From an uncultured Ruminococcus sp. (GTDB lineage Bacteria > Bacillota > Clostridia > Oscillospirales > Ruminococcaceae): 64,000 bases of DNA. Numbering within the stretch: position 1 is the stretch's first letter; every line of letters begins with the position of its first letter. Location of the stretch: NCBI GenBank assembly GCA_946413815.1, contig CAMKMD010000011.1:1-64000 (forward strand). Reading direction: 5' to 3'. Shown here in pieces: positions 1-64,000 of this stretch. Made by a program: the position numbers and the translations under genes. The notes beneath the pieces were generated by a model. The model saw only the letters and a program-made list of their open reading frames with translations, ran no database searches and was not told where the DNA came from.

Positions 1-1024
1 CCTGAGTCTTGGAAACGAATGCGCTCATAGCCTCACGGAGAGGTGTGTACCACTGGCCGTTGTATACGATATCAGCGAACTTGATGCTGAGGTACTGCTT
101 GATGCGTGCAGTCTCCTTGTCGAGAGTGATTGTCTCGAGAACCTCGTGAGCGTGGTAGAGGATAGCGCCGCCGGGAGTCTCGTATACGCCTCTGGACTTC
201 ATACCAACGAGACGGTTCTCAACCAGGTCTGCAAGACCGATGCCGTTCTCGCCGCCCAGCTTGTTGAGTGCGGATACCATCTCAACGCCATTGAGCTCCT
301 TGCCGTCCAGCTTTGTGGGAACGCCCTTCTCGAAGTGGATAGTGATGTATGTGGGCTTGTCAGGAGCATCGATAGGAGATACACCCATCTCAAGGAAGCC
401 CTTCTTCTCGTACTGAGGCTCGTTTGCAGGATCCTCAAGATCGAGGCCCTCATGTGAAAGGTGCCAGATGTTCTTGTCCTTGGAGTAGTTTGTCTCACGG
501 CTGATCTTCAGCGGGATGTTGTGAGCCTCTGCGTAGTCGATCTCCTCGTCACGGCTCTTGATGTCCCATTCTCTCCAGGGAGCGATGATAGCCATCTCAG
601 GAGCGAAAGCCTTGATAGCAAGCTCGAATCTTACCTGATCGTTGCCCTTGCCGGTGCAGCCGTGGCAGATAGCGTCAGCGCCCTCAGCGATTGCGATCTC
701 AGCGATGCGCTTTGCAATGATGGGACGAGCGAAGGAAGTACCGAGCATATATCTGTTCTCGTAGATAGCTCCTGCCTGAACAGTAGGATAAACGTAATCC
801 TGGATGAATTCCTCCTTGAGGTCAGCGATGATGAGCTTGGAAGCGCCTGTCTTGATAGCCTTCTCCTCAAGTCCGTCAAGCTCTGTGCCCTGTCCTACGT
901 CGCCGGATACAGCGATGATCTCGGGGTTGTTGTAGTTCTCCTTGAGCCACGGGATGATGATGGAAGTGTCAAGACCGCCTGAGTAAGCAAGAACGACCTT
1001 TTTGATATCCTTTTTGTTAGCCAT
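1..1024 (-). CDS. argG: Argininosuccinate synthase (C-terminal part cut off by window edge)
   Basis: Joins citrulline and aspartate with ATP to give argininosuccinate, the penultimate step of arginine synthesis in the cytoplasm. The reading frame begins [21 protein letters not shown] and carries the N-type ATP-pyrophosphatase loop SGGLDTS near residues 15-21, followed by family stretches such as [22 protein letters not shown] and the [12 protein letters not shown] region. About 341 of the usual ~400 residues are visible; the frame is still open at base 1. The ATG at 1022-1024 is preceded by a strong AGGAGG site. No argH is visible because the downstream side lies outside the window. Identity is very secure. 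Confidence 0.96.
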
Positions 1025-1082
1025 GATAAATACCTCCTGAAATATATCACCGCTCAAGCGGTGCGGTTATCGTAATAATTAT

Positions 1083-1110
1083 ATTATACTCAGTGTGAAG
1101 ATATTGTCAA
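1083..1110 (-). promoter_or_regulatory. argG promoter
   Basis: On the minus strand TTGACA (1105-1110) and TATAAT (1083-1088) lie 16 bases apart, about 60 bases upstream of the argG start. The leader between promoter and ribosome binding site contains a short perfect hairpin (ACCGCT/AGCGGT, 1049-1062). Confidence 0.75.
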
Positions 1111-1116
1111 GGGATT

Positions 1117-1168
1117 TCGGATAAATATTCATTTTTCTTTAAAATATCCGCATTTTTATGAATATTAT
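1117..1168. promoter_or_regulatory. Possible ARG boxes (ArgR operator) upstream of argG
   Basis: Two A/T-rich ATTCAT-type half-site clusters lie just upstream of the -35: around 1121-1136 (ATAAATATTCATTTTT) and 1150-1167. Read on the minus strand, the second gives TTCATAAAAATGC, resembling the Bacillus ARG box core. Arginine repression of argG by ArgR/AhrC is known in Firmicutes; the site assignment here is inference from motif resemblance. Confidence 0.4.
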
Positions 1169-1221
1169 CCGTTTTTATCTTTCCTCCGTCCGTCTCCCGA
1201 ATGAAAATCATGTGAAATCCG

Positions 1222-1250
1222 TTGCAATAAATCATGCCTCATGATATAAT
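1222..1250 (+). promoter_or_regulatory. Promoter of the LRR surface-protein operon
   Basis: TTGCAA (1222-1227), a 17-base spacer and TATAAT (1245-1250) with an extended TGA before it. The transcript would have a leader of about 80 bases before the ATG at 1338. The rest of the 1025-1337 gap holds only the divergent argG control region. Confidence 0.65.
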
Positions 1251-1337
1251 AGTATAAATCGAGTGCCGCACAGAGAACAGCGGCACCGGATAGTGCAGCC
1301 TTGCCTGCATAGTCATACACAAAGAGAGGGAATAATT

Positions 1338-3422
1338 ATGGATCGCAGCAGAATAGCCGCTTTCATTGCAGCAGCGGCACTGATATGCCAGTCCGGCGCT
1401 GCGGCTTTCGCAGCAGAGGAGCCCGCAGCTCCCGATGCACAGCCGCTCCTTACAGATACAGCAGAGCCGGCCGGGGATACCGAAGCCCCGGCTGAGGATG
1501 CCGCCGCAGAGGAGACCTCCGCGGAGACAGAAGAGACAGTAGATACCTCCGGCTGGATCACCTCCGGCGAATGGTCCTACTCAGCAGCAGAATCAGGCAT
1601 CAGGATAGAAGCCTGCTCCTCAGAGGAGGAGGAGATAACCGTCCCCGATACCATCGACGGTCTCACCGTTACCGAGATCGGAAAGAACGCATTCTCCGGC
1701 GTAAAGGCCGTGTCGGTTACTCTTCCGGCAACAGTTGAATATGTATCCGCTGACGGCGCATTCTCCGGGGCAGAGGAGCTTCAGGAGATAGTCGTTGACT
1801 CCGCCAGCGAGTATTATACAGCACCCGACGGTGTCCTCTTCACCAAGGACAAGACCCGCCTTGTATGCTATCCCCGTGCAAAGGTGGGCACCTCCTACGA
1901 CATACCCGAGGGCGTAAAGGAACTCGGAACATCAGCCTTTGAAGGCAGCTCTCTCTCCGGCGTCACCTTCCCTTCGACCCTCGAGAGGATAGCCTCAAAG
2001 TGCTTCAACGAGTGTCTGCGTCTCGGCTCAGCAGACCTCAGCGCCACCGCAGTCACCGAGATAGGACAGCAGGCCTTCCGCAGCACTACAGACCTCAAGG
2101 AGGTTCGCCTCCCCGGTACTCTCACAACAGTCGGCAAGGAGGCCTTCCTCGGTGCAGGACTGCCTGATGCAGACATTCCGGACAGCGTTACCGATATCGG
2201 TGAAAAGGCCTTCGGCTACTTCATCTCCGGCGATGCAGATACAGGCTTCTTCCTCTCCGGCTCCATAGGCTCCGCCGCCGAGCAGTACGTCTACAACAAC
2301 CTCGACGAGGGCGAAAAGGACGAGCAGGGCAACTACATCACCGAGCCCGCCCCCCTCTTCATCTTCCTCACCCACGAGCAGGCAGCCCAGGAGAGAGAAT
2401 ACCTCTCAATGGAGACCATAACCTCCGGCGACTTTGTGTATACCATCAAGGACGACGGCACCGCCGGCCTTGTGATATGCAGGTCCACCGAGGAGAGCAT
2501 CGAGATACCGCAGCAGATAGACGGAGTTACCGTGACCTCCATCATCCAGCGCTGCTTCATGTACAGCTACGCCACAGACATCGTCCTTCCCGACACAGTT
2601 ACGGAGATAGGCACGGACGCATTCTACAACTGCATCTACCTCCAGCGTCTCACCATCCCCGGAGCCTGCAAGGTGATAGAGGGCGAATACCCCTTCAGCA
2701 CCTGCACCAGCCTTACCCAGATAAATGTTACTGAAGGCGACGGCGAATACTCTTCAGAGGACGGCGTGCTCTACAACAAGGACAAGACCGTTCTTCTCAA
2801 ATGTCCCAACGCCAGGGAGGGCGTATTCACAGCTCCCTCCACCCTGCGTGAGATAAGCGAGGCAGCCTTCGCAGACTGCGGACTCCTCGGGGAGGCAGAC
2901 CTCACAGGCGTTACCACCATCAACAACGCCGCCTTCTACAACTGCGAGTCCCTCTCGAAGGTCACATTCTCCCCCGGGCTTGAATACGTGGGAGTAGATG
3001 CCTTCTTCAACTGCAAGTCTCTCGGCTCTGTCCGTCTCTATGACAAGGTCGGCCCCATAGGCAACTATGCCTTCGGCTACATCGAGATCGAGGACGAAGA
3101 CTCCGGACAGGCCGAAACAAAGCTCAATGACAGATTCAAAATGTATGTCAACAAGGGCTCTGAGGGCTGGAAGTACGCCAACGACCGCGGTATCGAGGTC
3201 GTAACAGGCACAGTCCTCATGAACGGCAAGAACGTGAGCGTAGGCTTCCTCATCGGCTGTGCAGCTGCGGCTCTTGCTGCCGTACTCGCAGTCATCGGCA
3301 TCATCATCGGCAAGAAGACAAAGCAGAGGAAGGAAGAAAAGCGCATCATGGCAATAAAGGCAAATGCCGCAGAGCGCATCAAGGCTAAGCGTGCAAAAGA
3401 AAAGAACGGAGGAGACAAATGA
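1338..3422 (+). CDS. BspA-like leucine-rich-repeat surface protein with C-terminal membrane anchor
   Basis: Predicted 694-residue exported protein. The start at 1338 follows an AGAGAGGGA site and gives a clean signal peptide (MDRSRIAAFIAAAALICQSG, cleavage near AFA-AEE). Next come an acidic Ala/Glu/Thr-rich linker (about 30-75) and two blocks of LRR_5/BspA repeats with the recurring theme IPDSVTxIGxxAFxxC (about 110-330 and 380-610). The C terminus has one membrane helix (VGFLIGCAAAALAAVLAVIG) and a Lys/Arg-rich cytoplasmic tail. BspA-type repeats occur in adhesins and host- or substrate-binding proteins of gut bacteria; the ligand here cannot be read from sequence. Its stop overlaps the next start (ATGA), so the two are translationally coupled. 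Confidence 0.88.
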   Translation: MDRSRIAAFIAAAALICQSGAAAFAAEEPAAPDAQPLLTDTAEPAGDTEAPAEDAAAEETSAETEETVDTSGWITSGEWSYSAAESGIRIEACSSEEEEITVPDTIDGLTVTEIGKNAFSGVKAVSVTLPATVEYVSADGAFSGAEELQEIVVDSASEYYTAPDGVLFTKDKTRLVCYPRAKVGTSYDIPEGVKELGTSAFEGSSLSGVTFPSTLERIASKCFNECLRLGSADLSATAVTEIGQQAFRSTTDLKEVRLPGTLTTVGKEAFLGAGLPDADIPDSVTDIGEKAFGYFISGDADTGFFLSGSIGSAAEQYVYNNLDEGEKDEQGNYITEPAPLFIFLTHEQAAQEREYLSMETITSGDFVYTIKDDGTAGLVICRSTEESIEIPQQIDGVTVTSIIQRCFMYSYATDIVLPDTVTEIGTDAFYNCIYLQRLTIPGACKVIEGEYPFSTCTSLTQINVTEGDGEYSSEDGVLYNKDKTVLLKCPNAREGVFTAPSTLREISEAAFADCGLLGEADLTGVTTINNAAFYNCESLSKVTFSPGLEYVGVDAFFNCKSLGSVRLYDKVGPIGNYAFGYIEIEDEDSGQAETKLNDRFKMYVNKGSEGWKYANDRGIEVVTGTVLMNGKNVSVGFLIGCAAAALAAVLAVIGIIIGKKTKQRKEEKRIMAIKANAAERIKAKRAKEKNGGDK

Positions 3423-4774
3423 AGCTGTTAAGAAAAGCTGCAGCCCTCCTTGCATCGGCTGCTATGGTCCTCTCCGCATTCTCAGCCACCCTTTCCGCCT
3501 CCGCCCTCACTCCCGAGCAGGCGGCAGAGCTGGGTGAATCCCTGAACGACGGAACCTTCACCTATGAGCTCGTGGGCGGCTCCTACACCATCGTAAAATG
3601 CGATGCCACCGCATCGGTATCAAAGATACCGGAGCTCAGAAACGGCTACGCCATAACCGCCATAGCCGAGGGCGCCTTCATCGGCTGCAACAATATAGCC
3701 TCCATCACCATCCCCGAGACAGTCACATCCATCGGCGCACAGGCCTTTGCAGGCTGCACCTCCCTTTCAAAGGTGCATCTCCCCTCCCGTCTTACGGAGA
3801 TACCGGAGGCCTGCTTCATGACCTGCATCGCCCTTGAGGACGTTGAGCTCTCCGACAATATCACCATGATAGGAGAGAACGCCTTCTACGGCTGCACTGC
3901 GCTCAAGGAATTCAAAATACCCGACAAGCTGGAGCTCATCGGCGACCTTGCCTTCGGAGACTGCGCCTCCATAAGCTCCTTCGATACCGAGGGCAGCGAG
4001 CACTACCTCTTCCGTGACGGCATACTCTACAGCAGAGACCTTGCCACTGTCTACCGCGCCTCCACGGAGCTGTCCGGAGACCTGTACATAAGCGACAAGG
4101 TCACGAAGATAGCAAACGGCGCCTTCTCCATGTGCGCAAAGCTCGATAACGTCTTCCTTCCCGGCTCGGTACACCAGCTCACGGATGATGTTTTCGGCTA
4201 CTGCACGAATCTGAAGAGCGTACACTTCTCCGAGGGTCTGACCGAGATAGGCTACCTCGCCTTCCAGTTCTGCCTGAACCTTGATTCCGTGGATTTTCCC
4301 ACGACTCTCCGCACCATTGATGACGGAGCCTTCTACAACTGCACAAAGCTCGGGAAGATAATCCTCCCGGACCAGATAGACAAGATAGGCGTCGGCGCCT
4401 TCCTCAACTGCACTTCGCTGAACAACGTGCTCATCCCCCAGGGGGTTTCCGTGATAGGAGAGCACGCCTTCGGCTTCACAGACACCACAGACGGCAAGTT
4501 TGAAAAGGCGGACGGCTTCGAGCTCAGCGGCTTCAACGGTTCTGAGGGAGCAGCCTACGCAAGGCGCAGCGGCATCAGCTTCAGGAACGTTAACGGCAGC
4601 CTGAATAAGGTGCTCTTCATCACCCTTTCACTTGCTCTTGTAGCAGCTGCCGGAGTATTTGCGGCCGTCCTCATGTCCAGAGGCAGGAAGTCTGCAAGCA
4701 GCGATGTAAGGGCGGCTGACAGGCTCGCCGCCGAGGAGGAAGAGGAGCAGAATTATCAGAAGATAATCGACTGA
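3419..4774 (+). CDS. Second BspA-like leucine-rich-repeat membrane-anchored surface protein
   Basis: 451 residues. A signal peptide (MKLLRKAAALLASAAMVLSA, then FSATLSASA) is followed by about a dozen LRR_5 units (ITIPETVTSIGAQAFAGC style) across residues 60-370. A single membrane helix (VLFITLSLALVAAAGVFAAV) lies near residue 395, and the short tail is charged. The architecture matches the upstream protein but without the long acidic linker, so the pair probably arose by duplication and may work together on the cell surface. The start overlaps the upstream stop by 4 bases. No sortase motif is visible; anchoring is by the terminal helix. Confidence 0.87.
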   Translation: MKLLRKAAALLASAAMVLSAFSATLSASALTPEQAAELGESLNDGTFTYELVGGSYTIVKCDATASVSKIPELRNGYAITAIAEGAFIGCNNIASITIPETVTSIGAQAFAGCTSLSKVHLPSRLTEIPEACFMTCIALEDVELSDNITMIGENAFYGCTALKEFKIPDKLELIGDLAFGDCASISSFDTEGSEHYLFRDGILYSRDLATVYRASTELSGDLYISDKVTKIANGAFSMCAKLDNVFLPGSVHQLTDDVFGYCTNLKSVHFSEGLTEIGYLAFQFCLNLDSVDFPTTLRTIDDGAFYNCTKLGKIILPDQIDKIGVGAFLNCTSLNNVLIPQGVSVIGEHAFGFTDTTDGKFEKADGFELSGFNGSEGAAYARRSGISFRNVNGSLNKVLFITLSLALVAAAGVFAAVLMSRGRKSASSDVRAADRLAAEEEEEQNYQKIID

Positions 4775-4798
4775 GCCTGAACGTATTATAATAATGTA

Positions 4799-4840
4799 AG
4801 CCCGCAGGAGCACAAGGCGTCTCCTGCGGGCTTTCTGTTC
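4799..4840 (+). terminator. Terminator of the LRR operon
   Basis: Perfect 12-bp stem AGCCCGCAGGAG/CTCCTGCGGGCT with a 10-base loop, followed by a T-rich run (TTCTGTTC). It lies 25 bases after the stop at 4774. Confidence 0.8.
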
Positions 4841-4846
4841 CCGGAT

Positions 4847-4878
4847 ATAAAAACAGACCCGCCTTCTGAGCAGGTCTG
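4847..4878 (-). terminator. Terminator of the PP2C/TatD/LCP operon
   Basis: Read on the minus strand: a 9-bp stem CAGACCTGC/GCGGGTCTG (one G-T pair), loop TCAGAAG, then TTTTTAT. It begins directly after the phosphatase stop codon and faces the LRR-operon terminator across a convergent junction. Confidence 0.75.
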
Positions 4879-5631
4879 TCATTCATCTGTATAAAGCATT
4901 GTGACCACTGTCACGTTGTCTCTTCCGCCCCGCCTCAGTGCCTCGTTTGCCAGCAGCTTCGTGCGCTGCATAAGGCTCTTGGGCATTTCAAGTATATCCT
5001 GCATATCAAGGGCTGACACATAGTCGCTCAGTCCGTCCGTGCAGAGCAGGAAGATATCTCCCGGCAGAACGCTTCCGTGTATCCAGTCCACATCTATCTG
5101 CGGGTCGGCGGAAAGGCTTCCGAACACCGGCATGATGATGTTGCGGTGGATATGGTTCCTCCGTTCCTCGGCGGTGATGGTGCCTTCCTTGTATAACAGC
5201 TGTACGAAGGTCTGATCCCTCGTTATCTGCTTGATATGGTGCTCCCGGTAGCGGTAGAGCCTCGAATCGCCGCAGTTGAATGCAAGCATCTGTCCGTGGC
5301 GGTCTACTGCCAGTCCGCAGAGAGTCGCCTGCATATTCCGGTACTGCGGGTAGGTCTCGCTGTATGCGGCCAGCTCACGGTGTATACGGTACAGCGAGAG
5401 CTTCATATCCTGCTTACGGTAGCTGTCGATAGCAGTAAGCTTTTCAAGGCACATACGTGATGCGATCTCTCCGGAGCATTCGCCGGAAACGCCGTCTGAT
5501 ACGGCGGCAACGAAGGGCGCATACAGCTCCTTCTCGAAGATACCATCCTCACAGACGGTCTTTCCTATGAGCATTGCGTCCTCATTATGGGGCATTATCC
5601 CCTTATCGGTGATACCGCAGCAATAGAACAT
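4879..5631 (-). CDS. PP2C-family Ser/Thr protein phosphatase
   Basis: 250 residues, the normal size for a bacterial Stp/PrpC-type phosphatase. The metal-binding motifs are all present: HNEDAM near residue 16, VSDGVSG near 45, CTDGLSDYV near 197 and GRDNVTVV near 237. Such enzymes dephosphorylate targets of Hanks-type kinases and depend on Mn/Mg. No partner kinase is in the window. It is the last gene of a three-gene overlapping operon; its ATG overlaps the TatD stop as TGATG, indicating coupling. Confidence 0.9.
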   Translation of the reverse strand: MFYCCGITDKGIMPHNEDAMLIGKTVCEDGIFEKELYAPFVAAVSDGVSGECSGEIASRMCLEKLTAIDSYRKQDMKLSLYRIHRELAAYSETYPQYRNMQATLCGLAVDRHGQMLAFNCGDSRLYRYREHHIKQITRDQTFVQLLYKEGTITAEERRNHIHRNIIMPVFGSLSADPQIDVDWIHGSVLPGDIFLLCTDGLSDYVSALDMQDILEMPKSLMQRTKLLANEALRRGGRDNVTVVTMLYTDE

Positions 5632-6437
5632 CAGAGTTTCTCCCCCCGGTCTTTCGTATTGCCGGCCTTCTCATCGATACCGTAGAAGCGCATACCGTTC
5701 AGGCAGGTCATATCGAGCAGCGCCTGGGTATCCATGCCCCTGAGCTCCGCTGCCCTTGCGGCGGTATATGCTATCAAGGAGCTGTCGCAGCGTCTTCCGC
5801 GGTACGGCTCCGGCGCCATGTACGGGCAGTCCGTCTCCAGCAGGAGCCTGTCGTCCGGCACCTCTGCAAGCGCCTTCAGTGCCTTCTTAGCGTTTTTGAA
5901 GGTGATGACTCCCGTGAAGCCGATGTACATACCGAGCTTTATGACCTCCTTCGCTATCTCTGCTGAGTAGCTGAAGCAGTGCATGACTCCCTCCGGGCGG
6001 TATTCCCTGAGTATCCTCATGGTATCCTCGGCCGCATCACGGCTGTGTATGATGACCGGCAGACCGAGTTCCTTCGCAAGCTCCAGCTGTTCACAGAAGA
6101 GCTTTATCTGTCTGTCGCGGTCATATCCTTCATAGTGGTAATCGAGTCCGATCTCGCCTATTGCGCGGACATCGGGGGAGCTGAGAGCGAGCTTCCTGAG
6201 CTCCTCCACGCAGCCCTCCTCCGCCTCTGAAGCGTATTCGGGATGGAATCCGGCGGTAGTGTATATCCAGTCATATTTACCGGCAAGTGCGATATTGTTC
6301 TCGGTATCCTTCACAGAGCAGGAGACGAGCACGGCAAAGCGGATGCCCTTTCCGGGGAGCCCGGCAAGCACCTCCGCCCTGTCCTCGTCAAAGGCTCTGT
6401 CGCCGTAATGACTGTGGGTATCGAATATATTTCTCAA
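5631..6437 (-). CDS. TatD-family metal-dependent hydrolase (DNase/deacylase type)
   Basis: 268 residues with the full TatD metal site: DTHSHY at the N terminus, GEIGLDYHYE, IIHSRDA, VMHCFS and LLETDCPYMAP. The family includes 3'-5' exonucleases and D-aminoacyl-tRNA deacylase-like enzymes, so the substrate is not certain. The start codon is TTG (6435-6437), preceded by AGAGG and overlapping the stop of the upstream gene by 4 bases (TTGA). A radical SAM protein of the kind usually found beside TatD genes is encoded about 3.3 kb away at 9725. Confidence 0.92.
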   Translation of the reverse strand: MRNIFDTHSHYGDRAFDEDRAEVLAGLPGKGIRFAVLVSCSVKDTENNIALAGKYDWIYTTAGFHPEYASEAEEGCVEELRKLALSSPDVRAIGEIGLDYHYEGYDRDRQIKLFCEQLELAKELGLPVIIHSRDAAEDTMRILREYRPEGVMHCFSYSAEIAKEVIKLGMYIGFTGVITFKNAKKALKALAEVPDDRLLLETDCPYMAPEPYRGRRCDSSLIAYTAARAAELRGMDTQALLDMTCLNGMRFYGIDEKAGNTKDRGEKL

Positions 6438-7333
6438 TTTGCTGCCTCTGTAGGAGCCTCAGCGAAGTAATCCTTCTTTACGTTCTCGATGAACAGGGAG
6501 CTCGGGATGAAGTCCTCGTATGACTGCTCGCCGTCCATGATGAGGAAGGATGAGATAGCGCTTCCTCTTGTGAACATATTCTTGATGGCGTCCTTCCTGT
6601 TCCTGTAATCAACAGAGGTGATGTTGGAATCTGTGGTCATGTTGATTATGGAAGTGAAGTTGTTGTCAAGGTTGGATGCGAAGCGCTCGCCGTCGGTCTG
6701 GTTAATCATATCGGAAAGAAGTGAGCTTGCAACATACGCTCTCTGCACCTCTCCGTCCGGGAACAGGGAGTAGGTAACGAACCTCTCTATCTGCTCGGAG
6801 TTGAGGTACTGGTCGCTGCCGTCTCCGTTGAAGCCTGCGATGTCAGCCTTTACGGGGTAGGATACACCGCCGAGCACATCGCATATCTTGATAAGAGCCG
6901 GTGAGCTGACCTTCATGTATCTGTCAACTGTGACACCGAACAGCGCCTCAGTGAACTTTGCCGCTGCTGCCGCGCCTGCTCTTTCGTACTGGCTCTTGAT
7001 GTTCTGCTGCTGACCGTCAACTACTGCAACTGTATTTGTCGGGATACCTATAAAGAGGATGCTCTTGTCGATCGGTCTTGAACGCATGAGCACGAAGGTG
7101 GAGGAGCATTTCTTGTCCGGCTCGTCAAGGACGAAGAGAATGGTATGGTTGTCCTCAGCCGTGGTAGTACCTACAGCTCTCGGTGTGGGAGGCTTGAGCT
7201 CTCCGCCCCTGCCGAGGCCGAAATACTTGAACAGACCGAATGCTATGCCGCCTATGATAAGAAGTCCGACGAATACTGTGATCAGAAAGGGAACGGCTAT
7301 ACTGCCGGCTTTCCTCTTCTTTTTCCTTGCCAT
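6434..7333 (-). CDS. LCP (LytR-CpsA-Psr)-like membrane protein with altered catalytic motif
   Basis: 299 residues. The N terminus is basic (MARKKKRKAGS) and followed by one membrane helix (VPFLITVFVGLLIIGGIAFG). The extracytoplasmic part follows the LCP pattern: a strand ending in SRPIDKSILFIGIP, a KITxxY-like segment (NIKSQYERAGAAAA), and CDVLGGVSYPV. LCP enzymes attach teichoic acid or polysaccharide to peptidoglycan. Canonical members have IPRDT at the catalytic site; here it reads IPTNT, so the key Arg and Asp are missing and transferase activity is doubtful. The start was set at 7333 because AAAGGAG lies 9 bases upstream; the frame extends further but has no site there. First gene of the operon. 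Confidence 0.65.
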   Translation of the reverse strand: MARKKKRKAGSIAVPFLITVFVGLLIIGGIAFGLFKYFGLGRGGELKPPTPRAVGTTTAEDNHTILFVLDEPDKKCSSTFVLMRSRPIDKSILFIGIPTNTVAVVDGQQQNIKSQYERAGAAAAAKFTEALFGVTVDRYMKVSSPALIKICDVLGGVSYPVKADIAGFNGDGSDQYLNSEQIERFVTYSLFPDGEVQRAYVASSLLSDMINQTDGERFASNLDNNFTSIINMTTDSNITSVDYRNRKDAIKNMFTRGSAISSFLIMDGEQSYEDFIPSSLFIENVKKDYFAEAPTEAAN

Positions 7334-7681
7334 TGCTAAAATTCTCCTTTCGGCTTTCTGCCTTTTCCCGGATAAACAGCTTGTATATTTCCGGGATGAT
7401 ATTAACTGATAATATACGCCGGAGGGTGAATAACCCATTCTCTCCCCCGGCAGGTGTTGAAAAGTATCACGCGAAAAACCGTTATTAACAAAGTTTTCAA
7501 CATTATCAACACCCTCTGAATGTGAATTCCATGTTTAAACACGGTATTCAACAATCTGTTGAAAAGAAAAAGCGTTCTCATCGTCATCTTTCTGACAATG
7601 AAAAAGATCCGTTCAGGTATTGCAAAATCCTGCGGTTGTGATATAATATAAGTATTCCGGAAAAATCCGGAGTTATCACGG
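7334..7681. other. Intergenic region between LCP-like and SLOG genes
   Basis: 348 bases without a convincing gene. It contains several TTGAAAA/TTTTCAA stretches and a TTATCAACA sequence (7501-7509, one base off the DnaA-box consensus). A plus-strand TGATATAAT (7639-7647) has only a weak -35 and no downstream plus-strand gene. A short TCCGGA-AAAA-TCCGGA hairpin at about 7655-7671 may weakly end the SLOG transcript. Confidence 0.4.
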
Positions 7682-8371
7682 TCAGAACGGATATTCAAAC
7701 ATATTTTCCGGATATACCGCATCCATATCCATGGCAGCGGGATCGCCGCCGGCTCTTTCAAGAGCCCTGTGGACATCCTCGCAGCTGAAGCTGACGATGC
7801 GTTTTCCGCAGCGCCGTGCATAGTTCACGGTCTGGCCGGTGCCGGAATGAAGTGTCTCCGGATTGAGGAAGGCTATAACGGCGGATGAATGATCCACCAT
7901 GAAGTAGTTCCTGTCGCGGTAGAGCGAGGGCGAGGAATGCTTCCCCGGTGTGCGCGAGAAAAACGCTGCCGGATCCCCGTTCACGATCAGGAGATGATCC
8001 GCATTCCGCTCGATTATACCGAGCAGACGTCTGCTCCGCTCCGGAAAGAAGTCAGCGTGCTTCAGATAGGGCACGACTCCCACAAGCTTTACCGGCGCGC
8101 CGTCGATACGTCTCTTTATAACGTGCTCCGCCGCCCAGAGGTCAGTCCCCGAGGCAAGTCCGCTGAAGAAGTATTCGTATCCCGCCTCCGCTGCCATATC
8201 GATGCAGCGGCAGAGAAAACGCTTTACCCCGGCCGTTGCAGCTTCCGTGCTGCCCTCATAGGGGATTATACCGTTCTCACGGTGGCCTGTGATACATACC
8301 GAGCGGCTCATATCTGCCGCAAACAGTTCAGCGGGGAGCAGAGGCTCTCCGGAAATACGTGAATAGAGCAT
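7682..8371 (-). CDS. SLOG-family (YpsA/DUF1273-like) nucleotide-binding protein
   Basis: 229 residues. The Rossmann-type SLOG core is visible: VCITGHRENGI at the first strand, FFSGLASGTDLWAAEHV in the middle, then VGVVPYLKHADFFPERSRR. This matches YpsA-like proteins, whose ligand is thought to be a nucleotide or its derivative; the cellular role is poorly defined. The start was placed at 8371 because GGAGGT lies 5 bases upstream. It is a single-gene unit, divergent from alr, with its own promoter. Confidence 0.75.
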   Translation of the reverse strand: MLYSRISGEPLLPAELFAADMSRSVCITGHRENGIIPYEGSTEAATAGVKRFLCRCIDMAAEAGYEYFFSGLASGTDLWAAEHVIKRRIDGAPVKLVGVVPYLKHADFFPERSRRLLGIIERNADHLLIVNGDPAAFFSRTPGKHSSPSLYRDRNYFMVDHSSAVIAFLNPETLHSGTGQTVNYARRCGKRIVSFSCEDVHRALERAGGDPAAMDMDAVYPENMFEYPF

Positions 8372-8411
8372 GATCGACCTCCGGTCCGGACATAATATGC
8401 TGATTATTCTA

Positions 8412-8440
8412 ATTATAACACAGGCTCCGACATATTTCAA
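8412..8440 (-). promoter_or_regulatory. Promoter of the SLOG gene
   Basis: Minus strand TTGAAA (8435-8440), 17-base spacer, TATAAT (8412-8417), about 40 bases upstream of the start codon. Confidence 0.7.
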
Positions 8441-8569
8441 GGAGTTTTGCAAACTGTTACTATTTATTAATAAACCCCGCAATATATGGTGCTGATCAGA
8501 TAATACCGCAAATCCGGCGCATACGCCTTCCGGCGTTCTGCGTCTGCATAAAGAAAGGACATGATAACA

Positions 8570-9706
8570 ATGAAGCCGTATCTCAAAAGGGCATGGGCAG
8601 AGGTAAACCTGTCACAGCTGAGAAAGAACGTAGAAGTGATAAGGAGCCTCAATTCTCCGGAAACGGAGATAATGGCAGTCGTAAAGGCGGATGCCTACGG
8701 CCACGGCGACGAGCACGTTGTACGCACTCTCGCAGAGCAGTGCGGGATACGCTATTTTGCAGTCTCCAACCTCGATGAGGCCATAGCCGTCCGCAGCTTT
8801 GCTCCTGACGCCGATATCCTCATCCTCGGCTACACACCCCCGGAGTATGCCCACGAGATAGCCATGTACAATATAATACAGGGCGTGGTATCGACTGAGT
8901 ACGCCGAAGCACTTGCCGCCAATACTCCCGAGCCCATACGCTGCCACATAAAGATAGATACAGGAATGGGCAGGATAGGCCTCAAACACGACACCCCCGC
9001 AGCCTGCGCCGCAGAGATAGCAGGGATAACCGCCATAGAGAAGCTCTCCGTCGAGGGCATATATACCCACTTCGCCGTTGCCGACAGCGATGACCCGGAC
9101 AATATCGCCTACACCGACAGACAGGAGCAGTTCATCCTTGATACCTACGATGAGCTTGTGAAGAACGGCATAAAGCTCCGCCACCTCCACTTCATGAACA
9201 GCGCCGCCACCTGCTACCGCAACAATAACCGCAGCACCCTCAGCCGTGCCGGCATCATACTCTACGGCCTGCACCCGGATATCAGCCTTGATATCCCCGG
9301 GGGACTTGAACCCCTCATGGAGTTGAAGGCAGTCATCTCCCACGTAAAGACCGTGAAGCCCGGCGACTGCATCAGCTACGGCAGGACATTCTCCGCCGAC
9401 CGTGAGATGCGCATAGCCACAGTAACTATCGGCTATGCCGACGGCTATTCGAGACTGCTCTCCGGCAAGGGGGAGATACTTGTACACGGTGTCCGCTGCC
9501 CCATTGTCGGAAGAGTCTGCATGGACCAGCTCATGATGGACGTATCGGGAGTTCCCGAAGCCAAGTCCGGTGACATAGTTACGCTCATCGGCCGTGACGG
9601 CGATGATATGATAACCGCCGACGACCTGGCCTCCATTTACGGCACCATCGGCTACGAAGTAGTATGCGGCATATCCAAGAGAGTGCCCAGGATATACATA
9701 GACTGA
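8570..9706 (+). CDS. alr: Alanine racemase
   Basis: Converts L- to D-alanine for peptidoglycan using PLP. 378 residues. The PLP lysine sits in AVVKADAYGHG (Lys39), with further family motifs DTGMGRIG, RAGIILYGLHP, the catalytic tyrosine region ISYGRTF, and CMDQLMMDVS. Two in-frame ATGs exist; the one at 8570 is preferred because AAAGGA is 10 bases upstream, whereas the ATG at 8561 leaves only one base of spacing. The downstream radical SAM gene starts 18 bases after the stop and is probably co-transcribed. Confidence 0.96.
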   Translation: MKPYLKRAWAEVNLSQLRKNVEVIRSLNSPETEIMAVVKADAYGHGDEHVVRTLAEQCGIRYFAVSNLDEAIAVRSFAPDADILILGYTPPEYAHEIAMYNIIQGVVSTEYAEALAANTPEPIRCHIKIDTGMGRIGLKHDTPAACAAEIAGITAIEKLSVEGIYTHFAVADSDDPDNIAYTDRQEQFILDTYDELVKNGIKLRHLHFMNSAATCYRNNNRSTLSRAGIILYGLHPDISLDIPGGLEPLMELKAVISHVKTVKPGDCISYGRTFSADREMRIATVTIGYADGYSRLLSGKGEILVHGVRCPIVGRVCMDQLMMDVSGVPEAKSGDIVTLIGRDGDDMITADDLASIYGTIGYEVVCGISKRVPRIYID

Positions 9707-9724
9707 TTTCCCGGAGGGATGAAT

Positions 9725-10339
9725 ATGAAAAAAGCAATGACCATATCCTACGAGGTAGGAAACAACCTTTATATAAACCTCACCAACAAATGCCCCTGCG
9801 CCTGCACCTTCTGCATACGCAACAATGCCGACGGCGCATACGGCTCCGACCCCCTGTGGCTGGAGCATGAGCCCACCATGAAGGAGATAAAGGCCGACCT
9901 TGACAGCAGAGATATCGCTTCCTATGACGAGATAGTCTTCTGCGGCTACGGCGAGCCTACAGAGCGTCTTGAGGACCTCATCGCAACAGCTGAGTACCTC
10001 CGCTCGAAGAAGGGATGTCCGAAGCTCCGCATCAATACCAACGGCCTCGGCGACCTTGTGAACGGCCGCTCCGTTGCAGACGACCTGTGCAGCGTACTTG
10101 ATACCGTATCCGTAAGCCTCAACGCAGGCACGAAGGATGAGTACATGAAGGTTACACGCCCGAAGTTCAAGGAGGCATGGGAGGCCATGCAGAAGTTCAC
10201 CGCCGACTGTGTGAAGACCGGCAAGGCAAGGGTAATCATGTCGGTAGTTGATGTAATACCGGAGGAGCAGATAGAGGCTTCACGCAAGGTCTGTGAAAAG
10301 CTCGGCGCAACACTCAGGGTACGCACATACGACGAATAA
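9725..10339 (+). CDS. TatD-associated radical SAM protein
   Basis: 204 residues. The [4Fe-4S] cluster motif CxxxCxxC is seen as CPCACTFC near residue 25, in NLTNKCPCACTFCIRNNADG, followed by FCGYGEPTERLEDL and the radical SAM signature INTNGLG. The short length and these motifs match the family annotated as 'radical SAM protein, TatD family-associated'; its reaction is unknown. A TatD-family gene lies at 5631-6437, close but not adjacent. The start at 9725 has GGAGGG 6 bases upstream; the ATG at 9719 is too close to it. Confidence 0.82.
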   Translation: MKKAMTISYEVGNNLYINLTNKCPCACTFCIRNNADGAYGSDPLWLEHEPTMKEIKADLDSRDIASYDEIVFCGYGEPTERLEDLIATAEYLRSKKGCPKLRINTNGLGDLVNGRSVADDLCSVLDTVSVSLNAGTKDEYMKVTRPKFKEAWEAMQKFTADCVKTGKARVIMSVVDVIPEEQIEASRKVCEKLGATLRVRTYDE

Positions 10340-10398
10340 CCCATATCCGCAGTGCTGCAACCTATCATCGGTCAGCAGGAATAACAGGAGGCTTTGAT

Positions 10399-10779
10399 AT
10401 GTTTGACTATGAGAAGATCACCGGCATAGATGAACTGAGGGAGAAGATACCGCCGGAGCTTCAGGCCTGGTATCATTTCGGAACGATACTCGAACTCCAT
10501 TACGATTCAAGAGTGATCGATGAATTCTACTGCGACTATACCAACACCCTCACTATGCTCCTTACAGACCGGGATCAGCGGTACAGGATCGGACTTACGC
10601 TATATAATGTAAAGGGAAATATGAATTTCGATATGGCGAACGGATTATTCAGCGGATTTACGATAGACGAATATCAGCATCCGGTAAGCGATGTGAATTT
10701 CCATCTCTATTCGGATGAACAGGATATAGAGTTTGAGCTGTACTGCGAAAAAATAAGAGCCGTTTTGCACAATAGCTGA
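10399..10779 (+). CDS. Hypothetical protein, 126 aa
   Basis: A small acidic, aromatic-rich soluble protein (MFDYEKITGIDELREKIPPE) with alternating hydrophobic strands (YRIGLTLYNVKGNMNFDMA). It resembles immunity-protein-like or Imm-type folds only in general style; no family is recognised. A good AGGAGG precedes the ATG. The hairpin cluster that follows probably ends the transcript. Codon use is less GC-rich than in the preceding gene. Confidence 0.7.
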   Translation: MFDYEKITGIDELREKIPPELQAWYHFGTILELHYDSRVIDEFYCDYTNTLTMLLTDRDQRYRIGLTLYNVKGNMNFDMANGLFSGFTIDEYQHPVSDVNFHLYSDEQDIEFELYCEKIRAVLHNS

Positions 10780-10806
10780 TAAAAAGAACCCCGCAAGGGG
10801 TGAATT

Positions 10807-10867
10807 CAAAAACAGTCCGGTGGACTGTTTTTGAAGAGGGGACGCCCTGCAAGAGAGGGCGTCCCCT
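10807..10867 (+). repeat. Two tandem perfect hairpins (terminator-like)
   Basis: First: CAAAAACAGTCC / GGACTGTTTTTG (12 bp, 3-base loop, 10807-10833), whose A/T arms can act as a two-way terminator. Second: AGGGGACGCCCT / AGGGCGTCCCCT (12 bp, 7-base loop, 10836-10867). They lie just before the first copy of the 140-bp dispersed repeat. Confidence 0.75.
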
Positions 10868-10873
10868 CAGTAT

Positions 10874-11014
10874 GTCAAAAAACCATACATTCACAAATAA
10901 GCGGGGCGATGTCGGCATCGCCCCCTACATTTTGCTATGGAAGAATCGGCGTTTGCAGGGGCGGATGCCCACATCCGCCCGTTGGGTTCTATCGATGAAA
11001 CTATCTTTTTTGAC
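10874..11014. repeat. Dispersed intergenic repeat family 1, copy A (MITE-like)
   Basis: 141 bp bounded by GTCAAAAAA (10874-10882) and its inverse TTTTTTGAC (11006-11014). Inside are two perfect hairpins, GGGGCGATG/CATCGCCCC and GGGCGGATG/CATCCGCCC, linked by ACATTTTGCTATGG and AATCGGCGTTTG. A nearly identical copy is at 36648-36786 and a shortened one at 48604-48694. No coding potential. Confidence 0.8.
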
Positions 11015-11044
11015 GAACAAAGCCCCGCAGAAAACTGCGGGGCT
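11014..11044 (-). terminator. Terminator of the Na/Pi cotransporter gene
   Basis: Minus strand: 10-bp perfect stem AGCCCCGCAG/CTGCGGGGCT with a TTTT loop, then TTGTTCG. It lies 8 bases after the stop codon; the T-run is short. Confidence 0.65.
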
Positions 11045-11051
11045 CTTATCT

Positions 11052-12845
11052 TTATTTACTGCCGTCAACTACTCCCAGCTTCAGGAAGTAGCTCTCGGAA
11101 TAAGCACGGTACTCCTTGCGGAAGGTCTCGTCATTCTCCTTGACATCGTGGAGATAAGCATGGATGCTTGTCTTCTCGTCTGTCTCGATAAGACAGCCGG
11201 CGATGTTGGAGCAGTGATCGGAGATACGCTCCAGGTTAGTAAGGATATCCTGGAAGATATATCCCAGCTCCACTGTGCACTCATCGTTCTGGAGTCGGCG
11301 GATATGGCGGTTCTTGAGCTCTGTGCTGAGGTTGTCCACGACCTCCTCAAGAGGCTCGACCTTATGTGCAAGAGTGAGATTGTTCAGAACGTAGGAATCG
11401 AAAGCCTTGTTGATGTTCTCGGTTATGGCCTCGGATATAACGGTTATCTCCTTCACACATTCCGGCGAGAAGGATATGCCCTTTTCGAACATCTCCTGTG
11501 CGCTCTCCACAAGGTTTACAGCGTGGTCGGAGATACGCTCGAAGTTGCCTACGCAGTGCATCATCTTGGATACGCTGCGGCTGTCCGCGCCGGTAACGCT
11601 GCTCTTGGCGAGCTTTACAAGGTATCCGTTGATCTTGTCCTCGAATTCATCGATGATGTCCTCGTTCTCTATGATCGTTTCACAGGTGGCAGCGTCATAC
11701 TCTATAAGTATTTTCAGCGCCATTTTTATGGTATCTCTTGTAAGCTCAGCCATCTGATTTGTAGCTGAGATACAGGTGTGTACCGCAACAGCAGGGGTTT
11801 TGAGAAGTCTCTCGTCCAGACCTGTAGGTGTCCTTCTGGGATCCTTTTCCTCTTCCTTTCCGTCCTTGACGATGATCCTTGCCAGCTTGACGAGCTTATT
11901 GGCAAAAGGAATGAGCATTAATGTGACTACAATATTGAATACTGAGTGTGCAACTGCTATTCCGAGATATCCGATAGTCCTGTTGAAGAATTCCAGTTTG
12001 AACACGTACTGGAGTATGATAACGATGGGGAGAAGGACGAGTGTGCCTATTACCTTTATTGAGATATGAATGCAGGCAACTCTCTTTGCGTCCTTGGTTA
12101 CTCCGATACTTGAAAGGAGGGCAGTGACGCAGGTACCTATATTGAGTCCCATGATTATCGGGATAGCCATACCGTAGGAAAGGCCACCTGTGGTAGAGAA
12201 TGCCTGAAGTATACCGACAGAAGCGGCAGAGCTCTGGATGATGCCTGTAAATCCGGCGCCTACGAGTACGCCAAGCAGCGGGTTGTTGAATGCGGTGAGC
12301 ATACTCTTGAACTGCTCGGATTCCGCAAGAGGTGATACAGACTGTGACATCAGCGTCATACCTGTCATAAGGATAGCAAATCCTATAAGGATATTTCCGA
12401 TATCCTTCTTCTTGTGCTTCTTGCAGACCATTATCATGATAACACCTGCAAGGGCTACAAGCGGAGAGAAGGACGAGGGCTTGAGTATCCTTATAAACGG
12501 GTTGCTGCTCTCAACGCCGACGAGACTGAGTATCCATGCTGTCAGTGTTGTTCCGATATCCGAGCCGAAGCAGACGCCGACCGTCTGTTCCAGCGACATG
12601 ATGCCGGAGTTAACAAAGCCTACAAGCATAACAGTCATAGCAGAAGATGACTGTATCGCAATGGTGATGCCCATTCCGAGAAGAATAGCCTTCAGCCTGT
12701 TTTCGGTCATTTTTTTCAGTGCAAGCTCAAGTCTTCCGCCTGTGAGCTTTTCAAGTCCTGTGGACATGACCTTCATTCCGTAGAGGAAAAAGGCAAGTCC
12801 TCCGAGCATCGTGAAGATGTTAAAGATTGAAAATTCTTCGTTCAT
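11052..12845 (-). CDS. Na/Pi cotransporter (NptA/PNaS type) with PhoU-like C-terminal domain
   Basis: 597 residues. The N-terminal ~320 residues hold about eight to nine membrane helices and two inverted QSSSA-type repeats (IAIQSSSAMTVMLVGFVNSG and GIIQSSAASVGILQAFS), diagnostic of Na-dependent phosphate cotransporters. Residues ~350-580 form a helical PhoU-like domain. It should import or export phosphate at the membrane driven by sodium. Monocistronic with its own promoter and terminator. A pho box was not recognised. Confidence 0.92.
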   Translation of the reverse strand: MNEEFSIFNIFTMLGGLAFFLYGMKVMSTGLEKLTGGRLELALKKMTENRLKAILLGMGITIAIQSSSAMTVMLVGFVNSGIMSLEQTVGVCFGSDIGTTLTAWILSLVGVESSNPFIRILKPSSFSPLVALAGVIMIMVCKKHKKKDIGNILIGFAILMTGMTLMSQSVSPLAESEQFKSMLTAFNNPLLGVLVGAGFTGIIQSSAASVGILQAFSTTGGLSYGMAIPIIMGLNIGTCVTALLSSIGVTKDAKRVACIHISIKVIGTLVLLPIVIILQYVFKLEFFNRTIGYLGIAVAHSVFNIVVTLMLIPFANKLVKLARIIVKDGKEEEKDPRRTPTGLDERLLKTPAVAVHTCISATNQMAELTRDTIKMALKILIEYDAATCETIIENEDIIDEFEDKINGYLVKLAKSSVTGADSRSVSKMMHCVGNFERISDHAVNLVESAQEMFEKGISFSPECVKEITVISEAITENINKAFDSYVLNNLTLAHKVEPLEEVVDNLSTELKNRHIRRLQNDECTVELGYIFQDILTNLERISDHCSNIAGCLIETDEKTSIHAYLHDVKENDETFRKEYRAYSESYFLKLGVVDGSK

Positions 12846-12896
12846 ACCTATGAACTCCTTCTTACTTATTATATAAATGCTTTTCCTTACGATTAA

Positions 12897-12924
12897 ATTA
12901 TAACACCGGCGGGGAAATAGTCAA
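12897..12924 (-). promoter_or_regulatory. Promoter of the Na/Pi cotransporter gene
   Basis: Minus strand TTGACT (12919-12924), 16-base spacer, TATAAT (12897-12902), about 50 bases upstream of the start codon. Confidence 0.7.
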
Positions 12925-13317
12925 GGGGGAGCAGTGTAATTTTACGTGGATTTAACATTGTGCCGGTTTGTGAAGTCTTCATTCAGGGCACACTTTCACG
13001 GAACACTTTTCCGGAAAACGGCTGCTGCATAAACATTTGTATATGGCACACTCACCATTAAAAAGGCATTTTTGTACTGATTTCATGACCTTAATATTAA
13101 TGATTTCCCGAAACCCGCTTCCAAAAGTGTACCATGCACACTTTGTTAAAATTGGTACACTTTCGTCCCGCTTTACAAATAGGCGATTTTTAACGCAATA
13201 TTCCAATTTGTGAACATTGTGTTAATTCAGCTCGAAATACCGCGTTTCTTGATTTATAAAACAAAGTGATCTTTGGTGATATATATTATCTATATACCCG
13301 CGATAAAAAATATATAT
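12925..13317. other. Intergenic region, nothing recognised
   Basis: About 390 AT-rich bases with several short GGCACAC / ACACTTT words but no convincing gene, hairpin or promoter. Confidence 0.5.
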
Positions 13318-13346
13318 TTGATTTTTTGGCACACTTATGGTACAAT
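13318..13346 (+). promoter_or_regulatory. Promoter of candidate small RNA
   Basis: TTGATT (13318-13323), 17-base spacer, TACAAT (13341-13346). No coding region follows before a strong terminator at about 13457-13500. Confidence 0.6.
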
Positions 13347-13352
13347 AAAGAC

Positions 13353-13500
13353 AACAAAGGGGAACGGAGTTGAGCGAAAGCCACGGGATGCCCCTTTGAG
13401 GTACGATAGTTTCAATTCTTTATAATATATGATTTTTTCAATTTTCATCCTTTATAAAAGAGCAGGAAGCCCTTAACACCCGGGCTTCCTGTTCTTTTAT
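13353..13500 (+). ncRNA. Candidate structured small RNA (unidentified)
   Basis: About 148 bases from the predicted start of transcription to a strong terminator. The 5' part folds on CAAAGGGG (13355-13362) with CCCCTTTG (13391-13398), enclosing a GC-GAAA-GC tetraloop hairpin. A U-rich single-stranded middle follows. The end is a long stem AGAGCAGGAAGCCC/GGGCTTCCTGTTCTTTT (13457-13498). There is no start codon with a ribosome binding site. It does not match any riboswitch, 6S, SRP or tmRNA core that I recognise. Confidence 0.5.
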
Positions 13501-13597
13501 ATCCGTAAAAAAACAATGCCTCCCCCGCGCTCCCGGATCATGCAATCCCCGCGCAGGAACGCATCAAAGTTAAAATAAAAAAATATATATTTTCATC

Positions 13598-13626
13598 TTG
13601 ACTTTTACATTGCAAGGTGATATAAT
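13598..13626 (+). promoter_or_regulatory. tRNA-Gln promoter
   Basis: TTGACT (13598-13603), 17-base spacer, perfect TATAAT (13621-13626), 30 bases before the mature tRNA. Confidence 0.85.
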
Positions 13627-13655
13627 AATAAAGCTGAATCGTTCAGTACATATAT

Positions 13656-13731
13656 TGGGGTGTCGCCAAGCGGTAAGGCAACGGACTCTGACTCCGTCAT
13701 TTCGAGGGTTCAAATCCTTCCACCCCAACCA
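13656..13731 (+). tRNA. tRNA-Gln (anticodon CTG)
   Basis: 76 bases with encoded CCA. Acceptor stem TGGGGTG/CACCCCA, D-arm GCCAAGCGGTAAGGC, anticodon stem ACGGA/TCCGT with loop CTCTGAC (anticodon CTG), and T-arm loop GTTCAAATC. All four arms pair. Confidence 0.95.
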
Positions 13732-13737
13732 GAAAAG

Positions 13738-13768
13738 CCCGACAGGTTACTGTCGGGTCTATTTTTTA
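13738..13768 (+). terminator. tRNA-Gln terminator
   Basis: 8-bp perfect stem CCCGACAG/CTGTCGGG, loop GTTA, then TCTATTTTTT. Confidence 0.85.
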
Positions 13769-13793
13769 GCCGGCAGAGCGCCTCCCCTTTATA

Positions 13794-13822
13794 TTGACAT
13801 TTCCCCCTTAAACTGATATAAT
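13794..13822 (+). promoter_or_regulatory. proS promoter (consensus)
   Basis: Perfect TTGACA (13794-13799), 17-base spacer, perfect TATAAT (13817-13822). The transcript starts about 35 bases before the proS ATG. Confidence 0.85.
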
Positions 13823-13864
13823 AGGTGTATTGAATACTTTATCCCATAGAAAAGAGGAATTGAA

Positions 13865-15307
13865 ATGGCTAAGGACAAGAAGATGGTAACTGCCATAACC
13901 TCCATGGACGAGGATTTTGCGCAGTGGTATACCGATATATGCAAGAAGGCTGAGCTCGTTGAGTACACAAGCGTAAAGGGCTGCATGGTAATAAGACCTT
14001 ACGGCTACGCTATCTGGGAGAATATCCAGCGCATACTCGACGGTATGTTCAAGGCAACAGGACATGAGAACGTATGTATGCCTATGTTCATCCCCGAGAG
14101 CCTTCTCGAAAAGGAAAAGGACCATGTTGAGGGCTTCGCTCCCGAGGTAGCATGGGTAACTCACGGCGGAAACGACAAGCTCGAGGAGAGACTCTGCGTA
14201 AGACCTACCTCTGAGACCCTTTTCTGTGAGCACTATGCAAATATAGTACACTCCTACCGTGACCTGCCCAAGCTCTACAACCAGTGGGTAAGCGTTGTAC
14301 GCTGGGAGAAGACCACACGTCCCTTCCTCCGTTCAAGAGAGTTCCTCTGGCAGGAGGGCCACACCATCCACGCTACAGCTGAGGAGGCTATTGAGGAGAC
14401 AGAGCGTATGCTCCAGGTATACAAGACCTTCTGTGAGGAGTCTCTTGCTATGCCCGTTATCACCGGACGAAAGACAGAGAGCGACAAGTTCGCAGGCGCT
14501 GTTGCTACCTACGCTATCGAGGCTCTCATGCACGACGGTAAGGCTCTCCAGGCCGGCACCTCCCACTACTTCGGAGACGGCTTCGCAAAGGCCTTCGATA
14601 TAGAATATACCGACAAGGACAACAAGAGAGTATTCCCCCACCAGACAAGCTGGGGCGTTACCACACGTCTCATCGGTGCTGTTATCATGACTCACGGCGA
14701 CAACAACGGCCTTGTTCTCCCGCCGGCAGTAGCTCCCATACAGACAGTTATCGTTCCCGTTGCACAGCATAAGGAGGGCGTTCTTGAAAAGGCTTCCGAG
14801 CTGAGAGACCGTCTTGCAGCAGCAGGCCTCCGTGTCAAGCTGGATGACAGCGAGAACTCACCCGGATGGAAGTTCGCTGAGTACGAGATGAAGGGCGTGC
14901 CGGTTAGAGTTGAAATCGGACCCCGTGATATCGAGGAGAACCAGTGCGTTATCGTAACACGTCACGACAGCGAGAAGACTACAGTATCCCTCGACAAGCT
15001 CGAGGAGGCTGTACAGGAGGCTTTGAAGCGTGTACATGACGGTATGTACGCAAAGGCTCTCGAGAACCAGCAGAAGAGAACATACGAGTGTACATCAATA
15101 GACGAGATCAAGGATACCCTTGCAAAGAACGGCGACGGCTTCATCATGGCTATGTGGTGCGGCGACGAGGCCTGCGAGGATTCAGTAAAGGAGCAGACAG
15201 GCGTAGGCTCACGCTGCATCCCGACCTTACAGAAGAATCTCTCAGACAAGTGTGTATGCTGCGGAAAGCCCGCAAAGCACATGGTATGCTGGGGCAACGC
15301 ATATTAA
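13865..15307 (+). CDS. proS: Prolyl-tRNA synthetase, eukaryote/archaea-type (ProS type 3)
   Basis: Charges tRNA-Pro with proline. 480 residues, the usual size of the short type that lacks the bacterial insertion editing domain. Class II motifs are visible: motif 1 region [13 protein letters not shown], motif 2 [24 protein letters not shown] with the RPTSET segment before it, and motif 3 region [15 protein letters not shown]. An HGTP anticodon domain follows at about 285-390. The C-terminal zinc-binding domain has four cysteines (CGDEAC...CVCC) and ends near ..NAY. AGAGGA precedes the ATG. It is the only gene of its transcript. Confidence 0.95.
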
Positions 15308-15600
15308 GAGCGGATTTGCACGTTCTGTTGAGGAAAACCCTTTTGAAAAAGTTTTTTCCTCAAACTCCTTTCCGAAAACTTTCAGCTAATTTTGCCCCCA
15401 TAGGTCTTTGACCTATGGGGGCAAAATTCATTGGAAGTCTTTGGAAGGGGGTACGGGGTGACTCCCCACAGTGTGGGGAGATGTCGCGCAGCGACAGAGG
15501 GGACCGCCTCCGTCAGAGGAACCTTTCTGAGGAAAGGTTTCCCCCGATAAAACGTATAAACCTACTTGCAACCTGCTGCGGGATGTGGTATAATTAATCA
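15308..15600 (+). repeat. Hairpin-rich intergenic repeat region after proS
   Basis: About 290 bases without a gene. First is an imperfect inverted repeat TTGAGGAAAA...TTTTCCTCAA (15328-15363). Then comes a perfect 19-bp stem with 3-base loop (15388-15428) built around TTGCCCCCATAGGTC, which probably ends proS transcription. After it are CTCCCCACA-GTGTGGGGAG (15461-15481) and a GAGGAACCTTTC/GAAAGGTTTCC segment. The mosaic of short palindromes looks like a decayed dispersed repeat. Confidence 0.6.
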
Positions 15601-15628
15601 GTGAACATAAAACGAACGGAGGGTGACC

Positions 15629-16999
15629 TTGAAGGATAACGAGCGTTTCATCAGCGAGATAGCTTCTCTCATCGGAAGCGGCAGGCTCGCCTACGTCCGC
15701 AGCTTCGGCTGTCAGCTCAATGTGTCAGACGGCGAGAAGATAAAGGGCGTACTGAAAAGAGCAGGCTACGGCTTCACTGAGGACGAGAGCCTTGCTGACC
15801 TTATCATACTCAATACCTGCGCTGTCAGGGAATCCGCTGAGGACAGGGTGTTCGGCATAGTCGGCAGCATGAAGAAGCTGAAAGAGCAGAAGCCGGGCCT
15901 TATTATAGGCATTGCCGGCTGCATGACGGCACAGTCCCACATAGCAGATAAGATAAAGCGCTCCTACCCGCAGGTGGATATCGTTCTCGGTACCTCCGCC
16001 ATAAGCGCCCTGCCGGAGCTTCTCCTCGGCGCTCTCAAGGGAAAGGGCTTCGGCGAGGATATAACGGAATACGATGACTTCTCCGGCGCTGTCGAGCAGG
16101 TGCGCGAGAGCAGCTTCAAGGCAAGCGTCCCCATAATGTTCGGCTGCAACAACTTCTGCACCTACTGCATCGTCCCCTATGTCAGAGGACGCGAGAGGAG
16201 CAGACAGCCGGAGGATATAATCGCTGAAGTCACACAGCTCGCAAAGGACGGATACAGGGAGATAATGCTCCTCGGTCAGAACGTCAACTCCTACGGCAAT
16301 GATTTCAGGGACGGCATGACCTTCCCCCAGCTGCTCAGAAGACTCAATGAGATACCCGGCGATTTCATCATACGCTTTATGTCCTCACATCCGAAGGACG
16401 CCTCACCGGAGCTGATTGACGCCATATTCGACTGTGATAAGGTAGCAAAGCACCTGCACCTGCCCCTGCAGAGCGGCAGCAGCGAGGTGCTCAGGCGCAT
16501 GAACCGCCGCTACACCTTTGAGAAGTATATGGAGACTGTGGAGCTTATCCGCAGCCGTGACCCCGGCTTCTCCCTGACTACCGACCTTATAGTCGGCTTC
16601 CCGAATGAGACAGCGGAGGAATTCGAGGAGACTCTCAATGCTGTGAGACAGGTGAAGTACGACAATATATACTCGTTCATATACTCCAGGCGCTCCGGCA
16701 CTAAGGCTGCCGAGATGGAGGATGCAGTGAGCGAGGAGGAAAAGGGACAGCGTATGCGCCGGCTTCTTGAGGTGCAGCGTGAGGTCTCAACGGAGAACTA
16801 TAAGCGGTTCGTCGGACGCACCCTGAGAGTGCTCGCTGACGGCACGGCAAAGAAACGTACAGGATATCTGACAGGAAAGAGCAACGAGATGATCATCGTG
16901 GAGTTCCCGGGTGATGAGTCGCTCATAGGTCAGTTCGTAAATGTAAGGATCACAGGCTCCATGAACTGGGCTGTGACCGGAGAGATAACGGAGGGATAA
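15629..16999 (+). CDS. miaB: tRNA-2-methylthio-N6-dimethylallyladenosine synthase
   Basis: Adds the methylthio group to i6A37 of tRNAs reading UNN codons, a radical SAM reaction. 456 residues in the normal three-domain order. The N-terminal MTTase domain has SFGCQLNVSDGEKIKG, NTCAVRESAEDR and the third Cys in IAGCMTA. The radical SAM core has CNNFCTYCIVPYVRGRERSR, and a TRAM domain covers the last ~65 residues. A TTG start at 15629 is preferred: GGAGGG is 5 bases upstream, whereas the in-frame GTG at 15623 overlaps that site. The lipoprotein gene starts 2 bases after its stop. Confidence 0.93.
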   Translation: MKDNERFISEIASLIGSGRLAYVRSFGCQLNVSDGEKIKGVLKRAGYGFTEDESLADLIILNTCAVRESAEDRVFGIVGSMKKLKEQKPGLIIGIAGCMTAQSHIADKIKRSYPQVDIVLGTSAISALPELLLGALKGKGFGEDITEYDDFSGAVEQVRESSFKASVPIMFGCNNFCTYCIVPYVRGRERSRQPEDIIAEVTQLAKDGYREIMLLGQNVNSYGNDFRDGMTFPQLLRRLNEIPGDFIIRFMSSHPKDASPELIDAIFDCDKVAKHLHLPLQSGSSEVLRRMNRRYTFEKYMETVELIRSRDPGFSLTTDLIVGFPNETAEEFEETLNAVRQVKYDNIYSFIYSRRSGTKAAEMEDAVSEEEKGQRMRRLLEVQREVSTENYKRFVGRTLRVLADGTAKKRTGYLTGKSNEMIIVEFPGDESLIGQFVNVRITGSMNWAVTGEITEG

Positions 17000-17001
17000 A
17001 C

Positions 17002-17805
17002 ATGAAAAAGGCAGTATTGATAGCTCTTGCGGCAGTCCTTCTCACAGGCTGCAACAAAATCGACAAACCCGAACTGTCATCACAGGCACCCGAAAAGCCG
17101 GGTCTTGCTCCCGCAGATTCCACATGGACCTGGGAGTCGCAGCAGCTGAGAGACGAGGTAAAGACCGCCTACGAGAGTCTGATAATCGACCGTGTGGATA
17201 TGGTCGCAAACGAAATACGCAAGGCAGACGAGGCAGGCAAGACCAAGGAGGAGCTTGCCGAGCTCTATGCAAAGGACGATAAGGGAAATACTATCTACAA
17301 CCCCTATGACTATGTTGATATCTCCTTCACCCCCTTCGATATCGACAAGGACAATGTCCCGGAGCTTGTAATGGTCTACGGCACAAATATCGATGACAAA
17401 AAGCTGGCTGTATATACCTATACGGACGGCAAGACAAAGACCGTCACCGAGGGTGATGAGGCTATACGCAATTATTTCGCATCAGATACAGCCACCGGAG
17501 AGTTTGCGCTTGTCAAGGGCGGCGGAAGCGGCTCAGCGAGCATATCATGGTATGGCATCGACGAGAGCGGAAGCCTGAAGGAGGTCAGAAATACCGGAGA
17601 AATAACCTATGCGGAGAACGAGAGCTTCGTCGATACCATGAAGGAAAAGGGCATCGCATGGCTTGAGTTCACCGAGTTCTACGGTCCCGAGACCACATGG
17701 GAGATACGCTATCCCGGCGGCGAATACAAGATGACCGAGCCGAAAAACGGCGACGGCAGCGGCATAGGCTACGATTTCTCGCAATTTGAGGAACTGTTAG
17801 GCTGA
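17002..17805 (+). CDS. Secreted lipoprotein of unknown function
   Basis: 267 residues with a lipoprotein signal peptide (MKKAVLIALAAVLLTGC; lipobox LLTGC, lipidated Cys17). The mature part is acidic. It carries a stretch like FTPFDIDKDNVPELVMVYGTN, a pattern seen in Ca-binding FG-GAP-like or EF-hand-like segments (DIDKDNVPEL), followed by an AVYTYTDGKT strand. This suggests a small beta-rich extracellular domain. No enzyme motif is recognised. It begins 2 bases after miaB, so is probably co-transcribed; its terminator follows at 17826. Confidence 0.72.
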   Translation: MKKAVLIALAAVLLTGCNKIDKPELSSQAPEKPGLAPADSTWTWESQQLRDEVKTAYESLIIDRVDMVANEIRKADEAGKTKEELAELYAKDDKGNTIYNPYDYVDISFTPFDIDKDNVPELVMVYGTNIDDKKLAVYTYTDGKTKTVTEGDEAIRNYFASDTATGEFALVKGGGSGSASISWYGIDESGSLKEVRNTGEITYAENESFVDTMKEKGIAWLEFTEFYGPETTWEIRYPGGEYKMTEPKNGDGSGIGYDFSQFEELLG

Positions 17806-17825
17806 TAAACCGAATGAACAAGCAT

Positions 17826-17868
17826 AAGCCGCAGCCTACCGGAGATACCGGCTGGCTGCGGCTTTTTT
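17826..17868 (+). terminator. Terminator of the miaB-lipoprotein operon
   Basis: 11-bp stem AAGCCGCAGCC/GGCTGCGGCTT with an inner CCGG/CCGG pairing, then TTTTTT. It overlaps the 5' extension of the next reading frame, which argues that the downstream gene starts later, at 17889. Confidence 0.8.
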
Positions 17869-17888
17869 CGTGCAAAGGAGGGCATACA

Positions 17889-18338
17889 GTGGACTGCGAA
17901 GAAAGGATAGAGGAGCTGCTCGGAAAGGAGTATTACCTTATCGATATATTTCCGGAGAGAGTGCCGGAAAGAGCTGACGGCAGGTATTTCGACGTTGAAA
18001 GGATACTGCGCAGGGATATGCAGGGATTCTGCCGGAGGATAACGAACATCATACTGAAGCTGTACTGTTACTGTGATATGACAGCTGTGACTGACGAGGA
18101 TACACTCACTGACCCGCCGGCAGAGAAGCTTGCGGAGCTGACAGAAGGCTGCCTTACGGGCGGAGGAGATACGGGTCATATCTGTATTCTCCTGCCGGAG
18201 CACGATTCCCTGCTGACACTCAGCCGGGATGATATGTATGCCACCCTTTACGCCCCGGACGAGAGACTGAAAAACCTGGTTTCAGAGCTCTGCCGCTCAG
18301 AAGGACTGTTCTTTGTCAGGCCGGAAACGCAGGATTAA
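17889..18338 (+). CDS. Hypothetical protein, 149 aa
   Basis: GTG start at 17889, 9 bases after AGGAGG; an upstream ATG at 17814 would put a terminator hairpin inside the gene. The product is a soluble acidic protein (VDCEERIEELLGKEYYLIDI) with a central Cys-rich helix (LKLYCYCDM) and a C-terminal stretch DDMYATLYAPDERLKNLV. I recognise no family. It follows the miaB unit but has a terminator in between. Confidence 0.6.
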   Translation: MDCEERIEELLGKEYYLIDIFPERVPERADGRYFDVERILRRDMQGFCRRITNIILKLYCYCDMTAVTDEDTLTDPPAEKLAELTEGCLTGGGDTGHICILLPEHDSLLTLSRDDMYATLYAPDERLKNLVSELCRSEGLFFVRPETQD

Positions 18339-18388
18339 TCCGGAATCAGGAATTCGGAATGCGGAATTAATGAAACAGTGAATAAAAG

Positions 18389-18490
18389 CGGCATCGCCTC
18401 CGGCGATGATATGAAATGCAGGGCGCACAATGAACGCTCGTCGCCGGAAGAACAGCAGGTGCAGGGACCGCCTTTGGCGGTCCGCTTTGT
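18389..18490 (+). repeat. Dispersed intergenic repeat family 2, copy D
   Basis: In order: hairpin GCATCGCC/GGCGATG, AGGGCGCACAATGAACGC, then hairpin GGACCGCC-TTT-GGCGGTCC. The same order appears inverted at 36500-36595. The remainder of the 18339-18755 gap holds AATTCGGAATGCGGAATTAA-type direct repeats (about 18345-18370) and a GC stem CCCCTCCCC/GGGGAGGGG (18545-18565), but no gene. Confidence 0.6.
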
Positions 18491-18755
18491 AAAGAATCAT
18501 TAAGGGAGATGCACACTGCCAGAGGCTGCCCCCTCTTCTCTTTTCCCCTCCCCGGCGGGGAGGGGGCAGGGGGTGGGGTATAAGCGCAGCCTCCCTCACA
18601 TCCCCCGTTTTTTTGCATAAAAATCCCGCAGATACCTCCCGCATTTTCAGCACCGGAAACCTGGAACGAAAGAAGAGAACGGGAGAGAAATCGAGAATAA
18701 CAGAGAGAATCAAAGAGAAAACAGGATATAGATTGAAAAAAATCCGGAAAACCTA

Positions 18756-18784
18756 TTGACAAGGCACCGACTATCGTGTATAAT
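18756..18784 (+). promoter_or_regulatory. rplM-rpsI promoter (consensus)
   Basis: Perfect TTGACA (18756-18761), 17-base spacer, perfect TATAAT (18779-18784), as expected for ribosomal protein genes. Confidence 0.88.
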
Positions 18785-18790
18785 AATATC

Positions 18791-18848
18791 TGTCACTGCG
18801 CAGAAAGCGCATCAGTGCGGGAATAAACGGCACTGAACATACATCTCA
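18791..18848 (+). ncRNA. Probable L13 leader (ribosomal-protein autoregulatory 5' UTR)
   Basis: The short leader folds into TGCGC-AGAAA-GCGCA (18797-18811), which competes with CAGTGC-N11-GCACTG (18813-18835). Both lie directly before the ribosome binding site of rplM. L13 leaders that bind L13 are known upstream of rplM in Firmicutes. Assignment is by position and fold, not by a covariance search. Confidence 0.5.
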
Positions 18849-18864
18849 CAAGGAGGAACTTATT

Positions 18865-19293
18865 ATGTCAACAACACTGGCTAAACCGGCTGAAGTAACA
18901 CGTACATGGTATATCCTCGACGCAGCAGGCCAGCCTCTCGGCCGTGTAGCAGCTAAGGCAGCTCACATCCTCAGAGGCAAGCACAAGCCTACCTACACAC
19001 CTAACGTAGACTGCGGCGACCATGTTATCATCATCAATTGCGCACAGGCTATCCTCACAGGAAGAAAGCTGGAGCAGAAGAAGTACTACTGGCACACAGG
19101 CTGGATCGGCGGACTCAAGTCCATCTCCTACAAGGATATGATGGCTAATCAGGCTGACAGAGCTATGATGATCGCTGTAAACGGTATGCTCCCCAACAAC
19201 TCACTCGGCAGAGCACAGCTCAAGAGACTGAGAACTTACAAGGACGCAGACCACAAGCAGGCTGCACAGAAGCCTGTTGCTTACGAGCTTTAA
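18865..19293 (+). CDS. rplM: 50S ribosomal protein L13
   Basis: 142 residues, full length. Family motifs: [53 protein letters not shown] and [16 protein letters not shown] precedes the ATG. First gene of the conserved rplM-rpsI pair. Confidence 0.98.
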
Positions 19294-19310
19294 TCAAGGA
19301 GGTGCCCAAA

Positions 19311-19712
19311 ATGTACGAATCAAAGACAAAATACTACTATGGAACAGGTAGAAGAAAGCACTCCGTTGCTCGTGTAAGAATCTACCCCGGTTCCGGTAAT
19401 GTTACAATCAACGGCAGAGGCATCGACGATTACTTCGGTCTTGAGACACTCAAGCTGATCGTTCGTCAGCCCCTCGCTCTCACAGAGAATACAGACAAGT
19501 TCGATGTTGTCTGCACAGTAGCAGGCGGCGGCGTAACAGGTCAGGCTGGCGCTATCAGACACGGTATCTCCAGAGCTCTTCTCGAGTTCGATGCTGAGCT
19601 CCGTCCCACTCTCAAGAAGGCCGGATTCCTCACTCGTGACCCCAGAATGAAGGAGAGAAAGAAGTACGGTCTCAAGGCTGCACGTCGCGCTCCTCAGTTC
19701 TCAAAGAGATAA
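19311..19712 (+). CDS. rpsI: 30S ribosomal protein S9
   Basis: 133 residues. [19 protein letters not shown] near the N terminus and the conserved C-terminal [17 protein letters not shown], whose terminal Arg reaches the decoding centre. The start at 19311 has AAGGAGG 8 bases upstream; the GTG at 19302 overlaps that site. The last codons and the stop lie inside the att direct repeat (19701-19734), so the integrated element leaves S9 intact. Confidence 0.97.
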
Positions 19713-19734
19713 TTTTATCCCTGTTGGGAGTATT
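19701..19734 (+). repeat. attL (direct repeat at rpsI 3' end)
   Basis: 21 bases, from TCAAAGAGATAA through TTTTATCCC, are identical to 30740-30760. A 4-base centre (TGTT) follows, then GGGAGTATT, which is also shared. The block starts with the Ser-Lys-Arg-stop codons of rpsI. Confidence 0.88.
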
Positions 19735-19800
19735 CAAAACCACGTATTTACGCTGTTTTGTTCGGTCTGGGTTTATCTGAAATATGGTGAAATTCGGACG

Positions 19801-19831
19801 GTAACTAACACGTAACTAACGGATAACTAAC
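19801..19831 (+). repeat. Left arm-type repeats (integrase N-domain sites)
   Basis: Three direct copies of GTAACTAAC / GATAACTAAC in tandem. The same word recurs at 30679-30698 near the other end. Arm-type direct repeats near both att sites are typical of tyrosine-recombinase elements. Confidence 0.6.
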
Positions 19832-19840
19832 AAAAAAATC

Positions 19841-19875
19841 AAGGCATTCATCGTTTGGTGAATGCCTTATTTGTA
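19841..19875 (+). terminator. Hairpin with T-rich tail, left copy
   Basis: 10-bp stem AAGGCATTCA/TGAATGCCTT, loop TCGTTTGG, then TTATTTGT. It can end rpsI read-through. A compensating variant of the same hairpin (AAGGCATCCA/TGGATGCCTT) lies beyond attR at 30786-30813. Confidence 0.7.
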
Positions 19876-19893
19876 ATAGAAAGAAGGTTGAAT

Positions 19894-20976
19894 ATGGAAA
19901 ACAATATCGCTAATCCTATAAAGGAATACTACATTGCTTATTTTGATACTTTAGGCTATCAAGCTTTCTTTAAAGAAACACCTGATAAAGCCTCCGAATT
20001 CTTGAACACAATACATTCAGCAATAACTAATATCGTTGGCTATGTAAAATCATTCAACGATTCACCTATGGCTTCTGAGGTTGGTAACCTACATATTCAA
20101 TCAAAAATATTTTCAGATAACATTACTTTGTGTATCGAAGTTGGAGATGATGTCACAAAAGAAAAATCTCGGATTCTAACTTTTATGGGATTAATATCCG
20201 AGATACAACGAAGATTTATAATTGAATATGGCTTGTTCCTTCGGGGAGGCTTTACTAAAGGAAAAATGTCAATTAATGATGATTATATCTTCGGTGAGGG
20301 GTTAATTGAAGCAGTAAAAATGGAAGAATCCACTTTTCATCCACGAATTGCTGTTTCAGAGAAAATAATCGCCTTTTTAGAAACTGTTCAGCTATACTCT
20401 CAGGATGATGCCGAACGAGCCATATCAATTGAAAATAGGACAAATAATGGTGAAACCATTTCAGATGAAGATAATGAATTTAAGCTTAAATTTATACAAT
20501 TAATGAATCAAGAAATACTCCAACGTAATCTTTCTTTAAACCTGCTTTATAGATGTGCTGATGAAGTGTGGTGTTTATCATATTTATATAGTTTGGATAT
20601 TCGAGCCTATATGCCTGAACAAGCGTTATCACGAGCAATGGAAATCATGAAGCAGCTGTATCCGTCAGACTACGAGAAGTTGCCTAAATCATTTCCAAAC
20701 ATTGATGCTATTCTTGCTTCACACAAGCAAATAGTTGAGCAAAAGCTTATAAAGTACAGCAATTATACTTCATTAACAACAGATAATATAAAAGGGTTCG
20801 AGTCTCAAGAACGTGTATTAAAAAAATATGTATGGTCAATGGTCTATCATAACCATATGTGCGATAGGTATAATAAACCTGAGCATTTTATAAACACGCA
20901 AGCCAACTGCGAGCAACGGCATATGAAACTTGTTATTCATGTACTCACCAAAGAAGAAAAAACATCAAATACATAA
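19894..20976 (+). CDS. Class III nucleotidyl cyclase-like protein (Pycsar PycC-like), element cargo
   Basis: 360 residues. The order of motifs follows class III cyclases: AYFDTLGYQAF near residue 15 (first metal Asp in place of FxDIxGF), IFSDNITLCI near 75 (second Asp), then FLRGGFTKGKMSINDDYIFGEG, LIEAVKMEE and PRIAVS near 170. This pattern is shared with cyclases of the Pycsar anti-phage type; whether it makes cCMP, cUMP or something else cannot be read here. No effector gene is adjacent. Composition is distinctly AT-rich compared with rpsI and the host genes. Start at 19894 with AGAAGG upstream. It lies between attL and the integrase, a common cargo slot, and has its own terminator. It could also be an uncharacterised cyclase-fold protein. 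Confidence 0.6.
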   Translation: MENNIANPIKEYYIAYFDTLGYQAFFKETPDKASEFLNTIHSAITNIVGYVKSFNDSPMASEVGNLHIQSKIFSDNITLCIEVGDDVTKEKSRILTFMGLISEIQRRFIIEYGLFLRGGFTKGKMSINDDYIFGEGLIEAVKMEESTFHPRIAVSEKIIAFLETVQLYSQDDAERAISIENRTNNGETISDEDNEFKLKFIQLMNQEILQRNLSLNLLYRCADEVWCLSYLYSLDIRAYMPEQALSRAMEIMKQLYPSDYEKLPKSFPNIDAILASHKQIVEQKLIKYSNYTSLTTDNIKGFESQERVLKKYVWSMVYHNHMCDRYNKPEHFINTQANCEQRHMKLVIHVLTKEEKTSNT

Positions 20977-20980
20977 AAGT

Positions 20981-21026
20981 ATAACCGCTGAGAGATAAAT
21001 TACTTCCCTCAGCGGTTATTTTTATA
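20981..21026 (+). terminator. Bidirectional terminator between cyclase and integrase
   Basis: 11-bp stem TAACCGCTGAG/CTCAGCGGTTA followed by TTTTTAT. The reverse strand also ends in T residues, so it serves both convergent genes. The same stem recurs at 30882-30913 outside the element. Confidence 0.75.
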
Positions 21027-21027
21027 C

Positions 21028-22077
21028 CTATATCTTATTAATAGCCTCCAACAGCTCCTGCACATTAACGTGCGTATACACCTTCTCGGTCAGTGACATA
21101 GCACCCGAATGACCGACGATCTTCTTTATCAGCGTAGGCGATACCTCTTTCTCGGTCATCATCGAGATACAGGTATGACGGGTATCGTGGGGCTTATGTG
21201 AGCAGCCGATCAGCTCCATAACAGGTGTCCAGTAGGAATCATAGTAGTTGCGGTAAATGAACTGCTTGCCGTCGGGAGTATGGAGCAGATACTCGTTGCC
21301 GTCCTCATACCACTTCTTGAAAAACGGATAAGTCCTGTCATGTATCGGCACAACACGGATACCGCTCTCTGTCTTGCTCTCCACTACCTTGAAGCAATGC
21401 TCCTCGATATTGACGTTTTCACGTTTGAGGTCAAGCAGTTCGGACACACGCACTCCGCTGTATATCAGCATCAGAACGATCTGAGCATATAAGTTGCTTT
21501 CTTGCACCCACAGAGCATCTATTTCTTCCTTACTGAAAGGAGAACGGTCTGTCTTGTTCGGGTTCTTGTCCTTGAACTTGATAATATCCACATACTCAGA
21601 GTAGTCTTTCATGCAGATCTCATACTTCATGGCATACTCATACATCTGGCTGAACAACACTTTCAGCTTGCGGAGTGTGGGATAGTTCTTACCGCAGTTG
21701 TCCACAACGCCCTGCAAGTCAGTCAGCTTCAAATCCTTGAACACTCTGTCATGCAGGGCTTCACAGGTATTATATGACGCTTTGTAGGCTTTGGCGTTGC
21801 TGTCCGAGATCGTGGGGAACTTCTCCGCCGACCACTTCTCAAAGACTTCGGCAAAGGTGATTTTGGACGCTTCAATGTCATAAGGATTCTTATTGTAGTC
21901 CATGAGCATTTCAAGCCCTTTAGCCCTGGTCGGCGCATAGCCGATAGTGATGTACTGCTGTTTACGCTTGCCTGTCTTTGTGTCAATATCCCAGCCCACC
22001 GTCTTGCGGACAATGTAGGGATTGCGCCTGTTGCCCGACAGCTTGTAGACAGTGCCAACACCGTTAGCTAATTTCAT
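21028..22077 (-). CDS. Tyrosine recombinase/integrase of the element
   Basis: 349 residues. The C-terminal catalytic domain has Arg in YSGVRVSELLDLK, His/Arg in HDTRHTC (His297, Arg300), His in VGHSGAM (His323) and the nucleophile in KVYTHV (Tyr334). The N-terminal part has an AP2/arm-binding-like segment (VRKTVGWDIDTKTGKRKQQY) and a SAM-like core-binding domain, as in Tn916-type integrases. It should catalyse integration and excision at the rpsI site. The gene overlaps the Xre gene by 14 bases and is transcribed with it toward attL. Confidence 0.93.
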   Translation of the reverse strand: MKLANGVGTVYKLSGNRRNPYIVRKTVGWDIDTKTGKRKQQYITIGYAPTRAKGLEMLMDYNKNPYDIEASKITFAEVFEKWSAEKFPTISDSNAKAYKASYNTCEALHDRVFKDLKLTDLQGVVDNCGKNYPTLRKLKVLFSQMYEYAMKYEICMKDYSEYVDIIKFKDKNPNKTDRSPFSKEEIDALWVQESNLYAQIVLMLIYSGVRVSELLDLKRENVNIEEHCFKVVESKTESGIRVVPIHDRTYPFFKKWYEDGNEYLLHTPDGKQFIYRNYYDSYWTPVMELIGCSHKPHDTRHTCISMMTEKEVSPTLIKKIVGHSGAMSLTEKVYTHVNVQELLEAINKI

Positions 22078-22840
22078 TCTGCTTCTCCTCCTTTAGCCGT
22101 ACCACCTCACGGCAGGTGTCAACAATTTCGGAAATGCGGTCAATCTGCGTTTTCAGTTCGTCAAGAGGCATTGGTGCTTCTTCTTGTTCGTCCTTGTTGA
22201 CGGTGAACTTCTTGAAATCACTGATTATGGACGATGTAAAGCCCTTGACTGTCATTATCAGATAGTTTTCAAATTGCAAATATTCGCTTATAGACATATA
22301 GCACATAGTCTTTCCTGCCTTTTTGAGAGCAATTACATATCCCTCGGAGAATAACTGCAACAGCTCAGGCGGCATATCATACACAGGCTGTCCCTCGTCC
22401 GTCTGAGAAAGAATGAAGTAATCGCTCCATACATCACGGGAAGCCTTGATCTCCAGTGTGTAACCGAGGTTTGCAAGCACCGTTGATAGCACGTTCTGAT
22501 TACGCTTTCCTACGAATGTGGCAGTATCGAGCAGTACCGCCTGCGATTTAAGGCTATCAAAGTTGTCCCCCATAAGGTGATTGAACTTCTGTAATGCTTC
22601 ATAATAATCATCGTCATAACTGTCCGCATAGACAACTATATCCTCGACAGGCACATCATAGAACTCAGCAAGCATATTGATATAGCTGTTTGTTATCGTA
22701 GCTTTGCCGTGTTCGATACCGTTGTAATGTGTACGTGAAGCACCGAGGGCTTCTGCAAGCTGATTCTGCGACAAACCACGCTCAGTACGCAGAGCAACTA
22801 TCTTTTCTCTTGTTTTCTCCTGATCTATTGCTGTTTTCAT
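22064..22840 (-). CDS. Xre-family HTH regulator with long C-terminal domain
   Basis: 258 residues. The HTH is LRTERGLSQNQLAEALGASR followed by THYNGIEHGKA, near residues 15-50. About 200 residues of unknown, charged sequence follow. Probably the element's repressor of integrase and/or the divergent excisionase-primase operon. The ATG at 22840 was chosen because GGAGG lies 7 bases upstream; the in-frame GTG at 22852 is inside that site. Its 3' end overlaps the integrase start. Confidence 0.85.
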   Translation of the reverse strand: MKTAIDQEKTREKIVALRTERGLSQNQLAEALGASRTHYNGIEHGKATITNSYINMLAEFYDVPVEDIVVYADSYDDDYYEALQKFNHLMGDNFDSLKSQAVLLDTATFVGKRNQNVLSTVLANLGYTLEIKASRDVWSDYFILSQTDEGQPVYDMPPELLQLFSEGYVIALKKAGKTMCYMSISEYLQFENYLIMTVKGFTSSIISDFKKFTVNKDEQEEAPMPLDELKTQIDRISEIVDTCREVVRLKEEKQNEIS

Positions 22841-22864
22841 TTTGCCCTCCACTAATTATGAATA

Positions 22865-22924
22865 AATTGTTAATGTACTATTTTTATCAAGACAATTGAA
22901 ATGTCTGGAAGTGTATGGTACAAT
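22865..22924. promoter_or_regulatory. Divergent control region with operator-like inverted repeat
   Basis: Plus-strand promoter TTGAAA (22896-22901), 17-base spacer, TACAAT (22919-22924), driving the excisionase-primase operon. The inverted repeat AATTGT (22865-22870) / ACAATT (22892-22897) overlaps its -35 and lies upstream of the Xre start, a likely Xre operator. A weak minus-strand promoter (TTCAAT - 17 - TACATT) overlaps it. Confidence 0.6.
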
Positions 22925-23011
22925 TATATCAGAATCGCAGAGAGATGTCAAGAGACACCCTGAGATTTTTTCACACGATTAGAGATAAATAGATAATCGG
23001 AAGGAGACCAA

Positions 23012-23266
23012 ATGAATAATACTTCTAATTCTCTGCCGGCTTTTACAGGCAGAAACGTACCGATCAAGGAGATCGCACAGGCAACAGGCAAAGACCCGCA
23101 GTACATCAGAATCGGCTTACAGAAAGGGATATTCCGTTTCGGATATGCTTTCAAAAAAGAAGGTTCAAGCGAATACAACTATCTTTGCCCTGACAAGAAA
23201 GTATGGGAGGACTTAGGCTATTTCAGGGCAGAAACGGAGGTCAGCGATGCAGGAAATGATGATTGA
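23012..23266 (+). CDS. Excisionase-like small DNA-binding protein
   Basis: 84 residues. The central segment NVPIKEIAQATGKDPQYIRIGLQKGIFRFG is a MerR/excisionase-type winged HTH; the C terminus is acidic. In elements of this class such a protein directs excision or activates early genes. Good GGAG site upstream. Its 3' end overlaps the primase gene by 20 bases. Confidence 0.7.
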   Translation: MNNTSNSLPAFTGRNVPIKEIAQATGKDPQYIRIGLQKGIFRFGYAFKKEGSSEYNYLCPDKKVWEDLGYFRAETEVSDAGNDD

Positions 23267-24923
23267 TACTGCGGAGCTGATTATGGAAGTCAACAACGGG
23301 GATAATCTCCCCGTTGTACTTAATGAGGAGGTACAGCCCGAAGAACAGGAGAAATCCGAGCTTGATAAATTAAAAGAAGAACTGTCGGCAGTAACGTATG
23401 ATGATATACTTAACAGTACTGCACCCTATGAAAAGATACTCACCCTGCCTGATGAATTTGCCGTGTCGCAGTATATCACGGCATTCAGACAGATAGCCAA
23501 GAAATTCAAGCTGACAGCGGACTTTGACAGCCTTGTAGCTCCATATAGGGAAAAGGCACTACGGCAGCTTAAAGAAGCAGAGCATCAGGAAAAGAAAGAG
23601 GAGAAAAGCAAATATCCTAAGTGGTGGGACGGCTCTCAGGTCAACGAGGACGTATTCTGCACAGAGCTATTATCACAGCACACACTGTACTGTATCAACG
23701 GACTGTTTTACGATATAGACGGCGAGTTCCTTATCTCGGAGCTGAGCAAGGTCATATATGAGCGTATCAAGCCTTATGTCATAAAGAATGTGGCAGATCG
23801 CACCAAGCGTCTGGTTGAAGCCATGAAGATAAAGTGCTACCGTCCTGCACCTGAGCCAAACGAACACACTATACACTTGAAGAACGGCACACTGCATCTG
23901 GCACAGGGACACTTTGTATTCTCTCAGGGAAAGCAGTTTACTATGAACCGCCTGGACATTGAATACCGTTCCGATGCAGCGAAGCCTGAACGCTGGCTCA
24001 GATTCGTGCAGGAGCTATTGAATGAACAGGACGTTATGACCTTGCAGGAGTATATGGGGTATCTGCTGATACCGTCCACAAGAGCACAGAAAATGCTGAT
24101 GATCTCAGGCAACGGTGGCGAGGGAAAGTCCCGTGTCGGCAAGGTGCTTTTTGAGATCATGGGATATAAGAATTCTGTAAGCGGAAGTGTATCAGGTCTG
24201 GACAACGGACCTGCCGCCCGATTCAACAAGGTCAAGCTCCTCGGAAAGCTCTGCATGATAGATGATGATATGGATATGTCCGCACTTGAAAAGACAGAGT
24301 TTCTTAAACAGCTTATCACAGCGGAGATACCTATGGAGATCGAGCCGAAAGGCAGTCCTTCTTTTCAGGCGTTATTGTACACAAGAGTAATCGCATTCGG
24401 CAACAATCCGATCTCTGCACTTTATGATCGCAGTGAAGGCTTCTTCCGCAGGCAGATGATACTTGTTGCAAAGCCTGTTCCGAAAGACCGTACAGCAGAC
24501 AAACATCTGACCGAAAAACTGCTTGCTGAAAAGGAAGGAATATTCCTCTGGTGTATTGAAGGATTGGAGCGGTTGATAGCGAATGATTTTGAGTTTACCA
24601 TAAGCGATCAGGCGAAAGAAAACCTCAAACGCAGCGAGCGTGAGTGCAACAATATCATTCCCTTTATGGAGAGTGAGCATGACTTCAAGTTTGACGCTTC
24701 GGGGCAGATACATTCTCAGGAATTATACTGGGCATATCAGAGCTGGTGCAGGCTCAATAATCTTGATGAACTTTCAAGGCGAACCTTCTCCGGCTATCTG
24801 AAATCTCATGCAGATGATTACGGTATTACTTACTCCGAAAACGCTGTCAATGAACAGGGTAAACGTGCGAGAGGTTTCATCGGGATCAGATACACATACC
24901 GACCGCCGACTATCATGTATTAA
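23247..24923 (+). CDS. P4-type phage/plasmid primase-helicase (SF3 ATPase)
   Basis: 558 residues. After a ~200-residue N-terminal region comes a D5_N-like domain, then the SF3 Walker A GNGGEGKSRVG (about residue 290), Walker B-like KLCMIDDDMD, and motif C-like VIAFGNNPIS with the arginine-rich GFFRRQM. A winged-helix DNA-binding end (ELYWAYQSWCRLNNLDELSRR) follows. Such proteins open and unwind the replication origin of satellites and mobilisable elements after excision. The ATG at 23247 sits 7 bases behind GGAGG. No full catalytic primase motif was seen, so it may act chiefly as helicase. Confidence 0.85.
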   Translation: MQEMMIDTAELIMEVNNGDNLPVVLNEEVQPEEQEKSELDKLKEELSAVTYDDILNSTAPYEKILTLPDEFAVSQYITAFRQIAKKFKLTADFDSLVAPYREKALRQLKEAEHQEKKEEKSKYPKWWDGSQVNEDVFCTELLSQHTLYCINGLFYDIDGEFLISELSKVIYERIKPYVIKNVADRTKRLVEAMKIKCYRPAPEPNEHTIHLKNGTLHLAQGHFVFSQGKQFTMNRLDIEYRSDAAKPERWLRFVQELLNEQDVMTLQEYMGYLLIPSTRAQKMLMISGNGGEGKSRVGKVLFEIMGYKNSVSGSVSGLDNGPAARFNKVKLLGKLCMIDDDMDMSALEKTEFLKQLITAEIPMEIEPKGSPSFQALLYTRVIAFGNNPISALYDRSEGFFRRQMILVAKPVPKDRTADKHLTEKLLAEKEGIFLWCIEGLERLIANDFEFTISDQAKENLKRSERECNNIIPFMESEHDFKFDASGQIHSQELYWAYQSWCRLNNLDELSRRTFSGYLKSHADDYGITYSENAVNEQGKRARGFIGIRYTYRPPTIMY

Positions 24924-24930
24924 TACACAG

Positions 24931-25109
24931 TTTACACGGTATGCTACACGCTTCACAACACACCTTAAAAGAAGAAATATCAGGACTTACACGCTTACAC
25001 ATTTCTTTTCCTATTATAGATATGGAAAGCATCACAGTTATTTTTTCTTTTTTGATGATGAAAACTTCGGTCAGGTATATTCATGTGTGTGAAGTGTGTA
25101 ACGGTGTAG
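24931..25109. other. Iteron-like TTACAC words downstream of the primase gene (possible replication origin)
   Basis: Words TTTACACGG (24931-24939), TACACG (24945-24950), TTACACGC and TTACAC (24987-25000) are followed by an AT-rich stretch and by inverted copies GTGTAA (25096-25101) and GTGTA (25105-25109). A cluster of short repeats flanking AT-rich DNA next to a helicase gene resembles an origin; no experiment supports it. Confidence 0.35.
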
Positions 25110-25225
25110 ATCGAATAGCTGTCTGAAAAGAAAAATGACATGACAGACAGGCACTGAAATGCCTGGAATTCTCTTCTGAAAAGAGAAAAATGAAACTACG
25201 CCCACAGGGGCGTTTGGAAGAGTAG

Positions 25226-25300
25226 CAAGCACGGTATTGTGTGGGTACAAAAACTGAAAACCACACAATACAAAGCTTGTGAGAGGGACACCCCTCAGAC
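25226..25300 (+). other. oriT-like inverted repeat upstream of mobC
   Basis: Arms GTATTGTGTGG (25234-25244) and CCACACAATAC (25261-25271) are perfect, and the stem resumes after a 3-base bulge with CAAGC/GCTTG. A GAGGGACACCCCTC segment follows (25283-25296), the likely nick region, and mobC begins 33 bases later. Position and structure fit MOBP-type origins of transfer in Firmicutes; the nick site is inferred. The remainder of the 24924-25332 gap has short hairpins but no gene. Confidence 0.6.
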
Positions 25301-25332
25301 CCCGAATCTGAATAAAAGAAAGAGAGATTTTT

Positions 25333-25695
25333 ATGAGAAAAAAGGCAAATAGAAAACAGAAAACCAAGCGTGACATTTTCCTGAAAATCAGAGTAACCGA
25401 GGAGGAACTTGAAGCGTTCCAGCGGAAGTATAAAAACAGCGGGATGCGAACTTTTTCAGGTTTTGTAAGAGCTATGTTGTTGGACGGTTATATCGTTCAT
25501 TTCAATGAAGATGAACTTCATGAAATATACCGTCTTGCAACTTCCATTTCCAACAATATCAATCAGATCATTGTTCAGGTTAGTCGCAACGATAATTCTT
25601 TCGATAGCGACTTTGCTGAGATCAAAGAGAAGATGGCGCAGATATGGCAACCGCTGAACTTTTTTACGTGTAAAGTTTTGCAGCTGAGACACTGA
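25333..25695 (+). CDS. mobC: MobC-like mobilisation (relaxosome) protein
   Basis: 120 residues, normal for the family. A basic start (MRKKANRKQKTKRD) leads to a ribbon-helix-helix segment IFLKIRVTEEELEAFQRKY and the MobC signature RTFSGFVRAMLLDG. The helical part LATSISNNINQIIVQVSRN follows. MobC binds oriT and helps the relaxase nick. A relaxase normally follows, overlapping the mobC end. Here an overlapping ATG (25645) gives only nine codons before a stop and no relaxase frame exists, so the partner has been lost. Confidence 0.82.
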   Translation: MRKKANRKQKTKRDIFLKIRVTEEELEAFQRKYKNSGMRTFSGFVRAMLLDGYIVHFNEDELHEIYRLATSISNNINQIIVQVSRNDNSFDSDFAEIKEKMAQIWQPLNFFTCKVLQLRH

Positions 25696-25778
25696 CAGAA
25701 TACAATGCGCATTGCACTGGATTTTATCTTCTTTTTGCTGCGCTCTTCACAAAAATAATTACAATCATTCCGCATAGC

Positions 25779-25807
25779 TGGACTCTTGAATATCTGTCCG
25801 CTATAAT
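25779..25807 (+). promoter_or_regulatory. Promoter of the 70-aa element gene
   Basis: TGGACT (25779-25784), 17-base spacer, TATAAT (25802-25807), about 35 bases before the ATG at 25841. Confidence 0.6.
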
Positions 25808-25840
25808 AGATTCACAACAATAATTTATGGAGGCGATTTT

Positions 25841-26053
25841 ATGTTTACAATTCCCGAACTTGCAATGCCAAGAACACGCAAGGTCACGACCATCTACAAC
25901 GGCAAGAAAGAGATATGGGACGATCGTGAGGAAGCACAGGATTTCTTTCTCAGGCAGATGATGACTGCCGAGGGCGAGGAACGTGACCGAGCAGAGTGTA
26001 TTTACATCCAGCTCATACATGGGTTGGAGGAATGCAGCGACGAGGAAGAATAA
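25841..26053 (+). CDS. Small conserved mobile-element protein, 70 aa
   Basis: Compact protein MFTIPELAMPRTRKVTTIYN..., with a basic N-terminal third, an Asp/Glu-rich C terminus (ECSDEEE) and no membrane segment. From memory, similar small proteins of unknown role accompany ICEs and IMEs of Clostridia. GGAGG precedes the ATG, and it has its own promoter and terminator. Confidence 0.65.
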   Translation: MFTIPELAMPRTRKVTTIYNGKKEIWDDREEAQDFFLRQMMTAEGEERDRAECIYIQLIHGLEECSDEEE

Positions 26054-26061
26054 TCAATGGA

Positions 26062-26095
26062 AGGGCTCTGCTTCTATGCAGAGCCTTTTGTTTTA
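26062..26095 (+). terminator. Terminator after the 70-aa gene
   Basis: 8-bp perfect stem GGCTCTGC/GCAGAGCC, 6-base loop, then TTTTGTTTT. Confidence 0.85.
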
Positions 26096-26167
26096 GTATC
26101 AAAGAACAGAGACTACTCTCATAACATATTAGCTTCTATTCCGGCAGATAAGAAATCGCAGGATGTA

Positions 26168-26251
26168 TTGCCCCGTTATATCCATATATGATATACTGAA
26201 ATAAACAAGAAAAAATTTTCAGAACCGGTGAGACTTTTCGCGTTCTGAAAA
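26168..26251 (+). promoter_or_regulatory. Promoter and inverted repeat upstream of the sigma factor gene
   Basis: TTGCCC (26168-26173), 18-base spacer, TATACT with an extended TGA (26192-26197). About 20 bases downstream lies a perfect 10-bp inverted repeat TTTTCAGAAC (26216-26225) / GTTCTGAAAA (26242-26251), placed to act in the 5' UTR or as an operator. Confidence 0.5.
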
Positions 26252-26292
26252 GACTAAGTTACAAAGGATAATTCTATAGAAGGAGATTCTTT

Positions 26293-26847
26293 ATGGATAA
26301 CGGTGCAAGTAGCTACCGCCGTTTCCTTTCCGGAGATAAAGAGGGGCTTGCTGAGATAGTGCGTGAATACAGCGACGGCCTGATTCTTTATATAAACAGC
26401 TTTGTCCAGAATATCTGTATTTCAGAGGAACTCATGGAGGATGTCTTCGTTGAGATAGCCCTCAGAAAACCGCAGTATTCAGGCCGGAGCTCGTTCAAGA
26501 CCTGGCTCTATGCCATTGCAAGGTATACTGCACTGGACTGCCTGAAACGGTATTCCCGCTTCTCTGACAGGCAGATAGACGAGATGTACGACCTGAGGGA
26601 CGAGTTCGACCTTGAGAAAAGCTATATAAGGGATGAACAGAGGATAACTCTGCATCGGGCTATGTCAAGGCTGAACAAGGATTACAGTCAGGTGCTGTAT
26701 CTGGTTTACTTTGAATCATTCAGCTATTCTGAAGCCGGAAAGATAATGAAAAAGACGGAACGGCAGGTCAAGAACCTGGTCTACAGAGCAAAAAAGGCTC
26801 TGAGAGAGGAACTCAGGAAGGAAGGGTTTGAATATGAAGAGCTATGA
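26293..26847 (+). CDS. ECF-type sigma-70 family sigma factor
   Basis: 184 residues. Region 2 is visible as ISEELMEDVFVEIALRK...GRSSFKTWLYAIARYTALDCLKR and region 4 as LNKDYSQVLYLVYFESFSYSEAGKIMKKTERQVKNLVYRAKKALREEL. It redirects RNA polymerase to a small regulon, probably including the following genes. AGGAGA precedes the ATG. Its end overlaps the anti-sigma gene by 14 bases. Confidence 0.9.
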   Translation: MDNGASSYRRFLSGDKEGLAEIVREYSDGLILYINSFVQNICISEELMEDVFVEIALRKPQYSGRSSFKTWLYAIARYTALDCLKRYSRFSDRQIDEMYDLRDEFDLEKSYIRDEQRITLHRAMSRLNKDYSQVLYLVYFESFSYSEAGKIMKKTERQVKNLVYRAKKALREELRKEGFEYEEL

Positions 26848-27520
26848 TGAAAGGATAGAAAGCATATTCCGCAAGTATGACGAACGGATTGGTGAGAAGA
26901 AACGCAGGAGAACCATAGCAGTACGCAGTGCGGTATCAGCGGCCGCCTGTGCAGTCCTTATTCTCGCCCTGAATCAGGTATCGCTTCTGGCTTACGGCGA
27001 GAATATGTTCAGCCGCATCTATCATTTTACCGGCAGGGGCGTTGCTATACATCTTGAAGAGGAGAGCCGGAACAACACTCTCCCCACAGGCTCTTCCGTC
27101 ATCACAGGCGAGGATATAAAGCTGCCCTCAGCCGAGGGAGACCCCTACGGCATCAGGAAGAAGTGTGCGGAATACGGTCTGCATCCCCTGACTCCCTTCT
27201 ACATACCCGAGGGGTTCAGGCTGGTAGAGATAGAGACCGAGAACGATATAAAGATAAACGCCATAAGGTTCGCTTTCAAGCGTGGGGATGAGATGATAGA
27301 CCTTGAATACGGTCAGTACAAGACGGATGAAATGGTCTTTGAGATACCTGCTGATTCAAAAACCATCACTGAAAGGGAGATATGCGGCCGGATGTTTGCG
27401 GTTATCCATGAGGAGGATACCGTAAAGGCCTTCTGTGCCGATGACAGGATGCTGTACGGCATCTTCACAACCGGCCTTGACAGTAAGGAAGCAGACAGGA
27501 TAATCGATTCACTAAGATAA
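26834..27520 (+). CDS. Membrane anti-sigma factor with DUF4367-like extracellular domain
   Basis: 228 residues. A cytoplasmic N terminus (KSYDERIESIFRKYDERIGEKKRRR) leads to one membrane helix (VRSAVSAAACAVLILALNQV) and an extracytoplasmic C-terminal domain (ITEREICGRMFAVIHEEDTVKAFCADD), the layout of DUF4367 anti-sigma factors. It should hold the upstream sigma factor at the membrane until a surface signal arrives. The ATG at 26834 has AGGAAGG 8 bases upstream; a TTG at 26828 is less likely. Confidence 0.78.
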   Translation: MKSYDERIESIFRKYDERIGEKKRRRTIAVRSAVSAAACAVLILALNQVSLLAYGENMFSRIYHFTGRGVAIHLEEESRNNTLPTGSSVITGEDIKLPSAEGDPYGIRKKCAEYGLHPLTPFYIPEGFRLVEIETENDIKINAIRFAFKRGDEMIDLEYGQYKTDEMVFEIPADSKTITEREICGRMFAVIHEEDTVKAFCADDRMLYGIFTTGLDSKEADRIIDSLR

Positions 27521-27545
27521 GCTATTTCGTCAGGAGGTAATCAAC

Positions 27546-28610
27546 ATGAAGACAGCAAACAGGCTCATAGCAGCCATTATCGGAGCAGTCACAGCAGTCA
27601 GCACATTCACACCGGCAGTCTCAGCATACACAGACGGAGTACACGATACAGACGATATGATAGAATCAGATATCCACTTTTATCTGTGGTCAGAATATGC
27701 CCCTGATTACACAGGTTACAGGATATATTACAGCGAAGAAGAGGACGCATTCTATGGTATGGCAGACAGCAGCGATATGGAGATAGTATACGTACCGGCA
27801 GACGGTGTGACAGTTGATGATATAGCTGCTGCCTTCGAAGAATACAAGAAGAACAATCTTCCGGATGAAGAGGAATCAGTGACTTCCTACGGCGAAAAGG
27901 AGATCGTGAAAAAACTCGGTATCAATGAAGAGGGAGGCGTGATATCCACAAGGATAGAGACCATGGTTCCGGTGCGTCTTATAGCAAAATTCTGCCAGAA
28001 AAATGCAGAGCTTTTCAAAGCTGTTGAATACAGGAACAGAATATGGTACCTGCTTTCGATCAGCGAGCCCTTCAAAATACCGGATTACGATACAAGGTCA
28101 GCCGGAGAATACTTCAAAGAGCACGGCCTTGACTGGGATTGTAGTAACTGTTCTATCAAACTGAGCAACATCGGCGGCAAGGGGTATAACTACATCGACG
28201 GCATAACGATAGATTTTCCTGAGGATATGACGGTATATGAACGGGCTGAAGCTGCTTTCTCAATGCTGGATGGCAAGAAAACGAATATTCTTTATCCTGT
28301 GATTACAGCAGGCAGCAAATGCTCATGGGAGAGCACCGATATGCTGAAGATATCGACAGAAGCAATCAGAATACCGCCGACAGAACAACCCACCTTCGGA
28401 TGGGAACTGTATTCTACCGTTAAAGGCGATGCAAACAACGATTTCAAGGTAAATATCGCAGATGCGGTGACAGTTCTCCAGTACATAGCCAACAACAAGA
28501 AATATCCGATGTCCGAGCAGTCAAAGATCAATGCGGACTGTGACGGAGTCCCCGGTATCACAGGTGGCGATGCTATCATGATACAGAAGATGGATGCGGG
28601 GATAGTGTAA
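27546..28610 (+). CDS. Secreted dockerin-containing protein, paralogue 1
   Basis: 354 residues. A signal peptide (MKTANRLIAAIIGAVTAVST, cleavage near VSA-YTD) is followed by a ~260-residue domain of unknown function. A C-terminal type I dockerin covers about 292-352, with Ca loops DANNDFKVNIAD and DCDGVPGITGGD. The dockerin should dock it to a cellulosomal cohesin scaffold. The module lacks glycoside-hydrolase motifs. Gene order (sigma, anti-sigma, two dockerin proteins) suggests control by the upstream sigma factor. The N-terminal domain is shared with the next gene. Confidence 0.83.
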   Translation: MKTANRLIAAIIGAVTAVSTFTPAVSAYTDGVHDTDDMIESDIHFYLWSEYAPDYTGYRIYYSEEEDAFYGMADSSDMEIVYVPADGVTVDDIAAAFEEYKKNNLPDEEESVTSYGEKEIVKKLGINEEGGVISTRIETMVPVRLIAKFCQKNAELFKAVEYRNRIWYLLSISEPFKIPDYDTRSAGEYFKEHGLDWDCSNCSIKLSNIGGKGYNYIDGITIDFPEDMTVYERAEAAFSMLDGKKTNILYPVITAGSKCSWESTDMLKISTEAIRIPPTEQPTFGWELYSTVKGDANNDFKVNIADAVTVLQYIANNKKYPMSEQSKINADCDGVPGITGGDAIMIQKMDAGIV

Positions 28611-28644
28611 GGTTATTAAGAGAATTTATAAAGGAGGAAAAACT

Positions 28645-30219
28645 ATGAAAAAGGCGAACAAAATAATTGCGGCTGCACTATCCGCAGTCATTGCTGCCTG
28701 TGCAGTAGCATCAACTGCATCCGCATACACAAACGGTATACATGATACAGACAGCATGAGGGCTGTCATTGATTATTCTTTCGATGTAAGCGAACCATAT
28801 CTCTCTGATGTTTCTGCGAGGGAACTCTACTATGATGAAGCAGATGATTCCTTCTATATTATTACAGAAGGAAGGATCGATGAAGCAGTATTCACTCCGG
28901 CAGAGGGTGTTGTCTTTGAGGATATCGCGGCTGCGTTTGAGCAGTACAAGGAGAAAGAACTGCCGGATGAAGAGGAAGATCCACAGCTGCATGAGAAGGA
29001 ATACCTGAGCAAGCTCGTCATTCAGAAAGACGGCGAGAAAGTATATGCAGAGATACCTGTAGAGGTTTCAATACGCCTTCTTGCAAGCTTCTGTCAGAAG
29101 AATGCCGCACTCTTTGAGAGTGCAGAATACAAAAAAGACAGGATGTATATGCTGACTATCGGTGAGCCATACTGCATAACACGGTATAATACCAAAACCG
29201 CGGATGAATACATCATGGAGCATGAACTCGACTGGAGCTGTAAGTCAGCGTCAGTTCGTGTTTATGAAGGAAAAGGATTTAAGAACGTAGATGGAATATC
29301 ACTGACATTTCCCGAAAACATGACCGGGTACGAGAAGGCACAGGGAGCATACGAAATGATGACGGCAAAAAACGGCAGCGCACTGTACCCGACGATAACG
29401 GATACTTGTGAATGTACATGGGAAAGTACAGATCTCCTCGTCATGTCAACGGCTGTGAACAATACGCTCATTCCAACAGTGGCACCGACGATAACAGAGA
29501 CACCTACACAGGAGAAAACTATGGTTCCGACCTCTCCTATAGATTCAACAGGTGTCGGCGATGCAAACTGCGATTTCCGTGTAACTGTTGCTGACGCCGT
29601 AGCTGTGCTCCAGTACATAGCCAACGCAGAAAAATACCCTCTCAGCCCTCAGGGAAAGGTAAACGCCGATATCGACGGTATTCCGGGCATAACCGGTACT
29701 GACGCCATTGCTATACAGTGTATTGATGCGGGGGTTGAGTACGTTCCCAAGGCTCAGAAAAAGCGCACCTATTCCACAAAGGAAGAGCTTATCAGCCTTA
29801 TGGTGTCAGAGGACGAAGATTTCTCTGAACATGGCTTTATCTATGCACCCGGATACAAATTCGATGCAGTTCTTAATGCCGGCACTAAAGATTACCTCAT
29901 CATATACGGGCTGGATCCTGAGGACTGTAAGCTGAACGAGTATCGCTGGGGATATATGCCTGAGAACATTGTGATAAATACAGCTGATTTCATTTATGCG
30001 CTCGAGCCTGAATTCTACAGCGGTTCAACTTATATGCCGGGAGCGCTGAAGGAAGAATACAGGATAACCAGCGAAAGTGGAAATTCACTTGAGGTTATCT
30101 TCTTCATTGACGAGACTGCACCTGGATTCATGTATGAAATGACCGATGAAAGATGGACAGCCTCCTATGGATTCAGCTATATGCCCTATGTATTCCCGGA
30201 TGGAACTGAAATCAAATGA
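28645..30219 (+). CDS. Secreted dockerin-containing protein, paralogue 2, with extra C-terminal domain
   Basis: 524 residues. A signal peptide (MKKANKIIAAALSAVIAACA..., near ASA-YTN) precedes an N-terminal domain paralogous to the previous protein. Shared landmarks are HDTD, DIAAAFEQYK, IRLLASFCQKNAALFESAEY and CTWESTDLL. A Thr/Pro linker (about 275-302) leads to a dockerin at about 303-368 (DANCDFRVTVAD; DIDGIPGITGTD). Unusually, the dockerin is internal, with about 150 residues after it that may form a separate domain (YSTKEELISLMVSEDEDF...). The product is probably co-expressed with the preceding gene, 34 bases upstream. Confidence 0.83.
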   Translation: MKKANKIIAAALSAVIAACAVASTASAYTNGIHDTDSMRAVIDYSFDVSEPYLSDVSARELYYDEADDSFYIITEGRIDEAVFTPAEGVVFEDIAAAFEQYKEKELPDEEEDPQLHEKEYLSKLVIQKDGEKVYAEIPVEVSIRLLASFCQKNAALFESAEYKKDRMYMLTIGEPYCITRYNTKTADEYIMEHELDWSCKSASVRVYEGKGFKNVDGISLTFPENMTGYEKAQGAYEMMTAKNGSALYPTITDTCECTWESTDLLVMSTAVNNTLIPTVAPTITETPTQEKTMVPTSPIDSTGVGDANCDFRVTVADAVAVLQYIANAEKYPLSPQGKVNADIDGIPGITGTDAIAIQCIDAGVEYVPKAQKKRTYSTKEELISLMVSEDEDFSEHGFIYAPGYKFDAVLNAGTKDYLIIYGLDPEDCKLNEYRWGYMPENIVINTADFIYALEPEFYSGSTYMPGALKEEYRITSESGNSLEVIFFIDETAPGFMYEMTDERWTASYGFSYMPYVFPDGTEIK

Positions 30220-30311
30220 CGATCAAAAGCAGTGATGAACTGCCTCCTCAGCTGCGATGGCGGTTCCGGTTGAGTTTTAAGTCCCCATCATGTCCGTAAA
30301 CATATAGATAA

Positions 30312-30356
30312 AACAGGTGAATACTTCCGAATGAAGTATTCACCTGTTCTGTTTTA
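30312..30356 (+). terminator. Strong bidirectional terminator after the dockerin genes
   Basis: 15-bp perfect stem ACAGGTGAATACTTC/GAAGTATTCACCTGT with a 5-base loop (30313-30347). Both sides have T-rich tails, so it can end the dockerin operon and a minus-strand transcript. Confidence 0.85.
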
Positions 30357-30469
30357 TAGCTTGCTGAATCTGTAAATTGTTATTGTTTGATTTTTCTTTT
30401 ATATTGGCGCTGTCCTATAGCTTGCCCTCCTTTTCGTGCAATATCAGTATGCTTTTAGTATTATAGGAC
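30312..30469 (-). ncRNA. Candidate minus-strand small RNA near attR
   Basis: A minus-strand promoter TTGACT (30499-30504), 17-base spacer, TATACT (30476-30481) faces into a 160-base stretch with no gene, ending at the strong hairpin of 30313-30347. The 5' part folds by GTCCTATA pairing with TATAGGAC (about 30411-30470), enclosing TTGC/GCAA with an AGGAGGG loop. The presence of a Shine-Dalgarno-like loop but no start codon suggests a regulatory RNA. Confidence 0.45.
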
Positions 30470-30678
30470 GGTTTAAGTATAGCACAAAAGCCTGAAAAAG
30501 TCAATGTCACAGTTAGTTGCTTGAATTAATTGATTGCACTCTCATATATAAAATTAACGTTTTGAACAACAGACCTTGATGTATTATTTAGATTATGATA
30601 TAATTAGCTTTAGATGATATAATAAAAAAACATACGATAAGAATTAAAATAGCCCTGCATCGTCACAAAACAAGCAAG

Positions 30679-30698
30679 GTAACTAACACACAACTAAC
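30679..30698 (+). repeat. Right arm-type repeats
   Basis: GTAACTAACAC followed by ACAACTAAC, matching the left-end repeats at 19801-19831 in the same orientation. The rest of 30505-30739 is AT-rich with nothing else recognised. Confidence 0.55.
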
Positions 30699-30739
30699 AA
30701 AATAGCCTCAAAATAACGCAATAACGCGATTGCACTTTA

Positions 30740-30773
30740 TCAAAGAGATAATTTTATCCCAACCGGGAGTATT
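30740..30773 (+). repeat. attR
   Basis: Same 21 bases as the left copy, then AACC instead of TGTT at the centre, then the shared GGGAGTATT. The shared part includes a copy of the last three rpsI codons and the stop, out of any gene context. Confidence 0.85.
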
Positions 30774-30916
30774 ATTCAGGAAATCAAGGCATCCATCATT
30801 TGGTGGATGCCTTATTTGTACAGCAAGGAGGGAACTTATTAAATGTCCCCTAAACACCATTTAAATGAGTATATTACAAAATAACCGCTGAGAGAACGCT
30901 CCCTCAGCGGTTATTT
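30774..30916 (+). other. Right flank resembling the left end of the element
   Basis: Contains hairpin AAGGCATCCA/TGGATGCCTT with TTATTTGT (30786-30819), an AAGGAGG followed by a 13-codon reading frame (30843-30884, MSPKHHLNEYITK), and terminator TAACCGCTGAG/CTCAGCGGTTA (30882-30913). The same succession (hairpin, gene, terminator) occurs just inside attL with the 360-aa cyclase gene in the middle. Confidence 0.6.
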
Positions 30917-32887
30917 TTATTTCTCCGGTTTCTCTGACTTCCTATACCTCGCCATAATGGACATAAGGTCGTATTTGCACATCTCCGGTCTTGTCTCCAT
31001 GAGCTTATCCTGCGTCACGATGCAGGGATTGCGCCGGAACCTGTCATTCTTCCTGTCCCCGTATCTCCAGCCGATGGAGGCCATATAGCAGCACCAGCGG
31101 CGGTGCTCGAGAGAGGCGAGGCCGTATGCGAAGCTGTCCTTCTTCATCGCTTCAAGCAGTTCCTCCTCCGAACCTCTCATGCGCCATGCTGAGCCGGTAT
31201 ACTGCATTATCTTTCCGTCCGTACCGATAAGCTCCTCCAGCTTTGCGGAGAAGTCCGCACCGCTCTCTGCTGCCAACTTCGGGAGGATGTCATCCTTTAC
31301 CTTGTCGTGGTATGCGGCGGCCTTGCTGGATGAGCGGCGGAAGAGCCTTAATCTGTTCCATTCCTGCTCAGGGTCCTTGTCTGAGTTGTCTGCTGCACCC
31401 TCCTCATCGGCTGTGAGGAGGGATATATTCTCGTAGATATGGTTGTACTCCTTGGCGCTCTGGTCTATCCTGCGGTCGATTATCATATCAAGAGTGATGA
31501 CCACGCTTCTGTCATCGATAAGGTCTACGTCGTCAAGGACGTCATTATCCGCAGTGATATAGCCTGCAAGCCTTCTGTCGGTATCCATGCGCATGAGTAT
31601 AGGGGATTTTATCTCACGCTCCGCAAAAAGCTCCTCCAGCTGCACTGCGCAGTTTACTGCAAGGTCGATGTTGCTGAGGGCTATGACCGCATAAGTGTAT
31701 GGGTCTGTTTCAAGCTTGCTTCGCACCATATCATAGAAGTTCATATGCGAGATATTGAGCTCGAAGAAGTTTATCTCCAGGAGACCGTCCACCGCACTGC
31801 TCTTCATGACTGCCTTGTTATCCGTGATATCAAAGGTCTCGGGGCTGAACTGATTGAGGAAGACCGCTTTCTTTGCCTTGATGCTGCTGTCAATGACATC
31901 TATGACGATGCGGTTCTCCTTATGTACTACGCCCAGGTTCATGGCCTGAATGACCGCCTCCTGACCAAGCTGTCCGAAGCCGGCAACAAGGAGATGCACC
32001 GTCCAGTCCTTCAGAGGAGTATCTGTGTCCTTGTATACCGTATGCAGGGGGTGGTCGGCATACATCTTGTGTATCTGCATCTCGGGAAGTCCCATGAGTT
32101 CAAGGTCGAAGAAGGCATCCGTACCGGCAGCGCCGTTGTAGTAGCCGGCAATAAGCCTGCCTATGCCCTCGTCCTCACAGCGGCAGGAGACCTTTGCGCC
32201 CTCTGCAAGCCGTATCCTCTCTTCTGAGTCCTTCTCGTTGAGGCGGAAGAGCTGGAGGAGGGAAAAATTGCGTATGGTGGAATTCTCATAGAGAATTATA
32301 TTCGTGGCATCTGTGATATGTGTCTTTTCAAGCAGGTTTTCAAGCTCCCGCTCGGGCGCTTTCAGCACATCGACGGTATGTATCACATAGCCCGACTTGT
32401 TAAGGCCGTAGACCTCCTCCTGTGCTATGGGCTCTGCCGTTACGATATGCACGCATATCTTCTTCGGGTCGGAGGTGTCGTTCCTGAGCATGGAGCGGAC
32501 ATCGCTGTTGTAGCCGAATACCACCACATGGCGGCAGTTCTTGTTACGGCGGAAGAAGATGATGAAGCGCAGTATCCTCTCGAGGAATTTGTATATAAAG
32601 GAGAGGGTGCAGTAGGGAGCCGTGAATACCGCTATGCAGTAGGCATAGGCAATGCCCTTGCTTATCACAGAGTTGTTGTCCTTTATGAAAGCAACTGTGT
32701 CCTTTATTGTGACCGAGGCCTTGAAGCCGAATGCGTTGATACTGTTCTGGAGAACGAGCAGCAGCTTGAAGAAGGGCTCGTAGCTCTGGTAGTAGTTTAT
32801 TCCGTGCGCAGTCGCTATGAGGAAGGAAAGGACGGCAAGCAGGAATATCAGCCGGGTGGTATTGGAACGGCTGTCTTTATGTTTCAT
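30917..32887 (-). CDS. Membrane protein with two Rossmann (TrkA-N/RCK-like) domains and C-terminal RyR domain
   Basis: 656 residues. Two N-terminal membrane helices (LIFLLAVLSFLIATAHGI and about residues 75-115) are not separated by any K-channel selectivity filter. Then come two Rossmann-type domains, HVVVFGYNSDVRSML near 120 and VHLLVAGFGQLGQEAVIQAM near 295, the second followed by an acidic strand end (IDVIDSS). The C terminus (about 580-645) fits the RyR domain: LEHRRWCCYMASIGWRYGD, then NPCIVTQDKL. It probably senses a nucleotide ligand at the membrane. It follows the TIR gene by 13 bases with its own GGAGGG, so both form one operon. Confidence 0.75.
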   Translation of the reverse strand: MKHKDSRSNTTRLIFLLAVLSFLIATAHGINYYQSYEPFFKLLLVLQNSINAFGFKASVTIKDTVAFIKDNNSVISKGIAYAYCIAVFTAPYCTLSFIYKFLERILRFIIFFRRNKNCRHVVVFGYNSDVRSMLRNDTSDPKKICVHIVTAEPIAQEEVYGLNKSGYVIHTVDVLKAPERELENLLEKTHITDATNIILYENSTIRNFSLLQLFRLNEKDSEERIRLAEGAKVSCRCEDEGIGRLIAGYYNGAAGTDAFFDLELMGLPEMQIHKMYADHPLHTVYKDTDTPLKDWTVHLLVAGFGQLGQEAVIQAMNLGVVHKENRIVIDVIDSSIKAKKAVFLNQFSPETFDITDNKAVMKSSAVDGLLEINFFELNISHMNFYDMVRSKLETDPYTYAVIALSNIDLAVNCAVQLEELFAEREIKSPILMRMDTDRRLAGYITADNDVLDDVDLIDDRSVVITLDMIIDRRIDQSAKEYNHIYENISLLTADEEGAADNSDKDPEQEWNRLRLFRRSSSKAAAYHDKVKDDILPKLAAESGADFSAKLEELIGTDGKIMQYTGSAWRMRGSEEELLEAMKKDSFAYGLASLEHRRWCCYMASIGWRYGDRKNDRFRRNPCIVTQDKLMETRPEMCKYDLMSIMARYRKSEKPEK

Positions 32888-32900
32888 CTGCTCCCTCCTT

Positions 32901-35900
32901 TCAGCCTTCGCCGAGCGCCTTCAGGTATTCCCTGGCGGTGCTGAGAAGCTGCTCTGTGGTATATACCGGGAAGAAGCCCGCAAGGCTGCGCATATCGTCG
33001 CTGATGAACACTATATCCTTTCCTGCGGGGGCGGCTGAGAAATCATCTATCCTGTAGCGGACAGCAAAGTTCTCCGTATCGAGGAGCCATGCCTTGTCAT
33101 CGTCCCATACTACATAGATATATCCGTCGCCTGCATAAGGGCTTGTTTCAAGCCGCGCGGCATTTGTGCTGTCACAGCCGTAGATGCTGTTCTCTTCGCC
33201 GTTTCCGAATTCAAGGCGGCAGCTCCTGCCGGTCATTCCGCCGGCATTCATCTCGTAGATACATGAATCGCGGCAGAGCACTGCGAAGGTATCATCTGTA
33301 ACGGGAGCGACTGATACGGGCTCCTGTCCCACGCCAGTTATCTGGATATCTGCCTTCTGAGCACCTGTTGCAGCATCAAAGAGGGCAACCGTCCTGTTGG
33401 CAAAGAACACTCCTACGGTGTCGCTGTTCTGCCAGAAGATATGCCTTACCGCAAGGCCTTTGTCAGACTCGAGGTCGCAGTCAAGGGTCACGCTCTGGCC
33501 TGTCGTGAAGGAGTATACATCGATATGAAATGCGTCCTCCTCTCCGAAATACGCATAGATCGCCGCCCTGTCTCCGCATACGGCAAAACAGCCGTCTGTT
33601 ATCTCGTTCTCTGCCACCAGGGAGCCTTCCTTCGGCTTTGCCCAGACGCTGCAAGTGCCGTCAGCTGTGATACAGGCAAGATTGCGTTCAGCATCATTGA
33701 TGTAGTATACTCCCTCACCGGAAGGAACAAGCTTCAGATCGCTCCTTCTTGCAGAAGGTGCATCCTCTGACTGCTTCACGCTAAGATCAGAGGTATTTAT
33801 CACATATATCCTGTCCTCTGAATCATAGCTTATCCCGTCCGGAGCATTGGCATTTACAACAAGGCAGCTGCTGCCTATGAATGCCGCACTGTTGACACGG
33901 TAGCCTTCAAGTCCGGCGATCTCGGTAAGCTTGCTGTCTTTGGTGCTGTACAGGAAGAAATGCGGTGTGACGTGTGTATCGCCGTCATACTCGTCATCAG
34001 GGAAGAAGGACGAGGAAACTGCCGCAAAGGAGCCGTCCTCCGATGCAGCGAGAACATTGTCTGAGTACATATGCTCACCGGTACCGATTCTTGTGAACAT
34101 CTGGTTTTCGCCGCCGTACTGGATGTAAGCGGTATTGGAGTATTCCCCGGCGGTGGCATATTTTCCGCGGCTGTAGCTGCACATGGATACCGCTGTATCT
34201 ATTGTCTGTACAAGGTATGCCGCATTGTTGGCGGGATCTCCGGTGACATAGCCTCCGAGGGCTATCAGGTATTCCTCGCCGCTGTCGCCTGTGAACATCA
34301 CAAGGCCGGTGCGGGTAAAGGAGGCATCGACTACTTCGCAGTCAAGGGCTATGGTGCTTATCTCCTCTCCCGTCTCATAATCCACAAAGGCCAGATGACG
34401 GTTAGTCAGCACAGCAAGCACATCATGCTCGTATCCGGTATCTGCTGCCGGCATAAGGAATACCCTTCCATTGTTCTGATAGTTCAGCTTGAGCTCTGTG
34501 CTCCACTTCTTCTCCTTCAGCCCGCTGTCATAGCGGTACAGCGTGGTCACAAGGTCAAAGGCGCATACATCACCGCAGATGATAAGGGGCTCGTCGCCTG
34601 TGAACTGCATATCCACTTTGCGGATAGCACCCGGTACGCCTGCCGGCACAGCTACCTTCTCTGCCTCAGTGCAGGCATGATCCTTTACCTCAAAGGTCCT
34701 TATCTCTTCGCTGTCGGAGCTGTAAAGCCAGAGCTTTCCGTCCCTGAAGCTGAAGATGTCGATATCAACGAGGAACCCGAAGCTGACATCGGAGAGGCCT
34801 GAAACATCCACTGTGTCGGTAATTGCGCCGTTCTCACGGTCGATGATATCAAGGAAATAGCCGTTGCCCGGTATCTCGGTGCCGCCGGGCATTACTGTCT
34901 TGTTGCGCCACAGACGGAATACATACTTCTCATCGGTGATGATCTTGATGCATTCAATGGCATCCTCCGAGAGCGGAGAGCTCCAGAGGATATCGCCTGT
35001 CGCTCCGTCTATCCTCCATACCGTGCTGTCAGAGTTGTAGATATATACATCTCCGCCTGTGCCGGGCTCTTCTTCGTCAACGTCATGGACATAGTCCGTA
35101 TAGATCTTGTTGTATGCAGGGCTGTTTGAATATGCCATACTGCCGGGGGAGCCTGTATGGTCAAAATAGGTGCCTGTCTTGTCGGGGCTGATATCGAATA
35201 TGGCAGTCAGCTTGTTAGCGCTGCCCTTCCTGCCGGAGGCGAACTCGCTGTCCTCCGCGGATATCTTCTTTTTCAGGGCGCCTGTCTCCGCATCCCAGAA
35301 GTATACTCCGGATGCGTCCTGTGATACCACGGACTTTCCGCCGCCCATGAAGGAGATCTGTTCCACGGAGTATTCGTGTTTAAGAGCAAGGCGGGGCATG
35401 AACTGCTGAGCCTGGAACATACTGAGCTCCCTCGAAAGGGCGTACTCGGCCTCGGGTATGACGGGCTTTTCATCCTGTGCGGGAAGCGCCTCGACTGCCT
35501 TCTGTATCGCAGGGATAAGTCTGTTCTCACTGAACAGGTTCTCCGACTCCACAGCAAGGTGTCCGGCATTCTCCACAAGGAGGTCATTGTTCTTCTTTTC
35601 AATCTGCTCGTTCTGGGCTATGATCTGTGAGTTCTGCTCCTTGATCTGGTCATTCTGCTCCTGTATGCGGACGTTCTTTCCGTTGATCGTGACAGCAGAT
35701 GCGATGCTTATAACGGAGATAAGGGAGAGTACTCCCGATACTCCGCCGAATATCCTTCTTCTGCGTGCGGCCTCACGGCGCTTCTCACGCTGGAAGAGAT
35801 CGTTGAAATCGCAGCCGAGAAGCGGTGCGGCGATGCGGAGATACTCCGTATCCAGCTTCTTCATGGACTCCCTGAGGGTATCGGCTGTGATATTGGCGGC

Positions 35901-36338
35901 AAGGGGCTCTACGTCCATCCTTACCTTTACCTCATTGCCGTTCTCGTCAGTGGTGGTGACCTCGGTGTAGGTCAGCTCCTCCGGAAAGGCCTCCTGTGGC
36001 AGGCCGTTCACGAGAAGGGTTATTATGTTCTCGTTGGTATTGCCGTGAAGTTCACGGAAGCGGGTGAGCTCCTGCTTGCACCACTTGGATTCGTTGTACT
36101 TCGGCGAGCATATAACGATAAGGAACTCCGAAGTCTCAACGGCATTCCTTATCTCTTCGCTGAGGTCGCTGCTTGACTGGAGCTCTGATACATCACGGAA
36201 GATGCGCCAGTTCTCCTTTTTCTTGCCGAGCTCCTTCGGCGGCCTGTAGGCCTCCAGGAGCTTCTGCAGTCTCTCTGCGGCCTGCATATCTGGTTCAAGG
36301 TGGCGGTAGCTTATAAAAGCCTTGTATTTGTATTCCAT
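32901..36338 (-). CDS. Membrane-anchored TIR-domain protein with large beta-propeller-like C-terminal region
   Basis: 1145 residues. An N-terminal TIR domain (about 1-115) starts KYKAFISYRHLEP and includes RIFRDVSELQSSSDLS and SEFLIVICSP, ending in SKWCKQELTRF. Glu90 is where NAD-cleaving TIRs have their catalytic Glu. One membrane helix (206-226) comes after RREAARRRR, so the TIR should be cytoplasmic and the rest outside. A Gln/Asn/Ile-rich coiled coil (about 229-270) precedes ~870 residues of WD40/PQQ-like repeats (FWDAETGALK, WRIDGATGDILW, ALFDAATGAQ). The start at 36338 was chosen for AAGGAGAG upstream. First gene of the TIR/RyR operon. Function is unproven; a signalling or defence role is inference. 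Confidence 0.82.
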   Translation of the reverse strand: MEYKYKAFISYRHLEPDMQAAERLQKLLEAYRPPKELGKKKENWRIFRDVSELQSSSDLSEEIRNAVETSEFLIVICSPKYNESKWCKQELTRFRELHGNTNENIITLLVNGLPQEAFPEELTYTEVTTTDENGNEVKVRMDVEPLAANITADTLRESMKKLDTEYLRIAAPLLGCDFNDLFQREKRREAARRRRIFGGVSGVLSLISVISIASAVTINGKNVRIQEQNDQIKEQNSQIIAQNEQIEKKNNDLLVENAGHLAVESENLFSENRLIPAIQKAVEALPAQDEKPVIPEAEYALSRELSMFQAQQFMPRLALKHEYSVEQISFMGGGKSVVSQDASGVYFWDAETGALKKKISAEDSEFASGRKGSANKLTAIFDISPDKTGTYFDHTGSPGSMAYSNSPAYNKIYTDYVHDVDEEEPGTGGDVYIYNSDSTVWRIDGATGDILWSSPLSEDAIECIKIITDEKYVFRLWRNKTVMPGGTEIPGNGYFLDIIDRENGAITDTVDVSGLSDVSFGFLVDIDIFSFRDGKLWLYSSDSEEIRTFEVKDHACTEAEKVAVPAGVPGAIRKVDMQFTGDEPLIICGDVCAFDLVTTLYRYDSGLKEKKWSTELKLNYQNNGRVFLMPAADTGYEHDVLAVLTNRHLAFVDYETGEEISTIALDCEVVDASFTRTGLVMFTGDSGEEYLIALGGYVTGDPANNAAYLVQTIDTAVSMCSYSRGKYATAGEYSNTAYIQYGGENQMFTRIGTGEHMYSDNVLAASEDGSFAAVSSSFFPDDEYDGDTHVTPHFFLYSTKDSKLTEIAGLEGYRVNSAAFIGSSCLVVNANAPDGISYDSEDRIYVINTSDLSVKQSEDAPSARRSDLKLVPSGEGVYYINDAERNLACITADGTCSVWAKPKEGSLVAENEITDGCFAVCGDRAAIYAYFGEEDAFHIDVYSFTTGQSVTLDCDLESDKGLAVRHIFWQNSDTVGVFFANRTVALFDAATGAQKADIQITGVGQEPVSVAPVTDDTFAVLCRDSCIYEMNAGGMTGRSCRLEFGNGEENSIYGCDSTNAARLETSPYAGDGYIYVVWDDDKAWLLDTENFAVRYRIDDFSAAPAGKDIVFISDDMRSLAGFFPVYTTEQLLSTAREYLKALGEG

Positions 36339-36376
36339 TTTTCTCTCCTTGAAGATCGGTATAGTATACAAAAATA

Positions 36377-36405
36377 ATTTTACCATACTTCCGGAAGAAA
36401 TGCAA
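36377..36405 (-). promoter_or_regulatory. Promoter of the TIR/RyR operon
   Basis: Minus strand TTGCAT (36400-36405), 17-base spacer, TAAAAT (36377-36382), about 40 bases before the start at 36338. Confidence 0.6.
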
Positions 36406-36429
36406 GAGGCGGGGGGGTGAATGAGGGGG

Positions 36430-36610
36430 CGATGCCCACATCGCCCGCCCCTTTGTCCATATCCGCATCTGCACCGCGGGCTTCAGAAAGACCGGCGGAC
36501 CGCCGGAGGCGGTCCCTACAGCCGCTGCGTTCATGGCGGCGCACATTGTACGCCCTTGCACTTCAGATCCATCGCCGCAGGGCGATGCCGGTAATTCTGA
36601 ATTCTGAATT
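36430..36610 (-). repeat. Dispersed intergenic repeat family 2, copy E
   Basis: Contains GGGCGATG/CATCGCCC (36434-36455). Inverted relative to 18389-18490 are GGACCGCC-GGA-GGCGGTCC (about 36498-36516), GCGCACATTGTACGCCC and CATCGCCGCAGGGCGATG, ending in AATTCTGAATTCTGAATTAA. No gene. Confidence 0.6.
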
Positions 36611-36618
36611 AAAAGAAA

Positions 36619-36816
36619 GAGCCCACCCGCAGGTGAGCTCCCAGTCTGTCAATAAACCTTACATTCACAAATAAGCGGGGCGATGTAGGCATCGCCCCCT
36701 ACATTTTGCTATGGAGGAATCGGCGTTTGTAGGGGCGGATGCCCACATCCGCCCGCTTGACTTCTGCCATAACTGACTTTTTTGACAAGCTGAGAGCCCA
36801 CCCGCAGGTGAGCTCC
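36619..36816 (+). repeat. 23-bp direct repeat flanking copy B of family 1
   Basis: A hairpin sequence beginning GAGCCCACC and ending GGTGAGCTCC is present at 36619-36641 and again, base for base, at 36794-36816. Between the two lies the whole of repeat copy B. The second copy sits 10 bases after the stop of the 36827 gene, where a terminator would be expected. Confidence 0.7.
36648..36786. repeat. Dispersed intergenic repeat family 1, copy B
   Basis: 139 bp bounded by GTCAATAAA and TTTTTTGAC. Inside are GGGGCGATG/CATCGCCCC, ACATTTTGCTATGG, AATCGGCGTTTG and GGGCGGATG/CATCCGCCC, nearly identical to copy A at 10874-11014. Confidence 0.8.
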
Positions 36817-36826
36817 TGTATGTTTT

Positions 36827-39328
36827 TTAATTCAACTGTTCCGTCAGAGTATCGATAACTGTAACGCCGTCAGCATCATAAACGTTTATCGTCTTCGGCA
36901 CATAGGTGCCGTTTTTAATTGCATCCATTTTGGCCATTGCCTCTGTCGGATTGGTGACGCCGTCATCAAGAAGCTCGCTCTCGTAGACATAGCCTTCCTT
37001 TCCGTTGTCGCCTGTGACCTTCAGCATCTTTGCCTGTCCCTTATCCGTTGTGACCGGAAGAGTCACAGCTTTCTCCCCCGTCGTCCCGGGGATATCGTAA
37101 TAGGGAAGATCGGCGAAGTTATTTCCATCCATTATAATGAAGGGGACGTGATATTCCTGAGAGCTGTCAGTGCCGGAATCTCCGCGCTCTGATACAGCCA
37201 TGACCAGTCTGTAGCTGCCCGCGGGAAGCTTTCCGTATTTCCATGACCATACGATATCAAATACTAACTGATCGTTCACCGGGATATCATACATATCGTC
37301 AGGGAAGATATACTTAACTATATCCGGCATGGGCTCCCAGCCGTCTGCTGTCCTGCGTTCTATTCTGTATTTTCCGCCCTTCTGCTGTAAAACTGCATCA
37401 GGGGCTGCATCACTGCGCTTTATGGTCAGTCTTGCGCTTCCGGATGTCACACGGGAGAGCTCCATGGAGATGCCCCATTTGTCGTCCTTCTCTTCGCTGC
37501 AGTAAAGCCTGTCGGGGGCTGAGGGCTTCTCTCCGGGAGAAGTGGTGTAAGGTACGTTCTCCGTATCTCCATCCCCGTTGACTGTGAACTGTGCATATAC
37601 CTCGCTTTCGTCAAAGCCCCCGGGGGCTCTGTAGTACATTATCTTCTTGCCGAGCCGGTATGTGCCTGCGGGAAGCTCGCCGTAGATCCAGTCCCAGCTG
37701 ATGTCGGTCTCTTTCCGCTTACCAAGATCAAGATTGTAGGCGACTGAATTGAACACAGCATTCTCTCCCGCTTCAAGGGGCTCCCATCCGTTTTCTGTCA
37801 GGGCTTCTATGACAAAATCATCGCCGCACTGCAATCTGCCTCCCGCTGCAGAGCCGCTGACGTTTATTGTAAGCGTTCCGCCCTTCGGGGTAACATTGGT
37901 CATAGTCATCTCTGCTCCCCACTCCTCGTCATCTGATGGTGTTTCGGCGGGAAGTCCGAGGAGCTCTCTCAGGCCGTTCATATCGAAGAAGTTGAAGGAC
38001 TTTGCGCCGGAGTCGCTGTCAACCACGCGCTGAATATAGGTATTGTCGCACTTGTAGAGCATACCGTACTCAAAGCCCGTGCTGCTCAGGCCGCCTGAGG
38101 TATCGTCTGCAACGAAGAATGCGTATTCCTTGCCTATGAAGGGTACCTCTCCGCTCTCGACTATCACGTGATAGCACTGGCTGTCTATCTCCTCGTCCGT
38201 CATGGCAATATTACTGCGGCCATACTCCTCTATCTGTCCTTCCAGCATATCACGCATGGAGACATAGCCGCCGGCTGTTGCGATATCAACTGTATCGCCT
38301 GCGGAGTATCTTCCGGCGGTATCGCCTGTGACAGTCACTGTGATGATGGTATCCGGCGTGCTGATGAAACCGGATCTCTGTACCCTATAGGATATCTTCT
38401 CTACCTTTCCGGTTATAAGGTCATCGCAGTTTTCAGCTATCTGGTCTATGTTCCTTATATCAAAGTCATAGCAATAGACCGGATAGTTCTCTATTACCTC
38501 TGTTCCCGCAAGCTCCTCCGGTACAGGGGCTTCCTCGAATATGTCCTCTGGTACGGCCTCGTTGTTCTTCCATACGCCGTCGGGGGTCAGGTCTTCCATC
38601 TTGCACCATATCAGATGCCCCTGCAATGCGTCAGCAGGATCGGTGGGATGGGCAAGGCTGCGAACAAGGGAGTATGCCTCCTCTGATACGCTGTATCTTG
38701 CGGAAATACCATCCTTTTCATATATGGCCGTATTGTCGGGATGGAATTCAAGTCTGAACCTCTGCCCGCCGTTATTAACATACAGGAAGGTACTCTCGCC
38801 GTCGGAACGGGGTGTATCGGCAGGAAGCTCCTCCCATGTGCTGCTGTTGAATACATCTGCCAGCATCGCTGCGGTGCCTGCATCGAAGGTATCGTACACG
38901 TAGGGCACATAGGCCGGAGTCAGGAAGCGCACTCTGCCGCCTGAGATATCCCCGAAGGGCGCGGCTGAAACGATTTCTTCGATAGCAAGGGCTGTTGTCG
39001 TATCGGTGGCTGCCGTCGGGTCGATATCCGAACCGCCGCCGAGGCTTTTTAGCATGAGCGCGCCCCCCGTGCAGGCTCCCGCAATAAGCACGAATGAAGC
39101 GGCAACGGCAAGAGCGCTGCGCCATACAGGCCTGCGGTAGGTCTCTACTCCCGTAACGACAGTGCCGGTGTCCTCACTGCCGGATTCACGGCCTATGCGC
39201 TTCTCGCACTTCTCAAACAGCCTGTCCCTGTCCTTTTCAGACACCGGTGAGACAAGCTCCGAAAGTCTTTTTATAGTCTCCTCATCGGCGTTTTCAAGCG
39301 CCCTGAGATCAATATCATCTTTTTTCAT
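36827..39328 (-). CDS. Large membrane anti-sigma-like protein with Ig-like repeats
   Basis: 833 residues. A cytoplasmic N terminus (MKKDDIDLRALENADEETIK) fits a sigma-binding segment. One membrane helix lies near 71-96 (SALAVAASFVLIAGACTGGA). A long extracytoplasmic region follows, including two ~115-residue repeats (about 470-590 and 620-735) that end in YGELPAGTYRLGK and YGKLPAGSYRLVM, the hallmark of a bacterial Ig-like domain seen in Firmicute envelope proteins. It starts 12 bases after the sigma factor gene ends. The large ectodomain suggests the signal is bound directly at the cell surface. Confidence 0.72.
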   Translation of the reverse strand: MKKDDIDLRALENADEETIKRLSELVSPVSEKDRDRLFEKCEKRIGRESGSEDTGTVVTGVETYRRPVWRSALAVAASFVLIAGACTGGALMLKSLGGGSDIDPTAATDTTTALAIEEIVSAAPFGDISGGRVRFLTPAYVPYVYDTFDAGTAAMLADVFNSSTWEELPADTPRSDGESTFLYVNNGGQRFRLEFHPDNTAIYEKDGISARYSVSEEAYSLVRSLAHPTDPADALQGHLIWCKMEDLTPDGVWKNNEAVPEDIFEEAPVPEELAGTEVIENYPVYCYDFDIRNIDQIAENCDDLITGKVEKISYRVQRSGFISTPDTIITVTVTGDTAGRYSAGDTVDIATAGGYVSMRDMLEGQIEEYGRSNIAMTDEEIDSQCYHVIVESGEVPFIGKEYAFFVADDTSGGLSSTGFEYGMLYKCDNTYIQRVVDSDSGAKSFNFFDMNGLRELLGLPAETPSDDEEWGAEMTMTNVTPKGGTLTINVSGSAAGGRLQCGDDFVIEALTENGWEPLEAGENAVFNSVAYNLDLGKRKETDISWDWIYGELPAGTYRLGKKIMYYRAPGGFDESEVYAQFTVNGDGDTENVPYTTSPGEKPSAPDRLYCSEEKDDKWGISMELSRVTSGSARLTIKRSDAAPDAVLQQKGGKYRIERRTADGWEPMPDIVKYIFPDDMYDIPVNDQLVFDIVWSWKYGKLPAGSYRLVMAVSERGDSGTDSSQEYHVPFIIMDGNNFADLPYYDIPGTTGEKAVTLPVTTDKGQAKMLKVTGDNGKEGYVYESELLDDGVTNPTEAMAKMDAIKNGTYVPKTINVYDADGVTVIDTLTEQLN

Positions 39329-39340
39329 GGATAGCCCTCC

Positions 39341-39904
39341 TTACAGCGATATACCGGCTTTTTCCAGTATACCCCTCAGTTTCTTCAAAGCTCTTCCGCT
39401 CCGCACACGGACATTCTCCGGAGTAAGAGACACCGCCCCGGCAATATCCTTTGCAGACCGGCCGTAATAGTATTTCATAAGGATGATGGTGGAATCAGGC
39501 TCGCCCAGCGATTCGATGCTGTCAAGTATGATACGCCTGAGCTCCTTGCCCTCCACCTCTTTCACAGTGTCGGCAGCAGGATCACTGACGCTGAAGGCTT
39601 CATCATCGAGCGGCACAGTCTCCGCAGAGGAGGTCAGTCTCCTGTATCGTGCAGATGCCATACGCCTTGCAAGCACGCCTATGAATCCGGAGATATCTCC
39701 CTCAGATGCCTTGCCGCTGTCGTAGCAGCGGTAGAACTCCGCAAACACATCACAGACACACTCTTCCGTATCCTCGCGTCTCCCGCAGCTTCGCAGCCTG
39801 TTGAAGACTATAGTATATACATAGTTGAAATACTCATCGAATACCGCTCTGTGCGCCTCTTCTGAAGAGTTCCGTTTTTTCCGCCTGTATTCTTCATTCG
39901 TCAT
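39341..39904 (-). CDS. ECF-type sigma-70 family sigma factor (second)
   Basis: 187 residues. Region 2 (FDEYFNYVYTIVFNRLRSCG, then FAEFYRCYDSG) and region 4 (LGEPDSTIILMKYYYGRSAKDIAGAVSLTPENVRVRSGRALKKLRG) are clear. The ATG at 39904 has AGGCGG 8 bases upstream; a GTG at 39913 is possible. It pairs with the anti-sigma-like gene downstream. The stretch 39905-40058 contains no other gene. Confidence 0.88.
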   Translation of the reverse strand: MTNEEYRRKKRNSSEEAHRAVFDEYFNYVYTIVFNRLRSCGRREDTEECVCDVFAEFYRCYDSGKASEGDISGFIGVLARRMASARYRRLTSSAETVPLDDEAFSVSDPAADTVKEVEGKELRRIILDSIESLGEPDSTIILMKYYYGRSAKDIAGAVSLTPENVRVRSGRALKKLRGILEKAGISL

Positions 39905-40058
39905 TTTCCTCACCGCCTTTGTTTAAGATGCTATCCGGTACAGCTCCTGTTATATCTATTGTGACAGAGAAGCTGAAACGTAACACATTTTCAGAAAAAA
40001 TACCATCTGATGTCATTATACCATAATGCGGTGCGGGAGGCAATCACTGCCGCAGCAC

Positions 40059-40087
40059 TTGACAATATCCCTGTATAATGATATCAT
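40059..40087 (+). promoter_or_regulatory. Promoter of the tandem membrane-protein genes
   Basis: TTGACA (40059-40064), 17-base spacer, TATCAT (40082-40087). Confidence 0.6.
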
Positions 40088-40130
40088 TAAAAGGTATTAC
40101 AGCGGTCAGTGACCGGTTATGGAGGAAAGT

Positions 40131-41864
40131 ATGAAGAACGGAATAAAAACGGTATCGGGTGAGGCTGCGACCGAACGTTTACTGAGGATAGTCATCGCAG
40201 TCATGATGACAGGATTCATGGCTGTGCTCGTTATATACAGTCTCTTACAGACGACGGATGTCACTGTTGCTGTATCTGAAAGCTATGGTGTCGGGGCATC
40301 GGATGATTTCTCCGAGAATACGATCTTCAACGCTGACAATATTATATTGAATCTTATCGCTCTTGCCGCCGGAGGTATGCTCTGCTTCATCGCAGTACCG
40401 CGGCTGAAAAAGATATCCTACCGCACAAAGCAGCTCATACTTATGCTGTGGGTGCTGCTTATCGGCTGCATCTGGGTGCATTCGGCCCAGAGCAAACCCT
40501 CCTATGATTCCTGGTTCGTGGCCAATGCCGGCTATGAATTTGCACATAACAGGTATGACTGCCTGACAGAGACCACGGCTTATTATTTCACCCTCTATCC
40601 ATTCCAGCTCGGTATTGCGCTGCTGTATGAGATGGTTTTCCGAGGCGTCACTCTGTTCAGCGATGAAAAGAACTTCATGCCCCTGGAGTACCTCAATGTA
40701 GGTATGCTTGCGATATGCGAGATGCTCATCGCAGCGATCAACCGCAGGATATTCCGTGACCGCAGGATCACCGACCTGACCTTCCTGCTGATGATGTTCT
40801 GCGCACCGCCCATACTGATATGCAACTTTACATACGGAATACTCCCGGGTCTGGCGTTCGCACTTATCGCAGTCTACAGCCTTATCCGTTATTTTGAGAG
40901 CAATGCGCTCCAGTGGCTGCTCTTCACCTTTCTGCCTGCGGCCATATCCGTTATGCTCAAAGCGAACTGCATAATATTCGTGATAGCCATATCGGCAGTC
41001 GTTATCGCCAAGATGCCGGAGCGTAAGAAATACCTTACCGACCTTCTTCTCCTGATATCAACTCTTGTACTGAGCCTGTTCATCCAGTATCTGCCAAGCT
41101 TCATGTACTATGAACGTGCGGATGCATTCCCGCCGGATTCTCTTCCGCACAACTGCTGGATAGCGATAGGCCTTGATGAATCGACCTCCGGTCCGGGCTG
41201 GTACAGTGCTGACAGGTCTAAAAATGTTTTCTTTGACAGCGGTCTGAATGAATATGAAACAAAGAACGTGTGCTCCGGCATGATAAAGAAGCGTTTACGC
41301 TACTTTGCACGTCATCCCTACTATACAAGGAACTTCTTCACGAGAAAGTTTATCTCTCAGTGGAACGAGACCTCATACGAGAGCATATGGAACTCACAGA
41401 TACGCCCCACCTACAATAAGCGCGGTCCCTTAGCCGAATGGATCTGCGGTCCGGGAGAGTATCCCATGAAGAGATATATGGACAAGTATGCGCAGGTCAT
41501 TTTCGTGGGTGTGCTTGCAGGAGTTCTCTCCTCCTTCCGCAGGAAACGCCTGCTGGAGCTCTTCTTCCCGCTCGTCATACTCGGCGGTATGCTCTTCCAC
41601 CTTATGAGCGAAGCCAAATCACAGTACGCCATCCCCTACTTCATACTGATGTCCGGATATGCGGCCTTCGGTATCTGCCGGCTGTATGACCTTTCACGGG
41701 AAAAGTTCGGCCATAAGGAATGGGCAAAAAGGCTTTTCCTCTTCGGCACTCCCGCTGCTGAACCCGTTCCGGAGAACATAGCTGCTGCCCCTGCAGCACT
41801 GCCGGCATCCGGAAAGGAAAAGGATATCAAAGAAAACAAAGGCAAGAAAGGGAGAAAAAAGTGA
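40131..41864 (+). CDS. Polytopic membrane protein (glycosyltransferase-39-like), paralogue 1
   Basis: 577 residues with about 10-12 membrane helices (IVIAVMMTGFMAVLVIYSLL at the N terminus; further helices to about residue 530) and a Lys-rich cytoplasmic tail. Large loops hold VHSAQSKPSYDSWFVANAGY (acidic, luminal-side loop) and a conserved segment around WICGPGEYPMKRYMDKYAQ. The overall layout resembles dolichol- or undecaprenyl-phosphate-dependent GT39/GT-C transferases that work on the outer face of the membrane, but no catalytic motif is secure. The start at 40131 follows GGAGGAAAGT. Its stop overlaps the GTG start of the next gene. Confidence 0.6.
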   Translation: MKNGIKTVSGEAATERLLRIVIAVMMTGFMAVLVIYSLLQTTDVTVAVSESYGVGASDDFSENTIFNADNIILNLIALAAGGMLCFIAVPRLKKISYRTKQLILMLWVLLIGCIWVHSAQSKPSYDSWFVANAGYEFAHNRYDCLTETTAYYFTLYPFQLGIALLYEMVFRGVTLFSDEKNFMPLEYLNVGMLAICEMLIAAINRRIFRDRRITDLTFLLMMFCAPPILICNFTYGILPGLAFALIAVYSLIRYFESNALQWLLFTFLPAAISVMLKANCIIFVIAISAVVIAKMPERKKYLTDLLLLISTLVLSLFIQYLPSFMYYERADAFPPDSLPHNCWIAIGLDESTSGPGWYSADRSKNVFFDSGLNEYETKNVCSGMIKKRLRYFARHPYYTRNFFTRKFISQWNETSYESIWNSQIRPTYNKRGPLAEWICGPGEYPMKRYMDKYAQVIFVGVLAGVLSSFRRKRLLELFFPLVILGGMLFHLMSEAKSQYAIPYFILMSGYAAFGICRLYDLSREKFGHKEWAKRLFLFGTPAAEPVPENIAAAPAALPASGKEKDIKENKGKKGRKK

Positions 41865-43639
41865 AACAGAAGAAAGACCGGATCAGAGGTGAAGCTGCAA
41901 CTGAACGCCTGCTGAGGATAGTGATCGCGGTAATGATGCTGCTTTTCATGAGCTTTCTTGTGATCTACAGTCTTATACAGACCGGAGATAAAACAATAGC
42001 GGTTTCTGAAAGCTACGGTTTAGGTTCTTCTCTGCCCCGTGATTTTGAAAACTTCATCTTCAACAGCGACAGCATCATTATAAATATCATCGCTCTCGCA
42101 GCGGGAGCAATGCTTTGCTTCATCGCAATACCAAGAATGAAGAAACTCTCCTACGTCAAGAAACAAATCATCATGATGCTCTGGATCATTATAATCGGCT
42201 GCATCTGGGTACATTCTGCGCAAAGCACCCCTTCGCATGATTCACTTGCCGTAGCCAATGCCGGATTTCATTTTGCACAGAATAACTTCGCATGGCTTGA
42301 CGAGACCGATCTCTACTATTTTACAAGATATCCGTTCCAGCTCGGAATAGTATTTCTCTATGAGATAGTATTCCGTATTTTCGGTTTATTCAGCAGCGAA
42401 AAAACATATATGCCTCTGGAATATCTCAACGTTGGTATGCTTGCCATATCCGATGTTTTAATTGCAGCAATAAACCGCCGTATTTTCCGTGACCGCCGTG
42501 TTACAGACCTCACCTTCTGGCTGCTGGCATTCTGCGCTCCGGCAATACTTAACTGCAATTATACCTATGGCATGATCCCCGGTCTTATGTTCGCTCTTTT
42601 AGCAGTCTACAGTCTTATACACTATTATGAAAACAATGGTCTGCACTGGCTGCTGTTAACATTCCTGCCTGCTGCCATAGCTGTTATGCTGAAATCAAAC
42701 TGTATCATATTTTCAGTTGCGATAACCACGACCATAATCGCCATGATGCCGAAAAGAAAAAAGTATCTTATGGATATTGCGCTTGCTGTTTCTGTTATGA
42801 TTCTCAGCCTGTTCATACCGAATGGTATAAGTTTTATGTATTATGAACGTGCAGGTTCCATGCCAAGAGATGCGCTGCCGTTCAATACCTGGATCAATAT
42901 AGGACTTACCGAAAACCCTGCAGGCCCCGGCTGGTATGATACTTCGTGCAGTACAGATATTTTTTTTCAAAATGGTCTGAACGAATCAGTGACAAAGAGT
43001 GTGATGTCAGATAGTATAAAGAAGCGGCTTCGATACTTTGCAAGGCATCCATACTATACAAGGAATTTCTTCTCAAGGAAATTCCTTTCCCAGTGGAATG
43101 AGACCAGTTATCAGAGTATATGGAATACTCAGGCCCGGCCGACAAACAGTGATTCCAGACGCGGTCCGCTGGCCGAATGGATCTGCGGTCCGGGCGAGTA
43201 TCCCATGAAGAGATATATGGACAAGTATGCACAGCTAATTTTCGTGGGCGTGCTTGCAGGAGTTGTCTCCTCCTTCCGCAGGAAACGGCTGCTGGAGCTC
43301 TTCTTCCCGCTTGTCATGCTCGGAGGTATGCTTTTCCATACTATGAGTGAAGCAAAGTCCGAATATGCCATCCCCTACTTCATACTGATGTCCGGATATG
43401 CGGCCTTCGGTATCTGCCGGCTGTATGACCTTTCACGGGAAAAGCTCGGCCATAAGGAATGGGCAAAAAGGCTTTTCCTCTTCGGCACCCCCGCTGCTGA
43501 ACCTGTTCCGGAGAACATAGCTGCTGCTCCTGCAGCGCCGGATGCATCCGGAAAGAAAGAGGAGGAGAAAAAAACTGAGCCCGTAACAGCTGCGGCAAAG
43601 GGTAAAAAGACGAAGAAATCCTCAATGAAGAAAAAATAA
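41861..43639 (+). CDS. Polytopic membrane protein (glycosyltransferase-39-like), paralogue 2
   Basis: 592 residues, GTG start overlapping the previous stop as GTGA with GGGAG upstream. Same topology and roughly two-thirds identical in protein to paralogue 1 (both read ERLLRIVIAVMM, VHSAQS, PLEYLNVGMLAI). In the last 380 bases the DNA itself becomes almost identical (for example the run coding for FILMSGYAAFGICRLYDLSR), while the 5' part is more AT-rich. Its tail has extra Lys/Glu. Function unknown beyond a probable GT-C fold. Confidence 0.6.
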   Translation: MKQKKDRIRGEAATERLLRIVIAVMMLLFMSFLVIYSLIQTGDKTIAVSESYGLGSSLPRDFENFIFNSDSIIINIIALAAGAMLCFIAIPRMKKLSYVKKQIIMMLWIIIIGCIWVHSAQSTPSHDSLAVANAGFHFAQNNFAWLDETDLYYFTRYPFQLGIVFLYEIVFRIFGLFSSEKTYMPLEYLNVGMLAISDVLIAAINRRIFRDRRVTDLTFWLLAFCAPAILNCNYTYGMIPGLMFALLAVYSLIHYYENNGLHWLLLTFLPAAIAVMLKSNCIIFSVAITTTIIAMMPKRKKYLMDIALAVSVMILSLFIPNGISFMYYERAGSMPRDALPFNTWINIGLTENPAGPGWYDTSCSTDIFFQNGLNESVTKSVMSDSIKKRLRYFARHPYYTRNFFSRKFLSQWNETSYQSIWNTQARPTNSDSRRGPLAEWICGPGEYPMKRYMDKYAQLIFVGVLAGVVSSFRRKRLLELFFPLVMLGGMLFHTMSEAKSEYAIPYFILMSGYAAFGICRLYDLSREKLGHKEWAKRLFLFGTPAAEPVPENIAAAPAAPDASGKKEEEKKTEPVTAAAKGKKTKKSSMKKK

Positions 43640-43650
43640 CGCTCCTCACG

Positions 43651-43684
43651 GCGCCTGTCATCACGACAGGCGCTTCATTTTTAT
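43651..43684 (+). terminator. Terminator after the tandem membrane genes
   Basis: 9-bp perfect stem GCGCCTGTC/GACAGGCGC with a 5-base loop, then TTCATTTTTAT. Confidence 0.85.
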
Positions 43685-43699
43685 GTCCGGTTGTGTTTT

Positions 43700-43738
43700 A
43701 CGATAAGTTTTTATCGTTTGTCGATAAATTATTATCGT
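43700..43738. promoter_or_regulatory. Cluster of overlapping CGATAA/TTATCG palindromes
   Basis: Alternating half-sites: CGATAA-GTTT-TTATCG (43701-43716), TTTATCG-TTTGT-CGATAAA (43710-43728) and CGATAA-ATTA-TTATCG (43722-43737). They lie about 90-120 bases upstream of the promoter of the DUF2975/HTH pair, consistent with a multimeric operator. Confidence 0.7.
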
Positions 43739-43795
43739 GTATTTTGCACAGATGAGCTGATGCCTCGAAGCGTCATTTATATGCAAACATACAAT

Positions 43796-43816
43796 ATTTA
43801 TCGTTTTTCGATAAAT
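43796..43816. promoter_or_regulatory. Promoter-proximal operator palindrome
   Basis: ATTTATCG-TTTTT-CGATAAAT, 8-bp perfect arms with the same core as the upstream cluster, ending 5 bases before the -35 hexamer. Confidence 0.7.
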
Positions 43817-43821
43817 AACTA

Positions 43822-43850
43822 TTGACTTTCGTAAAAAGCCGTGGTATTAT
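43822..43850 (+). promoter_or_regulatory. Promoter of the DUF2975/HTH operon
   Basis: TTGACT (43822-43827), 17-base spacer, TATTAT (43845-43850). The 43851-43954 leader has no further feature apart from the AAGGAGA site. Confidence 0.7.
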
Positions 43851-43954
43851 ATAATCACCGGAAGGGAACATGAACGAAAACCTCCCGAACGGTCAGATCT
43901 GAAAGACAATTCAAGAATAAAAACCCTATGGATATTTTAAAAAGGAGAATGATT

Positions 43955-44638
43955 ATGAAAAACGCAAACATCAGAAAGATAAACACATTGGGAACAGTTT
44001 CCTATGTTATCTCGATCATCGTTATCGCAGTGCTTATCATCGGCATCATCGGCACACTCATCGGTGGTTTTTTGATCCTCGGACTCAATGACAATGCCTT
44101 CAACATCAACGGCAATATCAACGCAGAGATCAGCGTTGACGAATCAAACGCAAACGGCTTCACAAAGTTCCTTCTTGATTCCGGCGCTGTTGAGCTGGTA
44201 CACATGGAGGAAGAAGACCTGAGCATTGACGATTACGGCTTCGATATGCACTGGAAGGTAGACCAGACCGAGACAGGCGAGAGTGCAAAGACATATACCA
44301 TTGACGGCGCTATCGACAAATTGAACAATGCTCCGTTAAAGTACACTTTCTCCGCAGGCCTCTTCTTCCTTGCACTTATACTCGGCCTCATCCTTGTATC
44401 CGCATTCTTCGGCAAGAACCTCGCCAGGAAGCTCTCAAAGTGCGAGTCACCCTTCCATGAGGACGTTATCAGGGCTATGAAGCACTTTGCATACTCCCTC
44501 ATCCCCTTCGGCATCGCTTCCCTTACAGCCAACGGCATAGGCATCCTCGGCGTACTCTCCGTACTCGTTGTATTCCTCTTCGTATTCACATTCAGCTACG
44601 GCGCAGAGCTTCAGAAGGAAGCAGACGAGACAGTCTGA
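43955..44638 (+). CDS. DUF2975-type membrane protein
   Basis: 227 residues with about four membrane helices: YVISIIVIAVLIIGIIGTLI (about 15-40), FSAGLFFLALILGLILVSAF (about 130), YSLIPFGIASLTANGI (about 180) and GVLSVLVVFLFVFTF (about 205), with a soluble loop between the first two. This matches the DUF2975 proteins that pair with a small HTH regulator; function unknown. The ATG at 43955 is placed correctly behind AAAGGAGA; earlier ATGs are too close. The HTH gene follows 11 bases later. Confidence 0.78.
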   Translation: MKNANIRKINTLGTVSYVISIIVIAVLIIGIIGTLIGGFLILGLNDNAFNINGNINAEISVDESNANGFTKFLLDSGAVELVHMEEEDLSIDDYGFDMHWKVDQTETGESAKTYTIDGAIDKLNNAPLKYTFSAGLFFLALILGLILVSAFFGKNLARKLSKCESPFHEDVIRAMKHFAYSLIPFGIASLTANGIGILGVLSVLVVFLFVFTFSYGAELQKEADETV

Positions 44639-44649
44639 GGAGGTGCTCT

Positions 44650-44880
44650 ATGGCTATTATTCTGAGACTTGACCGCGTTATGGCGGACAGGAAGATGAGC
44701 CTCAACGAGCTGAGTGAAAGGGTGGGCGTGAGCAACGTCAACCTCTCAAAGCTCAAGACGGGCAAGGTAAGCGCTATCCGCTTCTCCACACTTGACGCCA
44801 TTTGCCACGCCCTGGCCTGCCAGCCGGGAGATATCCTGGAATACGAGGACACCGGCGAGGTGCAGGACATTCAGGAATAA
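44650..44880 (+). CDS. Small Xre/YozG-family HTH regulator
   Basis: 76 residues, almost entirely a helix-turn-helix: LDRVMADRKMSLNELSERVG then VSNVNLSKLKTGKVSAIRFS, ending DILEYEDTGEVQDIQE. It matches YozG-like regulators that follow DUF2975 genes. It probably binds the CGATAA palindromes upstream of the operon and controls itself. GAGGAGG precedes the ATG. Confidence 0.85.
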   Translation: MAIILRLDRVMADRKMSLNELSERVGVSNVNLSKLKTGKVSAIRFSTLDAICHALACQPGDILEYEDTGEVQDIQE

Positions 44881-44887
44881 CGCAGAA

Positions 44888-44920
44888 CGCCCCCGGATAA
44901 CGGGGGCGGAAACATTTTTT
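44888..44920 (+). terminator. Terminator of the DUF2975/HTH operon
   Basis: 8-bp stem CGCCCCCG/CGGGGGCG, loop GATAA, then GAAACATTTTTT. Confidence 0.75.
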
Positions 44921-44990
44921 CAATTTCCTGTAACGAAATCTTACCTTCTGCGTCTAACCTACAGAAAGGAAAAAAACAGGAGGATAAAAT

Positions 44991-45944
44991 ATGAAAAAGG
45001 TACTTAAATTCATCGGCAAATCCCTGCTTGCCATACTGCTTCTGCTTGCCCTGTTTCTGCTGGCTATGACGGTATATAACCAGATAATGCTCAGAAAAAA
45101 CAAGGCGCTCTATGAAACGCCCCTCGGGCAGCTTGTGGAGGTGGACGGACACAACATGAGCGTATACACCGAGGGTGAGGGCGAACATACGCTTGTATTC
45201 ATGTCGGGCTGGGGAACACCATCTCCGATACTGGATTTCAGATGCCTCTACTCACGTCTCAGCGATACGAACAGGATAGCCGTTGTTGAGAAATTCGGCT
45301 ACGGCTTCAGCGATATAGTTGACGGCGGAAGGGATATGGACACCATACTCCGTCAGGACAGGGAGGCTCTGCAAAAGGCAGGGATAGAAGCGCCCTATGT
45401 GCTCTGCGCTCATTCCTTCTCAGGTTATGAGGCTACTCTCTGGGCGCAGAAGTACCCCGATGAGGTGGAAGCCATCGTCGGACTGGATATGTGTACGCCC
45501 AACTGTGAGAACACAGAAACACTTAAAAGCAATGATAAGCTCATGGCTGCTGTTAAGCTTGTGAACAGAGCACTCAATCATATGGGACTTATAAGGCTTT
45601 ATAACTTTGATATGTCAGGTACGCTGACAGATGATGAAAAAAGGATATTTACCGAGATCGCCTGTCATACGACTGCAAATGACACGATCATGAATGAGGG
45701 CGACCTTGATACCGAACTTGCCATGATAGATGAACTGAACTCCTATCCGCTGCCAACAGTACCCATGATACTTTATGCTTCTGCCGATTACAGCGGACAG
45801 GAGCTCTGGGTCGGAGGTATGCAGGCAATGGCTGATGCTTCAACTAACGGTAAGGTGATAAAGCTTGACTGCGGACACTATGTACACGACTTCGAGTATG
45901 AAAGGATAAGCACCGATATCAGGGAGCTTCTCGGCAGCCTTTGA
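44991..45944 (+). CDS. Membrane-anchored alpha/beta hydrolase
   Basis: 317 residues. An N-terminal membrane helix (LLAILLLLALFLLAMTVYN) tethers an alpha/beta-hydrolase domain. The oxyanion strand is VFMSGWGTPSP, the nucleophile elbow AHSFSG (Ser in the place of GxSxG) and the catalytic His lies in LDCGHYVHDF; the acid is probably the Asp in ILYASADYSG. The substrate is unknown. AGGAGG precedes the ATG; single gene with terminators on both sides. Confidence 0.85.
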   Translation: MKKVLKFIGKSLLAILLLLALFLLAMTVYNQIMLRKNKALYETPLGQLVEVDGHNMSVYTEGEGEHTLVFMSGWGTPSPILDFRCLYSRLSDTNRIAVVEKFGYGFSDIVDGGRDMDTILRQDREALQKAGIEAPYVLCAHSFSGYEATLWAQKYPDEVEAIVGLDMCTPNCENTETLKSNDKLMAAVKLVNRALNHMGLIRLYNFDMSGTLTDDEKRIFTEIACHTTANDTIMNEGDLDTELAMIDELNSYPLPTVPMILYASADYSGQELWVGGMQAMADASTNGKVIKLDCGHYVHDFEYERISTDIRELLGSL

Positions 45945-45974
45945 GCAATTCTTATACATGATATAGTAAAATGA

Positions 45975-46007
45975 CGGCGCACCTCAGGTGCGCCGCCGCT
46001 GTTTTTT
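45975..46007 (+). terminator. Terminator of the alpha/beta hydrolase gene
   Basis: CGGCGCAC/GTGCGCCG stem with a 5-base loop (45975-45995), then GCTGTTTTTT. Confidence 0.75.
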
Positions 46008-46113
46008 ACCGCTTTCACTCACAGAAAAACTGCTCCGGAGGGTCTGCACCCGCCATAACTTGTACAAATCGGGAAAAACAGCGGAAATCTCTGATTTTTT
46101 GGGTGGATTTGTA

Positions 46114-46142
46114 TTGACTTTTGGGCGGATTACGTGTAGAAT
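46114..46142 (+). promoter_or_regulatory. Promoter of the MBOAT/SGNH operon
   Basis: TTGACT (46114-46119), 17-base spacer, TAGAAT (46137-46142), 60 bases before the MBOAT start. Confidence 0.7.
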
Positions 46143-46202
46143 AGTATATGCGGCAGTCTGCGCCGCTCACATGATCCACATACAAAAGAAAGGTCATATC
46201 AA

Positions 46203-47639
46203 ATGGTTTTCAGCAGTCTGAAGTTTATCTTCATCTTCTTACCGGTCTTTTTACTATTCTACGGATTACTTCCGCAGTTTTTTCCTATAAAGGGCTTTGA
46301 TCCGCCGAAACGGCAGTTCCAGAACTTCGTTCTTCTTGTGGGGAGCATCGTTTTCTACGCCTTCGGTCTTACAGAGCAGCCCTTCCTGTATATGGCACTC
46401 TTCCTGCTGACGATACTTTTCAACTTCATCGTCGGCAACTTCATCAGCTATTTCCGGAATTCGGCAAAGCTATGGCTGATATTCGGAATAGCATTCAATT
46501 TCTGGTGGCTCATATTCTTCAAGTACACCGGATTCATCTTCACGAACCTCAATCACATAGGCTTCTCCCTGACCGTCAAGGACATCATCGCCCCCCTCGG
46601 TATCAGCTTCGTGACCTTTCAGAATGTCGCCTACCTCGTTGACGTTTACCGTCAGGAGATAAAGCCGGAGGAGAACTTCATAAACTACGGCGTATTCATC
46701 AGTATGTTCCCGCAGCTCAGCAACGGCCCTATCGTAAGATACAAGGATGTTGCAGATGATCTCGTAAATGACCGCAGGCATACCCCCTCCAAGATAGAGA
46801 ACGGCCTCAAGACCTTTACCATAGGCCTCGGCTACAAGGTTCTCCTTGCGGATCAGATCGGCCTGCTGTGGAAGGATATCCAGGGCATAGGCTTCAAGAA
46901 CATATCAACGCCCCTTGCATGGCTCGGCATCATCGCCTATTCCTTCCAGCTGTATTTCGATTTCTGCGGCTACTCCCTCATGGCCATGGGCCTCGGAGAG
47001 CTCTTCGGCTTCAGGATACCGGAAAACTTCCGGCATCCCTATGCGGCGACCTCCATGTCTGATTTCTGGAGACGCTGGCATATCACCCTCGGCTCCTGGT
47101 TCCGTGAATACATCTATATACCCCTCGGCGGAAACCGTCAGGGCAGCGGAAAGACAGTACGTAATTTCTTCATCGTCTGGCTCTTCACCGGCATCTGGCA
47201 CGGCGCAAGCTGGAACTTCGTCCTCTGGGGCATGGCGCTCTTCGGTCTTATCATGCTGGAGCGCTTCTACATCGGGGATTTCCTCAAACAGCACCGCATA
47301 GCCGCACACCTGTACATGGCGCTGGTGATACCGCTTACATGGCTCCTGTTCGCAGTTACGGACATAAAGCAGATCGGCATCTACCTCGTGAGACTGATAC
47401 CCTTCATACACAACAGCGGCATCATACACAAGGGTGACTTCGCAGAGAAATGGGCGATATACTGGAAATACTTCATCGGCAGCTTTATATTCTGCACCCC
47501 CATTCCCGAGAAGATCTACAAGAAGATAAAGGGCTCGCCGGTAACGTCGGTCCTCCTCCTTGCGGTATTCTGGCTCGCGGTCTATATTATGTACAGAAGA
47601 GGCGGAAACGTGGATCCCTTCATGTATGACCGCTTCTGA
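46203..47639 (+). CDS. MBOAT-family O-acyltransferase (AlgI/DltB/PatA-like)
   Basis: 478 residues and about 11 membrane helices. The AlgI-type signature is clear: APLGISFVTFQNVAYLVDVYR, then MFPQLSNGPIVRY, LYFDFCGYSLMAMGLGELFG and the catalytic His in FTGIWHGASWNFVLWG. It moves acyl groups across the membrane for transfer to a surface polysaccharide, in partnership with the next gene. Good AGAAAGG site and promoter upstream. Confidence 0.93.
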   Translation: MVFSSLKFIFIFLPVFLLFYGLLPQFFPIKGFDPPKRQFQNFVLLVGSIVFYAFGLTEQPFLYMALFLLTILFNFIVGNFISYFRNSAKLWLIFGIAFNFWWLIFFKYTGFIFTNLNHIGFSLTVKDIIAPLGISFVTFQNVAYLVDVYRQEIKPEENFINYGVFISMFPQLSNGPIVRYKDVADDLVNDRRHTPSKIENGLKTFTIGLGYKVLLADQIGLLWKDIQGIGFKNISTPLAWLGIIAYSFQLYFDFCGYSLMAMGLGELFGFRIPENFRHPYAATSMSDFWRRWHITLGSWFREYIYIPLGGNRQGSGKTVRNFFIVWLFTGIWHGASWNFVLWGMALFGLIMLERFYIGDFLKQHRIAAHLYMALVIPLTWLLFAVTDIKQIGIYLVRLIPFIHNSGIIHKGDFAEKWAIYWKYFIGSFIFCTPIPEKIYKKIKGSPVTSVLLLAVFWLAVYIMYRRGGNVDPFMYDRF

Positions 47640-47668
47640 TAATAGAACTTTAGGAAAGTGAGATAGAA

Positions 47669-48568
47669 ATGAGCAATTTCAAAAGATCCCTGTATACATT
47701 CCTGCTTGCCTTCACCTGTCTGATCGGCGCCCCCTTCATATGGGTGAGGATATGGAAAACAAGCAAGGAGCTGAAGCCGGCAAAGGCTCCCGCTCCGCCT
47801 TCGCTGAGCACTCAGGTCAAGCCCGGCAATGCCGCTCAGCCCGAGCCGGAAAAGGATTCCGCCGAAAAGCCTACGGAGGCTGACGGCAAGGAGACCCCCA
47901 CCGGCGAGGATGCAACACAGCAGGCTGAGGCGACTGCCGCTGCTACCGAGGCTCCCGCAACAGCATCTGCCGAGATCTACAACGGCTTCATACTCGCAGA
48001 CCAGTCCTACTTTGATGACGCGCTCTTCATAGGCGATTCGAGAACGGTAGGTCTCAGGGACTACGGCACCCTCAAGAACGCCGATTACTTCTGCAGCGTA
48101 GGCCTCTCCGCCACCGGCATAACCAAGAACAACGAGGCCGTTGACGGCGTTACCTTCGATACCAAGATAGACAGCAACCACTACGGCAAGGTCTACATCA
48201 TGCTGGGCATCAACGAGGTGGGCAACGACCTTGAATCCGTCCTCACCTTCTACCGTGCCATTGTCGAGAAGGTCAAGGCACATCAGCCTGACGCCATCGT
48301 CTATGTCTGCGGAAACCTCAGGGTGTCCATGTCAGCTGAGACGAATGTCATCAACAACACGGCTATAAATACTCTCAACAGCATGATAGCACAGCTTGCA
48401 GACAACAAGAAGGTATTCTACATAGACATCAACCCCTTGTTCGAGGACAGCACCGGATATCTCACAGAAGCCTATACCTTTGACGGCGTTCACCCCCTGG
48501 CAGAATACTACCCCGACTGGTGCGACTGGCTCTGTTCAAAGGCTATCCCCTATTACGCAGCTAACTGA
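47669..48568 (+). CDS. Membrane-anchored SGNH/GDSL-type hydrolase, MBOAT partner
   Basis: 299 residues. An N-terminal membrane helix (YTFLLAFTCLIGAPFIWVRI) and a Pro/Ala/Glu/Thr-rich linker (about 35-105) lead to an SGNH fold: block I FIGDSRTVG, block III LGINEVGND and block V DGVHP, with the catalytic Ser in GDSR and Asp/His in DGVH. It should complete surface O-acylation with the upstream MBOAT protein (29 bases apart), as AlgX/PatB-like proteins do. The substrate is not known. Confidence 0.87.
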   Translation: MSNFKRSLYTFLLAFTCLIGAPFIWVRIWKTSKELKPAKAPAPPSLSTQVKPGNAAQPEPEKDSAEKPTEADGKETPTGEDATQQAEATAAATEAPATASAEIYNGFILADQSYFDDALFIGDSRTVGLRDYGTLKNADYFCSVGLSATGITKNNEAVDGVTFDTKIDSNHYGKVYIMLGINEVGNDLESVLTFYRAIVEKVKAHQPDAIVYVCGNLRVSMSAETNVINNTAINTLNSMIAQLADNKKVFYIDINPLFEDSTGYLTEAYTFDGVHPLAEYYPDWCDWLCSKAIPYYAAN

Positions 48569-48579
48569 ATATGTACAAA

Positions 48580-48614
48580 ACAGCCGTGAAAGATATCACG
48601 GCTGTCAGTCTTTA
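48580..48614 (+). terminator. Terminator of the MBOAT/SGNH operon
   Basis: 10-bp perfect stem ACAGCCGTGA/TCACGGCTGT, loop AAGATA, then CAGTCTTTAT. Confidence 0.8.
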
Positions 48615-48694
48615 TATACACCTTACATTCACAGATAAACAGGGCGGATGCCCACATCCGCCCGCCTGACTTCTGCCATTACCGACTTTTTGAC
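48615..48694. repeat. Dispersed intergenic repeat family 1, copy C (shortened)
   Basis: Has the left part (TTACATTCACAGATAA), the hairpin GGGCGGATG/CATCCGCCC and the right end (TGACTTCTGCCATTACCGAC then TTTTTGAC), but lacks the first hairpin and the middle of copies A and B. The left terminal repeat is unclear (GTCA at 48604). Confidence 0.7.
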
Positions 48695-48731
48695 AAGCAA
48701 AACGGACGGCATCTGCCGTCCGCATGATAAT

Positions 48732-49508
48732 CTATTCCGTAAGCACAACGTTCTGCCCGTTCGCAAAGTCGATATACAGTACGTTCTTCAGGTCGTATTC
48801 CTCAAAGACGTCCTTCGGGCCCTTGCGGGTAGAGATATCGGGATGTGTTCCCGAACTGAAATGTACATTTCCGGTCGCAATGGCATTGAGAAGAGACTTG
48901 GCCTGTGCGGCGCTCCTTCTCTCAAGGCAGGCAACAGTAATGCAGATATTGCAGCTGTCGCTCTCTTTTATTTCCTTTATCTTCGGAATAGCGAGGAAAT
49001 CCTTGTCTTTATAGGAAGACATATCCTCGGTGGTAACTATAGAGACTCTGAAGCGTACATCGTTCTCCGAAGCGACAAGCTTGCTGAGCGAATCTATATC
49101 CGCCTCAAGCATAGGCAGCGGGCAGCTCTTCTTGATGTATTTTGAAGCATCAAAGGGCAGAGAAGCTATGACCTCGCCTGCGATAGCGTCAGAATGCACG
49201 TTGTCGGACAGAGTATGGCTCAGGTCGTTATACTGCACCTTGTAGGTCTTTCCGTCAAGCTTTATCCTGCCGGTGAGGGCTCCTGCGGAAAACGAGGTCT
49301 GGAATGCTCCGTCCGTATATCCGTTTACAGAGCTTTTCATTCCCCTTATCTCCACATCGTCACCGTAGGCATCCTTTACCGCCTGCTCAAAGGCGGGTCC
49401 GTACTTCTCCATTCTTTCCTTTGCCTTCTGCCTTGCATCGCTGTATCCGCATGAAGCGAGCGAAAGCACACACAGAGCGGCCAGCACTGATGATATGATC
49501 CTTTTCAT
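48732..49508 (-). CDS. Lipoprotein of unknown function
   Basis: 258 residues with a lipoprotein signal (MKRIISSVLAALCVLSLASC; lipobox LASC). The mature part begins GYSDARQKAKERMEKYG, is amphipathic, and has a C-terminal motif ISTRKGPKDVFEEYDLKNV. No family recognised. The ATG at 49508 is the second of two adjacent ATGs; GGGGGTG lies 5 bases upstream of it. Confidence 0.7.
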   Translation of the reverse strand: MKRIISSVLAALCVLSLASCGYSDARQKAKERMEKYGPAFEQAVKDAYGDDVEIRGMKSSVNGYTDGAFQTSFSAGALTGRIKLDGKTYKVQYNDLSHTLSDNVHSDAIAGEVIASLPFDASKYIKKSCPLPMLEADIDSLSKLVASENDVRFRVSIVTTEDMSSYKDKDFLAIPKIKEIKESDSCNICITVACLERRSAAQAKSLLNAIATGNVHFSSGTHPDISTRKGPKDVFEEYDLKNVLYIDFANGQNVVLTE

Positions 49509-49575
49509 CATTACACCCCCATACTGCCGGTGCGGCGCCGTCACACCGCAGGGCAGAATCCAGCTGATACGGAAA

Positions 49576-49604
49576 GGGCTCCCGCAGGAGTCCTTTTTTG
49601 TTTT
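49576..49604 (+). terminator. Terminator-like hairpin between two minus-strand genes
   Basis: Plus-strand stem GGGCTCC/GGAGTCC (one G-T pair), loop CGCA, then TTTTTTGTTTT. The T-run is on the plus strand although neighbouring genes are on the minus strand, so it may block antisense transcription. As a minus-strand terminator it would be weak. Confidence 0.45.
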
Positions 49605-49929
49605 ATGAAAGGTCGACGCAGTTTATAGAGTATTCTGCATCCGGAACTATGCCGTCAGTATTCTTCTGATAGTATTCAGGGTAGTATTCACGCAGGAAGT
49701 CGAGCAGTGCTGCTCCCTTGAAAACAAGGTCGCAGTTGTTTGACCAGTCATTCTGAACGGTAACGGACTCCGCGCCCTTTATCGCACTGGACTTTGCAAG
49801 GTCATACAGACGTCCTGTGGCTGTGATCCCCATGCCGAGAAATCTGTTGGTTATGCCCTCGCCGCTGATAAGTATATAGCGGACCAATCCGAGTTCTGCT
49901 CTCTCGTCCCAGATATTGTTATCAGACAT
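49603..49929 (-). CDS. Hypothetical protein, 108 aa
   Basis: A soluble protein (MSDNNIWDERAELGLVRYIL) with one clear hydrophobic core and a tyrosine-rich end (LREYYPEYYQKNTDG). The pattern is not recognised. GGAGG lies 8 bases before the ATG. Confidence 0.65.
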   Translation of the reverse strand: MSDNNIWDERAELGLVRYILISGEGITNRFLGMGITATGRLYDLAKSSAIKGAESVTVQNDWSNNCDLVFKGAALLDFLREYYPEYYQKNTDGIVPDAEYSINCVDLS

Positions 49930-49996
49930 AGCTATTACCTCCGTTTGCGGTATAATGGCTTTTTCTTACATCATCATTATACCATAAAGAAATGGC

Positions 49997-50893
49997 TCAG
50001 TCAATAATTATGAAAGATTTTCCGACAGTCTCACATACCTCTGCCCAGTAGCCCCAGGAGCGGAGCTTTGCGGCGCAGGTCTCAGCCTCCGCAGTGCTCT
50101 CAAAGAGCCCGAATACCGCTGAACCGCTGCCTGTCATGTTGGCTTTGAGGGCGCCCTTGTTCAGCATTGCCGATTTGAGCTTATCCACCTCTTCAAGCTG
50201 TATCGCCTGCTCAAAGAGATTTCCGAAATACTGCCATGCCTCGTCGGGGGATCCCGCAAGCGCTTTCACAAGCCCTGCGGTATCGGGGTGATAGGGGCTT
50301 TCAAGCGCATCTATCCTGCGGTAGGCCTCTCCTGTGGAAACTCCCTCGCTGCCCTTGGCCATTACCAGAAGCCTGCCGGAATAATCCGGGGCGGAGACTA
50401 TCTTCTCGCCGATGCCGCTGACGTATGCCGTTCCGCCGGCGAAGAAAAAGGGTACATCTGCGCCGAGACGGCTGCCCAGTGCGGCCTTTTCCTCCTCTGT
50501 GAGCTCTGTGCCCGTGAGGACGGATAGACAGTATATCACAGCCGCTGCATCGGTGCTTCCGCCGCCCATGCCGGCCTGTGAGGGTATGCCCTTCCTTATG
50601 TGTATGCGGCATTCTCCGGTAAGACCTCTGTCCTCCAGGAATATCCTTGCCGCCTTGTATGCGATATTGCGCTCATCGCAGGGTATCGGGTCGGAGGAGG
50701 CGAACTGCTCCGGCACATCGCAGGAAACGGTTATAGCTGTCTTCTCTGCCGGTGTGAAGCTGACTGTCACCTCGTCATATATGCCCACGGTCTGGAATAC
50801 GCTCTCGATGGCGTGATAGCCGTTGTCAAGGACACCGGTCACATCGAGGGCAAGATTTATCTTTGCCGCTGTCTTTACCCTGAGCTCAGCCAT
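49997..50893 (-). CDS. ispE: 4-diphosphocytidyl-2-C-methyl-D-erythritol kinase
   Basis: Phosphorylates CDP-ME in the MEP isoprenoid pathway. 298 residues of the GHMP kinase superfamily: AAKINLALDV near residue 10 (catalytic Lys), GYHAIESVFQT, the ATP loop PSQAGMGGGSTDAAAV near 105, and ANMTGSGSAVFGLFE. The start overlaps the aminotransferase stop by 8 bases; both probably share a transcript with the Lrp-family regulator. Confidence 0.95.
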   Translation of the reverse strand: MAELRVKTAAKINLALDVTGVLDNGYHAIESVFQTVGIYDEVTVSFTPAEKTAITVSCDVPEQFASSDPIPCDERNIAYKAARIFLEDRGLTGECRIHIRKGIPSQAGMGGGSTDAAAVIYCLSVLTGTELTEEEKAALGSRLGADVPFFFAGGTAYVSGIGEKIVSAPDYSGRLLVMAKGSEGVSTGEAYRRIDALESPYHPDTAGLVKALAGSPDEAWQYFGNLFEQAIQLEEVDKLKSAMLNKGALKANMTGSGSAVFGLFESTAEAETCAAKLRSWGYWAEVCETVGKSFIIID

Positions 50894-52070
50894 TCTTCTC
50901 AGCCTCCAGCTTCCCGAGGAACTTCTCTATCCTGCTCATAGCCTCCATGAGGTGTTTGAGGGAATAGGCATAGGATATACGCATATAGCCCTCGCCGGAT
51001 TCGCCGAATGCGCTTCCGGGAACTGCTGCAACTCTCTCCTCGTAGAGCAGTCTCTCGCAGAATTCTTCGCTTGTAAGGCCTGTGCTGCGTATGCAGGGGA
51101 ACACATAGAAGGCGCCCTCCGGGTTGAAGCAGGTCAGGCCCAGGCGGTTGAACTCGTTTACTAAGTATCTGCGGCGTGCGTTATACTCGTCCGTCATCTT
51201 CTCTATCTCGGAATCGCAGGAGGTAAGCGCCTCAACTGCGGCGTTCTGGCTTATGTAGGGGCTGCACATGATGCCGTACTGGTGTATCTTGGCTATCTGT
51301 GTGATTATTGGGGCGGGAGCTGTGACATAGCCCAGTCTCCAGCCTGTCATGGCATAGGCCTTTGAGAAGCCGTTTACGTATATGGTCCTCTCGCGCATAC
51401 CCTCCAGCTCGATGATGGAGAAATGCTTCCTGCCGTAGGTGAGCTCGGAGTATATCTCATCTGTGAGGACTATGATATCCGTACCTCTGAGGAGCTCTGC
51501 AATGGGCTCTAAGTCCTCCTTCGTCATGATGGCGCCGGTCGGATTGTTCGGGAACGGGAGTATGAGTATCTTCGTGCGGTCGGTTATCTTGCCCTTCAGG
51601 TCATCCACCGTCAGCTTGAAGTTGTTTTCTATCCTTGTCTGCACGGTGACGGGGACGCCGCCTGCAAGCTCAACAAGGGGAGCATAGCATACGAAGCAGG
51701 GCTCTACCACCAGCACCTCGTCGCCGGGGTCAAGGATCCCGCGGAGGGCAAGGTCGATAGCCTCCGAGCCGCCGACTGTAACGATTATCTCCTTGTCGGG
51801 GTCATACTTTACGCCGTGCTTCTGCTCTATGCGGTCCGATATTGCCTTTCTGAGCGGCATAACGCCCTTGTTCGGGCCGTAGATTATCTGCTTGCGCTCG
51901 AGCACCTTGATAGCCGCCTTGCGTATCACCCAGGGAGTGGGGAAATCGGGCTCGCCGACGCCGAGACTGATAACGTCCTCCATAGTGCCTGCAATATCGA
52001 AGAACTTTCGTATACCGGAGGGCTTTATCCCCTGTATCTTCTTCGACAGCACCTTACTGTAGTCTATCAC
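50886..52070 (-). CDS. Class I/II PLP-dependent aminotransferase (aspartate aminotransferase-like)
   Basis: 394 residues. Family features: SLGVGEPDFPTPWVI near residue 37, YGPNKGVMPLRKAI, TVGGSEAIDLALRG, FPNNPTGA, DEIYSEL, the PLP Lys in NGFSKAYAMTGWRLGYV and the substrate Arg in YMRISYA. Substrate specificity within the family is uncertain. GTG start at 52070, two bases after the regulator gene's stop, with AAAGGGG some 12 bases upstream. An Lrp-type gene directly upstream suggests amino-acid-responsive control. Confidence 0.9.
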   Translation of the reverse strand: MIDYSKVLSKKIQGIKPSGIRKFFDIAGTMEDVISLGVGEPDFPTPWVIRKAAIKVLERKQIIYGPNKGVMPLRKAISDRIEQKHGVKYDPDKEIIVTVGGSEAIDLALRGILDPGDEVLVVEPCFVCYAPLVELAGGVPVTVQTRIENNFKLTVDDLKGKITDRTKILILPFPNNPTGAIMTKEDLEPIAELLRGTDIIVLTDEIYSELTYGRKHFSIIELEGMRERTIYVNGFSKAYAMTGWRLGYVTAPAPIITQIAKIHQYGIMCSPYISQNAAVEALTSCDSEIEKMTDEYNARRRYLVNEFNRLGLTCFNPEGAFYVFPCIRSTGLTSEEFCERLLYEERVAAVPGSAFGESGEGYMRISYAYSLKHLMEAMSRIEKFLGKLEAEKNG

Positions 52071-52072
52071 CT

Positions 52073-52558
52073 TTAACCGAGTCCCCTTTCATCCGGCTCT
52101 TCCTTATCGATGAAGATGCCCTTTTCCTTGTATTTTTTCAGGATGAAGTGAGTTGCCGTGGAGAGGACGCCGTCTATTGTAGAAAGGCGCTCAGACACGA
52201 AGAGTGCGATATCCTTGAGGTTCGTGCCCTTTACCTCGACAGCAAGGTCGTAGGCGCCGGACATGAGAGTAACGCTCTCCACCTCGTCATACATCATTAT
52301 GGTCTTTGCTATATCATCAAAGCCGCAGTCTCTCTGCGGAGTTACCTTCAGCTCTATGGTCGCATATACCAGTGACTTGTCGTAGAGCTCCTCATCAAGG
52401 ATAACGCTGTATCCCTTGATTATGCCCTCCTCCTCGAGTTTCCTTATCTCTGCCGCTGCCTCCTCGGCTGTCATTCCGAGCACCTCGCCCAGCGCTGTAT
52501 CGGAGATACGGGCGTTCTGCTGGAGTATGCTTATTATGGCGTGCTTCTTGTCAGTCAT
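52073..52558 (-). CDS. Lrp/AsnC-family transcriptional regulator
   Basis: 161 residues. An N-terminal winged HTH (IISILQQNARISDTALGEVLGM) and a C-terminal RAM/AsnC ligand domain (VESVTLMSGAYDLAVEVKG) are present. AAAGGA precedes the ATG. Being first in the operon with the aminotransferase, it probably controls it in response to an amino acid. Confidence 0.93.
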   Translation of the reverse strand: MTDKKHAIISILQQNARISDTALGEVLGMTAEEAAAEIRKLEEEGIIKGYSVILDEELYDKSLVYATIELKVTPQRDCGFDDIAKTIMMYDEVESVTLMSGAYDLAVEVKGTNLKDIALFVSERLSTIDGVLSTATHFILKKYKEKGIFIDKEEPDERGLG

Positions 52559-52594
52559 GGTATCATATCCTTTCTTTTCTCTCCCATGAAGGAG

Positions 52595-53443
52595 TTAGTC
52601 TATACTGATGAATACCGGCTTACGCTCACGGAAATAGCAGAGCCTTGTGAAGCCGGCCTCTCTTGCCATATCTGCCGCATCTTCGAAGTTCTTTGCTATA
52701 TCCTCCACCGTATGGGAATCGGAGCCTATTGAGAGGACTTCTCCGCCCAGCTCACGGAAGAGCTTTACGTATTTCAGATTCGGGAATGTCTCCCCGAAGC
52801 CCTGACGCAGACCGGAGGTATTTATCTCTATGCCCTTGCCGTTCTCCGCAAGGATGCGGAAGCTGTCGGCGATGATATCGTCAAAGCGGCTTATATCCGC
52901 CTCTATGCCGTTTCTCTGCTTCATGTAGCGGAGGCAGTATGTAAGATGGCCCAGTACATCAAAGCAGTCCATGCGGCACATCTCGTTCACCTCGAGGAAA
53001 TAGCGCTCGAGGAGGTCATAGATGCCGTCCATGGTCATGCGCTCATAGTCTATCCAGTAGAAATCCTTCTCCTTGCGGATGCGGTGTACGGAGCCGACTA
53101 TAATATCAAGGCGCTTGTCATCGGTCATCATCTTTGCAACGGCGGGGTCGCTCTGGGGCTGACCCATCTCTATTCCGCAGAGTATCTCAAGTCTTCCGGC
53201 GTATTTCTCCTTGAGAGCCGTGACCGCCTCAACAGACTCGTAGAAGCATTTGCAGTAATCGAAATAGTCTATGGTATCCTTGGCCTTGTAGTGTCCCTCT
53301 GAGTACCAGGCATCGCACTCGCAGTGGTCGGTGACCGCCCAAGCTGCAAGGCCGAGCTCCGCTGCTCTCTCTGCACAGGCGATGATATCGGCTTCGGAGT
53401 CCATTGAGTACTGTGTATGTGTGTGGCAATCTATCATGTTCAT
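52595..53443 (-). CDS. PHP-domain phosphoesterase (histidinol-phosphatase type)
   Basis: 282 residues with PHP metal ligands: DCHTHTQYSMDSEA at the start, VTDHCECD, IEMGQPQSD, VGSVHRI, DVLGHLTY and SIGSDSHTVED. The closest match is HisK-type histidinol-phosphatase, completing histidine synthesis, although other small-phosphate substrates are possible. GGAGGG lies 7 bases upstream of the ATG at 53443. Confidence 0.85.
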   Translation of the reverse strand: MNMIDCHTHTQYSMDSEADIIACAERAAELGLAAWAVTDHCECDAWYSEGHYKAKDTIDYFDYCKCFYESVEAVTALKEKYAGRLEILCGIEMGQPQSDPAVAKMMTDDKRLDIIVGSVHRIRKEKDFYWIDYERMTMDGIYDLLERYFLEVNEMCRMDCFDVLGHLTYCLRYMKQRNGIEADISRFDDIIADSFRILAENGKGIEINTSGLRQGFGETFPNLKYVKLFRELGGEVLSIGSDSHTVEDIAKNFEDAADMAREAGFTRLCYFRERKPVFISID

Positions 53444-53565
53444 TTTGTTCCCTCCAGTATCCTTTATATTTCTTTTTTAAGATATCGTTGGTGTATAAGA
53501 TTAATTATAACATATAGCGAGCCAAAAATAAAGAGGATTCTTTAATTTTATTATTTAATCATTAA

Positions 53566-53600
53566 AAACAGTGGAATACTTTCCCATAATATGATATAAT
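53566..53600 (+). promoter_or_regulatory. Extended -10 promoter of the ACT/PFL operon
   Basis: TGATATAAT (53592-53600) is an extended -10; the -35 position has only TGGAAT. The region 53444-53565 is AT-rich with nothing else recognised. Confidence 0.5.
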
Positions 53601-53654
53601 GGATATCAGTAAGTCCGGTATTTCCGGATATATATTTCATCGGAGGTAATCAAT

Positions 53655-53924
53655 ATGAGAGCAGTAGTTACTGTTATAGGCAAGGACAACGTAGGCATTC
53701 TCCACAAGGTCAGCGGAATATGCGCTGATATGGGCGCAAACGTTATAGAGGTGACTCAGAGCGTGCTCCAGGATATGTTCGCCATGATAATGCTGGTAGA
53801 CATCACCGGCATGGAAAATGACTTCTCTGAAATGGTAGACCGCATGACTGAGCTGGGCGAGAAGCTCGGCCTTTCCATACACACCATGCACGAAGATATC
53901 TTCAATTCCATGCACACTATCTGA
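53655..53924 (+). CDS. ACT domain protein (UPF0237 family)
   Basis: 89 residues, one ACT fold: VTVIGKDNVGILHKVSGICADMGANV then MFAMIMLVDITG. Such stand-alone ACT proteins bind a small ligand, often an amino acid. It is paired with the PFL-family gene 29 bases downstream, a conserved pair in Firmicutes. Its biochemical role is not established. Confidence 0.93.
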   Translation: MRAVVTVIGKDNVGILHKVSGICADMGANVIEVTQSVLQDMFAMIMLVDITGMENDFSEMVDRMTELGEKLGLSIHTMHEDIFNSMHTI

Positions 53925-53953
53925 GACGGCTGTCTCCATGAAAGGAAATAATA

Positions 53954-55312
53954 ATGCTTAACGTATACAATATACTTGAGACTATAAGGATGATACAGGA
54001 CGAGTGCCTTGATATAAGGACCACCACTATGGGTATATCTCTCCTCGACTGTATCGATACTGATATAAACAAGGCCTGCGAGAAGGTATATGAGAAGATC
54101 GTTACCCGTGCGGAAAGGCTCGTTCCCGTAGGTGAGCAGATAGAGAAGGAATACGGCATACCGATAATCAACAAGCGTATCTCCGTAACTCCCATCGCCA
54201 TGCTCGCTGCCGCCTGCCCCGGAGCGGATCCCGTCAAGTTCGCACTTACTCTCCAGAATGCTGCAGATACCTGCGGAGTAAACTTCATAGGCGGCTATTC
54301 CGCTCTTGTACACAAGGGCTTCTCTGCCGGCGACGAGGCGCTGATACGCTCCATCCCGGAGGCTCTTTCCCTCACTGACAATATCTGCTCCTCCGTCAAT
54401 ATCGGCTCCACAAAGAGCGGTATCAACATGGATGCTGTAAAGCTCATGGGCGAGATAGTAAAGGAGACAGCCGAGATGACCGCCGACCGCGAGTGCATCG
54501 GCGCTGCCAAGCTAGTAGTGTTCTGCAACGCCGTAGAGGATAACCCCTTCATGGCGGGCGCATTCCACGGCCCCGGCGAACCCGACTGCGAGATACACGT
54601 GGGCGTATCCGGCCCCGGTGTTGTACGCTCTGCTCTGAGCAAGTACCCCGACGCCTCCATAAACGAGCTTGCGGACATCATCAAGAAGACCGCATTCAAG
54701 ATAACACGCATGGGTCAGCTCGTAGGGGCAAGAGCCTCTGAGCTCCTCGGAGTTCCCTTCGGTATCGTTGACCTCTCCCTCGCTCCCACTCCGGCCATCG
54801 GAGACAGCGTTGCCCATATCCTCGAGGAGATGGGCCTTGAGATGTGCGGCACCCACGGCACCACAGCCTGCCTTGCAATGCTCAACGATGCTGTAAAGAA
54901 GGGCGGCGTAATGGCTTCCTCTACTGTAGGCGGTCTCTCCGGCGCATTCATCCCCGTATCAGAGGATGCCGGCATGATAGACGCTGCCGTTGCAGGAGTG
55001 CTCAGCCTTGAAAAGCTGGAGGCCATGACTGCTGTATGCTCAGTCGGCCTTGATATGATAGTTGTTCCCGGTGATATCACTCCCGAGACCATCTCTGCCA
55101 TAATCGCAGATGAGGCTGCTATCGGAATGGTCAACACCAAGACCACCGCTGTCCGCCTTATCCCGGCTATCGGAAAGAAGGAGGGCGAGACCCTCGAATT
55201 CGGCGGACTTCTCGGAAGCGGCCCTGTTATGCCTATCCGTCAGCAGTCTGCTGCAAAGTTCATAAACCGCGGAGGACGCATCCCCGCACCTATGCACAGT
55301 CTCAAGAACTGA
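53954..55312 (+). CDS. PFL family protein (UPF0210/DUF711)
   Basis: 452 residues, full length. Characteristic segments: [47 protein letters not shown] and [13 protein letters not shown]. It resembles the pyruvate formate-lyase fold but lacks an obvious glycyl radical loop. Function is unknown; the stable ACT-PFL pairing points to a regulated metabolic enzyme. Confidence 0.92.
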
Positions 55313-55333
55313 CCGCTGCAAAGGAGACGCCGC

Positions 55334-56314
55334 ATGACACCGGAAAGCCTTGCCGCTGTTTTCGGGGTAAGGGCAGATACCGTCACAGAGCTTGATACGG
55401 GACATATCAACCGCACCTGCCTTGTCACATCCGGCAGCGGGAGATACATCCTGCAATCCCTCAATCCGGCGGTATTCACCTCTCCCGGAAAGGTAGAAAA
55501 CAACCTCTCAGAGGTCATACGCTGCCTGCGCAGCGCAAAGGACATAAGCGTCCCTGAATACCTCAGCGCACCGGAGGGAGGGCTCTTCCTCCGCTCTGAT
55601 GAAGCTGTATGGCGTATGTACCGCTATGCCGAAGGGGGAGTATCCGCAAAGGAGGCTCTCTTCTGCACGGGATATTCCTGCGGTGCTTTCATGCGCACCC
55701 TCGGTGACGGAAAGCCGCTGCTCGATACAGCCATTGACGGCTTCCACGATATCTCACACCATTTCCGGCAGATGACGGATGCCCTGAGGGACAGCGCCGT
55801 TTCCGCGGAGACAAAGGGTATTTCAGACTTTCTCACGGGATGGTATTCCCGGGTATATGAGGTGTTCAGAGGTCTGCCGCTGCGGCCCATACACGGCGAT
55901 GCAAAGGGCGATAACTTCGTTCTGACGGGAGTACCGGAGAAAGGCACGGCTATCGACCTGGACAACGTGATGTACAGCTATGCCGCCGTTGACTACGGCG
56001 ACCTTATACGCTCCCTTGCCGGTGCGGGCGATATCCCTGCCGCAGAGCAGCTGACAGAGGGATTTGCCGCAGGACTTGGCGGCGCTCTTTCTGCTGAGGA
56101 GGAGAGATCGCTCTATGACGGCGTTATCTACGTCACGGCTGAGCTTGCCATACGCTACCTCACCGACTATCTCAGAGGCGCTGTATTCTTCCGCAGCAAG
56201 ACTCCGGAGCAATGCCTTGAACGCACAAGGCAGCTGTGTGTGCAGCTGAGAGCCTTTGAGGCCTGTGAAGAACAATTCCGCTCCATGACGGAGCGCTGTT
56301 TCAGAAAGGGATAA
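55334..56314 (+). CDS. APH-family phosphotransferase (N-acetylhexosamine kinase-like)
   Basis: 326 residues of the aminoglycoside phosphotransferase/choline kinase fold. A glycine-rich opening (TELDTGHINRTCLVTSGSG, YILQSLN), the Brenner motif IHGDAKGDNFVL and the metal-binding TAIDLDNVMYSY with VDYGDLIRS are present. Relatives include kinases of N-acetylhexosamines and mucin-sugar metabolism as well as homoserine kinases; the substrate cannot be chosen from sequence. AGGAG site upstream; PrsW starts 2 bases after the stop. Confidence 0.85.
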   Translation: MTPESLAAVFGVRADTVTELDTGHINRTCLVTSGSGRYILQSLNPAVFTSPGKVENNLSEVIRCLRSAKDISVPEYLSAPEGGLFLRSDEAVWRMYRYAEGGVSAKEALFCTGYSCGAFMRTLGDGKPLLDTAIDGFHDISHHFRQMTDALRDSAVSAETKGISDFLTGWYSRVYEVFRGLPLRPIHGDAKGDNFVLTGVPEKGTAIDLDNVMYSYAAVDYGDLIRSLAGAGDIPAAEQLTEGFAAGLGGALSAEEERSLYDGVIYVTAELAIRYLTDYLRGAVFFRSKTPEQCLERTRQLCVQLRAFEACEEQFRSMTERCFRKG

Positions 56315-56316
56315 AT

Positions 56317-57045
56317 ATGACTATATTACTGATCGCAGCACTTTTGCCGGCAGCTTTGCTCATGGTATACATATATAAGAAGGACAAGGTGGAGAAGGAA
56401 CCGATAAAGCTCCTTTCAAATCTGTTCTTGTTCGGAGGACTTACCATCGTGACCGCCTGTATCGCAGAGCTGCTGCTCTCCATGATACTCGGCATTGTCT
56501 TTTCCAAAGGCACTCTCCCCTATATGGCGATAGAGAATTTCCTTATCGTCGCTCTCTCGGAGGAGCTCGGAAAGTACATAGTTCTCAAGAAGAAGACATG
56601 GCATTCCCCGCAGTTCAACTACACCTTTGATGCTGTGGTCTATGCTGTTGCTGTATCCCTCGGATTTGCAGCCTTTGAGAACGTGATATACGTACTCAGC
56701 GGAACTCTCGGCACCGCCGTGATGCGCGGCCTGCTCTCAGTTCCCGGCCATGCAATAGACGGAGTATTCATGGGATGCTACTACGGCATCGCACGCAAGT
56801 GCAGAGGCTACGGCGATGAGGAGGGAGCAAAGAAGAACCTCATCAAGGCGATCGTGATACCTGTGCTGACCCACGGATTCTATGATTTCTGCATAGATAT
56901 CTCCAGCAATGCCGGCATATTCTTCTTAGTATTCATGGTCTTCGAAGTCGTTGTCACCTTTGTTGCGATAAAGACAGTCAAAAAGCTCTCCCTCGAAGAC
57001 GAACCGCTTGATTACTACTCACCGGACGATAATATGATGATGTGA
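56317..57045 (+). CDS. PrsW-family intramembrane metalloprotease
   Basis: 242 residues, about eight membrane helices. The active-site motifs are EELGKYIVLK (EExxK), FAAFENVIYV, PGHAIDGVFMG and THGFYDF. PrsW cleaves membrane anti-sigma factors such as RsiW. Two membrane anti-sigma-like proteins are encoded in this window (26834 and 36827) and are conceivable targets, but nothing links them directly. Confidence 0.92.
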   Translation: MTILLIAALLPAALLMVYIYKKDKVEKEPIKLLSNLFLFGGLTIVTACIAELLLSMILGIVFSKGTLPYMAIENFLIVALSEELGKYIVLKKKTWHSPQFNYTFDAVVYAVAVSLGFAAFENVIYVLSGTLGTAVMRGLLSVPGHAIDGVFMGCYYGIARKCRGYGDEEGAKKNLIKAIVIPVLTHGFYDFCIDISSNAGIFFLVFMVFEVVVTFVAIKTVKKLSLEDEPLDYYSPDDNMMM

Positions 57046-57048
57046 TAA

Positions 57049-57092
57049 AAAGCCCGTGAACGGCATATACCGTTCACGGGCTTGTTTTTTTT
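57049..57092. terminator. Bidirectional terminator between PrsW and patatin genes
   Basis: 14-bp perfect stem AAGCCCGTGAACGG/CCGTTCACGGGCTT, loop CATATA, then GTTTTTTTT; A residues on the other side serve the convergent gene. Confidence 0.9.
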
Positions 57093-57095
57093 CTG

Positions 57096-57944
57096 TTACG
57101 TCTCTGCCAGCGCAAGCAGCCGCCTGCGCAGTAACATCGTATCATCGTAGCCGAGCTTTATATCGTGCTCCGCCTTGTCGTGGTCGAGGTAGAGCAGGCC
57201 TGTGACCTGTCCGCCCAGATCCTCCGTCGGGATGATGTTCACTATCTCCGCCCCCTCAAAGCCGTGCTGTTTTTCAAGCTCCGGCTCCATGGTCAGCGGC
57301 ACTGCTATTATCTTCCTGATGCCGGAATCATAGAGAGGACGTATGGGGAGGTTGTCCCCCTCGTCGGTATATCCCCCGTCAAAGAACCTGTCATTGAAGC
57401 CCCTTATCCTTGCGCCGCTGAGACCGAAGTACACAAGGGGCAGCGCCGATGAAGCAAGGAGCATATCCTTCTGCTGATCCGGCTCATACCAGGGATAGAC
57501 CTGATTGAGCTGGAAGTATTCCGCCTTTCTCTCCGGGGATGCGAGAAGTCTCAGCTTCGAGCGCAGACAGGTAACGTATACCGGCCTTTTTATGGCATCG
57601 AAATCGATATACTTGTCTATCAGCTCCGAGACTGCCCCCTGTGAGAAGGGAAGCCCCATAAGCAGCGTGAGCGCCGCCGCATTAGCCGGTCCGCCCGCTG
57701 CAAGGAGCTGAAGCTGACCCGGCGTTACGTGGAGAAGATCTGAGGACTTCAGCCCCAGCCATACCTCCTCCGCCTCAGTGCCTATGCACTCGAAGAGCAC
57801 TGCGTTCAGCGCTCCTACGGAGGTGCCGGAAAAGGCTGCAATCTGCGGTGCTATGCCCAGCTCTGAGAGAGCCTTGTATACGCCCGCCTGATATGCGCCC
57901 TTCGCTCCGCCGCCGCCGAGAACAAGGCCTATATCACTCGCCAT
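57096..57944 (-). CDS. Patatin-like phospholipase
   Basis: 282 residues. The oxyanion glycine loop VLGGGGAKGAYQAG is at the start, the nucleophile elbow is SGTSVGALNA and the catalytic Asp is in FFDGGYTD. It likely hydrolyses lipid acyl esters in the cytoplasm or at the inner membrane face. The start at 57944 (MASDIGLVLG) overlaps the stop of the preceding gene by 11 bases and has AGTGAAG upstream; the extension to 57974 has no such site. Confidence 0.9.
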   Translation of the reverse strand: MASDIGLVLGGGGAKGAYQAGVYKALSELGIAPQIAAFSGTSVGALNAVLFECIGTEAEEVWLGLKSSDLLHVTPGQLQLLAAGGPANAAALTLLMGLPFSQGAVSELIDKYIDFDAIKRPVYVTCLRSKLRLLASPERKAEYFQLNQVYPWYEPDQQKDMLLASSALPLVYFGLSGARIRGFNDRFFDGGYTDEGDNLPIRPLYDSGIRKIIAVPLTMEPELEKQHGFEGAEIVNIIPTEDLGGQVTGLLYLDHDKAEHDIKLGYDDTMLLRRRLLALAET

Positions 57945-58872
57945 CTTCACTTCCGGCGGCATCGATATTGTCAAGTGCTGAGTTTACGGAATCCACCATT
58001 CCCTGCACATCCTCGTTGACCTCCTCTGCAAGGCCGTCAACGCCGGCCACGTCGTCAAGGATCTCAGGGGCGACCTCCGCCTGCCCGGAAGATGAGCCCT
58101 CTGAGAGGGTTATGGGAAGGGAGTTGCCCTCCTCGTCATAGAATACTATATTGTCTATATAGAAATTGCCGTCATTCTGTGCGCCCCAGCGCATTATCAG
58201 CAGGGCAGCCTCGGTCATGGTCTCGTCCCAGTGCTTTCCGCCCTTGTAGAGCAGGAACTTGAACTCCGCATGGACAGGGCCGGACATGGGGAAGTTGTAC
58301 TCTCCCCCGCTCCATTCGCCGAACTGGTACCAGTTATCGCCGGAGACATTGGCTCCGCCGCCTCCGCCTATCCAGCCGGGAGCGTTGACGCCTGTTGCCT
58401 CCTCGGTATCAAGCTTTGAGCCTGTGGCATCGGCGTAGATATCCATCTCCACGCTCTTGACCTTTGCAAGGTCCTCGGGAGTGAGGAGCATAGCTGCGTC
58501 TATCTGTATCTTCTGTACTGTACCCTTGTCGAGATTGTTTCCGTCATCAGTGAAGCGGAGCATGGGGTTGCCCTCCACCTCGACCACTTCAAGAGTGCCC
58601 TGTGCGGAATCATCGTCCGTAGTCTTGGGAGAAGCAAAGCTGAAATTGCCGTCATCAAATGTTATGGCATTCGGGTCCGATGCCTCAACGGGGTGCGGAG
58701 GCTCCGGTTCGGTGGGCTCCTCTGTGGGCTCTTCTGTTATTTCCTCTGTGACTGCTTCTGTCTCAGGCTCTGTAGGTGTCTGCTCGGGCTCAGCGGGCTT
58801 TGCGCCGCAGCCGGAAGCCGCAGCAGCCATAGCAAGCGCCATGATACCTGCCGTAAGTTTTCTTATATCCAT
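57934..58872 (-). CDS. Secreted lipoprotein with galactose-binding/CBM-like domain
   Basis: 312 residues. A lipoprotein signal (MDIRKLTAGIMALAMAAAASGC) is followed by a Glu/Pro/Thr-rich linker (about 25-65). A beta-sandwich-like domain follows at about 70-250 (ITFDDGNFSF; FYIDNIVFYDEEGNSLPI), in the style of carbohydrate-binding jellyrolls, and an acidic helical tail ends the protein. The ligand is unknown. GGAGGG precedes the ATG. Its end overlaps the patatin gene. Confidence 0.75.
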   Translation of the reverse strand: MDIRKLTAGIMALAMAAAASGCGAKPAEPEQTPTEPETEAVTEEITEEPTEEPTEPEPPHPVEASDPNAITFDDGNFSFASPKTTDDDSAQGTLEVVEVEGNPMLRFTDDGNNLDKGTVQKIQIDAAMLLTPEDLAKVKSVEMDIYADATGSKLDTEEATGVNAPGWIGGGGGANVSGDNWYQFGEWSGGEYNFPMSGPVHAEFKFLLYKGGKHWDETMTEAALLIMRWGAQNDGNFYIDNIVFYDEEGNSLPITLSEGSSSGQAEVAPEILDDVAGVDGLAEEVNEDVQGMVDSVNSALDNIDAAGSEDGE

Positions 58873-58892
58873 ATTATCCCTCCGTTTATTAC

Positions 58893-58922
58893 ATAAAACG
58901 CCCTCTGACAGCAGAGAGCGTT
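58893..58922 (-). terminator. Terminator of the mfd transcript
   Basis: Minus strand: AACGCTCTCTG/CAGAGGGCGTT (11 pairs, one G-T), loop CTGT, then TTATG. Confidence 0.65.
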
Positions 58923-59012
58923 TCAGATGATAGAACGATTTTCACAACTTCATTTTACCATAATTATTAAACAAAGTAAACCGTCAGCATACACAATTCA
59001 CTTGTGTTGTTT

Positions 59013-62000
59013 TTATGCACCTTGCACAGGTGTATCATCCTGAGCCGCAGATGCTATGACACCGACTGCCTGCTTCATAAGGTCAAAGGGCCGGAGTTTC
59101 GGGGTCAGCTTGACCGATACGTAGGATTTGCCGGAGCCGTTGAAGGTTATCTGACCCTTGTAGGCCTTCCCGAGAGCGGATATCTGCGCCGGACCGAGGT
59201 ATTCTGTGTAGAAGTACATCTGTCCGTTCTTCTGGGATATCTCCGTTATGCCGAGGTGTGCCGCCTGATTTCTCAGGAGGGATACCTCTATCAGTCCGAG
59301 GACGGATTTCGGCGGATCGCCGTAGCGGTCTATGAGCTCATCGGTGAGGTCCAGCCTTGCCTCCTCCGTGGTGACATACATTATCTTCCGGTAGATGTCA
59401 AGGCGCTGGTTGAGGCTGGGGATATACTTCTCGGGGATATGCGCGTCTATCTGTATATCCACAAGACACTCCGGCACCTTATCAGGTCTCTCGCCCTTCT
59501 CCTCTGCTATGGCCTCGGACAGGAGGCGGAGGTACATATCGTAGCCGACAGCCTCCATGTGGCCGTGCTGACTGCCGCCGAGTATGCTTCCCGCACCTCT
59601 TATCTCAAGGTCGCGGACAGCTATACGGAAGCCGCTGCCGAACTGGGTGAACTCCTTCATGGCTTCAAGACGCTTGGAGGCTATCTCCGTGAGCACCTTG
59701 TCCCTGCGGTAGGTGAAGAAGGCGTAGCCCCTGCGGTTGGAGCGTCCCACACGTCCTCTCAGCTGATAGAGCTGGGAAAGGCCGAAGCGGTCGGAATCCT
59801 CTATGATGAGGGTATTGACATTCGGGACATCAACTCCGGTCTCGATGATGGTGGTGCAGACGAGTATGTCTATCTCGTGGTCAACGAGCTGCTGCCATAT
59901 GGAAGACATCTGGTCCTCGTTCATCTGGCCGTGGGCGTAGGCTATGCGTGCATCGGGAAGAAGCTCCTGAAGCCGTCCTGCGCAGCCCTGTATGGTCTCT
60001 ATCCGGTTGTGTATGTAGTATACCTGTCCTCCGCGGCGCAGCTCCCTGACTATGGCCTGCACCACAGCGGCGGTGTTGTATTCTATGACGTAGGTCTGAA
60101 CGGGGTATCTGTCCTGGGGAGGTTCCTCGAGTACTGACATATCACGTATGCCGCTCATGGCCATATTCAGTGTACGGGGTATGGGGGTAGCTGAGAGCAT
60201 GAGCACATCAACTCCCGTAAAGGCCTCCTTGAACCGCTCCTTCTGTGCAACGCCGAAGCGCTGCTCCTCGTCGATTATGGCAAGGCCCAGGTCACGGAAC
60301 TGCACGCTCTTCTGTATTATCTTGTGGGTGCCGATAAGGACATCAATACGTCCGTCCTTCAGCTTCTTTATTATCTCCGCCTGCTGCTTCGGGGTGCGGT
60401 AGCGGGAAAGGAGCTCCACATTCACGGGGGAGTGCTCAAAGCGGCGCAGGGCCGTCTGATAGTGCTGGAAGGCGAGTACGGTGGTAGGTGCGAGTATAGC
60501 GCACTGCTTTCCGCCGAGGACGCACTTCATGGCCGCCCTTAGAGCGACCTCCGTCTTTCCGAATCCAACGTCTCCGCAGAGAAGCCTCTCCATAGGTCTC
60601 GGACGCTCCATATCCGCCTTTATCTCGGATATGGCCTGTATCTGGTCATCGGTCTCCACGTATGGGAAGCGGTTCTCGAAATCATGCTGTATCTCGTCAT
60701 CGGGATAGAAGGCATAGCCCACGCTCTTCTCGCGCTTGGCATAGAGAGCTATGAGCTCATGTGCCATATCCTTCACGGCACGCTTTACGTTGGAGCGCGT
60801 CTTCTGCCAGTCGTTGGAAGAGAGCTTGTTCAGCTTTACTCCCGAATCGTCACGTGGGCCGATATACTTCGATACCATATCGAGCTGTGTGACGGGTATG
60901 TAAAGCTTATCCGTACCGGCGTACTGTATGGTGATATAGTCCTTGGTAACGCCCTCCAGCTCCAGCTTGCGTATGCCTATGAAACGGCCTATACCGTGGG
61001 ATACGTGTACTATAAGGTCGCCCTCGGTGATATCCGCAAGGCTGCGTATCTCCTCCGCCTTGTTTCTCTTCGGGCGGCGGCGCTTGCCGGAGCTCTCCGT
61101 CTGCCTGCCCTGTGTCATAACGGCGGTGTGTATCTCCGGATACTCAGCTCCGCCGCTGAAGCAGCCCGCCATGAGTACTACTCTTCCCGGCTGCGGCTGT
61201 ACACCATCACTCATCAGGTCGCAGGGTATGCCGTCATCCTCTATGTCCTTGCGGAGTATGGGCAGAGTCTTCTCGCTGCCGGCGGCAAGTATCACCTGCC
61301 AATTGCGGGAGATGTAGTCATGCAGGTCCTCGGTGAGCTGTTTCAGCTCGCCGCCCCAGGCAGAGGTCTGCATGGCCTCGAAGCCTATAAGACGCTTATA
61401 GCTGATGCGCTCGCCGCCCTGCAGGAAGCTGCTCATATAGAAGCATACCTTCTTCTCGGCGATAAGCTGCACCTGCGGCAGCTCGAGGAAGAAGCCGTCA
61501 AGCCCCTTGCAGAGCTGTCCGTCCTCCATGAGTATCTTCACATCCTCGGAGAAACGGGTGGTAAGGCCTCCTGCTGCCTCCATTATGGCTGAATAGTCGC
61601 TGAAGAATACGGCGCCGTCTATGTAATCGAATACTGTGGAAGGCTCACCGTAGATAAGGGCGGAATACTTCACGCTGTGGGGAAGTATCTCTCCGGCTCT
61701 CAGTCTGCGTACATCGGCGCCGAGATGCTCGCGGACTGCAGCAGCGTGCTTTCCGCGCACTTTTTTGCAGAGCTCCTCTATCTTGTCGGCAAGCTCGTTG
61801 CCGTCGCAGAGTATCTCCCCTGCCGGTGATATCTCAACGGTCTCAAGGGGGTCGCTGCGGCGCTGTGTATCCGTATCGAACTCGCTTATGGAATCGACGG
61901 TCTCGCCCCATAGCTCGATACGCACGGGGCGGTCGGCCTGTACGGGGTAGATATCAAGGATATCGCCGCGGATGGAGAACTGTGAAGGGCCCTCCACCTT

Positions 62001-62498
62001 CTCGCAGCGCTGATAGCCGCTCCTTGCAAGGGCTTCCGCCGTTTCACGGAGACTCAGCTCCTGTCCGGTCTTTATCTCCATGGCAGCGGCTATAAGGACG
62101 CCTACGGGTATGACCGGCTGCATGACAGCCTCTATGCTGGCGCATATAACGCCGCACCTGCCCCTGAGCGCACGGCTGAGGGCTGAGATGCGCATATACT
62201 CATACTCATGGCTGGAGCTGTCCGCCGGAGTGAATACCAGTTCCTTTGAGGGGAACAATACGGCAGAGCTCTCCCCCGCCATCATGTTTATATCGTCACA
62301 GAGCCTCTTTGCTTCAGCCTCGGACGCAGTCACGGCAAGGCTTATCCTGCCGCCGGCGGAAACTGTATGCAGGAGCTGTGCCCTGTGTATATGGGAAAGA
62401 CCTGTCACAGAGACAGGTGATATCCTTTTTTCAATTGACTCCTGCACGCTCTTAAAGCCCTGCAGTCTGCTGAATACTGAACTGAAAATAGTTTCCAT
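59013..62498 (-). CDS. mfd: Transcription-repair coupling factor Mfd
   Basis: Removes RNA polymerase stalled at DNA lesions and recruits UvrABC. 1161 residues, full length. It has a UvrB-like N-terminal module, then an RNA polymerase-interacting domain (VHVSHGIGRFIGIRKLELEG). The SF2 translocase follows, with Walker A CGDVGFGKTEVALRA, the DEEQ box (IIDEEQRFGV) and SATPIPRTLNMAMSG. The TRG motif region is QLRGRVGRSNRRGYAFF, followed by a C-terminal D7 domain. GGGGAGG precedes the ATG. It lies 31 bases downstream of pth, as in many Firmicutes. Confidence 0.97.
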   Translation of the reverse strand: METIFSSVFSRLQGFKSVQESIEKRISPVSVTGLSHIHRAQLLHTVSAGGRISLAVTASEAEAKRLCDDINMMAGESSAVLFPSKELVFTPADSSSHEYEYMRISALSRALRGRCGVICASIEAVMQPVIPVGVLIAAAMEIKTGQELSLRETAEALARSGYQRCEKVEGPSQFSIRGDILDIYPVQADRPVRIELWGETVDSISEFDTDTQRRSDPLETVEISPAGEILCDGNELADKIEELCKKVRGKHAAAVREHLGADVRRLRAGEILPHSVKYSALIYGEPSTVFDYIDGAVFFSDYSAIMEAAGGLTTRFSEDVKILMEDGQLCKGLDGFFLELPQVQLIAEKKVCFYMSSFLQGGERISYKRLIGFEAMQTSAWGGELKQLTEDLHDYISRNWQVILAAGSEKTLPILRKDIEDDGIPCDLMSDGVQPQPGRVVLMAGCFSGGAEYPEIHTAVMTQGRQTESSGKRRRPKRNKAEEIRSLADITEGDLIVHVSHGIGRFIGIRKLELEGVTKDYITIQYAGTDKLYIPVTQLDMVSKYIGPRDDSGVKLNKLSSNDWQKTRSNVKRAVKDMAHELIALYAKREKSVGYAFYPDDEIQHDFENRFPYVETDDQIQAISEIKADMERPRPMERLLCGDVGFGKTEVALRAAMKCVLGGKQCAILAPTTVLAFQHYQTALRRFEHSPVNVELLSRYRTPKQQAEIIKKLKDGRIDVLIGTHKIIQKSVQFRDLGLAIIDEEQRFGVAQKERFKEAFTGVDVLMLSATPIPRTLNMAMSGIRDMSVLEEPPQDRYPVQTYVIEYNTAAVVQAIVRELRRGGQVYYIHNRIETIQGCAGRLQELLPDARIAYAHGQMNEDQMSSIWQQLVDHEIDILVCTTIIETGVDVPNVNTLIIEDSDRFGLSQLYQLRGRVGRSNRRGYAFFTYRRDKVLTEIASKRLEAMKEFTQFGSGFRIAVRDLEIRGAGSILGGSQHGHMEAVGYDMYLRLLSEAIAEEKGERPDKVPECLVDIQIDAHIPEKYIPSLNQRLDIYRKIMYVTTEEARLDLTDELIDRYGDPPKSVLGLIEVSLLRNQAAHLGITEISQKNGQMYFYTEYLGPAQISALGKAYKGQITFNGSGKSYVSVKLTPKLRPFDLMKQAVGVIASAAQDDTPVQGA

Positions 62499-62529
62499 AC
62501 TGCCTCCCCGGCCGGTTTTTCGGATAGTC

Positions 62530-63156
62530 TTATGAATTATACTTGTTCATGGCCTCATCGGTCTTGCCCTGCACCATGAGCTTCACGCACTCACAGGCAT
62601 TCTCAGCGGCCTGCTTCAGGAGAGCGGCGTCCTCCTTCGAGAATTTGCCGAGCACCCATTTTGCAAGGTCGTAATCGGGATGGGGCTTCTTGCCTACCCC
62701 CATCTTTATGCGGGGGAAGTCCTCGCGGCCGGTGAGCTCGACTATGGAGCGCATACCGTTATGGCCGCCGTGGCTGCCCTTGCGACGTATGCGGAGCTTT
62801 CCGGGATCGAGGGATATATCGTCATAGATAACGATGAGCTTCTCTGCGTCCACCTTGTAGAACTCGAGAGCCTGCACTATGGATTCGCCGCTGTTGTTCA
62901 TATAGGTAGTGGGCTTGAGGAGAAGACAACGCTTTCCCTCTATGGTGACCTCTGCGGTCTTGCCCTTGAAGCGCAGGCGGCTGATGCTCGTGCCGAGCTG
63001 CTCTGCAAGCATATCTATGGTGAAGAAGCCGGCATTATGCCTGCTCCCCTCATACTCCATGCCCGGATTGCCGAGACCGGCTATCACATATTCTATTTTA
63101 CCTCCCGGCGCAGGCGAATTCTGCGAGATACGGTCGAACACATCAAAAATACTCAT
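62530..63156 (-). CDS. pth: Peptidyl-tRNA hydrolase
   Basis: Frees tRNA from prematurely released peptidyl-tRNA. 208 residues. Motifs: YVIAGLGNPGMEYEGSRHNAGF with the catalytic His, KPTTYMNNSGESI, DDISLDPGKLRIRRKGSHGGHNG and PRIKMGVGKKP. The ATG at 63156 was chosen (AAAGGAG 8 bases upstream); a longer frame to 63204 overlaps the divergent control region. Ends 31 bases before mfd. Confidence 0.96.
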   Translation of the reverse strand: MSIFDVFDRISQNSPAPGGKIEYVIAGLGNPGMEYEGSRHNAGFFTIDMLAEQLGTSISRLRFKGKTAEVTIEGKRCLLLKPTTYMNNSGESIVQALEFYKVDAEKLIVIYDDISLDPGKLRIRRKGSHGGHNGMRSIVELTGREDFPRIKMGVGKKPHPDYDLAKWVLGKFSKEDAALLKQAAENACECVKLMVQGKTDEAMNKYNS

Positions 63157-63221
63157 TGGTATACTCCTTTGCGAAATGCGTTTATTCTGCTCTCCCCGTG
63201 ACATACTATATCCGAGGTGAG

Positions 63222-64000
63222 ATGATGTACGATAATAAAGAAAGGCTGCTCCCGGAGCTCTCAGCGTCCCTTGAACGCATAAAAGAGCTTACGGGCGGCT
63301 CCTCCGATATACTGACAAACCGGTTCATCACCGGAAAGATAAACTGCGCCCTTATATGCTGTGAGGGTATGTTCTCCACCCAGACACTTGCCGAGCTCAT
63401 ACTTGCCCCTGTCACAGGTATAGAGCCCATGCCGTCTGCGGAGGCTCTGCTCCGGCACATTGAAGATGATATGCTCCTCTCTGCCGACCGTCCCACGGCA
63501 GAGGACTACTCCTCTCTCCTGCACCTTGTGTACTCCGGCTTTGCCGTCCTCCTTGCGGACGGCAGCACCCGCGCTCTCGGCTTCGGAGTGCAGGGGTACT
63601 CCACACGGGGTATACAGGAGCCCTCCGGCGAGGGCAATATCATGGGCAGCCATGAGGGCTTCACGGAGACGGTGCGAACGAATATGTCCATGATACGCCG
63701 CCGTCTGCGCACTCCCGAGCTGGTCATGGAGCTCACACAGGCCGGTGAAGGCTCTCCCACTGATGTATGTATCTGCTATATGAAGGACAGGGTGCCGGAG
63801 GAGCTTATAGACGGCGTGCGCCGCTCTCTCGGCAGTATAAAGGCAGAGGCCGTTCTCTCCTCGGGGTATGTACGCCCCTTTCTTGAAAAGCGCCGCTTCG
63901 AGCTCTTCAGCTCGACCGGCATCACGGAGCGTCCGGATGTCCTCTGCGCACGGCTTATCGAGGGCAGGGCGGCTGTACTCACTGACGGCATACCCTTCGC
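63222..64000 (+). CDS. Spore germination protein, GerA family (GerAA/SpoVAF type), 3' end cut off
   Basis: The frame opens at 63222 behind GAGGTGA and is still open at the window edge (259 residues seen of ~450-500). The seen part covers the N-terminal soluble domain of GerA receptors: ALGFGVQGYSTRGIQEPSGE, GSHEGFTETVRTNMSMIRRR, DVCICYMKDRVPEEL and SSTGITERPDVLCARLIEGR. The membrane helices lie beyond the window. It should be the A subunit of a germinant receptor or a SpoVAF-like protein; partner genes are not visible. Divergent from pth. Confidence 0.93.
   Translation, partial: MMYDNKERLLPELSASLERIKELTGGSSDILTNRFITGKINCALICCEGMFSTQTLAELILAPVTGIEPMPSAEALLRHIEDDMLLSADRPTAEDYSSLLHLVYSGFAVLLADGSTRALGFGVQGYSTRGIQEPSGEGNIMGSHEGFTETVRTNMSMIRRRLRTPELVMELTQAGEGSPTDVCICYMKDRVPEELIDGVRRSLGSIKAEAVLSSGYVRPFLEKRRFELFSSTGITERPDVLCARLIEGRAAVLTDGIPF

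Follow-up and report, generated by a model that had tools for sequence, protein, structure and literature searches.

Whether cADPR acts directly on ryanodine receptors, and through which of their domains, is a long-standing question. In this study we focus on a bacterial locus that raises a related one. The window, a stretch of 64,000 nucleotides from an uncultured Ruminococcus sp. (contig CAMKMD010000011.1), contains a gene for a TIR protein followed by a gene for a channel-like membrane protein that ends in a RyR domain. A reading made from the sequence alone had proposed that the first protein makes an NAD-derived nucleotide and that the second receives it. Do the two genes form such a signal and receptor pair, and what would the signal do at the membrane? 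We address this through the parts of the two proteins, the conservation of their pairing, and the surroundings in which the pair is found.

Organisation of the two-gene unit

Both genes lie on the minus strand (Table 1), and the ORF coordinates agree with the 13-base spacing that the sequence-only reading had given for them. An alternative, longer start of the TIR gene is present in frame at 36386. A terminator-like hairpin lies directly 3' of the channel-like gene; it is absent from the list of the consensus scan used for promoter-like sites. Such a strong hairpin right after the second gene fits one transcription unit, which the pair likely forms. The further claim, that both genes stand under one promoter, was not supported by the promoter scan: six promoter-like sites were observed where 7.1 are expected by chance, and no minus-strand site was found immediately 5' of the TIR gene.

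Table 1. Coordinates of the two genes, of the domains of their products and of the downstream hairpin; positions are those of the window.
Feature	Position	Strand	Basis
TIR protein, 1145 aa: TIR domain, one membrane helix, coiled-coil-like stretch and large beta-propeller-like region	32901..36338	-	ORF, Pfam, orthologues
TIR domain, aa 2-135, putative catalytic glutamate E90 (SKWCKQE)	35934..36335	-	Pfam PF13676, E 8.9e-14
Predicted membrane helix, about aa 194-220, preceded by the positive stretch REKRREAARRRR	35679..35759	-	hydropathy up to 2.15 over 19 residues
Beta-propeller-like region, about aa 300-1145, presumed sensor	32904..35441	-	PQQ_2, 25.1 bits against a cut-off of 27.6
Channel-like protein, 656 aa: two-helix membrane domain, tandem RCK and RyR	30917..32887	-	ORF, AlphaFold2 model, GsuK match
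Membrane domain, aa 8-114	32546..32866	-	AlphaFold2 model, hydropathy, alignment
RCK1, aa 119-275, degenerate dinucleotide motif (FGYN)	32063..32533	-	model, alignment, GsuK match
RCK2, aa 297-475, intact GFGQLG (G303, G305, G308) and D333	31463..31999	-	alignment of 40 channels
RyR domain, aa 585-650, H595/W598/D640 matching RyDEP H75/W78/D117	30938..31135	-	profile searches, alignments
Terminator-like hairpin 3' of the likely operon	30878-30917	-	fold -27.5 kcal/mol, z -7.8; pattern at 30883-30912

The membrane and RCK domains of the channel-like protein

The AlphaFold2 model of the channel-like protein (pLDDT 86.2, pTM 0.79) places in the membrane domain a helix at residues 3-32, a short helix at residues 38-53 in the position of a pore helix, and a helix at residues 74-114. 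The two Rossmann domains named in the sequence-only reading are invisible to Pfam and appear clearly in this model as a tandem of RCK domains. The best structural match in the PDB is GsuK, a dual-RCK potassium channel of Geobacter; the VIA alignments to it begin at residue 3 to 6 of the channel-like protein, and the rmsd of the match is large (7.7 over 401 residues). From the model, the membrane part is predicted to resemble GsuK, with a two-helix unit and RCK domains in tandem. Two membrane helices, the RCK tandem and an intact nucleotide motif in RCK2 are common to both proteins, whereas the channel-like protein has no K+ filter signature and possesses an extra RyR tail and a TIR partner gene. 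We know of no RyR domain and no TIR partner for the plant channels CASTOR and DMI1.

Inspection of hydropathy and alignment found no K+ filter signature (T-x-G-Y/F-G, TVGYG-type) in the membrane domain, where the corresponding position reads QNSINAFGFKA. The sequence-only reading had likewise seen no K-channel filter. The NAFGF motif is found at the filter position within this clade and is not conserved among the distant relatives inspected. In RCK2, by comparison of 40 aligned channels, G303, G308 and D333 are each kept in all 40 and G305 in 38. RCK2 of GsuK binds NAD+ and ADP, and both activate that channel, according to passages of PMC3510474.

The RyR tail and its ligand residues

The RyR domain in the C-terminal tail stays below threshold in Pfam (PF02026, 20.8 bits, gathering cut-off 27.4) and is borne out by profile homology. 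A profile built from ten orthologues finds structures of ryanodine receptors (a RyR1 chimera, 6uhi, E 4.5e-9; RyR3, 9l90, E 5.6e-5) as well as chains named putative ryanodine receptor (3nrt and 4n05), and hhalign against canonical RyR domains gives a probability of 96.5 (E 7.4e-10). No RyR structure is found among the best 50 VIA rows; these are filled by RCK matches and are therefore uninformative on the RyR part. Judged by the profiles, the tail is a RyR domain homologous to Repeat12 of ryanodine receptors and to RyDEP. Repeat12 binds adenine nucleotides and closes on binding, the domain of RyR3 shutting like a clamshell, as described in passages of PMC12627627. In ryanodine receptors it is a repeat within a giant calcium channel, whereas here a small RCK protein carries a single copy at its C-terminus.

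RyDEP (gp78 of Mycobacterium phage DyoEdafos) is a phage protein with a RyR domain that cleaves 2'/3'cADPR; its residues H75, W78 and D117 hold or attack the ligand, H75 and D117 forming the catalytic dyad (2026 preprint, PMC13232231, in part). The histidine, tryptophan and aspartate are shared between RyDEP, the sponge-type phage RyR proteins and the tail described here. In the multiple alignment H75 and W78 align directly with H595 and W598, while D117 pairs with D640 by hhalign and is put elsewhere by one multiple alignment. Among the 40 aligned channels, H595 is kept in 39 and W598 and D640 in all. The position of RyDEP H100 is occupied by N620 in the channel-like protein, and by H or T among ten canonical RyR domains.

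Shared residues do not predict cleavage. Of eight phage RyR homologues tested, six bound the signals and none cleaved them, as given in passages of PMC13232231; binding of a signal by the RyR tail may thus fairly be inferred by analogy, and cleavage may not. These data bear on an alternative in which the tail is an off-switch that hydrolyses or soaks up the TIR product and so brings the signal to an end or limits it, with RCK2 as the reader of NAD+ or of the product. Among phage RyR proteins, one is indeed a glycosidase (PMC13232231, same passages), and the dyad H75/D117 is kept as H595/D640. However, RyDEP is small, free-standing and made by a phage, and its effect is to remove the signal, whereas the tail belongs to a host channel-like protein encoded beside a TIR gene and is fused to its channel-like gating ring, and the tested homologues did not cleave. 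Since the domain is joined to the gating ring, we favour a receiver and regard the off-switch as unlikely.

The TIR protein

In the TIR protein, PF13676 (TIR_2) and PF08937 both score above their cut-offs, and the protein is the single TIR_2 match of its own genome. Residue E90 is invariant in the 24 aligned orthologues, and the corresponding glutamate is present in 49 of 50 aligned TIR domains from the loci described below, the exception (L146) being a mis-cut sequence. A basic run precedes the predicted membrane helix, so that, by the positive-inside rule on which the helix can be oriented, the TIR domain would lie inside the cell and the propeller outside. In the distant homologues L066, L127 and L170, the region equivalent to the propeller gives WD40-type matches.

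Conservation of the pairing

The channel gene is present in 28 of 125 genomes of the genus, and in all 28 a TIR domain is encoded within 3.1 kb. The neighbour is a TIR-propeller gene, upstream and on the same strand, in 26 cases; in the other two it is a smaller gene that converges on the channel gene and belongs to a different TIR type. TIR_2 matches of some kind occur in 88 of the 125 genomes, with one to six in each. The pairing is not due to chance, because every one of the 28 channel genes adjoins a TIR gene. Within a subset of 36 genus genomes, ten have the channel and the same ten have the TIR-propeller protein, plus one weak TIR match elsewhere.

In a collection of named genomes, whose loci overlap with the genus set, a TIR neighbour was found at 37 of 43 channel loci, or at 37 of the 41 with readable flanks when the two at contig ends (L064 and L065) are left out. 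Three of the loci (L026, L055 and L063) are counted as paired after re-inspection, the ORF choice having missed one gene of the pair or a shadow frame standing between. Four channel loci have no adjacent TIR gene (L048, L054, L057 and L061), and the genomes of L048 and L057 gave no TIR_2 match anywhere; at L164 and L168 a TIR-propeller gene is found without the channel beside it. The nearest named relative of the channel, 86% identical, belongs to a Ruminococcus sp. (L024). In Fusobacterium vincentii a TIR-WD40 gene and then a channel gene lie 3 bp apart (22% and 19% identical), and the paired gene is the one TIR_2 match of that record. The same order, TIR gene then channel gene, is found in Johnsonella (L066) and in a Clostridia genome (L127). 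Rare adjacency is thus clearly excluded, as the pair is kept across the genus and present in two phyla.

In a sample of the class Clostridia, 34 of 391 genomes match the RyR/channel search. Among 32 other Clostridia genomes examined, a count that leaves out G367, one of the 33 other matching genomes, a Pfam TIR gene lies within two genes in seven and is absent there in 25. Four of the seven TIR neighbours adjoin a channel-type gene (L127, L136, L137 and L143) and three adjoin other RyR genes (L146, L148 and L154, the last one encoding a TIR-LRR protein). Profiles found no RyR or channel ORF in the regions of L145 and L156. A family of nine matching genomes (L128-L135, L138 and L159) has no TIR neighbour on the stretches examined, and most of its members share a recurring flanking gene. 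In the wider class, related RyR proteins often lack a TIR neighbour.

The type of TIR partner also varies, including propeller, WD40, MORN-like (L056) and DUF4268 forms, and two TIR genes surround one channel at L059 and L060. This variation counts against a purely physical membrane complex, in which clustering of the TIR protein would gate the channel directly with no diffusible messenger, and so does the retention of the TIR glutamate. Both products are predicted membrane proteins of one likely transcription unit, and their divergence is congruent (Mantel r of the channel with the propeller 0.92 and with TIR 0.71, values confounded by shared ancestry). Nevertheless, we consider such a complex very improbable.

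Evolution and neighbourhoods

Twenty pairs of the Ruminococcus group were compared part by part. The RyR domain is the slowest part of the channel protein (mean identity 0.82, the rest 0.68-0.73). In the TIR protein, the TIR domain (0.82) and the residues that follow it directly (0.87) change least, and the two propeller halves change most (0.46 and 0.44). This is the pattern expected if enzyme and receiver share a fixed signal while the sensor diversifies. It also bears on the possibility that RCK2 senses the level of NAD+ or ADP, the TIR protein merely draining NAD+ and altering the gating with no need of a special signal. The retention of GxGxxG and D333 in RCK2 would suit this explanation, as would the activation of GsuK by these two ligands, but it leaves the most conserved part of the channel without a role; it seems to us quite improbable.

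In a comparison of the flanks of 28 loci, five groups took in 13 loci, and the other 15 had no flanking homologue in common with any other locus. The 25 Ruminococcus-group pairs with comparable flanks occupy 17 neighbourhoods, which is an upper estimate because contigs are short; the count drops L025 and L029, which have no flanks, and L048, which has no TIR gene, and the comparison does not include L047 and L050. The many neighbourhoods suggest that the TIR and channel genes were kept together while moving. Their presence is patchy: 28 of the 125 genus genomes have them, and so do 18 of 68 when completeness of 90% or more and contamination of 5% or less are required. No channel relatives were found in phage records, none of 11 stretches of viral contigs that matched a pattern was confirmed, and the plasmid set gave one match, to a Fusobacterium record of 2.1 Mb; on these searches, a phage or plasmid home for the channel was rejected.

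The 12 flanking genes of the window include sigma factors, a DUF4367 protein, weak dockerin matches, Big_14, PMT-type enzymes, MBOAT, a hydrolase, a D5-like gene and one gene with no Pfam match. The Pfam scan of these 12 found no defence family, and a defence island in the window was rejected on that scan; PADLOC covered the pair plus one neighbour gene. Such surroundings would suit a sensor of the cell's own stress or ion balance in place of a phage defence, as would the channel relatives that stand alone with a recurring neighbour (L128-L135). The patchy presence, the many neighbourhoods and the fast evolution of the presumed sensor are more defence-like. We therefore see the own-stress sensor as possible though on the unlikely side, and a defence role as moderately favoured by patchiness and sensor divergence.

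Discussion

Effectors of the ThsA type are SIR2-SLOG, macro-TM or caspase-like proteins, and the type II Thoeris effector is a membrane protein. To our knowledge the channel-like partner is none of the known Thoeris effectors. Pfam, NCBIfam and PADLOC gave no match of these kinds in the partner. At E values up to 1 the partner had no PADLOC or NCBIfam match at all; those of the TIR protein were weak, the best being ThcB4 with 28.1 bits (cut-off 220). What the pair shares with Thoeris (ThsB TIR plus effector ThsA) is a TIR gene that adjoins one effector gene, and the catalytic glutamate; in type II, an ADPR derivative is bound by the macrodomain of the effector (passages of PMC12948488). In contrast with Thoeris, the partner is a tandem-RCK membrane protein with a RyR domain in place of SIR2-SLOG or macro domains, and the TIR protein bears a membrane helix and a propeller. 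Because the ThsA-type effector feature was looked for and not found, we do not class the pair as Thoeris; on our best reading it would work like Thoeris without being Thoeris. A newer type, such as the type VI mentioned in passages of PMC13232231, could cover it.

The idea of a TIR-made nucleotide acting on a RyR membrane protein had been put forward as one not known to be described. No paper on a TIR and RyR/RCK pair is among the matches listed, and neither RyR nor TrkA is mentioned in the text searched of PMC7159879 and PMC8195603; a 2025 preprint on TIR systems lies outside this search, so priority is uncertain. The novelty of the idea is reduced on another side, as a connection of RyR domains with TIR signals now has a precedent in RyDEP (PMC13232231, passages).

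The same precedent of 2'/3'cADPR binding, together with the conserved adjacency and the kept RyDEP residues, makes the signal and receptor reading more plausible, while the many RyR relatives that have no TIR neighbour weigh against it, as do the TIR-propeller genes found apart from a channel, the lack of a recognisable ion filter and the large rmsd of the GsuK match. The parts of the unit are conserved and, within the genus, their pairing is fixed. We consider it probable, without great confidence, that the pair is a two-gene TIR-signal unit of Thoeris type with an ion-channel-like receiver gated through its RyR domain, and that it serves stress sensing, perhaps of phage.

Five steps can be proposed for such a unit. 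The propeller, probably extracellular, would detect a disturbance and the cytoplasmic TIR domains would cluster. With their catalytic glutamate, these would then act as NADases and make from NAD+ a derivative of ADP-ribose, with a cADPR isomer as the likeliest product. The signal would bind the RyR domain of the partner through the residues kept there, perhaps with NAD+ or ADP in RCK2. On binding, the RyR clamshell would close and move the predicted RCK gating ring, so that the membrane domain opens or closes and the ion flow changes. Lastly, and least certainly, the ion imbalance may halt phage multiplication; the own-stress alternative is compatible with the four earlier steps.

In its widest form, this proposal would amount to a bacterial cADPR-ryanodine-receptor axis, in which a TIR receptor spanning the membrane produces a messenger of the cADPR type, and this messenger opens an RCK channel by way of its RyR domain. 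It would be a form of TIR immunity whose effector is an ion channel, in at least Bacillota and Fusobacteriota. We advance this tentatively, at a little under an even chance. The RyDEP authors name this RyR domain for future study (PMC13232231, in the passages cited). The locus provides a small natural bacterial protein with a RyR-homologous domain on a channel-type gating ring, encoded beside a likely cADPR-type enzyme. If the proposal is true, it would add a channel effector to TIR immunity and would offer a simple system in which to study how nucleotides control a RyR domain that is part of a membrane protein.

Surroundings of the operon

Several GC-rich hairpins lie upstream of the operon formed by the TIR-propeller and channel genes, one of which is terminator-like on both strands. 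Sigma-factor genes flank the operon on both sides, with either a Big_14 protein or a weak match to dockerin as their neighbour. Furthermore, a DUF5906/D5-like gene, of a kind frequent on mobile elements, is found about 6 kb away from the operon.

Coordinates of features around the operon and of two RyR-containing loci
Feature	Sequence	Positions
GC-rich hairpins, upstream of the operon	window	36490-36700
Sigma-factor and neighbouring genes, one side	window	26293-30219
Sigma-factor and neighbouring genes, other side	window	36827-39913
DUF5906/D5-like gene	window	23247-24923
TIR-LRR protein, small RyR gene and larger RyR protein	L154	1-4658
Cluster: short TIR, small RyR, two larger proteins with RyR, 1124-aa protein	L023	7567-15431

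Relatives of the channel and TIR-propeller genes

Within one Clostridia family, relatives of the channel occur without a TIR neighbour (loci L128-L135), and in most of these loci the channel relative is adjoined by the same gene, whose product looks by eye like a radical-SAM maturase. TIR-propeller genes are present at two loci, L164 and L168, where no channel gene adjoins. At L164 the following gene looks on inspection like a DHH-type phosphoesterase, and the channel was not matched in this genome in the search of 125 genus genomes. In the L014/L029 and L036 relatives the TIR-propeller gene is broken into two frames, which reflects either decay or an assembly error. The Fusobacterium vincentii record that carries a TIR-WD40 gene followed by a channel gene (L170, NZ_CP084075.1) is labelled as a plasmid, yet at 2.1 Mb it has the size of a chromosome.

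RyR genes beside other TIR proteins

RyR genes also adjoin TIR proteins of other architectures. The L023 cluster belongs to a genome from a different family of the same order, and its 1124-aa protein looks Clp-like by eye. The TIR-LRR protein of L154 combines a TIR_2 domain (E 1.4e-25) with nine LRR_4 stretches, and a membrane helix was placed by eye between the two parts, a layout that is reminiscent of an animal Toll-like receptor, although with its ends reversed.
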